DNA of 46,567 nt from an uncultured Bacilli bacterium (GTDB lineage: Bacteria > Bacillota_I > Bacilli_A > RF39 > UBA660), in the NCBI GenBank assembly GCA_944332205.1, contig CALVJN010000010.1, positions 1 to 46,567 of the forward strand. The letters are read 5' to 3'. The translations under genes were made by a program, and so were the position numbers. The notes beneath the pieces were generated by a model. That model made no database searches and had not been told where the DNA came from. It worked only from the letters and a program-made list of their open reading frames with translations. This document shows, piece after piece, positions 1 through 46,567 of this stretch; position 1 is the first letter of the stretch; each line of letters starts with the position of its first letter.

Positions 1-1
1 T

Positions 2-70
2 GTTAATAATTATGTTGAAGTAGTTGAGTTGTATAACTCAAATAAAATAAAAATTATTTATAAAAAGTAA
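2..70 (+). CDS. C-terminal end of an unidentified protein (partial)
   Basis: An open frame enters from the left edge and ends at TAA 68-70. It gives about 22 residues ending in NKIKIIYKK. Nothing in this tail identifies a family. The promoter of the next gene overlaps its last codons, which fits the end of a gene upstream of rbgA. A signal peptidase gene often lies there in Bacilli, but the tail does not prove it. It could also be a chance open frame. Confidence 0.3.
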   Translation, partial: VNNYVEVVELYNSNKIKIIYKK

Positions 71-84
71 TTATATGATATAAT
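57..84 (+). promoter_or_regulatory. Sigma-A-type promoter of rbgA
   Basis: A perfect extended -10, TG (76-77) plus one base plus TATAAT (79-84), has a weak -35 TTTATA at 57-62 with 16 bp spacing. It lies 36 bp before the rbgA start codon, so rbgA can be transcribed separately from what lies to the left. Confidence 0.6.
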
Positions 85-120
85 TATGCCGATAAATATC
101 TTGAAAAGGAAGTGATAACA

Positions 121-981
121 ATGGCAAATGAAGAAAAAAGTTTCCAAAAAGGAAGTATCAACTGGTACCCTGGACACATGGCAAAAACAAAAAGAGAATT
201 AAAAGAAAATATAAAATTAGTTGACATTGTATATGAAGTTATTGATGCTAGAATGCCAGTTAGTTCTAAAATTATCGATATCGATGAAATAATTAAGGAT
301 AAACCTAAAATACTAGTAGTCACTAAGTATGATTTGTGTGATAAAGATACAACAGATAATATCTTAAATAATTATATTAGAAATGGATATATTGTTATTC
401 GTTGTAACTTAATAAAAAATATTGGAATTTCAAAAATTATTGAAGAAACAAAAAAAGTTTCTAAAAGCATAAATGGAGAAAGAGCAGTAAAAGGTCTTAA
501 AGAAAGAAAGACTAGAGTATTAGTAGTTGGGATTCCAAATGTTGGTAAATCAACCTTAATAAATCATTTAGTTGGTAAAAAAGTTGTACAAGTTGGAAAT
601 AAACCAGGCGTTACAAAAAATATTTCTTGGATTAGAATTAATAACGATATAGAATTAATGGATTCACCAGGAATATTATGGCCAAAATTAGTTAATCAAG
701 AACATGCCTATAATTTAGCTGCATTTTCATCAATTAAAGATGAAATAATAAATAAAGAAGATTTATCTATTTACATTGTAAATAAATTGATAAAATTATA
801 TCCTGATTCTTTGAAAAAAAGATACAATATAACTTCTAATAATTTAGATAAAATATTTGATGAAATTGCAATATCAAAAAACATGTATCTAAAAGGTGGA
901 TTTATTAACTACGAAAAGGTTTATAATACTATTATTAATGATTTTCGTAATGGATTATTAGGATATGTTACATTTGATTGA
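121..981 (+). CDS. rbgA: Ribosome biogenesis GTPase RbgA (YlqF)
   Basis: RbgA is a circularly permuted GTPase that acts late in 50S subunit assembly in Firmicutes. The protein opens near residue 15 with the family hallmark WYPGHMAKTKREL. The G motifs come in permuted order: G4 TKYD around residue 70, then G1 GIPNVGKST around residue 140, then G3 DSPG around residue 180. At 286 residues it has the usual family length. The longest frame begins at GTG 112, but ATG 121 is preferred because AAGGAAGTGA sits just before it and the WYPGHMA block then lies at the usual distance from the N terminus. rnhB lies one gene downstream, as in many Bacilli (rbgA-rnhB), but a membrane-protein gene separates them here. 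Confidence 0.95.
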   Translation: MANEEKSFQKGSINWYPGHMAKTKRELKENIKLVDIVYEVIDARMPVSSKIIDIDEIIKDKPKILVVTKYDLCDKDTTDNILNNYIRNGYIVIRCNLIKNIGISKIIEETKKVSKSINGERAVKGLKERKTRVLVVGIPNVGKSTLINHLVGKKVVQVGNKPGVTKNISWIRINNDIELMDSPGILWPKLVNQEHAYNLAAFSSIKDEIINKEDLSIYIVNKLIKLYPDSLKKRYNITSNNLDKIFDEIAISKNMYLKGGFINYEKVYNTIINDFRNGLLGYVTFD

Positions 982-1021
982 TAAAATATTATAATAAAAA
1001 CTATTTTAAAAATTTGAAAAG

Positions 1022-1030
1022 TGTTATAAT
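1022..1030 (+). promoter_or_regulatory. Extended -10 promoter of the 1066 gene
   Basis: TG (1022-1023), T, TATAAT (1025-1030) is an extended -10 without a convincing -35. It lies 35 bp before the ATG at 1066, which has AGAAGGAGAG as its ribosome binding site. It would drive the membrane protein and rnhB together. Confidence 0.5.
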
Positions 1031-1065
1031 AAAATAAATAATAATATTAATAGAAGGAGAGTAGA

Positions 1066-2187
1066 ATGAAAAAGAAAAGATTTTTTGTTGAAAGAACTAC
1101 TGGCGATGATATTCTTGATGCTTTATCTATTAGAATCAATCAAACATTAAAAACTGAGAAACAAATTGATGATAAGAAAAATAATGTATATTTTTGGCTT
1201 TTTAAATTTATAATATTAATTGTTTATCTTTTGTTTATTAACTTATGCTTTGATGTTATTAAAGACTTAGGGGTATCACTAATTTATTATTTTGGAACAA
1301 CGTTAAGAGGAATTTCTTCTTTTACACTAAGTTTTATTACAGAATTTACCAAAGGAATAATTATATTATATATATTATTTAAAAATTTAAAAATATTTAT
1401 GAATAGTACATATTATAATAGACTTTATTCTAAAGATAAGATTATGCAAAAAAAGAAAAAAAATTTTTTTAATTTAATATATTTGATTTTGAAATACTTA
1501 TCTGTTCCATATTTAATAGTTACTGCATTTTCGGCATCGGTAATATTATCTATTACAACGGCATTATTATATTTAATGATTAAAGGTATGTATTCAATAG
1601 GTGCATTATTGATAACTATTTTATTCTTCATATTTTTCTACTATACATTTAGAGCTATTCAAAATAAATTCTTTAATAGTGAAGTATTGGTTACAAAAAA
1701 ACATTTTTATATTATATTTATATTGTTACTAACTTCAACTATTATATTTAGCTTTGAAATTAATAGTTATGATTATAATGATTATTTACCAAGTAGTTTT
1801 ATTTTAGAAAACAAAGAAAAAAACTTTGATATTTCAAATATTGAAAAAATTTCAATAAAATCAAACTCTAAATATGAAAATATAGACGTTTATACTGATA
1901 ATAGTTTAGATGGTGAAATGCGTATCGAAGTTACATATTTTGAAACGGCTTCTGTTAGTTACAGCTACTTTTTTAATACTAATGATAATTTGTTATTAAA
2001 ATTTGATAGCAGTTTAAATTTTCAAATTGATAATGTAGAAGATATTTTAAAACTCGGAGTAGAAACTCTTCGTACACAGACCATTTACAATTATAATTTA
2101 TTTAAATATCCAATTATAAAGGTTTATGTAAGTCAAAAAGATATATCTAAAATCTCAATAATAAAATATAATGAAGAATTAAAATAA
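1066..2187 (+). CDS. Multi-pass membrane protein with C-terminal extracytoplasmic domain, unknown function
   Basis: A 373-residue protein I do not recognise. A charged N terminus of about 45 residues precedes several hydrophobic segments at roughly 46-70, 90-110, 138-160, 163-185 and 215-230. After the last segment a hydrophilic, beta-rich domain of about 140 residues extends to the end. Its alternating pattern (DISNIEKISIKSNSKYENIDVY) recalls DUF4097-like putative adhesin repeats, but the match is too weak to assign. No cysteine clusters or enzyme motifs are visible. It lies 10 bp upstream of rnhB on the same strand, so the two are probably co-transcribed. A membrane-stress or envelope role is only a guess. 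Confidence 0.75.
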   Translation: MKKKRFFVERTTGDDILDALSIRINQTLKTEKQIDDKKNNVYFWLFKFIILIVYLLFINLCFDVIKDLGVSLIYYFGTTLRGISSFTLSFITEFTKGIIILYILFKNLKIFMNSTYYNRLYSKDKIMQKKKKNFFNLIYLILKYLSVPYLIVTAFSASVILSITTALLYLMIKGMYSIGALLITILFFIFFYYTFRAIQNKFFNSEVLVTKKHFYIIFILLLTSTIIFSFEINSYDYNDYLPSSFILENKEKNFDISNIEKISIKSNSKYENIDVYTDNSLDGEMRIEVTYFETASVSYSYFFNTNDNLLLKFDSSLNFQIDNVEDILKLGVETLRTQTIYNYNLFKYPIIKVYVSQKDISKISIIKYNEELK

Positions 2188-2197
2188 TAAGGGATTT

Positions 2198-2836
2198 ATG
2201 AAAGAAATTATAGATAATAAGAAGTATGAACAAGAGCTTTATTCTAACGGAATTAATACTATTGCTGGGGTCGATGAAGTTGGAAGAGGACCTTTAGTAG
2301 GACCAGTAGTTACCGCTTGTGTTGTATTACCCAAAAATTATATATTAGAAGGACTTACTGATTCAAAAAAATTAACTAAAAAGCAACGTGAAAAATTTTT
2401 TGATATTATAACTAAAGACGCTTTAGCGATAGGTATCGGTATAAAAAGTGAAAAAATAATAGATGAAGTGAATATATATGAAGCTACTAAACTTGCAATG
2501 TACGAAGCTATCGAAGAATGCATGAAAAAAGTAAAAATAGAACATGTATTAATTGACGCAATGAAATTAGATAAACTTTCAATGCCTAGCACTTCTATAA
2601 TAAAAGGTGATTTAAAAAGTATCTCTATTTCAGCCGCAAGTGTTGTTGCTAAAGTAACTAGAGATAAAATGATGGTAGAACTTGATAAAAAGTATCCTGT
2701 TTATGATTTTAAACATAATGCTGGATATCCTACCAAAAAACATATTGAAGCAATCGAAAAATATGGAATAATTAATGAGCATCGAAAAACATTTAAACCA
2801 GTATGCTTTTATTTAGAAAAAAGGTATACAAAATAA
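2198..2836 (+). CDS. rnhB: Ribonuclease HII
   Basis: RNase HII cleaves the RNA strand of RNA/DNA hybrids and starts removal of misincorporated ribonucleotides. Residues 23-32 read AGVDEVGRGP, which holds the catalytic D26 and E27. DSKKL follows near residue 57 and a further acidic site, LIDAMKLD, near residue 118. The family block SISAASVVAKVTRD lies near residue 145 and AGYPTKKH near residue 175. The length of 212 residues is typical. It starts 10 bp after the membrane-protein gene with a modest AAGGGA ribosome binding site, and a clear terminator follows at 2870. Confidence 0.96.
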   Translation: MKEIIDNKKYEQELYSNGINTIAGVDEVGRGPLVGPVVTACVVLPKNYILEGLTDSKKLTKKQREKFFDIITKDALAIGIGIKSEKIIDEVNIYEATKLAMYEAIEECMKKVKIEHVLIDAMKLDKLSMPSTSIIKGDLKSISISAASVVAKVTRDKMMVELDKKYPVYDFKHNAGYPTKKHIEAIEKYGIINEHRKTFKPVCFYLEKRYTK

Positions 2837-2869
2837 ATTGTTGAAAATAGTAAGTAATATTTTGATTTT

Positions 2870-2896
2870 AAGAATGAATTTATCATTCTTTTTTTA
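2870..2896 (+). terminator. Rho-independent terminator after rnhB
   Basis: An 8-bp perfect stem AAGAATGA / TCATTCTT (2870-2877 with 2883-2890) with a 5-nt loop is followed by a run of T. It closes the rbgA-rnhB unit and separates it from adhE. Confidence 0.8.
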
Positions 2897-2900
2897 TATA

Positions 2901-2921
2901 AAATTGTCAGTATTACAATTT
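2901..2921 (+). promoter_or_regulatory. Inverted repeat upstream of adhE, candidate operator
   Basis: AAATTGT (2901-2907) and ACAATTT (2915-2921) form a 7+7 bp perfect inverted repeat around a 7-bp centre, about 70 bp before the adhE start. adhE genes in Firmicutes are often controlled by the NADH sensor Rex. The outer TTGT...ACAA matches the ends of a Rex box, but the spacing is shorter than the usual 18 bp. A likely -10 (TATAAT 2962-2967) lies downstream. The repeat itself is certain; its regulatory use is inference. Confidence 0.35.
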
Positions 2922-2989
2922 ATAATTTAATAAAAATCTTTATTTTTAATTCAATGTATTATATAATTTAATATAATAGGAGGTTAGTT

Positions 2990-5572
2990 ATGAATAGTTC
3001 TTATGAAAATAATATTATGATAAATAATTTAGTAGAAAGAGCAAAAATAGCAAGTCGTGAGTTTATGAAACTTACTCAAGAAGATGTAGACAGGATTGTA
3101 AAAGAAATGGCTATGGCCGCTCTTGCTAATCATATGATGCTTGCTAAATTAGCAATCGAAGAAACAAAGCGTGGTATTTATGAAGATAAAATAATTAAAA
3201 ATATGTTTGCAAGTGAATATGTTTATCATAGTATTAAATACGATAAGACTGTTGGAGTAATAGAAAAAAATGACGATGAAAATTATTCGCTAATTGCTGA
3301 TCCTGTAGGAATAATAGCAGGAGTAACTCCTGTTACGAATCCTACTTCAACTGTTATGTTTAAGTCACTAATTTCTGCTAAAACAAGAAATGTAATTATA
3401 TTTGGATTTCATCCATCTGCTCAGAAATGTAGTGTTAAAACAGCTGAAATATTGCGAGAAGCTGGTATTAAAGCAGGAGCGCCGGAAGATTTTATTTTAT
3501 GGATAGATAATCCTTCAATAGAAGCTACAACTTTATTAATGAAACATCCGGGAGTTAATTTGATTTTAGCAACAGGGGGAACAAATATGGTTAAAAGTGC
3601 ATATTCCTGTGGCAAACCAGCCTTGGGAGTTGGACCTGGTAATGTTCCTTGTTATATTGATAAAACAGCCGATTTAGATAGAAGTATAACAGATTTAATT
3701 ATTTCTAAGTCATTTGATAATGGTATGATATGTGCATCAGAACAAGCAGTTATAATTGATAGCGAAATAAAAGAAGAATTTGAAAAGAAAATGAAGAAAT
3801 ATGGTTGCTATTTTGTTAATGAATTAGAAAAAAAATTACTTACAGATTTTATGTTTGATTTTAATAAAGAATTAAATAATAAGGTTGTAGGGCAAAGCCC
3901 ATATTCAATAGCCGAACAGTCAGGATTTAAAGTACCTATGGATACAAAAATATTAGTGGTAAATGAAGATGGTGTTGGAGTTAATCATCCATATTCAAAA
4001 GAAAAGTTAAGTCCAGTTTTGGCATATTATATTGTTGATTCTAAGGATGAAGGTATTCTCTTGGCAGAAAAATTAGTGGAATTTGGCGGATTAGGACATT
4101 CAGCAGTAATACATTCTAACAATAAAAATACTATACTTGAATTTTCTAAAACTGTAAAAGTAGGAAGAATTATTGTTAATTCACCATCGACACATGGAGC
4201 AATAGGAGATATATATAACACAAATTTACCATCTTTAACTTTGGGCTGTGGAACATTCGGTGGAAATTCAACAACAGAAAATGTTTCTAGTGTTAATTTA
4301 ATAAACATTAAAAGAGTTGCTAAAAGACGAGTAAATATGCAATGGTTTAAAATGCCTGAAAAAATATATTTTGAAGCTGGATCAATAGGTTATTTAGAAA
4401 AAATGCCTAATATAAATAGAGCATTTATTGTGACTGATGAGTCAATGATAAAATTAGGTTATGTTGATAAGATCTTACATCAACTTCGAAAAAGGCAAAA
4501 TACTGTCCATTCCGATATATTTTACGAAGTAGAAACTGATCCTTCTTTTGAAACAATAAAAAAAGGTGTAGCTATGATGAGAAACTTTTCCCCTGATGTT
4601 ATTATAGCTCTTGGTGGTGGAAGTGCAATAGATGCTGCAAAAGGAATGTGGCTATTCTATGAAAATCCAGAGGCTGACATTAATGGTCTAAAACTTAAAT
4701 TCATGGATATAAGAAAAAGAACATATAAATATCCAACATTAGGAAAAAAGACAAAATTGGTGGCTATTCCAACAACTAGTGGAACAGGGTCTGAAGTTAC
4801 ATCTTTTGCGGTAATAACTGATAAGAAACTTAATATGAAATATCCATTAGCAGACTATGAACTTACACCATCAGTAGCGATTATTGATGTTGATTTAGTA
4901 AAATCACTTCCAAAAGTACAAACAGCAGATACTGGAATGGATGTATTAACTCATGCAATAGAAGCATATGTTTCTAATATGGCTTCGGATTATACAGACG
5001 GCCTTGCAGAAAAAGCAATCGAAATCGTTTTTAAATATTTAGAAGAAGCTTATAATAATGGAAATAATCTTTTAGCAAGAGAAAAGATGCATAACGCTTC
5101 TACCATTGCAGGTATGGCATTTACTAATGCTTTTCTTGGAATTAACCATTCATTAGCGCATAAAATAGGAGCAGAGTTCCATATTTCGCACGGGCGAACA
5201 AATGCAATACTTCTTCCTTATATTATAAAGTATAATGCAACTATGCCTACAAAATTTGTTTCTTTTCCAAAATATGAACATTATATTGCTGATTATAAAT
5301 ATTCATTGCTTGCCAAACGTATTGGAATTGAATTTAATAACACAAAAGAAGCGATAGATAAATTAGTTGAAAAAATTAATGATTTAAATAAAAGTTTAAA
5401 TATTCCAAAAAGTTTTAGCGAATATGGTATTAATGAAAGTGAATTTTTAAGCAAAATTGATATATTAGCCGATAAAGCCTTTGAAGATCAGTGTACTAAC
5501 ACCAATCCACGTTTACCTTTAATTGAAGAATTAAAAAAAATAATGCTAGATGCTTATTATGGAAATATTTAG
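2990..5572 (+). CDS. adhE: Bifunctional acetaldehyde-CoA / alcohol dehydrogenase AdhE
   Basis: AdhE reduces acetyl-CoA to acetaldehyde and then to ethanol, regenerating NAD+ during fermentation. The N-terminal half (about 1-440) is the aldehyde dehydrogenase part, with its catalytic cysteine in the block DNGMICASEQ near residue 247. The C-terminal half (about 450-860) is an iron-type alcohol dehydrogenase with the NAD-binding GGGSAIDAAKG near residue 543, PTTSGTGSEVTSF near residue 600, GMDVLTHAIEAYVS near residue 650 and the metal histidines in NHSLAHKIGAEFHISHG near residues 720-736. The length of 860 residues is full. A strong AGGAGG precedes the ATG. It is monocistronic, bounded by the upstream terminator and the next gene's own leader. 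It suggests an anaerobic, ethanol-forming metabolism. Confidence 0.97.
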   Translation: MNSSYENNIMINNLVERAKIASREFMKLTQEDVDRIVKEMAMAALANHMMLAKLAIEETKRGIYEDKIIKNMFASEYVYHSIKYDKTVGVIEKNDDENYSLIADPVGIIAGVTPVTNPTSTVMFKSLISAKTRNVIIFGFHPSAQKCSVKTAEILREAGIKAGAPEDFILWIDNPSIEATTLLMKHPGVNLILATGGTNMVKSAYSCGKPALGVGPGNVPCYIDKTADLDRSITDLIISKSFDNGMICASEQAVIIDSEIKEEFEKKMKKYGCYFVNELEKKLLTDFMFDFNKELNNKVVGQSPYSIAEQSGFKVPMDTKILVVNEDGVGVNHPYSKEKLSPVLAYYIVDSKDEGILLAEKLVEFGGLGHSAVIHSNNKNTILEFSKTVKVGRIIVNSPSTHGAIGDIYNTNLPSLTLGCGTFGGNSTTENVSSVNLINIKRVAKRRVNMQWFKMPEKIYFEAGSIGYLEKMPNINRAFIVTDESMIKLGYVDKILHQLRKRQNTVHSDIFYEVETDPSFETIKKGVAMMRNFSPDVIIALGGGSAIDAAKGMWLFYENPEADINGLKLKFMDIRKRTYKYPTLGKKTKLVAIPTTSGTGSEVTSFAVITDKKLNMKYPLADYELTPSVAIIDVDLVKSLPKVQTADTGMDVLTHAIEAYVSNMASDYTDGLAEKAIEIVFKYLEEAYNNGNNLLAREKMHNASTIAGMAFTNAFLGINHSLAHKIGAEFHISHGRTNAILLPYIIKYNATMPTKFVSFPKYEHYIADYKYSLLAKRIGIEFNNTKEAIDKLVEKINDLNKSLNIPKSFSEYGINESEFLSKIDILADKAFEDQCTNTNPRLPLIEELKKIMLDAYYGNI

Positions 5573-5631
5573 TAATTGTGTACATCTTAATTATTTTTTG
5601 ATATTATATTAGTATAGTTAGGAGTGAAAAT

Positions 5632-6447
5632 ATGAGTAAATTAAAATGTCCACGTTGCAATGCAGATATTAAAGAGACGGATATCTTCTGTATGTCATGT
5701 GGTAATCCTGTTAAAAGAGATATTGACAAAGAATTAAAGAAAGAGAAAAAAGAGGATAATATTAAAGCTGGAAAAGAAATAAAAGAAAAAATTGAAACAG
5801 AAAAAATACCGATAGAAGAAAATGTTATACCTTCTAAAACTGAACAAATAGAAAAAAATAGAAAAACTAAAAAAGGTATTGTCACTATTATCTTATTAAT
5901 TATAATAATTATAGCTTTATCTACAACTTTAGTTTATTTATTAGTGTTTAAAGAAGAAAAAAAATGTGAAGTATGTGAAAAATGTCCTGAACCAGAAGTA
6001 GAGATAATAGAAAAAGAGCCAACATATCAATATGTTAACTTTAATGGTTATAGATTTAAAATACCACTAGATTGGAATTTTGAAGGAGATAGTAGTGAAT
6101 ACAGGTTTATAAATGAAGAAGAAAATGTTTATGTTTTAATTTCTAATTTAAATTCTGTATCATATTCTACTTTTTCTAATGATGATTACCAAAAAATTTA
6201 TCAAGAAAAATTACAAACTGATTATAACATTTCAATTAATAATGCTGAAGAAAAAATACTAGATGATAAAAACTATTATCTAATGGAAGGAACATATGAA
6301 AGCTATAAATATATTATAGTTGTCACTGAAAACTCTAATGGGATCTTTTTAACAGAAGCTCAATTTGAAAATAATTCAGTATATACAAATAAAAAACAAG
6401 AAGTAATAGATTTTGCACTTAGTTATACAAAAAATAATAAATTATAA
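5632..6447 (+). CDS. Zinc-ribbon single-pass membrane protein
   Basis: A 271-residue protein. The N terminus is a zinc ribbon of the 'CPRC...CMSCG' type (residues 5-24). A Lys/Glu-rich, probably coiled or disordered linker covers about 28-80. One transmembrane helix lies at about 82-105. Directly outside comes a second cysteine knuckle, CEVCEKC (about 113-119), then a globular domain of about 140 residues that starts around YVNFNGYRFKIPLDW. This is a frequent Firmicute layout, in which a cytoplasmic zinc ribbon is tethered to an external domain, but the function is unknown. The start has the ribosome binding site AGGAGTG. It converges on the germination operon and shares a bidirectional terminator with it. 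Confidence 0.75.
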   Translation: MSKLKCPRCNADIKETDIFCMSCGNPVKRDIDKELKKEKKEDNIKAGKEIKEKIETEKIPIEENVIPSKTEQIEKNRKTKKGIVTIILLIIIIIALSTTLVYLLVFKEEKKCEVCEKCPEPEVEIIEKEPTYQYVNFNGYRFKIPLDWNFEGDSSEYRFINEEENVYVLISNLNSVSYSTFSNDDYQKIYQEKLQTDYNISINNAEEKILDDKNYYLMEGTYESYKYIIVVTENSNGIFLTEAQFENNSVYTNKKQEVIDFALSYTKNNKL

Positions 6448-6454
6448 TAAAAAC

Positions 6455-6487
6455 AAAAAATAAGTATATTATTATTACTTATTTTTT
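6455..6487. terminator. Bidirectional terminator between the zinc-ribbon gene and gerB
   Basis: A 12-bp perfect stem AAAAAATAAGTA / TACTTATTTTTT (6455-6466 with 6476-6487) has a 9-nt loop and ends in T runs on both strands. The gerB stop codon lies inside it. Confidence 0.8.
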
Positions 6488-7491
6488 TTGTATGTTAAAA
6501 TATTAGCAATTATAAAAATAGTTAGTATAATATAAAAATAGAAATTTGTTATTATATCAAGCTTTATAACAGAAAAGAAAACTATTATATCTATTAAAAT
6601 ATAAATTTTATTATCGATATTAAAATTAGTCTTTATAATTTCTTTAGAATAATTTAAAGCAAGTGACAAAACTATTAAATTTTCTATAAAAATATTTATT
6701 ATTAATATTTCTTCTAATCTTTCAAAAAAATTAAAAATATTTATTATTTTTAGGACTTCAATTTCTGGATAAGCTACTATTGAATAGTATTTATCTCCCA
6801 AAATTGATATAATAAATAATATTTTTATAATCATATATATATAAAATAATACAAAAAATATATATGATTTTTTTTTGCAATCGTTAAAATCAATAATTTC
6901 TTTTTTTGGTATAATAAGTATCATAAAAACTGGCGCTATAGTAATAAGAAATAATTGAAGGAAATTTAAATTGTCTATGTTAGTATTTATAGGCAATAAA
7001 TTTATCGGATTAACATTTAACAAATTAAAAGAGAAATTTATAATTAAAAAAATAAGATATACTATAAACATTATATTTGCAGCAATTGTTATTGATTTTA
7101 TACCTTTTATAGCAAGTAATGTGCTTAATATTAAAAAAGTTAATTGTATTATTTGAATACTTATATTGGTAAGAAGAACATTCTTAATTATTAAAGATAA
7201 ATTCAATAAAACATAAATACTTATTCCTAAAGATCCAATTAATAATAAAAATTTAATTACATTATTAATTATTTTTATATTAGATAATTTTTCAAAATAA
7301 TTATCATTGAAAAGTTGAGAGATTATCTTAATGAAAAAAAAACCTAAGATAAAAGATATTAATATTGTCATAATTATACTTAAAGTATTAGTATGTTTAA
7401 ATAATTGTATAGTTGTTGTAGAAGTAAAACTATTTAAAAGAAAAAATATTAAAACACCAATTTCTAATGATGTATATTTTTCTTTATTCAA
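6475..7491 (-). CDS. Spore germination permease, GerB family (GerAB/GerKB type)
   Basis: The integral membrane subunit of a nutrient germinant receptor, belonging to the amino-acid permease-like spore germination family and acting in the spore inner membrane. About 338 residues with around ten hydrophobic segments along the whole length. The extremely AT-rich, Ile/Phe-rich sequence has kept the N-terminal TSLEIGVLIFFLLNSF helix. The longest frame begins at GTG 7500, but that GTG is part of an ideal AGGAGGTGAT Shine-Dalgarno sequence. TTG at 7491, 8 nt after AGGAGG, is the likely start. It then overlaps the gerC stop by 8 nt (TTGAATAA), implying translational coupling. It is the last gene of the A-C-B operon, the same order as gerK. 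Confidence 0.85.
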   Translation of the reverse strand: MNKEKYTSLEIGVLIFFLLNSFTSTTTIQLFKHTNTLSIIMTILISFILGFFFIKIISQLFNDNYFEKLSNIKIINNVIKFLLLIGSLGISIYVLLNLSLIIKNVLLTNISIQIIQLTFLILSTLLAIKGIKSITIAANIMFIVYLIFLIINFSFNLLNVNPINLLPINTNIDNLNFLQLFLITIAPVFMILIIPKKEIIDFNDCKKKSYIFFVLFYIYMIIKILFIISILGDKYYSIVAYPEIEVLKIINIFNFFERLEEILIINIFIENLIVLSLALNYSKEIIKTNFNIDNKIYILIDIIVFFSVIKLDIITNFYFYIILTIFIIANILTYKKNK

Positions 7492-8419
7492 AAATATCAC
7501 CTCCTATATTTGGTTTATAATCGATGCTAACATTAACTCTATATTCCATATTATTGGTTTCAAAATTTTTATATTTATATAAAAGATAATCAAAATAATT
7601 ATTTTTATTGTTTTGAGTAAAAGCTTTTATAATCTTAGTCAAATAATTTTCAATATTTTCTTTATCACCTTCATTGTTGCCATAATACTTACAATAAAAA
7701 TTAATTTCAATATCTTTAGTATGAATTTTGTTAGTAGTATAACATTGTTCTAATTTATATATATTTTTATCTATAATAATTTGAAATGTTTTTATATTAT
7801 TTTTTATTATGTTTATTGCAAGTGACTCTTCATTAGTAAGTATCTTATTTTCATCATAAATTGTCTTATAACCTTTTACAGTAATTTCATTTTGTGTTTC
7901 AATAAATGGAACATAACTAATATTAAAATTTAAAATATCTTTAATTATGTCAGTTAAAGTTACTTCACTCGTTATACCATTAGTTGACAAAGACAAGGAA
8001 AGTATATTTTTTATATCACTAGTATTCGCTTGAAGAATTTTACTATCTATATGTTCAACAATTATTGTAGTAAATGAACCACGTGAACTTTTTTCATTTA
8101 AAAAAAAGTTAAATATTTCATTATAATTTTTTTTTGCTAAATTATTGCTAAGAATTAATAAATCCATATGAGTCAAATAAAGTCTTTTCATTAATTCAGT
8201 ACTTAGTTCATTAAAGCATTCATCTAATGAAGTACATGTCTTTATGTAAATATTTTCTTCATTTTCTTGATTGCTAGATAATACTTTTACATATACATTA
8301 TAATTATTCCCATTAACTGATATACCTATTGAAGATACTACTGCAATATTGCTTATATCGTTATAATTAGTGCAACCAGTAAGAAGAATTACCAATATTA
8401 TTAGATAAATTTTTTTCAT
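7484..8419 (-). CDS. Spore germination lipoprotein, Ger(x)C family
   Basis: The lipoprotein subunit of the germinant receptor. A lipoprotein signal peptide ends in the lipobox LTGC, with Cys16 as the expected lipidation site. It is followed by the family's first strand pattern, DISNIAVVSSIGIS. At 311 residues it is shorter than usual GerC proteins (about 360-400), and the C-terminal domain motifs are weakly conserved. The start has AGGAGTTAAT before ATG. It begins 8 bp after the gerA stop and overlaps gerB. Expression is expected in the forespore (sigma-G type), but no clear sigma-G promoter could be read. Confidence 0.88.
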   Translation of the reverse strand: MKKIYLIILVILLTGCTNYNDISNIAVVSSIGISVNGNNYNVYVKVLSSNQENEENIYIKTCTSLDECFNELSTELMKRLYLTHMDLLILSNNLAKKNYNEIFNFFLNEKSSRGSFTTIIVEHIDSKILQANTSDIKNILSLSLSTNGITSEVTLTDIIKDILNFNISYVPFIETQNEITVKGYKTIYDENKILTNEESLAINIIKNNIKTFQIIIDKNIYKLEQCYTTNKIHTKDIEINFYCKYYGNNEGDKENIENYLTKIIKAFTQNNKNNYFDYLLYKYKNFETNNMEYRVNVSIDYKPNIGGDIFE

Positions 8420-8427
8420 ATTAACTC

Positions 8428-9837
8428 CTATCTATTTCTATTTTTAGTCAAAAGTGGATTTCTTTTGTTTTCATCGTTATTAACTTTTATTAAAGAATCT
8501 AAAACATCTGATTTAATAAATGGCACAAAAGGATAAGTATATGGGAAACCAAATGATGTAGTACTGGCAAGATTTATAACTAATATACCAAATCCGATAA
8601 ATAATCCATATATTCCTAGTAACATTCCAAGTATTAATATTAAATAACGATAATACCTTATTAAATTTACTATTGAGTTATATGAAAAAACTAAAGCACT
8701 TATGGAACTTATAGCAACAACAATTATCATAATAGGTGATATAATACCAGCACTAACTGCCGCATCGCCTAATATTAATCCGCCAAGAATAGATACTGAG
8801 CTTCCAACTTTATTAGGTATTCTAATATCACTTTCTCTTAATATTTCAAATGCAATTATCATTATTAAAATCTCAAAAAAGGCAGGAAATGGTACGATTG
8901 TATGTTGTTCTATTAAATTTAAAAGAAGGTTAGTAGGAATAGCGGTTGGATTAAAAGAAGTTACACTTATATAATATCCAGGAAGAAATATAGCAATTAA
9001 AAAAGCTAAAAATCGCAAAATTCTTGTAAATGTAGTGTTAATATTCTTTTGGTAATAATCATCAGGTGTATGGAAAAAATCAATAAAAAAAGTTGGAATA
9101 ATTAATACAGTAGGGGAATTGTCAACTATTATGCAAATTTTTCCCTCTAGTAAAGCAAAAGAAGCTAAATCAGGACGTTCTGTTTGATTTACTTGCGGTA
9201 AAAAAGTAGATTTAGAAAGTTGTTCTGTTATATATCCACCATCAATAATAATATCATTATTTATTTCTATTATTTTATCCATTACTTTTTTTATAAGTGA
9301 TTTTTCTGCAATGCCATTTATGTAACAAATACCAATTTTAGTACGGCTTTCATTTCCTAAAGTAATGGATTTGACAAAAAGATTATTATTCCTTATTCTT
9401 TTTCTGATTAGTCCTAAATTAGTATTGAAGTTTTCAGTAAATGAATCTTTCGGCCCAGTTATAGAAACTTCTATGGAAGATGAGTTTATCCCTCTATCTA
9501 AAGAAGCTTTGGTTTCAATTGATAGTATCTCTTTATCGTTTATTATTATAATAGTATAACCAAGAAAAATACTTTTAATTGCATCATCTATTTTTTTTAA
9601 TTCATTAGTTGATGAACCTGTAAGTGAATTTTTAATTAAATTTGTTATTGATATATTAGAAATCTCTTTATTTTCTATTATTAATTTAGAAATAGGCCTT
9701 AAAACATAATTTGTTATGGAAGAAGAACTAGATAAAGTCTCACTATATATACAATCAATTTTATTATTTTTTAAATTAATTGTTCTTACAATTATATCTG
9801 TACTATTACCACATTTACTTAAAATTTCTTCTTTCAT
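8428..9837 (-). CDS. Spore germination protein, GerA family
   Basis: The A subunit of a GerA-type nutrient receptor, which senses germinants and starts ion release from the spore. At 469 residues it is near full length (about 480). The N-terminal soluble part carries the family block KRIRNNNLFVKSITLG near residue 145 and the conserved QTERPDLASFALLEGKICIIVDNSPTVL stretch around residues 220-245. The C-terminal part has about five membrane helices, including the FLPGYYIS and VPFPAFFEILIM blocks, then a short tail of about 50 residues. The ribosome binding site is GGTGATT. It is first in a gerA-gerC-gerB operon on the minus strand, diverging from rlmD across a 97-bp gap. Confidence 0.95.
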   Translation of the reverse strand: MKEEILSKCGNSTDIIVRTINLKNNKIDCIYSETLSSSSSITNYVLRPISKLIIENKEISNISITNLIKNSLTGSSTNELKKIDDAIKSIFLGYTIIIINDKEILSIETKASLDRGINSSSIEVSITGPKDSFTENFNTNLGLIRKRIRNNNLFVKSITLGNESRTKIGICYINGIAEKSLIKKVMDKIIEINNDIIIDGGYITEQLSKSTFLPQVNQTERPDLASFALLEGKICIIVDNSPTVLIIPTFFIDFFHTPDDYYQKNINTTFTRILRFLAFLIAIFLPGYYISVTSFNPTAIPTNLLLNLIEQHTIVPFPAFFEILIMIIAFEILRESDIRIPNKVGSSVSILGGLILGDAAVSAGIISPIMIIVVAISSISALVFSYNSIVNLIRYYRYLILILGMLLGIYGLFIGFGILVINLASTTSFGFPYTYPFVPFIKSDVLDSLIKVNNDENKRNPLLTKNRNR

Positions 9838-9934
9838 TAGAAATCACCATTATTATTATTAATTTTTTGGAACATAAATATACAATTATATTTAAAAAAA
9901 ATAAAAAATTTGATAAAATTTAATTGGTGATAAT

Positions 9935-11158
9935 ATGAAAGAAATAATAAATGTTTTTAAACTTGATCATTTTGGAAGAGGGATTGGTCACTATAATGGT
10001 AAAGTATTATTTATCGATGATGCTTTAGACAATGAAAGGGTAGAAGCAGAAATAATCGATGACAATAAAAAAATAATTAACGGACAAGCAGTTAAAATAA
10101 TAAAAACTAATCCAGAAAGAAAAACACCAGAATGTCCATTTTATAAAAATTGTGGTGGATGCAATATTATGCATATGAATTATCCTAAACAATTAAATTT
10201 TAAATTAAACAAAGTCGAAGAAATATTAAGTAAATTTGCCAATGTTGACAAGAGTGTTATAAGTAAAATTATACCAACTAATGAATTTAATTATCGAAAT
10301 AAAGTTACTCTTAAAGTTAAGGAAAAAGTCGGTTTTTATAAAAAGAAAACTTATGAGTTAATATATATAGATGAATGTATGTTAGCATTGCCTGAAATAA
10401 ATAAAATAATAGAGAAGCTTAATTCATTAAAATTAGAAGGAATTGAAGAAATAATTATTAGAAGTACATTAAAAAATGAAACAATGATAATAATTAAAGC
10501 AATATCTAATATTGATTATAATTATTATGAAATTAATTTAAAAGAGTTTACTAATAATTTAATTATAATAAAGGATGGTATTTGCAATGTAATATTTGGA
10601 AAAGGTTATATTACTGAAAAAATAGGAGAATATTATTATAAAATAGCACCACTTTCATTTTTCCAAGTTAATACAAATGGTGCTGAAAAACTATATAATA
10701 TAATTAAAGAATATGCACAATTAACTGGTGTAGAAAACATTTTAGATTTATATTGTGGAACTGGTACTATAGGAATTTATTTAAGCAAACAAGCAAAGAA
10801 AGTAACAGGAATAGAAATAAACAATAATGCTGTAAAGTGTGCACTAGATAATGTAAAAGTAAATGGATTAAACAATGTTGATTTTATTTGCAAGGATGTT
10901 AGTAAGAGTATAGATGATTATCAAAACATAGATTTAATAGTAGTTGATCCTCCTAGAGCAGGATTGAAAAGAAAAGCAATTGATAATATTTTGAAAATAA
11001 AACCTAATAAAATTATCTATGTTTCATGTAATCCTTCTACTTTAGCAAGAGATTTGAATACTTTAAAAAATGAATATAGTGTAGAAAGTATAACTTTGAT
11101 AGATATGTTTCCCAATACATATCATGTTGAATGTGTGTGCTTATTAAGTTTTCGTTAA
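9935..11158 (+). CDS. rlmD: 23S rRNA (uracil-5-)-methyltransferase, RumA/RlmCD family
   Basis: An S-adenosylmethionine-dependent enzyme that forms 5-methyluridine in 23S rRNA. An N-terminal TRAM-like RNA-binding domain covers about 1-58. A [4Fe-4S] cysteine set follows: C67, C73 and C76 (CPFYKNCGGC) and a fourth in IDEC near residue 148. The SAM-binding block LDLYCGTGTIGIYLS lies near residue 270. DPPRAG near residue 338 and the catalytic-cysteine block VSCNPSTLARD near residue 365 complete the fold. The length of 407 residues is slightly short. Firmicute members may modify U747, U1939 or both (RlmCD), and the sequence alone does not decide between them. The ribosome binding site GGTGATAAT immediately precedes ATG. 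Confidence 0.93.
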   Translation: MKEIINVFKLDHFGRGIGHYNGKVLFIDDALDNERVEAEIIDDNKKIINGQAVKIIKTNPERKTPECPFYKNCGGCNIMHMNYPKQLNFKLNKVEEILSKFANVDKSVISKIIPTNEFNYRNKVTLKVKEKVGFYKKKTYELIYIDECMLALPEINKIIEKLNSLKLEGIEEIIIRSTLKNETMIIIKAISNIDYNYYEINLKEFTNNLIIIKDGICNVIFGKGYITEKIGEYYYKIAPLSFFQVNTNGAEKLYNIIKEYAQLTGVENILDLYCGTGTIGIYLSKQAKKVTGIEINNNAVKCALDNVKVNGLNNVDFICKDVSKSIDDYQNIDLIVVDPPRAGLKRKAIDNILKIKPNKIIYVSCNPSTLARDLNTLKNEYSVESITLIDMFPNTYHVECVCLLSFR

Positions 11159-11200
11159 ATATTAGTATTATAATATTTTTAATAAATGGGTGATAGTTTA

Positions 11201-12325
11201 ATGAATATATTAGATATTTTTTATAATAATATAGTCAAAGAAGCAACAGAAGGTCGTATCAATTCATTTTTTTACTATAATATAGTATTTAGTACCTTTT
11301 TGTCTGAAGATAACATTAAGTATGATGCTAGTATAGTACAAGATAATTTAATAGTACCAACTTTATATATAAAAGATAAAGAAAAATTTAATGAGTTACT
11401 ATTAAGCTATGTTGACAATTGTATAAAATTTTATGATGATAGCAACTTTCCAGAAGAAATTTTATCTGGAGAAATGTATGATGATGATTTAAGAATATCA
11501 AAAGAAAAAACTATATTAGCTCTTTTATTTTCAAATGCTACTATTGAAGATTTTAATAACCCAATTTCCTTTTTACAACGTCGTCTTTCTTTTTTTAATA
11601 ATACTGAACAACGTGAATATGATTTGGGATATTCTAATTTATTGGAATGTAATTTACAAGTAAAAATTTGTAAGGATAAAATAAATAATGAAACACCATA
11701 TCAGTTTGTTGTAAGTTGCATTTCTGAAAACGGAGAAAAATATGATTTACCGAAATTAAAATTCGGCGTTTGTGATAACAAAGCATACATTTTTGCTATT
11801 CAAAATGATAATAATTCAAAAACAACTTTTTCAAAAAAAGTAAAAAGAAATTTATATAAAGTTGGTGAAGGATTTTCTAATATTTATGATAATTATGATA
11901 CATATCAACAAGGTAATTTAAATGACATAACTCCTAGTTTTTTGGTAGTTGCCAATATTTTTGTTTCATATATGAATAAGTTGGGGATAAATGATTTAGT
12001 TGTTTCGTCTATGTTAATTGAAAGATGGAATGCTAAAGTAATATCGAATGATTTAAAAAGTAAAATTGGAATAAAATCCTATGAAGAATTTTCTGATGAG
12101 CAAATTAGAATTCAATCTAATTTAACAGAGAAATTTCTTCGTACTTTTCTAAGATTAGTTCATCATTGTGATAATTTAAAAATAGTTTCTTATCCAATGG
12201 AGCAGGATTCTAATTTGCATATATTTAATGATGGCAATATTAAAGGAAACAATAGTTTATTGAATAGTACAGCAAGTATGATGCTGAAATCAGAGGAAAT
12301 TATTGATAATAAACATTTTAAATAA
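11201..12325 (+). CDS. Unknown soluble protein
   Basis: A 374-residue protein I do not recognise. No membrane helices, signal peptide or cysteine clusters are seen. It is acidic and rich in Asn, Asp and Ser. It contains a conserved-looking segment, SFLQRRLSFFNN, near residue 120 and a helical C-terminal half with LTEKFLRTFLRLVHHCDNLK near residue 305. The longest frame opens at ATG 11186. ATG 11201 is preferred because GGGTGAT lies directly before it. It follows rlmD by about 40 bp on the same strand. No function can be inferred from the sequence. Confidence 0.7.
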   Translation: MNILDIFYNNIVKEATEGRINSFFYYNIVFSTFLSEDNIKYDASIVQDNLIVPTLYIKDKEKFNELLLSYVDNCIKFYDDSNFPEEILSGEMYDDDLRISKEKTILALLFSNATIEDFNNPISFLQRRLSFFNNTEQREYDLGYSNLLECNLQVKICKDKINNETPYQFVVSCISENGEKYDLPKLKFGVCDNKAYIFAIQNDNNSKTTFSKKVKRNLYKVGEGFSNIYDNYDTYQQGNLNDITPSFLVVANIFVSYMNKLGINDLVVSSMLIERWNAKVISNDLKSKIGIKSYEEFSDEQIRIQSNLTEKFLRTFLRLVHHCDNLKIVSYPMEQDSNLHIFNDGNIKGNNSLLNSTASMMLKSEEIIDNKHFK

Positions 12326-12444
12326 AAAATAATTCCTTCAAATTAATGAACTATAGTTTTAATAGTGTAATTTAATAATATATTGATAAGATAAATTATA
12401 AAAAAATGATAAATTAAATGTAAAATCAAAGTGGTGATAATATT

Positions 12445-12936
12445 GTGATAGAATTTAAAAAAATAAGTGAATTTCCCAAAGGAACATTATATAATCAATT
12501 GATAGATGCTTATTCTTTTAATAGTAATTGTAAAAAATGTTGGGATAGTATGTGGAAAGAATATGATGAATTTTTTTATTCAAACTTAGCTTCTATCGCC
12601 GATTTATATGGTTTTGTCACAGTAGTAGATGGTGTCCCTGTAGGTCATATATCTTGGGATCCAAGAAATAGACCAGAATATGTATCAATAGGACATAATT
12701 GTATTTTAACAAGATATAAGGGAAATGGATATGGAAAAGTTCAATTGCAAGAAGCAATTAATAGGATAAAAAAATATGATATAAAAAAAATATTTGTAAC
12801 AACAAATGAGATGTTATTACCGGCACAAAAAAATTACGAGAGTGTAGGGTTTGTAAGAGTAAGAAATAGAGCAAACCATGAAACACCATTTTCTGGTGAT
12901 TATATTGATTATGAAATTATATTGAAAGAAGATTAA
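12445..12936 (+). CDS. GNAT-family N-acetyltransferase
   Basis: A 163-residue protein with the GNAT fold. A substrate strand, DGVPVGHISWDPR, lies near residue 67. The acetyl-CoA-binding motif A appears as RYKGNGYGKVQLQEA near residue 91 (R/Q-x-x-G-x-G/A pattern). Motif B follows with AQKNYESVGFVRV near residue 130. The substrate is unknown. The start codon is GTG with GGTGATAA before it. It precedes the HD hydrolase gene by 21 bp, so they are probably co-transcribed. Confidence 0.88.
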   Translation: MIEFKKISEFPKGTLYNQLIDAYSFNSNCKKCWDSMWKEYDEFFYSNLASIADLYGFVTVVDGVPVGHISWDPRNRPEYVSIGHNCILTRYKGNGYGKVQLQEAINRIKKYDIKKIFVTTNEMLLPAQKNYESVGFVRVRNRANHETPFSGDYIDYEIILKED

Positions 12937-12957
12937 TTTTATTAGGAGAGATAAACT

Positions 12958-13986
12958 ATGCATTATATGAATAAAATTGATAAAAAGATTAAGGATTATT
13001 TTAAAATATTAGAACCAAATTTTCCCAAATGGTTAAACAAATATATAAATACAAAAGAAATGTTACATCAAAAATATATTAGTATGACTTGTGGTACTAT
13101 ATATTCAAAATTATTTGAAAGTACATTCTTCTATTCAACATTAGACCATTCTGTGGCAGTAGCATTGATAGTTTGGCATTTCACTCATGATAAAAAGCAA
13201 ACTTTAGCTGGACTATTTCATGATATAGCTACGCCTACCTTCAAACACTGTATTGACTTTTTAAATGGTGACTATCAAAATCAAGAATCAACAGAAGATT
13301 TAACAACATCAATAATAGAAAATTCTAATGAAATAATGAATTTATTAGAAAAAGACAATATTAAAATAGAAGAAATAAGTAATTATCATCTTTATCCTAT
13401 TGCAGATAATGATACTCCAAAATTATCTGCTGATAGATTAGAATATTCTTTATCTAATGCTTTATTTACTTATGAATTAGTAAATATAGAAAAAATAAAA
13501 GAAATATATGATGATATTGAAATACAAACAAATGAAGAAAATGAAATAGAACTAGGGTTTAAAACAAAAAAAATAACAAGAGACTTTGTAAGAATTACAA
13601 GCAAATTATCAATTATATATCGCGAAGATAGAACAAGGTATTCTATGCAATTACTTGCTGATATTATAAAACATTTGATAGAAGAAAACATAATTCAAGT
13701 TAAACAATTATATATGTTAAAAGAACGTGATATAATAAACATTATACAAAATTCTAAGTATAACGAAATATTTAACATTTGGAAAAATGCTAAAAAAGTA
13801 AAAGTATCTAACATAAAACCAAAAAATGTTTATTCTGTAAAAATAAATACGAAAGTAAGGTTTATTAATCCATTATATAAAGGTAATAGAATATATAATT
13901 GTTGTAATATTGCAAAAAGGATGATTGACAAAAATCTTTCATATAAAATGGATAATTACATATATTTAGATTTTAAGTTTGACTAA
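12958..13986 (+). CDS. HD-domain phosphohydrolase
   Basis: A 342-residue protein with an HD metal-dependent phosphohydrolase domain in its N-terminal half. The first metal histidine is in STLDHSVAVALIV near residue 61. The central HD pair is in LAGLFHDIATPTFKH near residue 85. A downstream Asp in LSADRLEYSLS near residue 158 completes the H...HD...D set. It resembles the COG1078-type (dNTPase-like) HD proteins in how the HD and ADRLEY blocks are arranged. The C-terminal 180 residues are helical and unassigned. The likely substrate is a nucleotide or phosphate ester. AGGAGAG precedes ATG. The next gene has its own leader. Confidence 0.85.
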   Translation: MHYMNKIDKKIKDYFKILEPNFPKWLNKYINTKEMLHQKYISMTCGTIYSKLFESTFFYSTLDHSVAVALIVWHFTHDKKQTLAGLFHDIATPTFKHCIDFLNGDYQNQESTEDLTTSIIENSNEIMNLLEKDNIKIEEISNYHLYPIADNDTPKLSADRLEYSLSNALFTYELVNIEKIKEIYDDIEIQTNEENEIELGFKTKKITRDFVRITSKLSIIYREDRTRYSMQLLADIIKHLIEENIIQVKQLYMLKERDIINIIQNSKYNEIFNIWKNAKKVKVSNIKPKNVYSVKINTKVRFINPLYKGNRIYNCCNIAKRMIDKNLSYKMDNYIYLDFKFD

Positions 13987-13990
13987 GAAT

Positions 13991-14093
13991 AAAAGATTAA
14001 GATTCAAACAATGTGATTCTATTTATTAGAAAAATGAAAATTAGATTCACATATAAGGCAAAATTAGTCTTTTTACTTTATATTTAATCTTTT
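13991..14093. repeat. Nested inverted repeats in the gap after the HD gene
   Basis: An outer perfect 10-bp inverted repeat, AAAAGATTAA (13991-14000) and TTAATCTTTT (14084-14093), encloses an inner 11-bp repeat with one mismatch, ATGTGATTCTA (14011-14021) and TAGATTCACAT (14042-14052). The right arm runs into a T-rich stretch, so the whole could act as a large terminator for the HD gene. It could also be a structured RNA or a small mobile-element relic. No target-site duplication was recognised. Confidence 0.4.
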
Positions 14094-14124
14094 TCTTTAT
14101 TAAGCTTTTATTATAGCTATATTT

Positions 14125-14151
14125 TCCCTTTTTTCATAACATAAAAAGGGA
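14125..14151 (+). promoter_or_regulatory. Hairpin masking the ribosome binding site of the glycosyltransferase fusion
   Basis: TCCCTTTTT (14125-14133) pairs perfectly with AAAAAGGGA (14143-14151) across a 9-nt loop. The right arm is the AAAGGGAGTG Shine-Dalgarno of the gene that starts at 14162. In RNA the hairpin would hide the ribosome binding site, so translation may be conditional. There is no T tract after it, so it is not a terminator in this direction. Confidence 0.5.
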
Positions 14152-14161
14152 GTGAAAATTT

Positions 14162-16147
14162 ATGAAAAAATTATTATTTATTACATGGAGTATGTCACAT
14201 GGTTATGGTACTGAAAAATCATTAGCAGATATTTTAAATAGAATGGATTCTACAAAATATAAAATAGATGTTTTACCTTTATTTAAGGATGCTAATAGCA
14301 ATATATTAAATTCTAATATAAAGGTTTTAAATTCTTTGATTGATTATACGATAGATGGTTTTGATGAGAAAAAAGCACTAGATGATTATTATTCAATATT
14401 AGCTAATCCACTTAAATTTAATAAATTAATAAAAAATAAATATGATTGTGTAATAGCTTGTAATCATAATGCACCATCTTATTTTGCCTCTTATATGAAT
14501 AATACTCCAAAAGTTGTATGGATTAGAGGAGACATGAGTGAATTAAATTATAATAAATTTAATTCAACAACTGTTGAATATTCTGGTACAAAACAAGAAT
14601 TTAACATGCAGAAGAACGTTTTAAATACTTTTGATAATATTGTTGTTATTTCTGATATTGTAAAAAAATCTTTAAAAGAACAATTTGACATAACAGAAAA
14701 TGTTTATGAAATACCAAATTCTGTTGACATAGAAAAAATTAATTCATTAAGTAAAGAAAAAGTAGAATTACCTCCAAAAGCATTATTTACTACTCTTGGA
14801 AGATTAGATAATAATAAAAATCAAATACTGTTATTAAAAGCAGCAAAAATATTGAAACAGATACGTAATGATTTTGAAATATATTTATTAGGAGATGGTG
14901 ATAATAGAAAAAAATTAGAGACATATATTAATGAAAATGAATTAACTAATAATGTAAAAATATTAGGATTTAAAGATAATCCGTATCCTTATATAAAAAA
15001 TAGTTTAGCAACTGTTTTAACGTCATTAAGTGAGGGGTTTAGTCTAGTATTAGCGGAAAGTGCATTGTTAAACACTCCTATTATTTCTACAAAGGTTGGA
15101 ATTGCTGAAGAGTTAGTAAAAAGATATAATTGTGGTACATTAATAGATTATGATGAACAAAAATTAGCAGATGTTTTATTGGAGTATATGAAAAAATATG
15201 ATTATTGTAAAGATAAACCACATTTTCAAATAGGAGATGAATTTAGTTTAGAAACTGAACTAAAGAAAACTATTAAAGTAATCGAAGATGCAATAGAAAA
15301 ATCAGAAGAAAAATGTAAGATAAAAAAATTGCCTTATCCAGTAGAAAAAATTGATTACTATGAGTTAGAAAATTATATAATAAGAGAGAATTTATTATAT
15401 GTATTAGAAGTTAAAAAAGATAATGTCAAATATGAATACTTAATAAATAGAAAAATTGGAACTGACAAATTAATAGTATTTAATAATGGAGCAATAGCAG
15501 GTGGAAATGTCAAAGTACCAGTATTTCAAAGGCATAGTTGGGCAAATGATTTAAAAACCTCATCTATTTTTTGTATGGATCCAACTTTATATATTAATGA
15601 TCTGTCAGTTGGCTGGGGAATAGGAAAAAATGAAAATTATTATTTAGAAAATAGTAGTTTAATTTTGAAAGAAATTATAAAAAAAATGAATATTCAATTA
15701 AATAATACAGTTATATATGGAACTTCAGCTGGCGGTTTCCTATCTATAATAATGGGAATTTACTTAAAGGGAGCTAAAGTTGTTGCAGATAATACACAGT
15801 TAGATGTTTCTAATTGGGCTTTTATAAGTGCTGTTGATTGCGTTATAAATTATTGTTTTGATAATATAGGCACAGCGTTAAAATATTCTGAAAGATTTAG
15901 TGTTGTAGAAGCTTTTATTAAAAATAATTATGTCCCTAAAATTTATTTACACATAAACTTATGTTCAGAAATCGATAATTCTATGCAATTAGTACCATTT
16001 TTAAAGAAAATAGAAAAAATGAAAAATATTACTAACTATAATGATATTGAAATAACTTTGCATTATGATGAAAATAAGGGGCATGATGGATTAGATCAAA
16101 ATAATGCCTTAAAAGTAATTTATGAAATATTAGGAATAGAAAATTAG
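14162..16147 (+). CDS. Glycosyltransferase family 4 fused to an alpha/beta-hydrolase-like domain
   Basis: A 661-residue two-domain protein. Residues about 1-385 form a GT4 glycosyltransferase (GT-B fold). It opens with LLFITWSMSHGYGTEKSLADIL, contains TTLGRLDNNKNQ near residue 211, and has the nucleotide-sugar block LTSLSEGFSLVLAESALLNTPII near residue 290. Residues about 400-661 look like an alpha/beta hydrolase: the strand DPTLYINDLSVGWGIG near residue 477, a nucleophile elbow YGTSAGG with S522, and a candidate histidine H641 in KGHDG. Similar hydrolase-like domains occur beside or within capsule and cell-wall polymer glycosyltransferases. The job may be to glycosylate and then acylate or deacylate a surface polymer, which is inference. 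It has its own leader, with a hairpin over its Shine-Dalgarno sequence. Confidence 0.85.
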   Translation: MKKLLFITWSMSHGYGTEKSLADILNRMDSTKYKIDVLPLFKDANSNILNSNIKVLNSLIDYTIDGFDEKKALDDYYSILANPLKFNKLIKNKYDCVIACNHNAPSYFASYMNNTPKVVWIRGDMSELNYNKFNSTTVEYSGTKQEFNMQKNVLNTFDNIVVISDIVKKSLKEQFDITENVYEIPNSVDIEKINSLSKEKVELPPKALFTTLGRLDNNKNQILLLKAAKILKQIRNDFEIYLLGDGDNRKKLETYINENELTNNVKILGFKDNPYPYIKNSLATVLTSLSEGFSLVLAESALLNTPIISTKVGIAEELVKRYNCGTLIDYDEQKLADVLLEYMKKYDYCKDKPHFQIGDEFSLETELKKTIKVIEDAIEKSEEKCKIKKLPYPVEKIDYYELENYIIRENLLYVLEVKKDNVKYEYLINRKIGTDKLIVFNNGAIAGGNVKVPVFQRHSWANDLKTSSIFCMDPTLYINDLSVGWGIGKNENYYLENSSLILKEIIKKMNIQLNNTVIYGTSAGGFLSIIMGIYLKGAKVVADNTQLDVSNWAFISAVDCVINYCFDNIGTALKYSERFSVVEAFIKNNYVPKIYLHINLCSEIDNSMQLVPFLKKIEKMKNITNYNDIEITLHYDENKGHDGLDQNNALKVIYEILGIEN

Positions 16148-16211
16148 ATTGTACAAATTATTAAAAAATATTATAATTTAATATATAATTTTGAAATGAA
16201 AGAAGGATAAT

Positions 16212-16647
16212 ATGAAAATTGCTATCGTGTATAAAAGCATAACAGGAAATACTGAGAAAATTGCTATAGCAATAATGGACAAATAAAGGTGATTGTGATG
16301 TATCAATAGCTAATTTTTTAAAAAAATTAAATAATAAAAAAATTATATATTTTGCAACAGCAGGTTATGGTGGATCTTTAGAATATTATGATAGGTTATT
16401 TGAAAGAGTTAGAACAAAAATTGCAGATAGTAATATAATATTAGGACATTTTTTCTGTCAAGGAAAAATGCCAATAGCTGTAAAAAATAGATATATTGAT
16501 ATGATAAAAGCAAATCCTAATGATAAAAATTTACAAGTTAGTATTGAAAATTTTAATAACGCATTAGCTCATCCTGATAGCAAAGATTTAAATAGTGCAA
16601 AAGAATGGATAAAAGAATTATTTAGTAAAAAAAATGTTAACAAATAA
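16212..16647 (+). pseudogene. Decayed flavodoxin-family gene (internal deletion and frameshift)
   Basis: ATG 16212 with an AAGGATAAT ribosome binding site begins a typical flavodoxin N terminus, MKIAIVYKSITGNTEKIA, with the FMN phosphate-binding SxTGNT-type loop. After 24 codons it meets TAA at 16284. A second frame (codons in register with 16276) continues with WTNKGDCDVSIANFL, then YFATAGYGGS, then FCQGKMP, and ends at TAA 16645. These blocks match the middle and end of Flavodoxin_3-type proteins. In that family about 25-30 residues normally separate the N-terminal loop and the WTxKG block, and they are missing here. The simplest reading is a deletion of roughly 80-90 bp, not a multiple of three, at about 16270-16276. 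The product is not functional unless this is an assembly error. Confidence 0.8.
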
Positions 16648-16675
16648 TTCTTTTTTTTATTAAAAATGTTAAAAT

Positions 16676-16708
16676 GTAACTTAGTAGTAACTTTATATAT
16701 CATATAAT
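16676..16708 (+). promoter_or_regulatory. Promoter and direct-repeat candidate operator of the ABC transporter operon
   Basis: GTAACTT occurs at 16676-16682 and again at 16687-16693, an 11-bp period. A -10 TATAAT follows at 16703-16708, so the repeats cover the -35 region. OmpR-family response regulators bind direct repeats spaced about one helical turn at exactly this position. The response regulator encoded at 20081 is the natural candidate. The repeat is visible; the regulator assignment is inference. Confidence 0.45.
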
Positions 16709-16731
16709 ATTTTTAGAAAAGGAGAATTTTT

Positions 16732-17403
16732 ATGGAAATATTAAAAGTAGAGGGCCTAACAAAAATTTATGGAAAAAATACTACTAAAGTTATAGCTTTA
16801 GATAATGTATCTTTTTCTGTAGAAAAAGGAGAATTTGTTGCTATTGTAGGAGCATCGGGAAGCGGAAAGTCAACTTTATTACATTTAATTGGAGGAGTTG
16901 ATAGACCAACATCAGGAAAAGTATATATTGAAGGAAAAGATATTTTTAATTTTGATGATGATAAATTAGCGATATTTAGAAGAAGACAAGTCGGTCTAAT
17001 ATATCAGTTTTATAATTTGATTCCGATACTGAATGTTGAGGAAAATATTACTTTGCCTTTAGCATTAGATAATCGAAAAATAGATGAAGAAACTTTAAAT
17101 GAAACTTTAAAACTTTTGAATTTACAAAATAGAAGAAATCATCTACCTAATGAACTATCTGGAGGTCAACAACAAAGAACTAGTATTGGACGTGCATTAA
17201 TAACTAATCCAGCAATAATTTTGGCAGATGAACCAACTGGTAATTTAGATTCAAAATCAAGTGATGAAATAGTAGCATTGTTAAAGAAATCTAATAAGGA
17301 TTTAAAACAAACAATTATAATGATAACTCATAATATGGAAATTGCTAAAGTAGCTGATAGGATAATAAAAATTGAAGATGGAAAAATTGTTGAGGAGATA
17401 TAA
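16732..17403 (+). CDS. ABC transporter ATP-binding protein (MacB/peptide-export type)
   Basis: A 223-residue ATPase subunit. Walker A is GASGSGKST (40-48). The Q-loop lies in QVGLIYQFYNL near residue 88. The signature LSGGQQQR is near residue 141, and Walker B ILADEPTGNLDS, typical of MacB/LolD-type exporters, is near residue 162. The H-loop is ITHN near residue 202. It lies 2 bp upstream of an FtsX-type permease and together with it forms an exporter or sensor-transporter of the antimicrobial-peptide class. Its promoter carries a direct-repeat candidate operator. GAAAAGGAG is the ribosome binding site. Confidence 0.95.
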   Translation: MEILKVEGLTKIYGKNTTKVIALDNVSFSVEKGEFVAIVGASGSGKSTLLHLIGGVDRPTSGKVYIEGKDIFNFDDDKLAIFRRRQVGLIYQFYNLIPILNVEENITLPLALDNRKIDEETLNETLKLLNLQNRRNHLPNELSGGQQQRTSIGRALITNPAIILADEPTGNLDSKSSDEIVALLKKSNKDLKQTIIMITHNMEIAKVADRIIKIEDGKIVEEI

Positions 17404-17405
17404 TT

Positions 17406-20027
17406 ATGAATTTACTTAACAAATTAACAATAAAAAATTTAAAACTAAATAAAAAAAGAACAATTGTTACAATTATAGGAATTATGTTATCCGTAGCATT
17501 AATTACTGCTGTTTCTTCTATCTATGCTAGTGGAATAGAATCTTTAATTAAATTTGAAATCAATGAAAAAGGTAATTTTCATGTAGCATATTACGATGTT
17601 CCAGTATCGGATCTTTCCTTATTTGAAAATAATAGAAGCATAGATGCTTTAAATTTGGTTGAAAATATTGGCTATGCTAAAATAGCATCACAAAATGAAT
17701 ACAAACCTTATGCAAACATTAAAGCTTTTACTAAAAGTTCACTTGAAAATCTATCATTAAAATTAGTCGAAGGGCGTCTTCCAAAAAACGATAGTGAAAT
17801 TATTATACCCACACATTTAAAAACAAATGGTAGATTAGAGCTGAAAGTTGGAGACACTATTATTTTAGATGTTGGAAAAAGAGTAGATAATAATGGAAAT
17901 GAATTAACTCAAAGTAATCCTTATTTGCCACCTGATGATTCTTCTATATTACAGGAAGATATAATAGATACTAATACTAAAACTTATAAAATTGTTGGTA
18001 TTATTGAAAGACCAGCTTCAAATATTGAAGTTTACACTGCACCAGGATACACATTTATAACATATACAGATGGAAAAAATTTACACGATAAAGTAGATTT
18101 ATTTGCTAGATATACTAAAGAAGGAACTAAAAAAGTTTACAAAGTAACAGCTAATTTATTGGGTGTAAATGAAAAACTTTTAGCTAAATCATATTCTAAT
18201 AAAATAATAACAGAAGAAGAATGGAATGAAATTTTTACAGAATTAGAAAAGGCAAAATATGAAACTAATATAAATACCTATCTGGTTGATTTAGAAACTA
18301 ACCCTCTTAATAGTAGTGGTATAGGTGGTATTGGTGTAGTAGCAGCTATAATAATAGGAATTATTGTGTTTACATCTATATTTTGTATAAAAAATAGTTT
18401 TGATATTTCAATTACAGAAAAAATAAAACAATATGGAATGTTAAAAAGTATCGGTGCTACTAAAAAGCAGATAAAGAAAAATGTTTTTTATGAAGCATCA
18501 ATACTAGGTCTAATAGGAATACCTCTAGGTATATTATTAGGATTTTTAGCATCATTTATTCTTATCATTATTAGTAATTATTACTTAAGTGATATGTTCA
18601 CTACAAGCATAAAACTAGAATTTTCGTTTTCTTATATAGCGGTATTTATATCTATAATATTAGGAATAATTACAATTTATTTTTCAGCATTTAGAAGTGC
18701 TATAAAAGCTTCAAAAATATCATCAATTGATTCTATTAGAAATAGTGCAGATATTAAGATAAATTTAAAGAAGATTAAATCGTCAAAGTTAATAAAAAAT
18801 GTATTTGGTGTTGGTGGTGAAATATCTTTTAAAAATTTAAAAAGAAACAAGAAAAAATATCGTACAACTGTAATTTCTATTGTTGTTTCTGTATTCGTTT
18901 TTATTGCCTTATCAAGTTTTATGTCAATGGCCTTTGATGCTGTAGAAAGTGATTTGAATATTTCAGAATATAATCTTTCATTACGTGCTGCAGATATTGA
19001 TGAAGAAGATTATAAAAAAATTATTGAAACAACAACTTTAAATAACATTAATAATTATACTATTCTTAGACAAACAGATTTTAAATTTTATGGCAATCAT
19101 TATAATCAAGAATATATTGACTGGCTTGAATTAGATACAGATCATTTTGGAGAAGATTATTTATATTTAACAGTTTTAGGAGAAGAACAATATAATAAAT
19201 ATATTAAATCTTTAGGATTGAAATATGAAGATATAAAAGATAAAGGAATTTTACTAGATTATGAAGTTGTTTCTATTTATGATGACGAAAATGATAAATT
19301 TCAAAATAAATATATGAGAATTTTTAATTTTGATAAAAATGATATTATTAATGGTTACTTAATTAATGGAAAAGAATATGAAATTGAAGTTGGATTTATA
19401 ACTGACGAAGATCCATTTGGATTAAAACATTATTCTGGGACAAAATTAATAATAAGTGATGAATTATTTGATAGTATTACGACTACTGACAATGTAACAG
19501 TTTTTTATGATTCAAATAATGTTGATAAACTACAATATGATATAGATAAATTGTTAGGTGAAAATAATTATTCGATTAACAATACTGAAGAAAATGTCAG
19601 AATGATGAACAACTTATTTACACTGATTGGTATATTTTTATACGGCTTTATAATTGTTATTTCACTTATTGGTATTACTAACATATTTAATACAATAACA
19701 ACTTGTATGGAATTAAGACGACAAGAGTTTGCAATGTTAAAGTCAGTTGGTATGACAAACAAAGAATTTAATAGAATGATAAGATTAGAAAGTTTATTTA
19801 TGGGAATAAAATCACTATTATTAGGAATTCCTATTGGTATTATATTATCGTATTTGATTTACCATTTCTTAAGAGGAGAATCAGGAATGCCATATAAACT
19901 TCCGATTTTAGGAATTATTATATCTATAGTAGTTGTTTTCCTTCTTATTTCTCTTATTATGAAATATTCTATAAATAGAATAAATAAGCAAAATATTATC
20001 GAAACGATTAGAAAAGAAAATATTTAA
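17406..20027 (+). CDS. FtsX-like ABC transporter permease (antimicrobial-peptide type)
   Basis: An 873-residue permease with two repeats of the one-plus-three helix MacB/FtsX layout. Helices lie at about 19-41, 305-327, 363-393 and 411-431, then about 488-506, 733-762, 796-822 and 832-857. Each half has a large external domain of roughly 225-265 residues between its first and second helix. The conserved cytoplasmic motifs KQYGMLKSIGATKKQIKK (near 340) and RQEFAMLKSVGMTNKEF (near 770) follow the second helix of each repeat. The eight-helix topology separates it from the ten-helix BceB group, although the gene context (ABC plus two-component system) is similar. The substrate is probably a peptide or lipid-active compound. 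A terminator overlaps the stop codon. Confidence 0.92.
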   Translation: MNLLNKLTIKNLKLNKKRTIVTIIGIMLSVALITAVSSIYASGIESLIKFEINEKGNFHVAYYDVPVSDLSLFENNRSIDALNLVENIGYAKIASQNEYKPYANIKAFTKSSLENLSLKLVEGRLPKNDSEIIIPTHLKTNGRLELKVGDTIILDVGKRVDNNGNELTQSNPYLPPDDSSILQEDIIDTNTKTYKIVGIIERPASNIEVYTAPGYTFITYTDGKNLHDKVDLFARYTKEGTKKVYKVTANLLGVNEKLLAKSYSNKIITEEEWNEIFTELEKAKYETNINTYLVDLETNPLNSSGIGGIGVVAAIIIGIIVFTSIFCIKNSFDISITEKIKQYGMLKSIGATKKQIKKNVFYEASILGLIGIPLGILLGFLASFILIIISNYYLSDMFTTSIKLEFSFSYIAVFISIILGIITIYFSAFRSAIKASKISSIDSIRNSADIKINLKKIKSSKLIKNVFGVGGEISFKNLKRNKKKYRTTVISIVVSVFVFIALSSFMSMAFDAVESDLNISEYNLSLRAADIDEEDYKKIIETTTLNNINNYTILRQTDFKFYGNHYNQEYIDWLELDTDHFGEDYLYLTVLGEEQYNKYIKSLGLKYEDIKDKGILLDYEVVSIYDDENDKFQNKYMRIFNFDKNDIINGYLINGKEYEIEVGFITDEDPFGLKHYSGTKLIISDELFDSITTTDNVTVFYDSNNVDKLQYDIDKLLGENNYSINNTEENVRMMNNLFTLIGIFLYGFIIVISLIGITNIFNTITTCMELRRQEFAMLKSVGMTNKEFNRMIRLESLFMGIKSLLLGIPIGIILSYLIYHFLRGESGMPYKLPILGIIISIVVVFLLISLIMKYSINRINKQNIIETIRKENI

Positions 20028-20047
20028 AAGGGCATTTTGCCCTTTTT
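20026..20047 (+). terminator. Terminator after the permease gene
   Basis: AAAAGGGC / GCCCTTTT (20026-20033 with 20039-20046) with a 5-nt loop is followed by T. It starts within the permease stop codon and partly separates the transporter genes from the two-component genes, which have their own promoter. Confidence 0.85.
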
Positions 20048-20053
20048 ATATTA

Positions 20054-20062
20054 TGTTATAAT
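20054..20062 (+). promoter_or_regulatory. Extended -10 promoter of the two-component genes
   Basis: TG (20054-20055), T, TATAAT (20057-20062) lies 6 bp before the GGGAGG ribosome binding site of the response regulator. The predicted transcript would have a leader of only about a dozen bases. Confidence 0.6.
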
Positions 20063-20080
20063 TGATGTGGGAGGTTATTT

Positions 20081-20734
20081 ATGAATATTTTATTAGTAGA
20101 GGATAATTTATTAATTATAAAAGGTCTTTCTTATGCTTTTGAGAAAAATAACTATAATTTAATTTCTAAAACGAACACTAAAGATACAATAGATTATTTA
20201 AACTGCAATAATAACATTGACTTAATAATTCTTGATATTACTCTTTTAGATGGAAATGGTTTTGATTTGTTTGAAGAAAATATAAAAAGAAGAAAAATAC
20301 CAACTATATTTTTAACAGCTAAAGATGATGAAAACGATATTGTAAAAGGATTGGAAATAGGGGCAGAAGACTATATTACAAAGCCTTTTAGTACTAAAGA
20401 ATTATTAGCTAGAATAAATAAGATACTATTACGAACTAAAAAGAAAAATATAATAAAAAAAGATAATATAACTTTTGATACTGATAAATTATTACTATAT
20501 AAGGATAATAAAAAGATAGAATTAACTGCTTTAGAGTTAAAACTAGTGAATTTATTATTCTTAAATCTTAATAAAGTAGTAACGAGAACTACTATACTTG
20601 ATAAGATTTGGGAATGGACTGGAAATGATGTTGATGATCATACAATTACAGTCTATTTTAAAAGAATAAGAGAAAAAATAGGAAACAACATTATTACAAC
20701 AATGAAGGGAATAGGTTATATTATAAATGAATAA
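20081..20734 (+). CDS. OmpR-family response regulator (VncR-like)
   Basis: A 217-residue response regulator. The receiver domain (1-118) has the acidic pair E7/D8, phospho-acceptor D52 in LIILDITLLDG, the TAKDD switch block near residue 84 and K102 in YITKPF. The winged-helix DNA-binding domain (about 125-217) ends with DDHTITVYFKRIREKIG and the TMKGIGYII wing. It overlaps the kinase gene by 8 bp (ATGAATAA). It probably controls the transporter operon, whose promoter has suitable direct repeats. Confidence 0.95.
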   Translation: MNILLVEDNLLIIKGLSYAFEKNNYNLISKTNTKDTIDYLNCNNNIDLIILDITLLDGNGFDLFEENIKRRKIPTIFLTAKDDENDIVKGLEIGAEDYITKPFSTKELLARINKILLRTKKKNIIKKDNITFDTDKLLLYKDNKKIELTALELKLVNLLFLNLNKVVTRTTILDKIWEWTGNDVDDHTITVYFKRIREKIGNNIITTMKGIGYIINE

Positions 20735-21941
20735 TAAAATTCAACAGAAAAGTTATTTACTAAAAACTGGGATTGTATCTGTTATATTATTAATGATTTT
20801 TATTTTTACCTGTAATTATGAATATCGAGTTTATACAAATAATTTTAATAATAAAATAGGTGAAATAGTTACAAAAATTTTAGAAAAATATCCTAATATA
20901 AATGAAAGTGAAATAATATCAATTTTAAACAATGATGAAAATAATTCTGTTGAATTATTTGAAAAATATGGAATAGATTTGGATACTCAATCTATTTTAA
21001 TTGAAAATGATAATTATTATAAAAAATTCATAATATTAAAAGTTATATTTTTTATAGTGATAATTTTTTCTTTTCTCTTTTTATTTTTAATGTATAACAA
21101 AAGAAGAAATAAAAGTATAGAAAGTATTACTAGATATCTTGAACAAATTAATAAAAAAAATTATGATTTAAATATTGAGTCTAATTCTGAAGGACAATTA
21201 TCAATATTAAAAAATGAAATATATAAAACTACTGTAATGTTAAAAGAAGTAGCAAATAATTCTAAACTTGATAAGTTGAATTTAAAGAAATCCTTAGAAG
21301 ATATATCTCACCAGCTAAAAACTCCTTTAACCAGTATTCTTATAATCTTAGATAATTTAATAGATGATGAAAACATGAACGTTGAAATGAGAAATGATTT
21401 CATAAAAAATATAAAAAGAGAAATAATGAATATTAACTTTTTAGTTCAAGAAATACTAAAATTATCTAAATTTGAGTCTAATACTATTGAATTTATAAAA
21501 AAAGATATTGAAATAAAAGAAATAATCAAATCTTCTATTGATAATGTTTTACTTTTATGTGATTTAAAAAATATAGAAATTATTGTAGAAGCAAATAATT
21601 ATTATAAAATAAAGTGTGATTATAGGTGGGAAATAGAAGCTATTACAAATATTCTAAAGAATTGTATTGAATATTCTGAAAATGGACAAAAAATAATTAT
21701 AAATTTTCAACAAAATAATATATATTTTATGATTAAAATAAAAAGTTTTGGTAAAATGATAGATAAGAAAGATTTACCACATATATTTGAACGCTTTTAT
21801 CGAGGAAAAAACTCTAATTCCGAAGGAATTGGAATAGGTCTTGCTTTATCTAAGGCTATTATTAATGAAGATAATGGTACAATTGATGTTTTTTCTAATA
21901 AAAAAGAAACAACATTTATAATTAAATACTATCGAATATAA
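20727..21941 (+). CDS. Sensor histidine kinase (VncS-like)
   Basis: A 404-residue membrane kinase. Helices at about 12-30 and 100-122 enclose an external sensor segment of about 70 residues, longer than the tiny loop of Bce-type intramembrane sensors. A HAMP-like linker covers about 125-175. The H box is DISHQLKTPLTSI with H195, in the form typical of VncS/VanS-like kinases. The N box lies around LKNCIEYS near residue 312, and the G boxes end with GIGIGLALSKAII near residue 370. The N box shows NxxxxS where NxxxHS or NAxKYS is more common. It acts with the preceding regulator. The ligand is unknown but probably a cell-envelope-active compound. Confidence 0.93.
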   Translation: MNNKIQQKSYLLKTGIVSVILLMIFIFTCNYEYRVYTNNFNNKIGEIVTKILEKYPNINESEIISILNNDENNSVELFEKYGIDLDTQSILIENDNYYKKFIILKVIFFIVIIFSFLFLFLMYNKRRNKSIESITRYLEQINKKNYDLNIESNSEGQLSILKNEIYKTTVMLKEVANNSKLDKLNLKKSLEDISHQLKTPLTSILIILDNLIDDENMNVEMRNDFIKNIKREIMNINFLVQEILKLSKFESNTIEFIKKDIEIKEIIKSSIDNVLLLCDLKNIEIIVEANNYYKIKCDYRWEIEAITNILKNCIEYSENGQKIIINFQQNNIYFMIKIKSFGKMIDKKDLPHIFERFYRGKNSNSEGIGIGLALSKAIINEDNGTIDVFSNKKETTFIIKYYRI

Positions 21942-22008
21942 TCTACTTAATAATTCAATTTTTAAATTTTTAATGATAAAATATATAATATAAATAATAG
22001 GTGATATA

Positions 22009-22254
22009 ATGAATTGGAAATTGAAACTATTTTATTTAATAAATTTATTTATAATAATACTAAGTTTTATTATTTTATTACTATTGAATAATTCTAAAGA
22101 ATATGGATTATTAGCATTAACTAATGCAGGGTATTTTGCATTATTCCTATTAATCTTTTTTGTAAGTATTATTATTTTCTTTATTGCAACAGTAGTTAAT
22201 ATTTATTTAAAAGCTAAAGATTCAAAAAAGAAAAAAGAGCATAAAAAAGTATAA
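22009..22254 (+). CDS. Small two-helix membrane protein
   Basis: An 81-residue protein with two hydrophobic helices (about 6-28 and 41-67) and a Lys/Glu-rich cytoplasmic tail. AGGTGAT precedes ATG by three bases, and TATAAT lies at 21984-21989. No family is recognised. It sits 40 bp upstream of the first plsC, so it may belong to the lipid cassette, or it could be an immunity or accessory protein of the preceding transporter system. The good ribosome binding site and codon use like its neighbours support a real gene. Confidence 0.7.
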   Translation: MNWKLKLFYLINLFIIILSFIILLLLNNSKEYGLLALTNAGYFALFLLIFFVSIIIFFIATVVNIYLKAKDSKKKKEHKKV

Positions 22255-22294
22255 TATGATATAATATTTTTAATTATAAGAGGGAGGTGTTTTA

Positions 22295-22888
22295 GTGAGA
22301 GTAATTGAAAAAGATCCACTATTTTATAAAATAGTAAGACCAGTTATTAGTTTGTTATTTAAAATATTGTATCGACCCATTATAATTGGAAAAGAAAATA
22401 TTCCTAAAAAAGGTCGTATTGTAATAGCTGGTAATCATACAAATAATTTTGATTGTGTGTTGTTAATTTCTTCTACAAAGCGTTGCATTCATTTTTTAGC
22501 AAAAGATGAACTTTATAATGGAACAAAAAAAATATTATTTAAACATATGGGAATAATACCAGTAAATAGAAGAACAAAAGATAAGTTTGCACTTGCTAAA
22601 GCAAAATCATTTTTAAATAAAGATATGGCTATTGGTATTTTTCCAGAAGGTACTTTTAATAGAAGCGATAATGTTATTTTACCATTTAAAATAGGAGCAG
22701 TAAAAATGGCACACGATACTAACTCGAAAATTGTTCCATTTACTATTGCAGGAAAATATAAATTATTAAAAAAAAGTGTTAAAATTACGTTTTATAAGCC
22801 AATAGATATAAAAAGTGATAATTTAGATGAAGCTAATGAAAATCTAATGAAGTTTATTAGTAAAAAATTAACTAGTAGTGAGGTATAA
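22295..22888 (+). CDS. Lysophospholipid / 1-acylglycerol-3-phosphate acyltransferase (PlsC family), copy 1
   Basis: A 197-residue membrane-associated acyltransferase. The catalytic HX4D motif is NHTNNFD (H48, D53). The substrate-binding block FPEGTFNR lies near residue 111. A hydrophobic N-terminal segment (about 10-30) probably anchors it. The start codon is GTG after GGGAGGTG. It is separated by one base from the acyl-AMP ligase gene, which is followed by a second PlsC. The cassette suggests transfer of activated acyl chains onto a glycerophospholipid, but the acceptor is not determined. Confidence 0.92.
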   Translation: MRVIEKDPLFYKIVRPVISLLFKILYRPIIIGKENIPKKGRIVIAGNHTNNFDCVLLISSTKRCIHFLAKDELYNGTKKILFKHMGIIPVNRRTKDKFALAKAKSFLNKDMAIGIFPEGTFNRSDNVILPFKIGAVKMAHDTNSKIVPFTIAGKYKLLKKSVKITFYKPIDIKSDNLDEANENLMKFISKKLTSSEV

Positions 22889-22889
22889 T

Positions 22890-24617
22890 ATGAGTTTTTT
22901 AAATATTTTTGGAATTAAGACAAAACCTAAAGCACCATGGAGTAAATATTATAAAAATAATGAAATGAAATTAAAGGTTCCAGAAGGATCACTTTATGAT
23001 TTTATTAAGAAAAATTTACCAGAATGTAATAATGTAATAGCATATAACTATTATGGACATTTAGTTACTTATAAAGAATTTTTTAAGCAAATAGATTTAG
23101 CTGCGCGTTCTTTTCGAAGTCAAGGGATAAGGAAAGGTGATGTAGTTACTATCTGTATGCCAAACACACCCGAAGGAATTATTAGCTTTTATGCTTTAAA
23201 CAAAATTGGTGCTATTGCTAACATGATTCATCCGTTATCTAGCGAACAAGAAATTAAAAATTATTTGATTTCTACTAATAGCGTTATGCTTGTTATGATT
23301 GATTTATGTTATGAAAAAGTAGCACAAATAATTAAAGAAACAGATGTTTATAAGACAATAATTGTATCAGCAGGAAATTCAATGTCAATGTTACTTAAAC
23401 TAGGGTATATATTTACAAAAAGCTATAAAATAAAAAAGCCACATTTTAAAGGGGAATACATGTATTGGAATGATTTCTTACGTAAAGGAAGTACTTACAA
23501 TGGAAGGTGCAGTTTTGAAACTGGTAAAGATACTCCTGCTGTTATTTTACATAGTGGTGGAACAACAGGTACCCCAAAAGGGATTTTGTTGTCTAACGGG
23601 AATTTTAATACTTTAGCAGAACAGGCAAAAATTGTTTTACATCGTTTAGAAAAAGGTGACGTTATATTAACAATAATGCCAATATTTCATGGTTTTGGTA
23701 TTGGAGTTTCTGTACATACACCTTTGCATATTGGATGTACTATAAATTTAATTCCACAATTTGATGCTAGACATTTTGATAAATTAATAGCAAAAACTAA
23801 TCCTCAAGTTGTAGTAGGAGTACCTACGCTTTATGAAGCTCTTTTGAATACTAATAATAAAAAATTAGATTTAAAAAAGCTAAAATATGCAATATGTGGT
23901 GGAGACACTCTAACAGTTAGTTTAGCAAGAAGAGTTAATGTTTTTTTGGAAGAACATAATTCAAAAGTAAAAATTATGCAAGGATATGGGATGACCGAAA
24001 GTACAGCAGCTACTGCTTTAGCTTGCGATGATTATAATGTTGAAGGAAGCATTGGAATTCCATTTCCGGGTGATTATTTTAAAATAGTAAAGCCTAATAC
24101 ACAAGAGGAAGTACCTTACATGGAAACAGGGGAAATTTGTGTTTGTGGACCAACGGTTATGATGGGATATTTAGACAACGAAAAAGAAACTAATGAAGTT
24201 TTACAAATTCATGATGATGGTAATGTTTGGCTACATACTGGGGATATGGGATATATGAATAAGGACGGAATAATTTTTTATCAAAGTAGACTAAAAAGGA
24301 TGATTATATCTTCTGGATATAATATATATCCACAGCAAATAGAAACAGTTATTGAGGAACATGAAGCAGTATTAAAATGTACGGTAATTGGGATACCTCA
24401 TCCATATAAAGTTCAAGTTGCAAAAGCTATAATAGTATTAAAAAATGGTTATAGTGATTCTTGGACAACTAAAAAAAGTATAAAAGAACATTGCGAAAAA
24501 AATTTATCGAAGTTTTCTTTACCGTATGAATATGAATATCGAAAATCTCTTCCTAGAACTTTAATTGGCAAAGTTGATTTAAAAAAATTAAGCGATGAAT
24601 CATCGAATGGTGAATAA
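22890..24617 (+). CDS. AMP-dependent acyl-CoA/ACP synthetase (fatty acid ligase)
   Basis: About 575 residues of the ANL adenylating superfamily. It activates a carboxylic acid, most likely a fatty acid, as acyl-AMP and then as a thioester. Motifs in order: the P-loop HSGGTTGTPKG near residue 222, IMPIFHGFG near residue 267, GYGMTESTA near residue 366, HTGDMGYMNKDG near residue 449, and the hinge and lysine region LKRMIISSGYNIYP near residue 470. The C-terminal catalytic lysine is expected near LPRTLIGKVDLKKL, where GKVDL matches the family. ATG 22890 is chosen over GTG 22878 because AGTGAGGT directly precedes it. It is flanked on both sides by PlsC genes one base away, so it is surely co-translated with them. 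Confidence 0.9.
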   Translation: MSFLNIFGIKTKPKAPWSKYYKNNEMKLKVPEGSLYDFIKKNLPECNNVIAYNYYGHLVTYKEFFKQIDLAARSFRSQGIRKGDVVTICMPNTPEGIISFYALNKIGAIANMIHPLSSEQEIKNYLISTNSVMLVMIDLCYEKVAQIIKETDVYKTIIVSAGNSMSMLLKLGYIFTKSYKIKKPHFKGEYMYWNDFLRKGSTYNGRCSFETGKDTPAVILHSGGTTGTPKGILLSNGNFNTLAEQAKIVLHRLEKGDVILTIMPIFHGFGIGVSVHTPLHIGCTINLIPQFDARHFDKLIAKTNPQVVVGVPTLYEALLNTNNKKLDLKKLKYAICGGDTLTVSLARRVNVFLEEHNSKVKIMQGYGMTESTAATALACDDYNVEGSIGIPFPGDYFKIVKPNTQEEVPYMETGEICVCGPTVMMGYLDNEKETNEVLQIHDDGNVWLHTGDMGYMNKDGIIFYQSRLKRMIISSGYNIYPQQIETVIEEHEAVLKCTVIGIPHPYKVQVAKAIIVLKNGYSDSWTTKKSIKEHCEKNLSKFSLPYEYEYRKSLPRTLIGKVDLKKLSDESSNGE

Positions 24618-24618
24618 T

Positions 24619-25221
24619 ATGAAAAAAAGTAAAGCTTATCAAGAGTTAGGATATAAAATAATAAAAACAATTTTAGGGCCAATTTTCAAATTTTATTACA
24701 AACCTAAGATTATTAATAAGAACGTAATTCCTAAAGATGGACCAATAATAATATGTGGTAATCATAAACATGTGTATGATCAATGTCCGATAATTATCTC
24801 TACTAAAAGAGTAATTCATTATATGGCTAAAAAAGAGTATTTTGATTCAAAATTTTCTTGGTTTTTCAAAATGGCTGGCTGTATTTCTGTCAATAGGCAA
24901 ATCAAAGATAGTGAAGCAACTGAAAAAGCTATTGATGTATTAAAAAATAATGGTGCAATTGGTATATTTCCAGAAGGAACAAGAAATAAAACTAAAGACA
25001 AATTTTTATTACCATTTAAGTTTGGAGCAGTATCAATGGCAAAGAAAACAAATGCAACAATTGTCCCATTTGGACTAACTGGAGATTATCATTTTAGAAG
25101 TAAAAATCTTACAATTAGGTTTGGAAAGCCTTTTAAAGTTGAAAATATGTCACTTGAAGAAGCTAATAACAAGTTATATAAAGAAATAGAAAAATTAATG
25201 AAAGAAAACTTAAATAAATAA
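24619..25221 (+). CDS. 1-acylglycerol-3-phosphate acyltransferase (PlsC family), copy 2
   Basis: About 200 residues. The HX4D motif is NHKHVYD (H49, D54). The second block is FPEGTRNKTK near residue 118, and GAVSMAKKTNATIVPFGLTG follows. It is clearly related to copy 1 but not a recent duplicate: FPEGTF versus FPEGTR, and different N termini. ATG 24619 is preferred over ATG 24595, which lies inside the ligase gene, because GGTGAATAAT leads into it and it starts one base after the ligase stop. The two copies may have different acceptors or positions. Confidence 0.92.
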   Translation: MKKSKAYQELGYKIIKTILGPIFKFYYKPKIINKNVIPKDGPIIICGNHKHVYDQCPIIISTKRVIHYMAKKEYFDSKFSWFFKMAGCISVNRQIKDSEATEKAIDVLKNNGAIGIFPEGTRNKTKDKFLLPFKFGAVSMAKKTNATIVPFGLTGDYHFRSKNLTIRFGKPFKVENMSLEEANNKLYKEIEKLMKENLNK

Positions 25222-25365
25222 CAATAGAAAAATAAATATATAGTCAAACTATAAGTGAATGCTTAGGAGTAATAATATAATAAAAGTAGATAAAGTAGCA
25301 CTAAAACAAAATGTTAATTATTATTGAGTATTTAATCAAATAAAAATTGACAGAATAAAACTAAA

Positions 25366-25392
25366 AGGATTGCAATTTATAAATGCAATCCT
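25366..25392 (-). terminator. Terminator of the 25391-26329 gene
   Basis: AGGATTGCA / TGCAATCCT (25366-25374 with 25384-25392) form a 9-bp perfect stem with a 9-nt loop. Read on the minus strand it is followed by TTTTAGTTTT. It overlaps the stop codon of the minus-strand gene. It may also stop readthrough from the plsC cassette. Confidence 0.8.
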
Positions 25393-26329
25393 AATTATTA
25401 TTTTGAATATTATTTTCATTATTTTGAGCATTAGGGTTAACTATTGGACCATTAGATGTAGGAATAGATTGATCAATAAAAGTTGCTTTTAACTCAGATT
25501 TATTTTCCACTTGACCAACATTACTGCTATTTCCTAATTGATTACTTATATTCATTAATCCAGTTTTTTCTGAAACTGTTCTATCTGGCACTACTTCTTT
25601 AGGTTTAGTCATGTATATAGTATCTATTTGATTCTTTGTTATTGATTCTGCTTGTTTTTTAAGTTCATCATAATCTAAATTTTCAGCTTCTATTGTATCA
25701 GATTCAAATGCGTAATTTGTAATATAAGTTAATATTATTGAGAATATTTCAACATAAACTGAAACTGCTACAACTTTATATGCGACTTCTGATGTTTCTT
25801 TCAGCGATGCAAAGTTAAAACCTTTATAGCCATAAACATTTGGAAGAGCTTCAACCATTTGGGTTTTAATTATTACCCATAACTGCACAATTATACTTGC
25901 AATTATAGCTATAAAAGCTATTTTTTTAATAAAATCACATATAACATTATTAGGCTTTATAACACATAAAAGAGAATAAGCTAAAATGTATAGTTGTATT
26001 TGTGAAATAAAATTATATATATTTACAATAATACTATACAACGTTTGATTAATATCTTTAAGTGGTAAAAATAAAACTACTGCTGATAATATTGTTGAAA
26101 ATAGCATAAAGAAAAGTATTATTCTTACAAGATAGTTTTCATCTTTTCGTTGAAGGCAAAAACAAGCAATTGACATTATTATTATTGGTATTATATTCAT
26201 TGTAAATAATTGAGATAGTTTTGAAGCAAATTCGGGAATGTCATCTAATGGAAAGATAGAACTAGTTACAATTAACGCTATTAGGCACCCAACCAGCAAA
26301 ATAGAAAATATTTTCATTAAATTTTTCAT
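25391..26329 (-). CDS. Multi-pass membrane protein with Asn-rich cytoplasmic tail, unknown function
   Basis: A 312-residue protein I do not recognise. Hydrophobic helices lie at about 5-27, 44-62, 69-90, 100-125, 134-158 and 188-208. A soluble tail of about 100 residues follows, rich in Asn, Gln, Ser and Glu, ending in a low-complexity Asn/Gln run. AAGGATGA lies before the ATG. The tail looks disordered and could be an interaction tether. It diverges from tgt and ends in its own terminator, so it is monocistronic. Confidence 0.75.
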   Translation of the reverse strand: MKNLMKIFSILLVGCLIALIVTSSIFPLDDIPEFASKLSQLFTMNIIPIIIMSIACFCLQRKDENYLVRIILFFMLFSTILSAVVLFLPLKDINQTLYSIIVNIYNFISQIQLYILAYSLLCVIKPNNVICDFIKKIAFIAIIASIIVQLWVIIKTQMVEALPNVYGYKGFNFASLKETSEVAYKVVAVSVYVEIFSIILTYITNYAFESDTIEAENLDYDELKKQAESITKNQIDTIYMTKPKEVVPDRTVSEKTGLMNISNQLGNSSNVGQVENKSELKATFIDQSIPTSNGPIVNPNAQNNENNIQNNN

Positions 26330-26406
26330 ATATATTCATCCTTTTTACTATTATTACTATATAAATTTATCATATAATTAAAAGTTTTACAATATACAAA
26401 TATTTA

Positions 26407-26428
26407 TGATATAATTAACAATGGTGAT
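26407..26428 (+). promoter_or_regulatory. Promoter and Shine-Dalgarno of tgt, very short leader
   Basis: TG (26407-26408), A, TATAAT (26410-26415) is an extended -10. GGTGAT (26423-26428) begins 8 bases past it. Transcription would start at about 26421-26423, so the mRNA would begin almost at the Shine-Dalgarno. Confidence 0.55.
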
Positions 26429-26432
26429 TTAA

Positions 26433-27545
<1,113 letters not shown>

Positions 27546-27642
27546 CTACTAAAGGCATAGTATAGAAATATATATTGTATTCAAAAAGAAAAAATTAAAT
27601 ATCATAATACAAAATTAAATAAGAGTATTGAAAAATATTAAT

Positions 27643-27669
27643 AAATAGGAGTTGTTTCCTATTTTTTTT
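27643..27669 (+). terminator. Terminator after tgt
   Basis: AAATAGGA / TCCTATTT (27643-27650 with 27657-27664) with a 6-nt loop is followed by a long T run. The stop end of the convergent minus-strand gene lies in the right arm. Confidence 0.8.
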
Positions 27670-28015
27670 CTTTTTTATTAATGCCAATAATACTACCTAT
27701 AACAGTTACTAATAATATTAAAACATAACAAATTAATTTTATTATATTAAAATTATTATTAAATCCTAAATAAGAGAGTAAAATCATAAATAAAATTATT
27801 ATTGAACCAACTTTAATACCTTCTAAATAGCCATTATTAATGCTTTTAGAACCAATATATAAGCCACTTATAAAACAAAATACCAATATTGACAATAGTT
27901 TTAATACTGAATTAGTATTATTTCCTATTATATTAAAATAACAAAGACTACTAAATAATATATTAACTAATATAGTAGATAATAAAACAATAGCAAAAGA
28001 TTTTAGATATTTCAT
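27659..28015 (-). CDS. TIGR04086-type membrane protein (YrzE-like)
   Basis: A 118-residue protein with four predicted helices (about 5-27, 38-55, 68-84, 92-110). The block FISGLYIGSKSINNGYLEGIKVG, with its GxYIGxK...GxLEGxKxG pattern, is what I associate with TIGR04086/YrzE, a family frequent in spore formers. Its place between tgt and a DUF421 gene agrees with the Bacillus order, although here it is turned to the minus strand. GGGTGAATTT precedes ATG. The function is unknown. Confidence 0.75.
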   Translation of the reverse strand: MKYLKSFAIVLLSTILVNILFSSLCYFNIIGNNTNSVLKLLSILVFCFISGLYIGSKSINNGYLEGIKVGSIIILFMILLSYLGFNNNFNIIKLICYVLILLVTVIGSIIGINKKEKK

Positions 28016-28089
28016 AAATTCACCCTAATAAAATATATTAAAATGAATAAAAAATAATACCTATAAACATAATAAAATAAGGTGATATT

Positions 28090-28728
28090 ATGGATTATTT
28101 AACTGTATTACTTAGAACTTTTATATTTTATGTTTTAATAACGATAATATATAGATTTATGGGAAAAAGAGAAGTAGGCCAATTAGGAATAATAGACTTA
28201 ATAGTATCCATACTTATAGCAGAATTAGCAGCAATTTCAATAGATAATAGAGAAGAAAGTATATTTTTATCTATATTACCAATTTTATTTCTTCTATTTA
28301 TACAAATACTATTATCTAAGATTTCTGTTAAATTTCCTAAGTTCCGTAATATGGTAGACGGAGTACCAGCAGTTATTATAAATAATGGCAAAATAAATTT
28401 TAAAGAAATGGTAAAGCAGCGATATAATTTAGATGATTTACTTACACAGCTACGAGAAAAGAAAATTAAAACAATAGAAGATGTTGATTTTGCTATTTTA
28501 GAAAATAACGGTAATCTTTCAGTATTTTCCAAATATGATTCAAGAGTAGGTGAATATCCAATTGCTATAATATTAGATGGGCAAATAAATTATCAAACAT
28601 TAAAAAAAATAAACAAATCTCAAAAATGGTTAGAAGAAACATTAATAAATAAAAAAATTAATTTGTCAGAAATTTTTTATGCATTTTATTCTAATAATTC
28701 ATTATATATTATAAAAAATAATAATTAG
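28090..28728 (+). CDS. DUF421 membrane protein (YrbG/YetF family)
   Basis: 212 residues. Three N-terminal helices contain the hallmark YRFMGKREVGQLGIIDLIVSI (about 21-41). A cytoplasmic DUF421 domain follows, with NGKINFKEMVKQRYNLDDLLTQLREK near residue 97. In the family the C-terminal soluble domain is conserved and found widely in spore formers, where YetF-like proteins sit in the spore membrane. AAGGTGATATT precedes ATG. It lies next to tgt and the YrzE-like gene as in Bacillus. Confidence 0.9.
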   Translation: MDYLTVLLRTFIFYVLITIIYRFMGKREVGQLGIIDLIVSILIAELAAISIDNREESIFLSILPILFLLFIQILLSKISVKFPKFRNMVDGVPAVIINNGKINFKEMVKQRYNLDDLLTQLREKKIKTIEDVDFAILENNGNLSVFSKYDSRVGEYPIAIILDGQINYQTLKKINKSQKWLEETLINKKINLSEIFYAFYSNNSLYIIKNNN

Positions 28729-28730
28729 CA

Positions 28731-28757
28731 TATAAAAAACTACTAAAAATAGTAGTT
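28731..28757. terminator. Bidirectional terminator between the DUF421 and ZnuA-like genes
   Basis: AACTACTA / TAGTAGTT (28738-28745 with 28750-28757) form an 8-bp perfect stem with a 4-nt loop. The T tract is best on the minus strand, where the stop codon of the ZnuA-like gene enters the stem. It serves two convergent genes. Confidence 0.75.
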
Positions 28758-29628
28758 ATTTATAAGTTTCTTTTTTTATCTGCTCTAAATTATATTGCAT
28801 TAATTTAAAATAGTCATCATTGTTATTTCTCTCATCAGATGTTATATTATCTAACTTTTTAAGTTTTATTTCTGTTAGTGAAGAATTGTTTTCAAGTAAT
28901 AATTTTACTGTTTCATTGTCTTCAGTATTTTCTAAACTATAAATGTATTTGATTGAATTTGAATTAATCATATCAGTAACTTCTATAACAGTTTTATCTA
29001 GTGCTGTATTATCATCATCTAAAGAAATAACTTTAAATCCATATTTTTTTAGATAGTTAAGAGATTTATTAGCAACAACAATTGTATTTGAGGTAGCGTT
29101 TTCGGCAGTTAGTTTAATTTCAGCATCTAATTCTGATAATTTAAGCTTTAATTCTTCATATTTATCTTCTATTTCTTTTATCAAATATGTATTGTCTACA
29201 TATTCAATAAGACCGTTTTTTATATTTTGAGCAACCATCAGTAAATTAGAGGGATTTAACCATAATTCTTCTATATAATCAGGACTCATACCTAAACTTC
29301 CATCGATTATTAATAATTTTTTGTTTTTATCTAATAATTTCACAGCAATATCTTTATCATTGCTTGCACTTACATAGACAAATAAATCTTCTTTACTATA
29401 ATTTTCTAACATTTTATTATTTACTTCATATGTTGAAATGTTAACTCCATCTGGATAAATTGATTTTACTAAACAATGTTCGCCATATAGTTGCTTTATT
29501 ATAAATTCTAAAGGATAGCTAGTAGTTATAATATTTATCCCTTCCATTGTATCAAGTTTAAAAAGTTCACAACCAGAAAATAATAACATAGAAATAATAC
29601 TTAATAAAAATAATTTAAATTTTTTCAT
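28756..29628 (-). CDS. ZnuA/AdcA-like metal-binding lipoprotein lacking the metal histidines
   Basis: A 290-residue lipoprotein with lipobox FSGC (Cys20). The fold matches zinc/manganese ABC transporter binding proteins: the start IITTSYPLEFIIKQLYGEH, the STYE strand, the ELWLNP block, a long helix around 145-175 and the NKSLNYLKKYGFKV block. Family members use three histidines, in the blocks DPHxxE, DPHxWLDP and HDAFxY. Here these positions read S65 (ISTYE), E121 (EELWLNP) and N187 (ANKSLNY), so all three are replaced. There is no ABC ATPase or permease gene next to it. It is coupled to yidD by an ATGA overlap. It may bind something else, or be structural. Confidence 0.8.
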   Translation of the reverse strand: MKKFKLFLLSIISMLLFSGCELFKLDTMEGINIITTSYPLEFIIKQLYGEHCLVKSIYPDGVNISTYEVNNKMLENYSKEDLFVYVSASNDKDIAVKLLDKNKKLLIIDGSLGMSPDYIEELWLNPSNLLMVAQNIKNGLIEYVDNTYLIKEIEDKYEELKLKLSELDAEIKLTAENATSNTIVVANKSLNYLKKYGFKVISLDDDNTALDKTVIEVTDMINSNSIKYIYSLENTEDNETVKLLLENNSSLTEIKLKKLDNITSDERNNNDDYFKLMQYNLEQIKKETYK

Positions 29629-29852
29629 TTTACCTTCTCCTTAACTGGTACAGGATCATATCCACTTTTTTTATTAAATGGATTGCATCTTAATATTCGC
29701 TTTACTGCCAAATAACATCCTTTAAAACATCCATATTCATTAATTGCTATAATTGCATAATTAGAACAGGTCGGTTGAAATTTGCACATGGAATGACTAG
29801 ATAGCGGCATTTTTTGATATGTTTTTATAAAAAAGATTAATAGATTTTTCAT
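29625..29852 (-). CDS. yidD: YidD membrane protein insertion efficiency factor
   Basis: YidD helps membrane-protein insertion together with YidC. About 75 residues. The cysteine-rich core has CKFQPTCSNYAIIAI, then GCFKGCYLAVKRILRCNPF, and ends with GYDPVP, all diagnostic. The longest frame starts 15 bases earlier, but GTGAGGAT lies directly before ATG 29852, which is the better start. It overlaps the ZnuA-like gene by four bases (ATGA), suggesting translational coupling. It diverges from rnc. Confidence 0.95.
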   Translation of the reverse strand: MKNLLIFFIKTYQKMPLSSHSMCKFQPTCSNYAIIAINEYGCFKGCYLAVKRILRCNPFNKKSGYDPVPVKEKVK

Positions 29853-29943
29853 ATCCTCACCAGACATTCACAATTATTATTTTACTATTAAATATTTATT
29901 TAATCAATAATATAATATTTTTGTTTAAATATGTTTTATATTT

Positions 29944-29964
29944 TGCTATAATAACAATGGTGAT
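29944..29964 (+). promoter_or_regulatory. Promoter and Shine-Dalgarno of rnc, very short leader
   Basis: TG (29944-29945), C, TATAAT (29947-29952) is an extended -10. GGTGAT (29959-29964) follows 7 bases later, so the transcript would begin at about the Shine-Dalgarno itself. Confidence 0.55.
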
Positions 29965-29968
29965 AGAA

Positions 29969-30634
29969 GTGAATGAATTATATAATTTATTAAATATAAA
30001 GCCTAAGGATACTAAATATTATATTACAGCTTTTCAGCATTCATCATATGTTAATGAAAATCACTTGAAAAGTGATTATGAAAGATTAGAATTTTTAGGA
30101 GATGCGGTTTTAGAATTAGTGATAAGTGATTATCTTTTTCAAAATTTAGAAATAAAAGAAGGGGATATGACAAAGTTACGCGCTAGTTATGTCTGTGAAA
30201 ATGCTCTTTTTGAATATTCCAAGGATTTACAATTAAGTAAATATATTAAAGTTGGACATGGTGAAGAAATTGATGGTGGAAGATATAAAAAAGTAATATT
30301 AGCTGATATTTTTGAAGCTTTGATGGGTGCTATATATTTAGATTTAGGGTTTGATACTGTAAAAAGAGTAATTTTAGGAATAATAGTTCCTTATATAGAA
30401 AATCCGAAAATTATATTTTTTAATGATTATAAATCAGCATTGCAAGAATTCGTTCAAACTGAACAGAGAAGTCTTGTATATGAAGTTATTTCTGAAGAAG
30501 GCCCAGCACATAATAAGTCTTTTACTGTTGCTGTTAAAGTTGACGATATAATTTATGGAACAGGTGTTGCTCCTAGTAAAAAAGAAGCAGAACAGGAAGC
30601 AGCACATGATGCTATTAAGAAATTAGCATTATAA
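29969..30634 (+). CDS. rnc: Ribonuclease III
   Basis: RNase III cleaves double-stranded RNA in rRNA maturation and mRNA turnover. About 221 residues. The catalytic signature RLEFLGDAVLELVISDYL lies near residue 38, and the second metal site, LADIFEALMGAIYLD, near residue 110. The C-terminal dsRNA-binding domain begins at DYKSALQEFVQ and ends with KEAEQEAAHDAIKKLAL. The longest frame starts upstream at 29921, but its first residues precede the promoter's -10. GTG 29969 behind GGTGAT fits best. The usual neighbours smc and ftsY are not present. A ribonuclease J gene follows 74 bp downstream, making a small RNA-decay cluster. Confidence 0.95.
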   Translation: MNELYNLLNIKPKDTKYYITAFQHSSYVNENHLKSDYERLEFLGDAVLELVISDYLFQNLEIKEGDMTKLRASYVCENALFEYSKDLQLSKYIKVGHGEEIDGGRYKKVILADIFEALMGAIYLDLGFDTVKRVILGIIVPYIENPKIIFFNDYKSALQEFVQTEQRSLVYEVISEEGPAHNKSFTVAVKVDDIIYGTGVAPSKKEAEQEAAHDAIKKLAL

Positions 30635-30708
30635 TTATTGTATTTTTTTAAAAAGTTTGATATACTTTTAAAGTATTTTCTTAAGAACATTTAGAAAGGA
30701 GATTAGTT

Positions 30709-32361
30709 TTGAGTAAAATAAAAATTTTTAGTTTAGGTGGATTAAACGAAAATGGTAAAAATATGTATGTAGTTGATGTTGACAATAATATTTTTATTTT
30801 TGATGCGGGGCTTAAATATGCAACTGATAAAATGCTTGGAGTCGATTACATTTTGCCTGATTATACTTATATAAAAGAAAATAGAAAAAAAATAAAAGGA
30901 ATCTTTTTAACGCATGGACATGATAGTAATATGGGCGCAATGGCTGACATCTTATATGAACTTCCAGACTTACCTGTTTATGCTACTAAATTTACTATGG
31001 AAGTGCTTAAAGAGGATTTATCTGAAAGTGGAGTTATAGCAACAAAGTTAAAAGAAATACGTCCACATTCAAAGCTTACATTCGGTGAATTAGTAATTTT
31101 CCCTATTAGTGTTACTCATTCTATACCAGATGCAGTATGCTATGTTCTTTATACTAAAGACGGGGCTATAGTTTATACTGGTGATTTCGTATTTGATCCG
31201 ACAATGATGGGAGCGTATAAAACTGATATTGGGAAACTTGCATACGTTGGAAAGCAAGGAGTATTATGTTTACTATCAGAATCAATTTATGCAGAAAAAG
31301 AAGGCCATACTAGTCCTAATAATAGAGTAAGTAGTTTTATAAGAGATATTTTGCATAAAAGTGAAAATAGAATCATAGCAACAATAATGACAGCCCATAT
31401 ATATAGAGTTCAAGAAGTATTGAGCGAAGTTGCAAATACTAAAAGAAAAGTAGTTATTATGGGGAAAAATTTACAAAACATAATAAATAAATCTATTGAA
31501 ATGGGATATATTAGTTTTAATAAAAATCAAATAGGAGACTTAAGTAACGCCAATGATAAAGATGTAATTATTCTTATATCAGATGAAAAAGAAAAACCAT
31601 ATATGAATTTAGAGAGAATACTAAAAGGGTTCGATAAATATATAAAACTTAGAGAGACGGATACTATTTTTATAACAGAACCACCATCTGAAGGATTAGA
31701 AAAAAGAACAGCTCTTATTATGGATGAAATTGCTAAAAAAGATGTAAATGCCGTTTGTTTAAATGCTAAAAAACATTTATTACATCACGCATCGCGTGAA
31801 GATTTAATGTTGATGATTAACCTAATTAATCCTAAATATTATTTTCCAGTTAAAGGAGAATATCGTCATCAGGTAATGAATGCAGAAATTGCAGAACGAT
31901 TAGGTATACCTAAAGAGAACATAATATTAAAGCAAAACGGAGATGTAGCTACATTTATTGATGGGAAACTAACGGATGATTTAGAACATATTGAAACAGA
32001 TGAAATATTAATAGATGGTAAAAGCCAAGGTGATATAGGAGATTTAGTTCTGAAAGATCGTGAAATGTTAGGAGAAAATGGTATTGTTATAGTTAGCTGT
32101 ACATTAAACAAAAAAACAAAAGATATTTTAGCAGGGCCTGAAATTCTAACTCGCGGATTTGTTTATGTAAAAGAAAGCGGAGACCTTCTTAAAGAAACAC
32201 AAGAAATTTGTTTAGATGTTATTAAAGATAGTATTGATATAGAAAATAAAAAAGTTGATTATACTAAAATAAAAAATGATGTTCGTGAAAGATTAGGAAA
32301 ATACTTTTATAAGGAAACTGAATGTAAACCTATGGTTATAACAGTAATTCAAGAGGTCTAA
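30709..32361 (+). CDS. rnjB: Ribonuclease J family protein with degenerate metal site (RNase J2-like)
   Basis: 550 residues with the RNase J order: metallo-beta-lactamase domain, beta-CASP domain, then a C-terminal domain with LTRGFVYVKES near residue 480. RNase J normally has an HxHxDH motif. Here it reads H69-G-H71-D-S73-N74, so the two last ligands are lost. The HGEYR histidine is also replaced, giving PVKGEYR with K382. H137 (VTHSIPD), D159 (YTGDFVFD) and the HHA block near residue 358 remain. Loss of ligands is known for J2-type partners of RNase J1, so this is probably a weak or non-catalytic subunit; that is inference. The start is TTG behind AAAGGAG. No J1 gene lies in the window. Confidence 0.88.
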   Translation: MSKIKIFSLGGLNENGKNMYVVDVDNNIFIFDAGLKYATDKMLGVDYILPDYTYIKENRKKIKGIFLTHGHDSNMGAMADILYELPDLPVYATKFTMEVLKEDLSESGVIATKLKEIRPHSKLTFGELVIFPISVTHSIPDAVCYVLYTKDGAIVYTGDFVFDPTMMGAYKTDIGKLAYVGKQGVLCLLSESIYAEKEGHTSPNNRVSSFIRDILHKSENRIIATIMTAHIYRVQEVLSEVANTKRKVVIMGKNLQNIINKSIEMGYISFNKNQIGDLSNANDKDVIILISDEKEKPYMNLERILKGFDKYIKLRETDTIFITEPPSEGLEKRTALIMDEIAKKDVNAVCLNAKKHLLHHASREDLMLMINLINPKYYFPVKGEYRHQVMNAEIAERLGIPKENIILKQNGDVATFIDGKLTDDLEHIETDEILIDGKSQGDIGDLVLKDREMLGENGIVIVSCTLNKKTKDILAGPEILTRGFVYVKESGDLLKETQEICLDVIKDSIDIENKKVDYTKIKNDVRERLGKYFYKETECKPMVITVIQEV

Positions 32362-32424
32362 AAGTGCATATTGTTTGATAAACATTTTAATTGTAAATTA
32401 TCTGATATATAAAAATATAATTTT

Positions 32425-32450
32425 AAGTGATACATTAGTGTCACTTTTTA
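32425..32450 (+). terminator. Terminator after the RNase J gene
   Basis: AAGTGATAC / GTGTCACTT (32425-32433 with 32438-32446) form a 9-bp stem with one G-T pair and a 4-nt loop, followed by T. Confidence 0.75.
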
Positions 32451-32910
32451 ATTTTTAAATTTTTTAATTCAATTAATATAATATTAGCAATAAGAATAAT
32501 ACTAATAATAAAAAACAAATAATATCATATAAAAAATTAAATGTTAAAAAAGTAAAATTAAAAATGTAAAAATTTATATATTATAATATTTTTTATATAA
32601 AAAATGGAAAAGAAAAAATATTAAAAATAACCCTAACAATTCCAATATTGAATTAACTCTGACACAATTTGTTTAAGAAAAAAATAATGGTAACTTTAAA
32701 AAAATTGATTATATGAAAAAATTAATTATTATTTTGATAGATTAAGATTAAAGGTAATAAAAAAAGATATATAAAATATAATATATTATTCGTAGAAAAA
32801 ATAACTTTAAATATTTTTTAGTTAATTAATATTTAAACATATTTTTTCTTTTTTTGTATATCTGCAATGTCACATCAATTGTAACTCTACAAAAAAAATT
32901 TCTAAAAAAG
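32451..32910. other. Long AT-rich intergenic stretch without a recognised gene
   Basis: About 460 bp, made almost only of A and T, with scattered stops in all frames. I see no convincing ORF, RNA motif, array or transposon end. A small imperfect palindrome centres on CAATATTG near 32642-32649. The stretch ends just before the strong rpsU promoter. It is the longest gap in the window. It could be an upstream A-tract (UP-like) region for rpsU, a decayed gene, or an unrecognised small RNA. Confidence 0.5.
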
Positions 32911-32920
32911 TAGTTTTATG

Positions 32921-32949
32921 TTGAAAATAATCATATATTGTGCTATAAT
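32921..32949 (+). promoter_or_regulatory. Strong sigma-A promoter of rpsU
   Basis: -35 TTGAAA (32921-32926), 17-bp spacer, TG (32941-32942), C, TATAAT (32944-32949). It is the best promoter in the window, fitting a ribosomal protein gene. A long A/T-rich region precedes it. Confidence 0.85.
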
Positions 32950-32985
32950 CGTGTTTAGTAAACGACGGAAGGAGGGGAGAAATCA

Positions 32986-33186
32986 ATGGCACAAGTACAA
33001 GTACCTGTTAAAAATGGAAATTTAGATATGGCTTTAAGAAGACTTAAGCAAAAATTAGCAAGAGAATCTGTCCCTTCTGAATGTAAAAAAAGAGAATTTG
33101 CAGTAAAACCTGGAGATAAAAGAAGAGAAGCAAAAAAAGCAGGAATTAAAAATGCTCAAAAAAGAAATAGAGCAAATAAAGACTAG
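32986..33186 (+). CDS. rpsU: 30S ribosomal protein S21
   Basis: A 66-residue basic protein of the small subunit, near the mRNA exit site and the anti-Shine-Dalgarno region of 16S rRNA. The pattern VPVKNGNLDMALRRLKQKL is typical, as are the basic C terminus and length. It has the strongest Shine-Dalgarno in the window (AAGGAGGGG). rpsU-yqeY is a conserved Firmicute pair. A terminator overlaps the stop codon, so yqeY gets only readthrough or its own promoter. Confidence 0.97.
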   Translation: MAQVQVPVKNGNLDMALRRLKQKLARESVPSECKKREFAVKPGDKRREAKKAGIKNAQKRNRANKD

Positions 33187-33199
33187 TTTTAGTCTTTTT
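33178..33199 (+). terminator. Terminator at the end of rpsU
   Basis: AAAGACTA / TAGTCTTT (33178-33185 with 33190-33197) with a 4-nt loop and following T. The left arm includes the rpsU stop codon. Confidence 0.8.
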
Positions 33200-33203
33200 C
33201 TTT

Positions 33204-33212
33204 TGTTATAAT
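33204..33212 (+). promoter_or_regulatory. Extended -10 promoter of yqeY
   Basis: TG (33204-33205), T, TATAAT (33207-33212). AGGAG begins six bases later, again giving a leader of about a dozen bases. Confidence 0.5.
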
Positions 33213-33231
33213 AAATATAGGAGATGAATTT

Positions 33232-33681
33232 ATGAATTTAATCGATAAGTTAGGTAAAGATATTGTAAATGCAATGAAAGAAAAAAATCAATTGCGTTTG
33301 AGCGTTTTGCGAATGGTCAAAGGTGCTATTCAATTAGAAAATATTAATAATAAAAAAGAATTAAATAACGAACTTTTTATTGATGTTGTATCTAAACAAA
33401 TAAAACAAAGAAATGAATCTTTAGAAGAATTTAAAAAAGCAGAAAGAACTGATTTGGCAGAAAAAACTCTTGCTGAAATTGAAATATTAAAAGAATATTT
33501 ACCAGAACAACTATCAAAAAAGGAAATTGAAGAAATATTAAATTTAGCTTTTGATAAAATAAAACCTACAAGCAGCAAAGATATGGGAGCAATAATGAAA
33601 GAAGTAACTCCATTACTAAAAGGTAAAGCTGATATGAAAGAAATAAGTAATCTTATAAAAGAAAAATTAACTAATTTATAA
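33232..33681 (+). CDS. yqeY: GatB/YqeY family protein
   Basis: 149 residues, the usual YqeY length, related to the C-terminal tRNA-binding domain of GatB. An N-terminal helical part carries LRLSVLRMVKGAIQLENI (about 21-38) and IKQRNESLEEFKKAERTDLAEK near residue 57, which is diagnostic. The C-terminal part has EYLPEQLSKKEIEEIL near residue 88 and DMGAIMKEVTPLLKGKAD near residue 117. It may take part in tRNA-dependent amidation or translation, but the exact function is not established. The downstream hairpin is a strong terminator shared with the convergent gene. Confidence 0.95.
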   Translation: MNLIDKLGKDIVNAMKEKNQLRLSVLRMVKGAIQLENINNKKELNNELFIDVVSKQIKQRNESLEEFKKAERTDLAEKTLAEIEILKEYLPEQLSKKEIEEILNLAFDKIKPTSSKDMGAIMKEVTPLLKGKADMKEISNLIKEKLTNL

Positions 33682-33981
33682 ATAAAAAATACTACTATCT
33701 AGTAGTATTTTTTTTGCTGTTTTATCGTCTTCTGAAATTTTTTTTCTACCATATATAATTATTGCCTTATTCATTCTAATTTTTAGATAATCTAGATAAG
33801 ATATATCATCACTATAATTTTGTTTAGACTTGCTAATTTCATTCAATAAGATTTTCACAAATTCATTTTTTGAAATTTCCAAGTAATCAATTTCTTGAAA
33901 AAAAATATCAAAATAAGGAATTATTATTTTCAATATTTGTTTAGAATCTAAATATCGAATATTATTTTTAGTCAATTCCAT
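33676..33981 (-). CDS. Small soluble protein of unknown function
   Basis: A 101-residue protein on the minus strand. No family is assigned. It is mostly helical, with acidic and aromatic residues and a C-terminal basic block, IIYGRKKISEDDK. A strong ribosome binding site, GAGGGTGAG, lies five bases before ATG 33981, which supports a real gene. Its last nine or so codons lie in the yqeY terminator hairpin (33684-33710), so the C terminus DSSIFYL is encoded by terminator sequence. It diverges from yqfC. It could be a regulator N-domain left after loss of the rest. Confidence 0.6.
   Translation of the reverse strand: MELTKNNIRYLDSKQILKIIIPYFDIFFQEIDYLEISKNEFVKILLNEISKSKQNYSDDISYLDYLKIRMNKAIIIYGRKKISEDDKTAKKILLDSSIFYL
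33684..33713. terminator. Bidirectional terminator between yqeY and the 33676-33981 gene
   Basis: AAAAAATACTACT / AGTAGTATTTTTT (33684-33696 with 33701-33713) form a 13-bp stem with the 4-nt loop ATCT. T runs lie on both strands. Confidence 0.85.
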
Positions 33982-34070
33982 ATTTTCTCACCCTCTAATA
34001 ATTCCAATGATAAATTAATTTTACTATATATACTAGCATTTGCATTTTATTTTGTAAATAATAAACGATT

Positions 34071-34104
34071 ATTAATTAATAAAAGTTCTTTTTTATTAAT
34101 TAAT
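34071..34104. repeat. Perfect 14-bp inverted repeat in front of yqfC
   Basis: ATTAATTAATAAAA (34071-34084) pairs with TTTTATTAATTAAT (34091-34104) across a 6-nt loop. It lies 27 bp before the yqfC start, between two divergent genes, where a terminator is not needed. It may be an operator for a dimeric regulator, a leader hairpin or a chance AT palindrome. Confidence 0.45.
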
Positions 34105-34131
34105 AAAATATTTTTTAATAGGTGATAAATT

Positions 34132-34368
34132 ATGCTAAGAAATATTATTCAATATGTTAAAAATGATGATTTTTATATTAATATTTGGAAAAACAAAATA
34201 AATATAGTAAATTTTAAAGAAATTGTTATCTTAGAAGAAAATAAAATTGTCATAATGTCACCATCTAATAAAATAATAATAAAAGGATCTAATTTATCTA
34301 TTAATAAGCTTTTAGAGGATGAATTGCTAATTACAGGTATATTTACTTTAATAGAATTTGGAGAGTAA
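34132..34368 (+). CDS. yqfC: Sporulation protein YqfC
   Basis: A 78-residue YabP/YqfC family protein. The repeated short strands (INIVNFKEIVILEENKIVIM, then NKIIIKGSNLSINKLLEDELLITG) match the family. In Bacillus yqfC and yqfD belong to the sigma-E regulon in the mother cell and are needed for efficient sporulation. AGGTGAT lies before ATG. It is one base upstream of yqfD, as usual. Confidence 0.85.
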   Translation: MLRNIIQYVKNDDFYINIWKNKINIVNFKEIVILEENKIVIMSPSNKIIIKGSNLSINKLLEDELLITGIFTLIEFGE

Positions 34369-34369
34369 T

Positions 34370-35521
34370 ATGCTAGAAAGTTATTATAAATTAGAAATAT
34401 CTGGAAAAGACGTTAAAAGATTTATTAGAAACTTGTACAAAATGAATATATATTTCGAATATATATATTTTTCTAATGGGGTTTGTTATATAAAAGTTAA
34501 TTCAGATAACTATAAAAAAATCAAAAATGTTAAAACCTACTATAGTATTAAAATCATAAAAGTTTATGGATTAAAAAGAATAGAAACTTTATTAAAAAAT
34601 AATTTGTTTTTTTTGTTTTTTAGTTTTATAAGTATTATTTTACTTTATTTTTTTTCAAATGTAATTTTTAGTGTTAATATTGTTCACAGTGATATAAATT
34701 TAAGAAAATTAATTATTTCTGAACTTGAAAAATATGATATAAAAAAATATAGTTTTATTAAAGATTATGAATACATTCAAGAGGTAAAAAAGAAAATTCT
34801 TGAAGATAATAAAACCAATATTGAATGGTTGGAAATTGAAAGAATTGGAACTAGTTATGAAATAAAAGTTGAAAAACGAATAATAAATGATAAAGAAGAT
34901 GAGTCAAAATTAAGACATATTGTGGCAAAAAAATCTGGAATAATAATGAAAATAGTTGCAGAAAATGGTGAGATAATTAAGAAAAAGAATGATTATGTAA
35001 AAGAAGGAGAAATTATAATTAGTGGAGAAATACACAAAAATGATGAAATAGTAGACAATATTCCAGCAAGTGGTAATGTATATGCCGAAGTTTGGTATAA
35101 AGTAAAAGTTGAAATGCCAATTAATTATAAAGAGGAAACTTTAACTGGTAAAAGTAAAAATGTGTTAAATATAAATTTCTTAAATTATTCATGGAATTTA
35201 TTAGATTTTAACTCTTATAAAAATAAAAAAGTAGTTAATAATCAGTTGTTTTCTGATTTTTTTGGAATGTTTAATATAAATTATAATAAAGAATATGAAG
35301 TAATTATTAAAGATGAGGTTAATAATATTATTAGTGAAGAGTTTGCTTTTAAGATTGCAAAAAATAAGATAGAAGAAAATTTAAAAGAAGATGAATACAT
35401 AATATCACAAAAAAAATTGAAAACTGTTATAAATAATAGTACAATAGTAACAGAGATATTTTTTAAAGTGTATGAAAATATTTCTTCATTTAGTTATTAT
35501 TCTATTGAAGAAGGACAGTGA
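34370..35521 (+). CDS. yqfD: Sporulation protein YqfD
   Basis: About 383 residues. A short N-terminal domain with KDVKRFIRNLYKMNIYF is followed by one transmembrane helix (about 83-104). A large external domain contains the family blocks GIIMKIVAENGEIIKKKNDY and VKEGEIIISGEI, which resemble a biotinyl-like loop. The protein acts in the mother-cell or forespore membranes during sporulation. ATG 34370 has GGAGAG before it and starts one base after the yqfC stop. The longer frame from 34358 lies inside yqfC. The gene is collinear with the Bacillus cluster. Confidence 0.92.
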   Translation: MLESYYKLEISGKDVKRFIRNLYKMNIYFEYIYFSNGVCYIKVNSDNYKKIKNVKTYYSIKIIKVYGLKRIETLLKNNLFFLFFSFISIILLYFFSNVIFSVNIVHSDINLRKLIISELEKYDIKKYSFIKDYEYIQEVKKKILEDNKTNIEWLEIERIGTSYEIKVEKRIINDKEDESKLRHIVAKKSGIIMKIVAENGEIIKKKNDYVKEGEIIISGEIHKNDEIVDNIPASGNVYAEVWYKVKVEMPINYKEETLTGKSKNVLNINFLNYSWNLLDFNSYKNKKVVNNQLFSDFFGMFNINYNKEYEVIIKDEVNNIISEEFAFKIAKNKIEENLKEDEYIISQKKLKTVINNSTIVTEIFFKVYENISSFSYYSIEEGQ

Positions 35522-35525
35522 TTAT

Positions 35526-36140
35526 ATGTTGAATTCCTTATATGGTAATTTAAAAGATGTCTTAGAAATGACTTGGCCAACTCTTTTTATATCTTTAATT
35601 TTATTGGTTTCAGTAAGACTTTCATATATATGGAAACATAAATGTAAATTCGTTTTACATAAAGAAATATTACTTTTATTTTTTGCTCTTTATATTCTTT
35701 GCCTATTCCAAGTAGTAACTGCTCAGGATATAAATATTTCAACTGGTAATAATTTTATACCATTTGTTGAAATATTAAGATATAAACCATGGGGAAGATT
35801 ATTTGTAAAAAATATTGTTGGTAATGTAGTTATGTTTTTACCATATGGATTTTTTGTAGGAAAATATGCTTCCGGTAAAAACTTTATATTGACTATACTA
35901 TTAGTATTTTTAGCATCTTTTTCAATAGAGTTTACACAACTTGCTATTGGAAGAATTTTTGATGTTGATGATATAATTTTAAATGTAGCTGGTGGAATAT
36001 TAGGATATTTTATATATTTATTCTTTGAAAAAATATATAATGTACTCCCTAAAATATTTAAAACAGATATATTTTTAAATATCATAGCAATTATATCTTT
36101 TGGAATAGTAATTGGTGGAATAGTATTTATGTTTATTTAA
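35526..36140 (+). CDS. VanZ-family membrane protein
   Basis: About 204 residues with five helices. The VanZ pattern is clear: NFIPFVEILRY near residue 72, KNIVGNVVMFLPYGFFVG near residue 91, and FTQLAIGRIFDVDDIILNVAGGILGY near residues 140-165. VanZ proteins affect sensitivity to glycopeptides and other wall-active drugs, and some members are linked to wall polymers. The longest frame starts inside yqfD. ATG 35526 with AAGGACAGTGATT is better. It stands where phoH and yqfF normally lie, between yqfD and ybeY. Overlap-level spacing suggests one operon. Confidence 0.92.
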   Translation: MLNSLYGNLKDVLEMTWPTLFISLILLVSVRLSYIWKHKCKFVLHKEILLLFFALYILCLFQVVTAQDINISTGNNFIPFVEILRYKPWGRLFVKNIVGNVVMFLPYGFFVGKYASGKNFILTILLVFLASFSIEFTQLAIGRIFDVDDIILNVAGGILGYFIYLFFEKIYNVLPKIFKTDIFLNIIAIISFGIVIGGIVFMFI

Positions 36141-36150
36141 TGGAGGAAGT

Positions 36151-36597
36151 ATGGAAATAGAAGTATTTAATGAAACAGAAGAAGATTTAAACAAAGAAAT
36201 AATGGAATTAAAAGAATTTTTATATAAAGTAGCTAAAGATGAAAAGCTTGAAAATATTATTTATAATGTTATAATTATCGATAATGATAGAATACAGCAA
36301 ATTAATAAAAAGTACCGTGGAAAAGATATGCCAACCGATGTTATAAGTTTTGCTTTAGAAGATGATAAAACATTCAATAGAACAGATATAAGAATATTAG
36401 GAGACATTTATATATCTATTGATAAAGTAAAAAGCCAAGCTTTAGAATATGGACATTCATTTAAACGGGAATTATATTTTCTCTGCATTCACGGCCTTCT
36501 TCATTTACTAGGATATGATCATATGATGGAAGAGGAAGAAAAAATAATGTTTAAAAAGCAAGAGGAGGTATTATCTCGCTATGGTATTGAAAGGTAA
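36151..36597 (+). CDS. ybeY: Endoribonuclease YbeY
   Basis: A 148-residue single-strand endoribonuclease needed for rRNA 3' maturation and ribosome quality control. The zinc motif HGLLHLLGYDH (HxxxHxxxxxH) is present near residue 112, and TDVISFALED, the family's central block, near residue 62. AATGGAGGA precedes ATG. The 3' end overlaps dgkA by 17 bp. Confidence 0.96.
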   Translation: MEIEVFNETEEDLNKEIMELKEFLYKVAKDEKLENIIYNVIIIDNDRIQQINKKYRGKDMPTDVISFALEDDKTFNRTDIRILGDIYISIDKVKSQALEYGHSFKRELYFLCIHGLLHLLGYDHMMEEEEKIMFKKQEEVLSRYGIER

Positions 36598-36967
36598 AAA
36601 TAAAAAAAAGTGTAAGAGCTTAGTAGAAAGTTTTAAGTTCGCATTTGAAGGCTTATTTTTTTCATTGAGAAATGTAAGAAATTTTAAAATTCATTTATTT
36701 TTTACAACACTCGTTATTATTGGCGGTTTTTATTTTAGAATAAGTATTTTTGAATGGCTAATTTGCTTGATTTTTATAGCGCTTGTTATATCGTTAGAAT
36801 TAGTTAACACAGCAATTGAAGAAACAGTTAATCTTGCTATGCCTAATATTCATCCAGTTGCAAAAATCGCTAAAGATGTAGCAGCTTCTAGTGTTTTGAT
36901 ATCAGCAATGATATCAATTATAGTCGGATTTATAATATTTTTACCAAAAATTATTGATATGTTTTAA
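36581..36967 (+). CDS. dgkA: Undecaprenol/diacylglycerol kinase DgkA
   Basis: A 128-residue membrane kinase with three helices (about 36-52, 55-72, 96-118). The catalytic motif is LELVNTAIEETVNL (near residues 70-83) and the second site is AKDVAASSVL. Firmicute members phosphorylate undecaprenol and so regenerate the lipid carrier for wall synthesis. The ATG is 12 bases after AGGAGGT and overlaps ybeY. Confidence 0.95.
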   Translation: MVLKGKNKKKCKSLVESFKFAFEGLFFSLRNVRNFKIHLFFTTLVIIGGFYFRISIFEWLICLIFIALVISLELVNTAIEETVNLAMPNIHPVAKIAKDVAASSVLISAMISIIVGFIIFLPKIIDMF

Positions 36968-36976
36968 GAGGTAGTT

Positions 36977-37363
36977 ATGAAAGAAAAATTAATTAAATTA
37001 TTGAATAATAGTTATTCACCATATTCAAAATTTCGTGTTAGTGCAATAGTTGTTATGAAAGACAATTGTGAGTTTAGTGGCGTTAATGTTGAAAATGCTG
37101 CTTATGGTTCATCAATTTGTGCAGAAAGAAGCGCCATTTTAGCAGCTATTAGTAATGGATATAAAAAGGGTGATTTTAAAGAATTATATGTAATGTGTGA
37201 TAATGATAAAATTGGAATGCCATGTTTTGCTTGTAGACAAGTTATCTTTGAACTGTTAGATGAAGATGTTTTAGTAACTTGTTTAAATCCTAAAGGTGAA
37301 AGCCTTGTATTAAAAGTTAAAGATTTATGTCCATTTCCATTTGGGAGTGAAGATTTATTATGA
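36977..37363 (+). CDS. cdd: Cytidine deaminase
   Basis: 128 residues. Zinc and catalytic residues are in CAERSAILAAI (C, E near residues 48-50) and PCFACRQVIFE (two Cys near 82-85). The opening NSYSPYSKFRVSA is typical. It deaminates cytidine and deoxycytidine for pyrimidine salvage. It lies in the conserved dgkA-cdd-era order. It overlaps era by four bases. Confidence 0.97.
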   Translation: MKEKLIKLLNNSYSPYSKFRVSAIVVMKDNCEFSGVNVENAAYGSSICAERSAILAAISNGYKKGDFKELYVMCDNDKIGMPCFACRQVIFELLDEDVLVTCLNPKGESLVLKVKDLCPFPFGSEDLL

Positions 37364-38244
37364 AAAGTGGATTTGTTAGTATTGTTGGAAGACCAAATGT
37401 CGGGAAGAGCAGTCTTTTAAATTCTATTTTAGAAAGAAAGATAGCAATTACTTCTAATGTTAGCGGTACAACGAGGAATATTATTCAAGGTATTTATAAT
37501 GATGATGATTGTCAAATTGTTTTTATTGATACTCCAGGAATTCATAAGCCAGTAAATAAACTCGGTACAATGATGAATAAGAAAGCTTATACAATGATTG
37601 ATGATGTTGATATTATTTTATTTTTAATTGATGTTACTAAAGATTTTGGAAAAGGAGATAATTTTATATTAGAAAAGTTAAAATTATTAGATAAACCAGT
37701 TTTACTTATTTTAAATAAAATAGATTTAATTGATAAAAGAAAAATTTTGGAATTAATTAATAAATATAGAAATTTATATGATTTTAAAGAAATAATTCCA
37801 ATTTCTGCTACTAAGTATGATAATATTGATGATCTTGTTAATACTATAAAGAAATACTTACCACATGATGAAAAATATTATGATGATAATGAAATTACTA
37901 ATATAAGTAAAAATTTTTTAATTGCTGAAATAGTAAGAGAAAAGTTACTAAATCTTACTACAAAAGAAGTTCCACATACTATCACTTGTGTAGTTGAAAC
38001 TTTTGAAGATATGGATAGTTATATTGATATCGGTGTATTAATAATTGTTGATCGTGATAATTTAAAAAAAATCATTATTGGAAAAAATGGAAGTATGTTG
38101 AAAAAAGTTGGTATTTTAGCAAGAGTTGATATTGAAGAATTATTAGGTAAAAAAGTAAATTTGAAAACTTATGTTAAAACAATTGAAGATTGGCGAGAAA
38201 AAGAAAAATATTTAAATGAATTAGGTTTTAATGAATTAAATTAA
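37360..38244 (+). CDS. era: GTPase Era
   Basis: A 294-residue GTPase that binds the 3' end of 16S rRNA in 30S assembly. G1 is GRPNVGKSS near residue 9. The switch region is SGTTRN near residue 35. G3 is DTPG near residue 58, and G4 NKID near residue 118. The C-terminal KH domain holds IIIGKNGSMLKKVGILAR near residue 236. ATGA overlap with cdd. Era is usually upstream of recO, as here with yqzL between them. Confidence 0.97.
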   Translation: MKSGFVSIVGRPNVGKSSLLNSILERKIAITSNVSGTTRNIIQGIYNDDDCQIVFIDTPGIHKPVNKLGTMMNKKAYTMIDDVDIILFLIDVTKDFGKGDNFILEKLKLLDKPVLLILNKIDLIDKRKILELINKYRNLYDFKEIIPISATKYDNIDDLVNTIKKYLPHDEKYYDDNEITNISKNFLIAEIVREKLLNLTTKEVPHTITCVVETFEDMDSYIDIGVLIIVDRDNLKKIIIGKNGSMLKKVGILARVDIEELLGKKVNLKTYVKTIEDWREKEKYLNELGFNELN

Positions 38245-38277
38245 TTAAAAAAGTCCATTATAATAATGGTGATTATG

Positions 38278-38412
38278 ATGGAAGAAATACTTTGGCAAAT
38301 GTTTAGAAAAACTGGGGATATTAAATATTATTTATTTATAAAAAGACTAGGAAGTGTAAATAATGAAATTAGTAAAAATAAAAGGAATTGTAGTAGGGGA
38401 ACAAGTATATAG
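38278..38412 (+). CDS. yqzL: YqzL-family small protein
   Basis: A 44-residue ORF in the gap between era and recO. The N terminus EEILWQMFRKTGDIKYYLFIK shows the YqzL pattern: an aromatic/Trp, F, TG(N/D)I, then YLxxK. YqzL genes sit exactly between era and recO in Bacilli. GGTGAT precedes a double ATG (38275 and 38278), and the second is chosen for spacing. It overlaps the start of recO by 50 bp, so its last 17 codons share sequence with recO. The function is not known. Confidence 0.75.
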   Translation: MEEILWQMFRKTGDIKYYLFIKRLGSVNNEISKNKRNCSRGTSI

Positions 38413-39136
38413 TGAGTCTAGTAAAATTCTAAAAATTTTTACTAAAGAGTATGGTATAATCAGCGTTATGTCAAAAGGATGTAGAAAGATTAAAAGTATC
38501 TTTCACGAAGCTAGTAATACATTAATATATGCCAATTTTGATATTTCATATAAAGAAGAAGGAATATCTAATTTAATTGCAGTAGATATTATCAAAATAT
38601 TTAAAAATATTGTAATGGATTGTAAAGATTTAGAGAAAAAATCCTATTCTTTTCTTTTAATTAATCTTACTGTGCAAGTTGTTAATCAAAAAAATGTTAA
38701 AGATATAGAAATATCTAATATTTATGATATTTTTTTAGCGTGTATAAATAAAATAAATGAAGGCTTTTCACCTAGGATCATTGTAGATATTGCGAAATTA
38801 AAATATTTAGAGTACTTGGGTGTAAAGCCAAGTATTGATTGCTGTAGTAATTGTGGAAGTAATTCTAATATTATAACAATATCATCATTATCTTTTGGAT
38901 ACATCTGTAGTAACTGTTATAAAAATGAAAAGTTAGCATCAAAAGATACTATAAAGATGATTAGAATGCTTTATTATGTAGATATAGATAGAATAAAAAA
39001 GTTAGAAATAGATGAAAACATAATTGAAGAAATAGATGAATTCTTGAATGATTATTATGAAGAACATACTGGAATATATACTATTATTAATAATAAAAAA
39101 AATATTTTTTCAAAAATCTCAGAAATTATCTGCTAA
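38363..39136 (+). CDS. recO: DNA repair protein RecO
   Basis: 257 residues, acting in RecFOR-dependent loading of RecA. An N-terminal OB fold opens with KGIVVGEQVYSESSKILKIFTKEYG, which is typical. The C-terminal helical part carries a zinc knuckle, CCSNCGSN ... ICSNCYK, near residues 155-185. AGGAAGTG is the ribosome binding site. It is last in the yqfC-recO unit and ends in a strong bidirectional terminator. Confidence 0.94.
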   Translation: MKLVKIKGIVVGEQVYSESSKILKIFTKEYGIISVMSKGCRKIKSIFHEASNTLIYANFDISYKEEGISNLIAVDIIKIFKNIVMDCKDLEKKSYSFLLINLTVQVVNQKNVKDIEISNIYDIFLACINKINEGFSPRIIVDIAKLKYLEYLGVKPSIDCCSNCGSNSNIITISSLSFGYICSNCYKNEKLASKDTIKMIRMLYYVDIDRIKKLEIDENIIEEIDEFLNDYYEEHTGIYTIINNKKNIFSKISEIIC

Positions 39137-39168
39137 AAAAGCAATTGAAATTTTAGTCAATTGCTTTT
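39137..39168. terminator. Bidirectional terminator between recO and the arginase-family gene
   Basis: AAAAGCAATTGA / TCAATTGCTTTT (39137-39148 with 39157-39168), a 12-bp perfect stem with an 8-nt loop and T runs on both strands. The stop codon of the minus-strand gene is in the loop region. Confidence 0.88.
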
Positions 39169-40019
39169 AATTTATTAATAATTTCTTCTAATAACGAAGA
39201 AGTAATATTATAAGTTTTGTTATCAATGTCGAAATCAGGATTGTATTCTACCAAATCTATAGATTTTATTTTGTTCTTTTGATTTAATAATTCATTTAAT
39301 ATTTCTTTTGCCTCTAAAACATTAATACCATTTTTTGCTTTAACTGATACTCCAGGCGCTATTTTTGGATCAATTACATCAATATCATAACTTACATGAA
39401 TACCATCTGTATTTTGCATTGCAATTTTAATTGCTTTTTTTATAACATTGACTACTCCATATTTTTTAATATCATCAGTTGTAATGATAGTAGTACCAGC
39501 TTTTTTTAAATTTTCATATTCGCCATCTTCAATGTCTCTACCACCAACTAATACAGTGTTTTTGGGATTAAAATAATTTCCATCAAAAAAGTAGGATAGT
39601 TTATTGCCATTTTGTCCACATATAGTTGCAAATGGCATTCCATGAATATTACCTGAGATAGTTGTATCAAAAGTATGATAATCAGCATGTGAATCAATCC
39701 AAATTACTCCAATGTTACTATTTTTCTTTTTAGATGCTAAACCAGACGAAATAGCTACACTATGATCTCCACCAATAGTGATTACTAATCCATCATCCAA
39801 ACTACATATTTTATTGTATAATTGTTCATTAAATTTATTTAAAAAAACTATGTTTTTTTCTTTATTATTTTTTTCTTTTTGTTTTATACAATTTTCTTTC
39901 TTTATTGTATAGACATCATCAATGTTTTTTGTTAATTCTATTAATCTAGAAGGAGCTTTATCGCTTCCATCTATATGAACGCCCAAATCAGAACAAGCAT
40001 TAACTATATACAATTTCAT
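39153..40019 (-). CDS. Arginase / ureohydrolase family enzyme
   Basis: About 288 residues. The binuclear manganese site is complete: GGDHSVAI near residue 88, WIDSHADYH near residue 112, SGNIHGMP near residue 127 and SYDIDVIDP near residue 212. The SGNIHGMP loop and APGV block resemble arginase more than agmatinase, but formimidoylglutamase or agmatinase cannot be excluded. The frame runs further upstream, but ATG 40019 behind GGTGATTT is the likely start. No arginine or ornithine pathway genes are adjacent, so the substrate is open. It diverges from murE. Confidence 0.85.
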   Translation of the reverse strand: MKLYIVNACSDLGVHIDGSDKAPSRLIELTKNIDDVYTIKKENCIKQKEKNNKEKNIVFLNKFNEQLYNKICSLDDGLVITIGGDHSVAISSGLASKKKNSNIGVIWIDSHADYHTFDTTISGNIHGMPFATICGQNGNKLSYFFDGNYFNPKNTVLVGGRDIEDGEYENLKKAGTTIITTDDIKKYGVVNVIKKAIKIAMQNTDGIHVSYDIDVIDPKIAPGVSVKAKNGINVLEAKEILNELLNQKNKIKSIDLVEYNPDFDIDNKTYNITSSLLEEIINKLKAID

Positions 40020-40117
40020 AAAATCACCTTTACTAATATAAAGCAAATTTGACATATTTTCAATATTTTGTATATATTTTTTTATTTATATTGTATACTT
40101 GTAATAAGAGGTATTTT

Positions 40118-41569
40118 ATGAAAAAATTAAATGAATTATATGATTGCAAATATGACATAGAAATAAATGGAATAAAAATTAATTCTAAAGCAGTAAAAAA
40201 AGGAGACCTTTTTATTTGTACTAAAGGGGTTACAGCTGATAGACATGATTTTGTAGATGATGCTATAAACAATGGTGCTGTAGCTATTGTTGCTAGCAAA
40301 AAAATCGATGTAAAAGTTCCAGTAATTTATGTTAATGACACTAATGAAGAACTACCAAAGTTATGTTCTAGATTTTATGATTATCCAGAAAAAAAATTGA
40401 AAATTTATTCTGTAACTGGAACAGATGGAAAAACAAGTGTGGCGACAATAACACAATATCTACTTGGAAACAATGCTTGTGGGTATATTGGAACTAATGG
40501 ACGTAGTTGTTCAAAATTTACTTTAGATACTAATAATACTACTCCTGATTCTGATAAATTATATGAATATTTTTATGATTTTCTTGAAGCAGGATGCACT
40601 TCTGTTATGATGGAATCTTCAAGTGAAGCTTTTTATAGGGGAAGATTAAAAAATATTAAATATGATATTGGAGCAATAACAAATATTACTAGAGAACATT
40701 TAAATATTCATGGTAATTTTGAAAATTATATTGATTGTAAATGTCAACAATTTAGACAAATTAAGAATAATGGGCATGCAATTCTTAATAAAGATGATGA
40801 ATTTTATTCTACCATTAAGAGTTCATGTAATTGTAAGAATATTCTTACATATGGTAAAGATGAATCAAATACTCTTCAAATAGTTAATTTTAATATTTAT
40901 TCAAATAGAACAGATATTACATACAAATTTAAAAATAAAGAATATCAAATTAGTAGCCCTTTACTTGGAGAATTTAATGTTTATAATTTAGCTTGTGGAA
41001 TATTAATTGCTATAGCAAGTGGAAAAACAATGGAAGAAATAATTCCTAATATTCAAACGATAAAAGTATCCGGAAGATTAGAACTTCTACCTAATTTGGG
41101 GCAAAACTTTCAAATTATGGTCGATTATGCTCATACACCAAATGGGATTAATAATTTATTAAAATTTATTCATACATTAAATGTAAATAGAAGTATTGTT
41201 GTAATTGGATCAGCTGGGGAAAGAGATTTTTTAAAAAGACCAATAATGGGCAAAACTGTAATTGAAAACGCAAGTTACGCAATTTTTACTTACGAAGATC
41301 CAAGAAGTGAAGATCCAATTGATATTATAAATATGATGGTTAAGGAAATAGAAGATAAATCTAGATATGAAATAGTTATTGATAGAAGTAAAGCTATTGA
41401 AAGAGCTATAAACATTGCGGGGAAAAATGATATTGTCTTAATTTTAGGAAAAGGAAATGAAACATACGAAAAATTAAAAAATAAAACTATATATTTTAAT
41501 GATATTGAAGAAGCAATGAAATATTTAAAAATAAGAGTAAAAAAGGAAAAAAACAAAGTAAAACAATAA
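40118..41569 (+). CDS. murE: UDP-N-acetylmuramoyl-tripeptide synthetase MurE
   Basis: About 483 residues. MurE adds the third amino acid of the peptidoglycan stem peptide. The P-loop is TGTDGKTS (100-107). The central domain includes TTPDSDKLYEYF near residue 144 and MMESSSEAF near residue 165. The C-terminal domain has VDYAHTPNGINNLL near residue 340 and the substrate loop YEDPRSEDP with E393-D-P-R396. DAP-type enzymes use DNPR and Lys-type enzymes commonly DNPA or related forms. Here R396 is kept but the Asn is an Asp, so the added residue (DAP or other) is not certain. ATG 40118 with AGAGGTATTTT is preferred over the longer frame. Confidence 0.93.
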   Translation: MKKLNELYDCKYDIEINGIKINSKAVKKGDLFICTKGVTADRHDFVDDAINNGAVAIVASKKIDVKVPVIYVNDTNEELPKLCSRFYDYPEKKLKIYSVTGTDGKTSVATITQYLLGNNACGYIGTNGRSCSKFTLDTNNTTPDSDKLYEYFYDFLEAGCTSVMMESSSEAFYRGRLKNIKYDIGAITNITREHLNIHGNFENYIDCKCQQFRQIKNNGHAILNKDDEFYSTIKSSCNCKNILTYGKDESNTLQIVNFNIYSNRTDITYKFKNKEYQISSPLLGEFNVYNLACGILIAIASGKTMEEIIPNIQTIKVSGRLELLPNLGQNFQIMVDYAHTPNGINNLLKFIHTLNVNRSIVVIGSAGERDFLKRPIMGKTVIENASYAIFTYEDPRSEDPIDIINMMVKEIEDKSRYEIVIDRSKAIERAINIAGKNDIVLILGKGNETYEKLKNKTIYFNDIEEAMKYLKIRVKKEKNKVKQ

Positions 41570-41606
41570 AAATAATTAGTAAAATTAATAAATGTTTATT
41601 ATTAGA

Positions 41607-41635
41607 AGAAATGCTAAAAAATAGTATTTCTTTTT
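41607..41635 (+). terminator. Terminator after murE
   Basis: AGAAATGCTA / TAGTATTTCT (41607-41616 with 41622-41631), a 10-bp stem with one G-T pair and a 5-nt loop, followed by TTTT. Confidence 0.8.
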
Positions 41636-41710
41636 ATTTAAAGTAACCTGTTGAAGAATAGCTTTATTCATTATATAATAAAAAGGAATGTTACAAAAGA
41701 AGGTGACAAA

Positions 41711-43513
41711 ATGGATAAAAATCATATTAGAAATTTTTCAATTATTGCACATATTGATCATGGAAAAAGTACTTTAGCAGATCGAATATTAGAGATTACC
41801 AATGCAGTTAGCAAAAGAGAAACCAAGGCACAACTTCTAGACAGTATGGATATTGAAAGAGAACGTGGAATTACAATTAAACTAAATACAGCTTCCTTAA
41901 AATATATCTATAAAAATGAAGAATACAATCTTAATTTAATTGATACACCAGGGCATGTTGACTTTTCTTATGAAGTATCACGTAGTCTTGCATCATGTGA
42001 GGGAGCTATTTTAGTAGTTGATGCTACGCAAGGAATTGAAGCACAAACTCTTGCTAACTTATATTTAGCACTTGAAAACAATTTAACGATAATTCCTGTA
42101 ATTAATAAAATAGATTTACCTAATGCCGATATTACAAAAGTAAAAAAAGAACTTATCGATTTAATTGGCTTTAAAGATGAAGATATTGTATTAACTAGTG
42201 CAAAAACAGGAGTAGGAATTAAAGAATTAGTAGATAAAATAGTAGAAATTATACCCCCACCTAGTGGTGACAAAAATCTTCCATTGCAAGGCTTAATATT
42301 TGATAGCATTTTCGATTCATATCGTGGCGTAATTATATCTATTCGTATTATGAATGGAACATTAAAAATTGGTGATACCATTAAAATGATGCAAACTAAT
42401 GCAACATACGAAGTAGTGGAACTTATGATAAATACGCCAAAAGAAGTTAAAAAAGATAAATTAGAAGCAGGTGAAGTAGGGTTTGTTGCTGCAAGTATTA
42501 AGAGTATTTCAGATATTAAAGTAGGTGACACTATAACTCTTGAAAAAAATCCTTGTCAAAAAGCTCTTCCAGGATATAAACCAATGAAGTCGATGGTTTT
42601 TTGTGGACTTTTTCCTATTGAATCGAGTAAATTTGAAGATTTAAGAGATGCTTTATCTAAATTACAATTAAATGATGCTTCGTTAGTATTTGAACCAGAA
42701 ACTTCAACGGCATTAGGATTTGGTTTTCGTTGTGGATTCCTAGGGCTTTTACATATGGATATAATAAAAGAAAGGGTAACACGTGAATTTGGGATTGATT
42801 TAATAACTACAGCTCCTTCAGTAATTTACGAAGCATATTTGAATAATGGGGATGTATTAACAGTTGATGCGCCGGCTAAAATGCCAGATAAGACTTTGTT
42901 GAAAGAAATAAAAGAACCATATATTAAAACTAATATTTTTACTCCAAGTGAATATATTGGACCAATAATGGAATTATGTCAAAATAAAAGAGGAAATTAT
43001 GTTAGTATGGATTATATAGATCCTACGAGAGTTAATATTCATTACGAATTACCACTTTCAGAAATTGTTTATGACTTTTTTGATAAATTAAAGTCTTTTT
43101 CTAAAGGATATGCTTCTTTTGATTATGAGCTTATTGGATACCGAACTAGTAATCTTGTAAAAATGGATATTTTATTAAATGGAGAAATAGTTGATGCACT
43201 TAGTATTATAGTACACAAGGATTTTGCTTACCAAAGAGGAAGAACAATTGTTGAAAATTTAAGGAAAAATATTCCTAGGCAGCTATTTGAAGTACCAATT
43301 CAAGCATCGATTGGGAATCATGTTATAGCAAGAGAAACAATTAAAGCCTTAAGAAAAGATGTATTGGCAAAATGCTATGGTGGTGATATAACTCGTAAAA
43401 GAAAATTATTAGAAAAACAAAAAGAAGGTAAAAAAAGGATGAAACAAGTTGGAAGCATTGAATTACCACAAGAAGCGTTTATGAGTATTCTTTCTATGGA
43501 AAATGATAAATAG
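41711..43513 (+). CDS. lepA: Translation elongation factor 4 (LepA)
   Basis: About 600 residues, the usual length. A translational GTPase that acts on stalled or back-translocated ribosomes. G1 is [15 protein letters not shown]2 lies in RERGITIK, G3 is DTPGHVDF and G4 NKID. The LepA-specific C-terminal domain carries [17 protein letters not shown] at the end. ATG 41711 behind AAGGTGACAAA is the true start; the longer frame from 41651 has no ribosome binding site and lies just after the murE terminator. In Firmicutes lepA-hemW is a common pair; here a SpoIIID-like gene lies between them. Confidence 0.97.
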
Positions 43514-43528
43514 TTTTAGGAGGTATTT

Positions 43529-43978
43529 ATGGCGAGAAAAGTTGAAACAGATGAAGAAAGAGAAAGAAGAATTATTTTAGTAGGGGAATATGTAATTAAT
43601 ACAGGTGCTTCTACCAGAAAAGCAGCAGAATATTTTAGTGATAATTTTTTTGCAATTAGTAATTATACGATAAGTGATTATTGTAAAAGATATTGTAAAA
43701 TGAATCCTAAAAGTTTAGAAATTATGCGCAAAAGAATTGATGACAATACCCCCAATGATATTAGTTGTGAAGATGTAAGAAAACGTGTATTAATTTCAGC
43801 TGAATTATTTAAAGAAGGAATTAATATGGAAGAAATTGCAAATACAATCGGTTGCTCTTTTTGGACAACTTATCGTGATTTAACTAAAAGATTTAAACTA
43901 TTAGATCCAGTTGAATTTGAAACAATTATAATACCTAAATTAAAACAAGATTCTTTGGATAATATAAAAAGGAAATAA
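43529..43978 (+). CDS. SpoIIID-like regulator with two helix-turn-helix repeats
   Basis: 149 residues, about twice the length of SpoIIID (about 80-90). The first repeat (about 13-62) reads GEYVINTGASTRKAAEYF, like SpoIIID's GKYIVETKKTVRVIAKEF. It is followed by a longer turn (ISNYTISDYCKRYCKMNP). A second related unit (about 83-135), ISAELFKEGINMEEIANTIG with DLTKRFKLLDP, matches the KDLTERLPEINP tail of SpoIIID. SpoIIID is a mother-cell regulator in sporulation. This could be a tandem paralogue, possibly binding DNA as a monomer, which is inference. AGGAGGT precedes ATG. It overlaps hemW by one base. Confidence 0.65.
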   Translation: MARKVETDEERERRIILVGEYVINTGASTRKAAEYFSDNFFAISNYTISDYCKRYCKMNPKSLEIMRKRIDDNTPNDISCEDVRKRVLISAELFKEGINMEEIANTIGCSFWTTYRDLTKRFKLLDPVEFETIIIPKLKQDSLDNIKRK

Positions 43979-45084
43979 TGATGGAAAAAATTGAATCAGT
44001 ATATATTCATATTCCTTTTTGTAATACTATTTGTAATTATTGTGATTTTTGTAAAATGTTTTATAATGAAAAAATAGTTGATGATTATTTAATAGCTTTA
44101 GAAAAAGAAATTAAAAAAATATATAATAATGATATAATAAAAACTATTTATATCGGAGGAGGAACTCCTAGTTGTCTAACTATTAAACAATTAGAAAAAC
44201 TATTTGATATAGTAAAATTGTTTAAATTTAGCAATAAATACGAATATACAATAGAAGTTAATATTAATGATATATGTGAAGAAAAATTAAAATTATTTAA
44301 GAAAAATAAAATTAACAGAATAAGTATTGGCATTGAGACAATAAATAATAAATTTGAAAAGTTCCTTAACAGAGAAATAAATAAAGATTTTTTTGCCGAA
44401 AAAATAAATCTTGTAAAGAAATATTATGATAATATAAATATAGATTTAATGTACGCTTTTCCAAACGAAACCATTAAGGATTTGGAAAAAGACTTAGAAT
44501 TTATTGAAAAGGTTAATGTGCCACATATTTCTATTTATTCCTTAATAATAGAAGAACATACAAAAATTTACATTGATAAAATTAAGCCTATAAATGATGA
44601 ACTAGAAGAGAAAATGTATTATAAAATAATTCCTTATTTAAAAAAATTGGGATATATTCATTACGAAATCAGTAATTTTGCTAAAAAAGGATACTCTTCA
44701 AAACATAATTTAACTTATTGGAATAATTTAGAATATTATGGTTTTGGTTTGGGTGCTAGTGGTTACATTAACAACTTTAGATATACTAACACTAAAAGTA
44801 TTAATAATTATTTAAAAGAAAAATATGTTTATGACAAACAATTAATAACGAAAAAAATTTCAATGGAAAATGAAATGATTTTAGGATTAAGAAAAATTGA
44901 GGGGATAGATAAAAAAATATTTTTTCAAAAATATAACTTTAATATAGAACAAGTTTTTGATATAATTAATTTAATGAAAAATAAATTGTTAATAGATGAT
45001 GGAAAAAAATTGTATATTCCAGAAGATAAATTGTATATTTCTAATTGTATTTTTGTTAACTTTATTGGAGGTAGTAATGAATAG
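43978..45084 (+). CDS. hemW: Radical SAM protein HemW (HemN family)
   Basis: About 368 residues. The [4Fe-4S] radical-SAM motif is CNTICNYCDF (CxxxCxxC, near residues 17-24), followed by IYIGGGTPS near residue 61 and RISIGIET near residue 118. HemW is a heme chaperone or related enzyme, formerly annotated as coproporphyrinogen III oxidase. NCBI-style names vary. ATG 43978 overlaps the previous stop by one base (TAATG); ATG 43981 is an equal alternative. It lies two genes after lepA. Confidence 0.9.
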   Translation: MMEKIESVYIHIPFCNTICNYCDFCKMFYNEKIVDDYLIALEKEIKKIYNNDIIKTIYIGGGTPSCLTIKQLEKLFDIVKLFKFSNKYEYTIEVNINDICEEKLKLFKKNKINRISIGIETINNKFEKFLNREINKDFFAEKINLVKKYYDNINIDLMYAFPNETIKDLEKDLEFIEKVNVPHISIYSLIIEEHTKIYIDKIKPINDELEEKMYYKIIPYLKKLGYIHYEISNFAKKGYSSKHNLTYWNNLEYYGFGLGASGYINNFRYTNTKSINNYLKEKYVYDKQLITKKISMENEMILGLRKIEGIDKKIFFQKYNFNIEQVFDIINLMKNKLLIDDGKKLYIPEDKLYISNCIFVNFIGGSNE

Positions 45085-45685
45085 TAGTGAGAAAGTAAAA
45101 TTATTACAAAAGGAAATTGATTATATAAATGATGAAAATTTAAAAGGAGATGCAATATACTTAGTTAGCATTTTACCAGATTATTTTTTTGAAGTAGACG
45201 CTTCTTCCACTGGAAAATATCATCCAAAATATGCCTCTGGCGATAGAGGACTTTTAAGGCACGTAAAAGCCGCTGTTAAAATGGCAGTTGAATTATTAGC
45301 AAATCCTATTATTGCAAAACCATATAACAGTAAGGATAAAGATTTAATAATACTAGCTTTGATTATTCATGATGGATTGAAATATGGGAAAAATAAAACT
45401 GACAAGTACACTAAATTTGAACATCCATTATTAATAAGTGATTACATTAAAGAAGTAAGAAATAATTTAAAAATGACTAATGAAGATATTGAAAAGCTAT
45501 GCTCTATGGTGGCAAGTCATATGGGACCATGGAATACAAATAATTATTCTAATGTTGTTTTACCAATACCAAAAATTCCAATAGAGAAATTTGTTCATAT
45601 GTGTGATTATTTAGCAAGTAGAAGGTTTATCAATATTGACTTTGATTCTAATAACAATTTAATAGATGAATCAAAAGATATGTAA
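45077..45685 (+). CDS. HD-domain hydrolase
   Basis: About 202 residues. The HD set is visible: H in GLLRHVKAAVKMAVE near residue 64, the HD pair in LALIIHDGLKYGK near residue 98, H in KFEHPLLISDYIKE near residue 116, H in VASHMGPW near residue 147, and D in KFVHMCDYLASRR near residue 175. Such small HD proteins occur in Firmicutes and phages. The substrate is unknown. The longest frame starts earlier, but TTGGAGGTAGTA sits before ATG 45077. It overlaps hemW by 8 bp (ATGAATAG). Confidence 0.82.
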   Translation: MNSSEKVKLLQKEIDYINDENLKGDAIYLVSILPDYFFEVDASSTGKYHPKYASGDRGLLRHVKAAVKMAVELLANPIIAKPYNSKDKDLIILALIIHDGLKYGKNKTDKYTKFEHPLLISDYIKEVRNNLKMTNEDIEKLCSMVASHMGPWNTNNYSNVVLPIPKIPIEKFVHMCDYLASRRFINIDFDSNNNLIDESKDM

Positions 45686-45745
45686 CTATGAACATACTTA
45701 ATAGTTTGTTAATGAAAAAATAATAGTAGAAAATAGGTGATATTA

Positions 45746-46435
45746 ATGGACGATGTAAAAAGAGGAAAGATTATTGTAATAGAGGGAACCGATTGTTCTG
45801 GAAAGGCAACACAATCAAAACTATTAGAAAAAAGACTTAAAGAAAATGGCAAAAAATGTATAAGAATAAGCTTCCCATGTTATGATACACCAACAGGGAA
45901 AATAGTAGGAGGATCATATCTTGGAAAAAAAGAAATAGGAGAAAGTGTCTTTGGATTAGAAGCTTTGACACTTGACCCAAAAATTGCTTCTTTATACTAT
46001 GCGGCAGATAGAAAATATAACATAGATAAAGTAATTTCATATGTAAATGATGGATATTTTGTAATTTTAGATAGATATGTAACATCAAATCTTGCTCATC
46101 AAGGTGGAAAAATTCTTGACAAAGATGAAAGGTTTTATATGTATCAATGGATAGATAAATTGGAATATTGGCTTTTAGAATTACCAAAACCAGATAAAAC
46201 TATCTTTTTACATGTACCATATGACTTTTCCAAAGAACTCAAGAAAAATAGAGAATCAATTGATATATTAGAAAGCAGTGAAGAACATTTAAAAAATGCC
46301 GAAAAAGCTTATATTGAATTGTCTGAACTTTATAATTGGGATAAAATAGAATGTATCAAAGATAATAAACTTAGAAATATTGAAGATATTAGTGAAGAAA
46401 TATATAATTTAGTTATTGAAAACAATAACAACTAA
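45746..46435 (+). CDS. tmk: Thymidylate kinase
   Basis: About 229 residues; it phosphorylates dTMP to dTDP. The P-loop is EGTDCSGKATQSKLL near residue 13. The DRYV block (LDRYVTSNLAHQGGK) lies near residue 109. The lid region (KKNRESIDILESSEEHLKNAEKAY) lies near residue 170. The P-loop variant GTDCSGK, and a fairly long insert before the DRY motif, place it in a divergent branch. AGGTGAT precedes ATG 45746. Downstream lies a GC-rich terminator, then the promoter of the next gene. Confidence 0.9.
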   Translation: MDDVKRGKIIVIEGTDCSGKATQSKLLEKRLKENGKKCIRISFPCYDTPTGKIVGGSYLGKKEIGESVFGLEALTLDPKIASLYYAADRKYNIDKVISYVNDGYFVILDRYVTSNLAHQGGKILDKDERFYMYQWIDKLEYWLLELPKPDKTIFLHVPYDFSKELKKNRESIDILESSEEHLKNAEKAYIELSELYNWDKIECIKDNKLRNIEDISEEIYNLVIENNNN

Positions 46436-46458
46436 TTTAATATTTTATATATAATAAA

Positions 46459-46493
46459 AAAGAGTTGACTTATTATAACTAAATCAACTCTTT
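46459..46493 (-). terminator. Hairpin after tmk, T tract on the minus strand
   Basis: AAAGAGTTGA / TCAACTCTTT (46459-46468 with 46484-46493), a 10-bp stem with a 15-nt loop. On the plus strand the stem is followed only by CC; on the minus strand by TTTATTATA. It may stop transcripts arriving from the right or simply add to tmk termination. Confidence 0.6.
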
Positions 46494-46511
46494 CCTAAAT
46501 TGAAATTTGAA

Positions 46512-46537
46512 CCGCACCACAAAGGTGCGGCTTTTTT
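46512..46537 (+). terminator. GC-rich terminator after tmk
   Basis: CCGCACC / GGTGCGG (46512-46518 with 46524-46530) with a 5-nt loop is followed by CTTTTTT. Its GC stem stands out against the AT-rich surroundings. Confidence 0.85.
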
Positions 46538-46545
46538 GATATAAT
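46537..46545 (+). promoter_or_regulatory. Extended -10 promoter at the right edge
   Basis: TG (46537-46538), A, TATAAT (46540-46545), immediately after the terminator T run. The predicted start is about 46552. Confidence 0.55.
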
Positions 46546-46551
46546 AAAAGA

Positions 46552-46567
46552 GCCCAACCCGGCAAGG
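46552..46567 (+). ncRNA. Possible 5' end of a small RNA gene, perhaps SRP RNA (partial)
   Basis: After the extended -10 the base composition turns abruptly to GCCCAACCCGGCAAGG, very GC-rich for this genome, with no ribosome binding site or ORF. Such a switch is typical of structured RNA genes in AT-rich genomes. The ACCCGG(U)CAGG part of bacterial SRP RNA (ffs) is similar, and ffs-dnaX lies near tmk in Bacilli. Only 16 bases are visible, so this is a suggestion. Confidence 0.3.

Follow-up and report, generated by a model that had tools for sequence, protein, structure and literature searches.

An RNase J2 homologue that keeps the first-metal ligands and has lost those of the second in an uncultured Bacilli bacterium

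The described RNase J2 proteins are partners of RNase J1, with an activity that is reported as weak or dispensable in some species and as needed in another. In the account of the Enterococcus faecalis J2 (PMC5383250), H74, H76, H142 and D164 (numbered as in B. subtilis J1) bind one Zn ion and D78, H79, D164 and H390 bind the other, and the ligands of the second Zn are given as non-conserved in J2 proteins. The same source reports that the D73A mutant of this J2 is active and the H69A and H71A mutants inactive, that J1 and J2 associate with a KD of 74 nM, and that pili are not restored by an active-site-dead J2, so that J2 catalysis can matter. The Staphylococcus epidermidis J2 is reported to bind one Mn ion and to have endonuclease activity with it (PMC7864078). 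For S. aureus, the HGH to AGA mutant of J2 is described as growing like the wild type and the J2 deletion as causing growth defects (PMC3937233), and potent activity in vitro has been reported for the S. mutans J2, whose motif is nearer to the consensus. By these accounts, the role of J2 beside J1 is unsettled, the site being dispensable in S. aureus, needed in E. faecalis and occupied by one metal in S. epidermidis.

Here we analyze an RNase J gene in the window, that is, the whole stretch of 46,567 nucleotides from an uncultured Bacilli bacterium. Loss of the second metal in J2 is already published (PMC5383250), so that the ligand losses are nothing out of the ordinary; the window J2 is mostly ordinary, but it contributes a densely sampled example of the dismantling of an enzyme. 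A half-site kept across a family, a graded loss across families and a pairing of J2 with rnc were not found in the open-licence PMC text searched. A family with an invariant first site and no second, together with lineages that have neither, provides natural material for separating metal-dependent from scaffold roles of J2.

The RNase J2 gene and the J1 of the same genome

The gene is an uninterrupted frame for 550 amino acids (Table 1), the product of which matches TIGR00649 (E 7.7e-145, 483.3 bits against a cut-off of 400) and contains the Pfam domains RNase_J_C and RNase_J_b_CASP, both above their own cut-offs; by this match and both domains, it belongs to the RNase J family of beta-CASP metallo-beta-lactamases. 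Ligand positions were set by aligning the sequences to B. subtilis J1 as reference (H74, H76, D78, H79, H142, D164 and H390), and the seven equivalents in the window protein are H69, H71, S73, N74, H137, D159 and K382. The kept residues are H69, H71, H137 and D159, and the replacements are D78 to S73, H79 to N74 and H390 to K382, exactly as had been read at first pass for the HxHxDH motif (H69-G-H71-D-S73-N74), for the HGEYR histidine and for the retained H137 and D159. The three losses fall precisely on the ligands that serve the second metal alone; the first-metal site is whole. The HHA block (H359-H360-A361), also listed as retained, is present but only partly canonical: the 5'-phosphate loop reads HLLHHA against HTSGHA in J1, with the Ser and Gly gone and H360 kept. 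Compared with RNase J1 (RnjA), defined by all seven ligands and HTSGHA, the window protein thus lacks three ligands and two loop residues. It scores 472.7 bits with NF047419, the NCBIfam model of J1 (cut-off 820 bits), and the genome's intact J1 scores 756.3 bits, likewise below the cut-off.

Table 1. Features of the rnc-J2 region of the window and related loci
Feature	Position or loci	Strand	Basis and remarks
rnc, ribonuclease III	29921..30634	+	TIGR02191, E 1.7e-72; 74 bases upstream of the J2 gene
RNase J2 (rnjB-like) gene, 550 aa, TTG start	30709..32361	+	ORF list and translation, TIGR00649, Pfam, tree
HxHxDH equivalent, H69-G-H71-D72-S73-N74, with the first two ligands retained and the equivalents of D78 and H79 lost	30913..30930	+	sequence and alignment
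H137, retained ligand of the first metal (H142 in B. subtilis J1)	31117..31119	+	alignment
D159, retained (D164 in B. subtilis J1); replaced by Asn in 50 of 199 family J2s	31183..31185	+	alignment
H356-L-L-H-H360-A361, equivalent of the J1 HTSGHA 5'-phosphate loop	31774..31791	+	alignment; role of the loop as reported in PMC7864078
K382 at the position of the HGEYR histidine (H390 in B. subtilis J1), a lost ligand of the second metal	31852..31854	+	alignment
Terminator-like hairpin with T-rich tail after the J2 gene	32425..32456	+	weak: two such sites in the region against 0.7 expected from shuffled sequence
J2s of TGA-reading genomes, nearly all ligands lost, gene kept	L399-L416, L418, L290, L318, L319		

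In a quick IQ-TREE analysis of 107 representative rows, unrooted, with no outgroup and with midpoint rooting for drawing only, all J1 proteins are split from all J2 proteins by a branch of 100% SH-aLRT, and J2 is monophyletic only if the root falls between the two. The S. epidermidis J2 falls on the J2 side, and so does the window protein, which is placed inside a family J2 clade of 25 rows with 100% support, a position that identifies it as an RNase J2 (RnjB). Branches are long for some of the distant J2 rows, and the deeper branching order within J2 is unsafe. Sequences were labelled as J1 or J2 according to which of two tblastn scores was higher, in agreement with the tree for the rows that it includes; one locus (L289), tied by the rounded score, was filed as J2. 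Among the best 80 of 302 relatives, a sample biased to close ones to which distant family members were added by further searches, the closest named records are metagenome assemblies labelled as uncultured Bacilli, Erysipelotrichaceae, Clostridium and Tenericutes, together with Candidatus Scybalousia and Candidatus Faecimonas, the latter classified as Bacilli incertae sedis in NCBI; in GTDB, this group is RF39.

The genome (1.25 Mb in 34 contigs, 95% complete) contains two matches to the window protein, namely the window gene itself and a gene on contig C18 (G000:C18:17540-19180) at 35% identity, in which HxHxDH, HGDYR and HTSGHA are intact and all seven ligands are present. Two RNase J genes exceed the family-model cut-off in this genome, so that the window gene is a second J paralog beside an intact J1, as expected of RNase J2. 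The first-pass annotation had made its interpretation hinge on a normal J1 elsewhere in the genome; this J1 exists, and together with the placement among the J2 proteins in the tree, it bears out the proposed J2 type.

Weak matches to the family model were also observed on contigs C25 (E 1.5e-14) and C21 (E 1.7e-6), both below the cut-off; the C25 match (G000:C25:9411-10121, minus strand, locus L419) lies inside a frame of 416 aa and is perhaps another beta-CASP protein. The C18 J1 gene is convergent with a gene for RNase Y (L002, 1480-3159 on the plus strand and 3493-4578 on the minus strand; TIGR03319, 599 bits against a cut-off of 454), so that two decay enzymes adjoin at this locus. A neighbour test for rny yielded no family J1 locus with sufficient flank.

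In close genomes, divergence proceeds at comparable rates for the two proteins, with J2 often slightly faster: identity is 85% for J2 and 86% for J1 in one relative (G008), and 66% and 75%, respectively, in another (G054). A J1-grade match is absent from 39 of 386 family genomes (35 with a weak match only and 4 with none, counted by eye from the best E-values), most of which are less complete assemblies. The pattern looks like assembly incompleteness and does not support loss of J1 as a lineage trait, with the exception of G036. This genome, listed as 98% complete, encodes only a J2 (L124) with Asn at the equivalent of D159 and has no J1-grade match; in genomes of this type, J2 would be without a J1 partner. 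Another genome with no J1-grade match (G055, 0.5 Mb, 81% complete) carries two J2-type genes (L121 and L128), both with Asn at this position. Several J1-less genomes carry D159N proteins; further decay of J2 where J1 has been lost was nevertheless rejected, because D159N marks a subclade that includes J1-bearing members (for example, G105 and G117).

Conservation of the ligands and selection on J2

Ligands were tallied over 216 family J2 loci that correspond to 199 distinct proteins, the one from the window included, with matches spanning 300 or fewer query residues omitted. The first-site histidines are kept throughout the family, H74 and H76 in 198 of 198 sequences (one row does not cover them) and H142 in 199 of 199, and the equivalents of H69, H71 and H137 are constant in covered sequences, even in those that share only about 48% identity with the window protein. 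H368 (H360 of the window protein) is kept in 198 of the 199 proteins, and the D164 position is occupied by Asp in 149 and by Asn in 50. At the second site, D78 is found in none of 198 sequences and H79 in 11; H390 is mostly replaced by Lys (127), Ile (37) or Arg (16) among 199. This non-conservation of the second-metal ligands, with loss of the HGEYR histidine, is again the pattern of RNase J2 (RnjB).

The first-site histidines are less strictly kept in J2 proteins from other families of the class (n = 41), in which H74 is present in 38, H76 in 40 and H142 in 37; D164 is found in 28, D78 in 29 and H79 in 25. In families with in-frame TGA in their RNase J genes, which would appear to be Mollicutes, all 22 J2 proteins retain at most one of the seven ligands; 3 of these proteins come from the main alignment, and 19 were added to a fixed-length alignment in which the letters of such divergent proteins are less certain. 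The HGEYR histidine is absent from every J2 examined (kept in 0 of 199 family proteins, 0 of 41 from other families and 0 of 22 from TGA-reading genomes), which suggests that it was the earliest loss. All seven ligands are present in the J1 proteins (40 of 40, 21 of 21 and 3 of 3). A deletion of three residues in the phosphate loop, apparent in pairwise motif tables, proved to be an alignment artefact, the positions being filled in nearly all rows of the multiple alignment.

In comparisons of the window gene with 11 relatives, the dN/dS ratios are in the range of 0.04 to 0.09 (about nine independent comparisons, given that L036 and L003, and likewise L040 and L004, yield identical values), at dS values of 1.37 to 1.89, that is, near saturation, except for L032 at 0.75. 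Thus, the window J2 is under strong purifying selection. At the positions of D159 and K382, Asp occurs with Lys or Arg in 144 rows, Asn occurs with Lys or Arg in none and with other residues in 50, and six D-bearing family rows have no basic residue at the K382 position. A Fisher test for covariation of the two positions (p 7e-41, 200 rows) is meaningless because the tree shows one or two independent changes of D159.

An RNase J match to the window query was detected in 144 of 145 family genomes, and a J2-type match is absent from 8 of the 145 (read by eye, with fragments in G009 and G100 counted as present). With one of these eight (G087) set aside, the genera of the other seven were compared, and J2 is present in at least one congener in six of the seven cases; in genus g62, neither of two genomes has a J2-type match. 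Such a match is likewise absent from G510 (two contigs, 91% complete), G569, G579, G599, G175 and G556.

The rnc neighbour and local context

In the scan of the region, no terminator-like site was listed between rnc and the J2 gene, and the two are probably co-transcribed. Promoter-like sites are not in excess in the region (31 against 27.6 in shuffles); one of them overlaps the J2 start, and the J2 gene may have its own promoter. Rfam yielded no match in the window.

In the family, 204 J2 loci have 900 or more bases of upstream sequence, and rnc precedes J2 in 100 of them; by the same flank test, it was found upstream of none of 43 J2 genes from other families, 36 family J1 genes and 23 other J1 genes. 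The linkage depends strongly on relatedness, being present in 81 of 92 J2s at 65% identity or more and in 3 of 95 below (187 distinct J2s, each with at least 900 bases upstream). In the tree of J2 proteins, 70 of the 72 rnc-linked rows group in a single 96-row clade, together with 10 unlinked and 16 unlabelled ones, and parsimony requires 11 changes of linkage (26 of 204 rows carry no rnc label). Thus, rnc and J2 form a pair that is conserved in one subclade and has been gained or lost several times. The pairing, initially described as an unusual link between two RNA-decay enzymes, is therefore real and conserved, but its presence mainly in one subclade indicates no general functional link between them. 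Downstream of J2, rpsU is found only at 80% identity or more, in six of the seven loci there with enough flank.

Elsewhere in the window (6475-9837, minus strand), three adjoining genes look like those for a spore germination receptor, in a genome of 1.25 Mb; all matches to the germination models (germination permease, Ger(x)C and GerXA) are below their own cut-offs.

Role of the window J2 and comparison with described proteins

The window gene very probably encodes an RNase J2 that mainly supports J1. It would be the supporting or regulatory partner in a J1-J2 complex, with the 5'-3' exonuclease work done by the C18 J1, and 5'-3' decay in this genome should fall to that J1; by analogy with the described proteins, we infer complex formation, metal content and activity for the window's family. 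Considering that the first-site histidines are invariant, the window J2 probably still binds one metal, which would be held by H69, H71, H137 and D159, and K382 might neutralise D159 where the second metal formerly sat. Some residual RNase activity is quite possible, although the nuclease would be weak at most; given that the D73A mutant of the E. faecalis J2 is reported to be active (PMC5383250), the window J2 should not be called dead. The initial proposal that most two-metal catalysis is removed is consistent with these data, but with a complete four-ligand first-metal site and three histidines invariant in the family, the protein does not appear to be metal-free or inactive.

On a broader scale, we tentatively suggest that J2 proteins across lineages form a series in which a two-metal nuclease has been naturally dismantled. 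The first ligand to go would be the HGEYR histidine, with the subsequent order dependent on the lineage and the series extending to one or none of the seven ligands in TGA-reading genomes; selection would keep the window's family at the stage of a one-metal half-site, in which Lys382 takes the place of the lost metal in most members. An order of loss fixed throughout is rejected by the J2 patterns of other families, in which D78 and H79 can be kept with D164 changed to Glu or Asn, and H74 or H142 can be lost with H79 kept. If the dismantling series is real, orthologues from nature could help to tell the metal-dependent functions of J2 apart from the purely structural ones.

The strict retention of the first-site histidines and near-invariance of H360 in 199 sequences, beside the drift of the second-site positions, would also suit a one-metal RNase with its own substrates that still cuts RNA, mainly endonucleolytically and independently of J1, as would the reported one-Mn endonuclease activity of the S. 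epidermidis J2 (PMC7864078) and the E. faecalis mutants, active for D73A and not for H69A or H71A (PMC5383250). Such autonomy nonetheless seems rather unlikely in view of the loss of Ser and Gly from the 5'-phosphate loop of the window J2, and in view of the J2s of TGA-reading genomes, which keep none or one of the seven ligands. The persistence of J2 genes in those genomes, where the first-site histidines are lost, and the Asn at D159 in part of the window's family are in line with a metal-free structural protein in which the histidines persist for folding; however, a plain need of the fold leaves the invariant H69, H71 and H137 unexplained, other lineages having lost them, and we consider this improbable. 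In a draft genome of 34 contigs, an error of sequencing or assembly could be suspected, or else a pseudogene in decay, yet the frame is intact, the dN/dS ratios are low, the pattern recurs in 199 distinct family sequences and the same substitutions are found in many separate assemblies. This recurrence already refutes the sequencing error that the first-pass annotation had named as a way for its reading to fail, and the whole explanation carries next to no weight compared with a J2 that supports J1.

The structural model proposed at first pass was built with AlphaFold from 81 aligned J2 sequences, including the window's own (mean pLDDT 89, pTM 0.78). Upon realignment of 1000 chains, Z-scores against this model are 46.3-47.0 for the S. 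epidermidis J2, 45.7 for the B. subtilis J1 and 44.5 for the S. epidermidis J1, the top row being the H80A mutant of the S. epidermidis J2 (8yyj; rmsd 1.9, 430 aligned). Thus, the predicted fold is that of RNase J, with J2 only slightly nearer than J1. The lowest Foldseek E-value belongs to 9a5v, an integrative J2-J1 model at 37% identity, the chain A of which we take, from the entry title, to be the J2 of Bacillus subtilis; the comparison holds at the level of the fold only.

The top PDB sequence matches of the window protein are the S. epidermidis J2 and its mutants. This J2 (6k6w, 8yyk and mutants; PMC7864078) shares with the window protein the fold, the kept first-metal histidines and the replacement of second-metal ligands, but the reported replacements differ: H80, A81, E166 and Q392 stand for D78, H79, D164 and H389, where the window J2 has S73, N74, D159 and K382. 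Its Mn is reported to be held by H80 as well, and its phosphate loop is given as HASSH, compared to HLLHH in the window J2. The E. faecalis J2 has the same H69 and H71, reported as needed there for activity (PMC5383250), but keeps D73, dispensable by mutation, where the window J2 naturally has Ser. The S. aureus J2, proposed as a structural partner of J1 and having a degenerate HxHxDH motif (HGHEHA; PMC3937233), is alike in its degeneracy and differs in the ligand replacements. Finally, the J2s of TGA-reading, Mollicutes-like genomes also group with the J2 proteins in the tree (three rows, on long branches) but, unlike the window J2, have lost the first-site histidines too.
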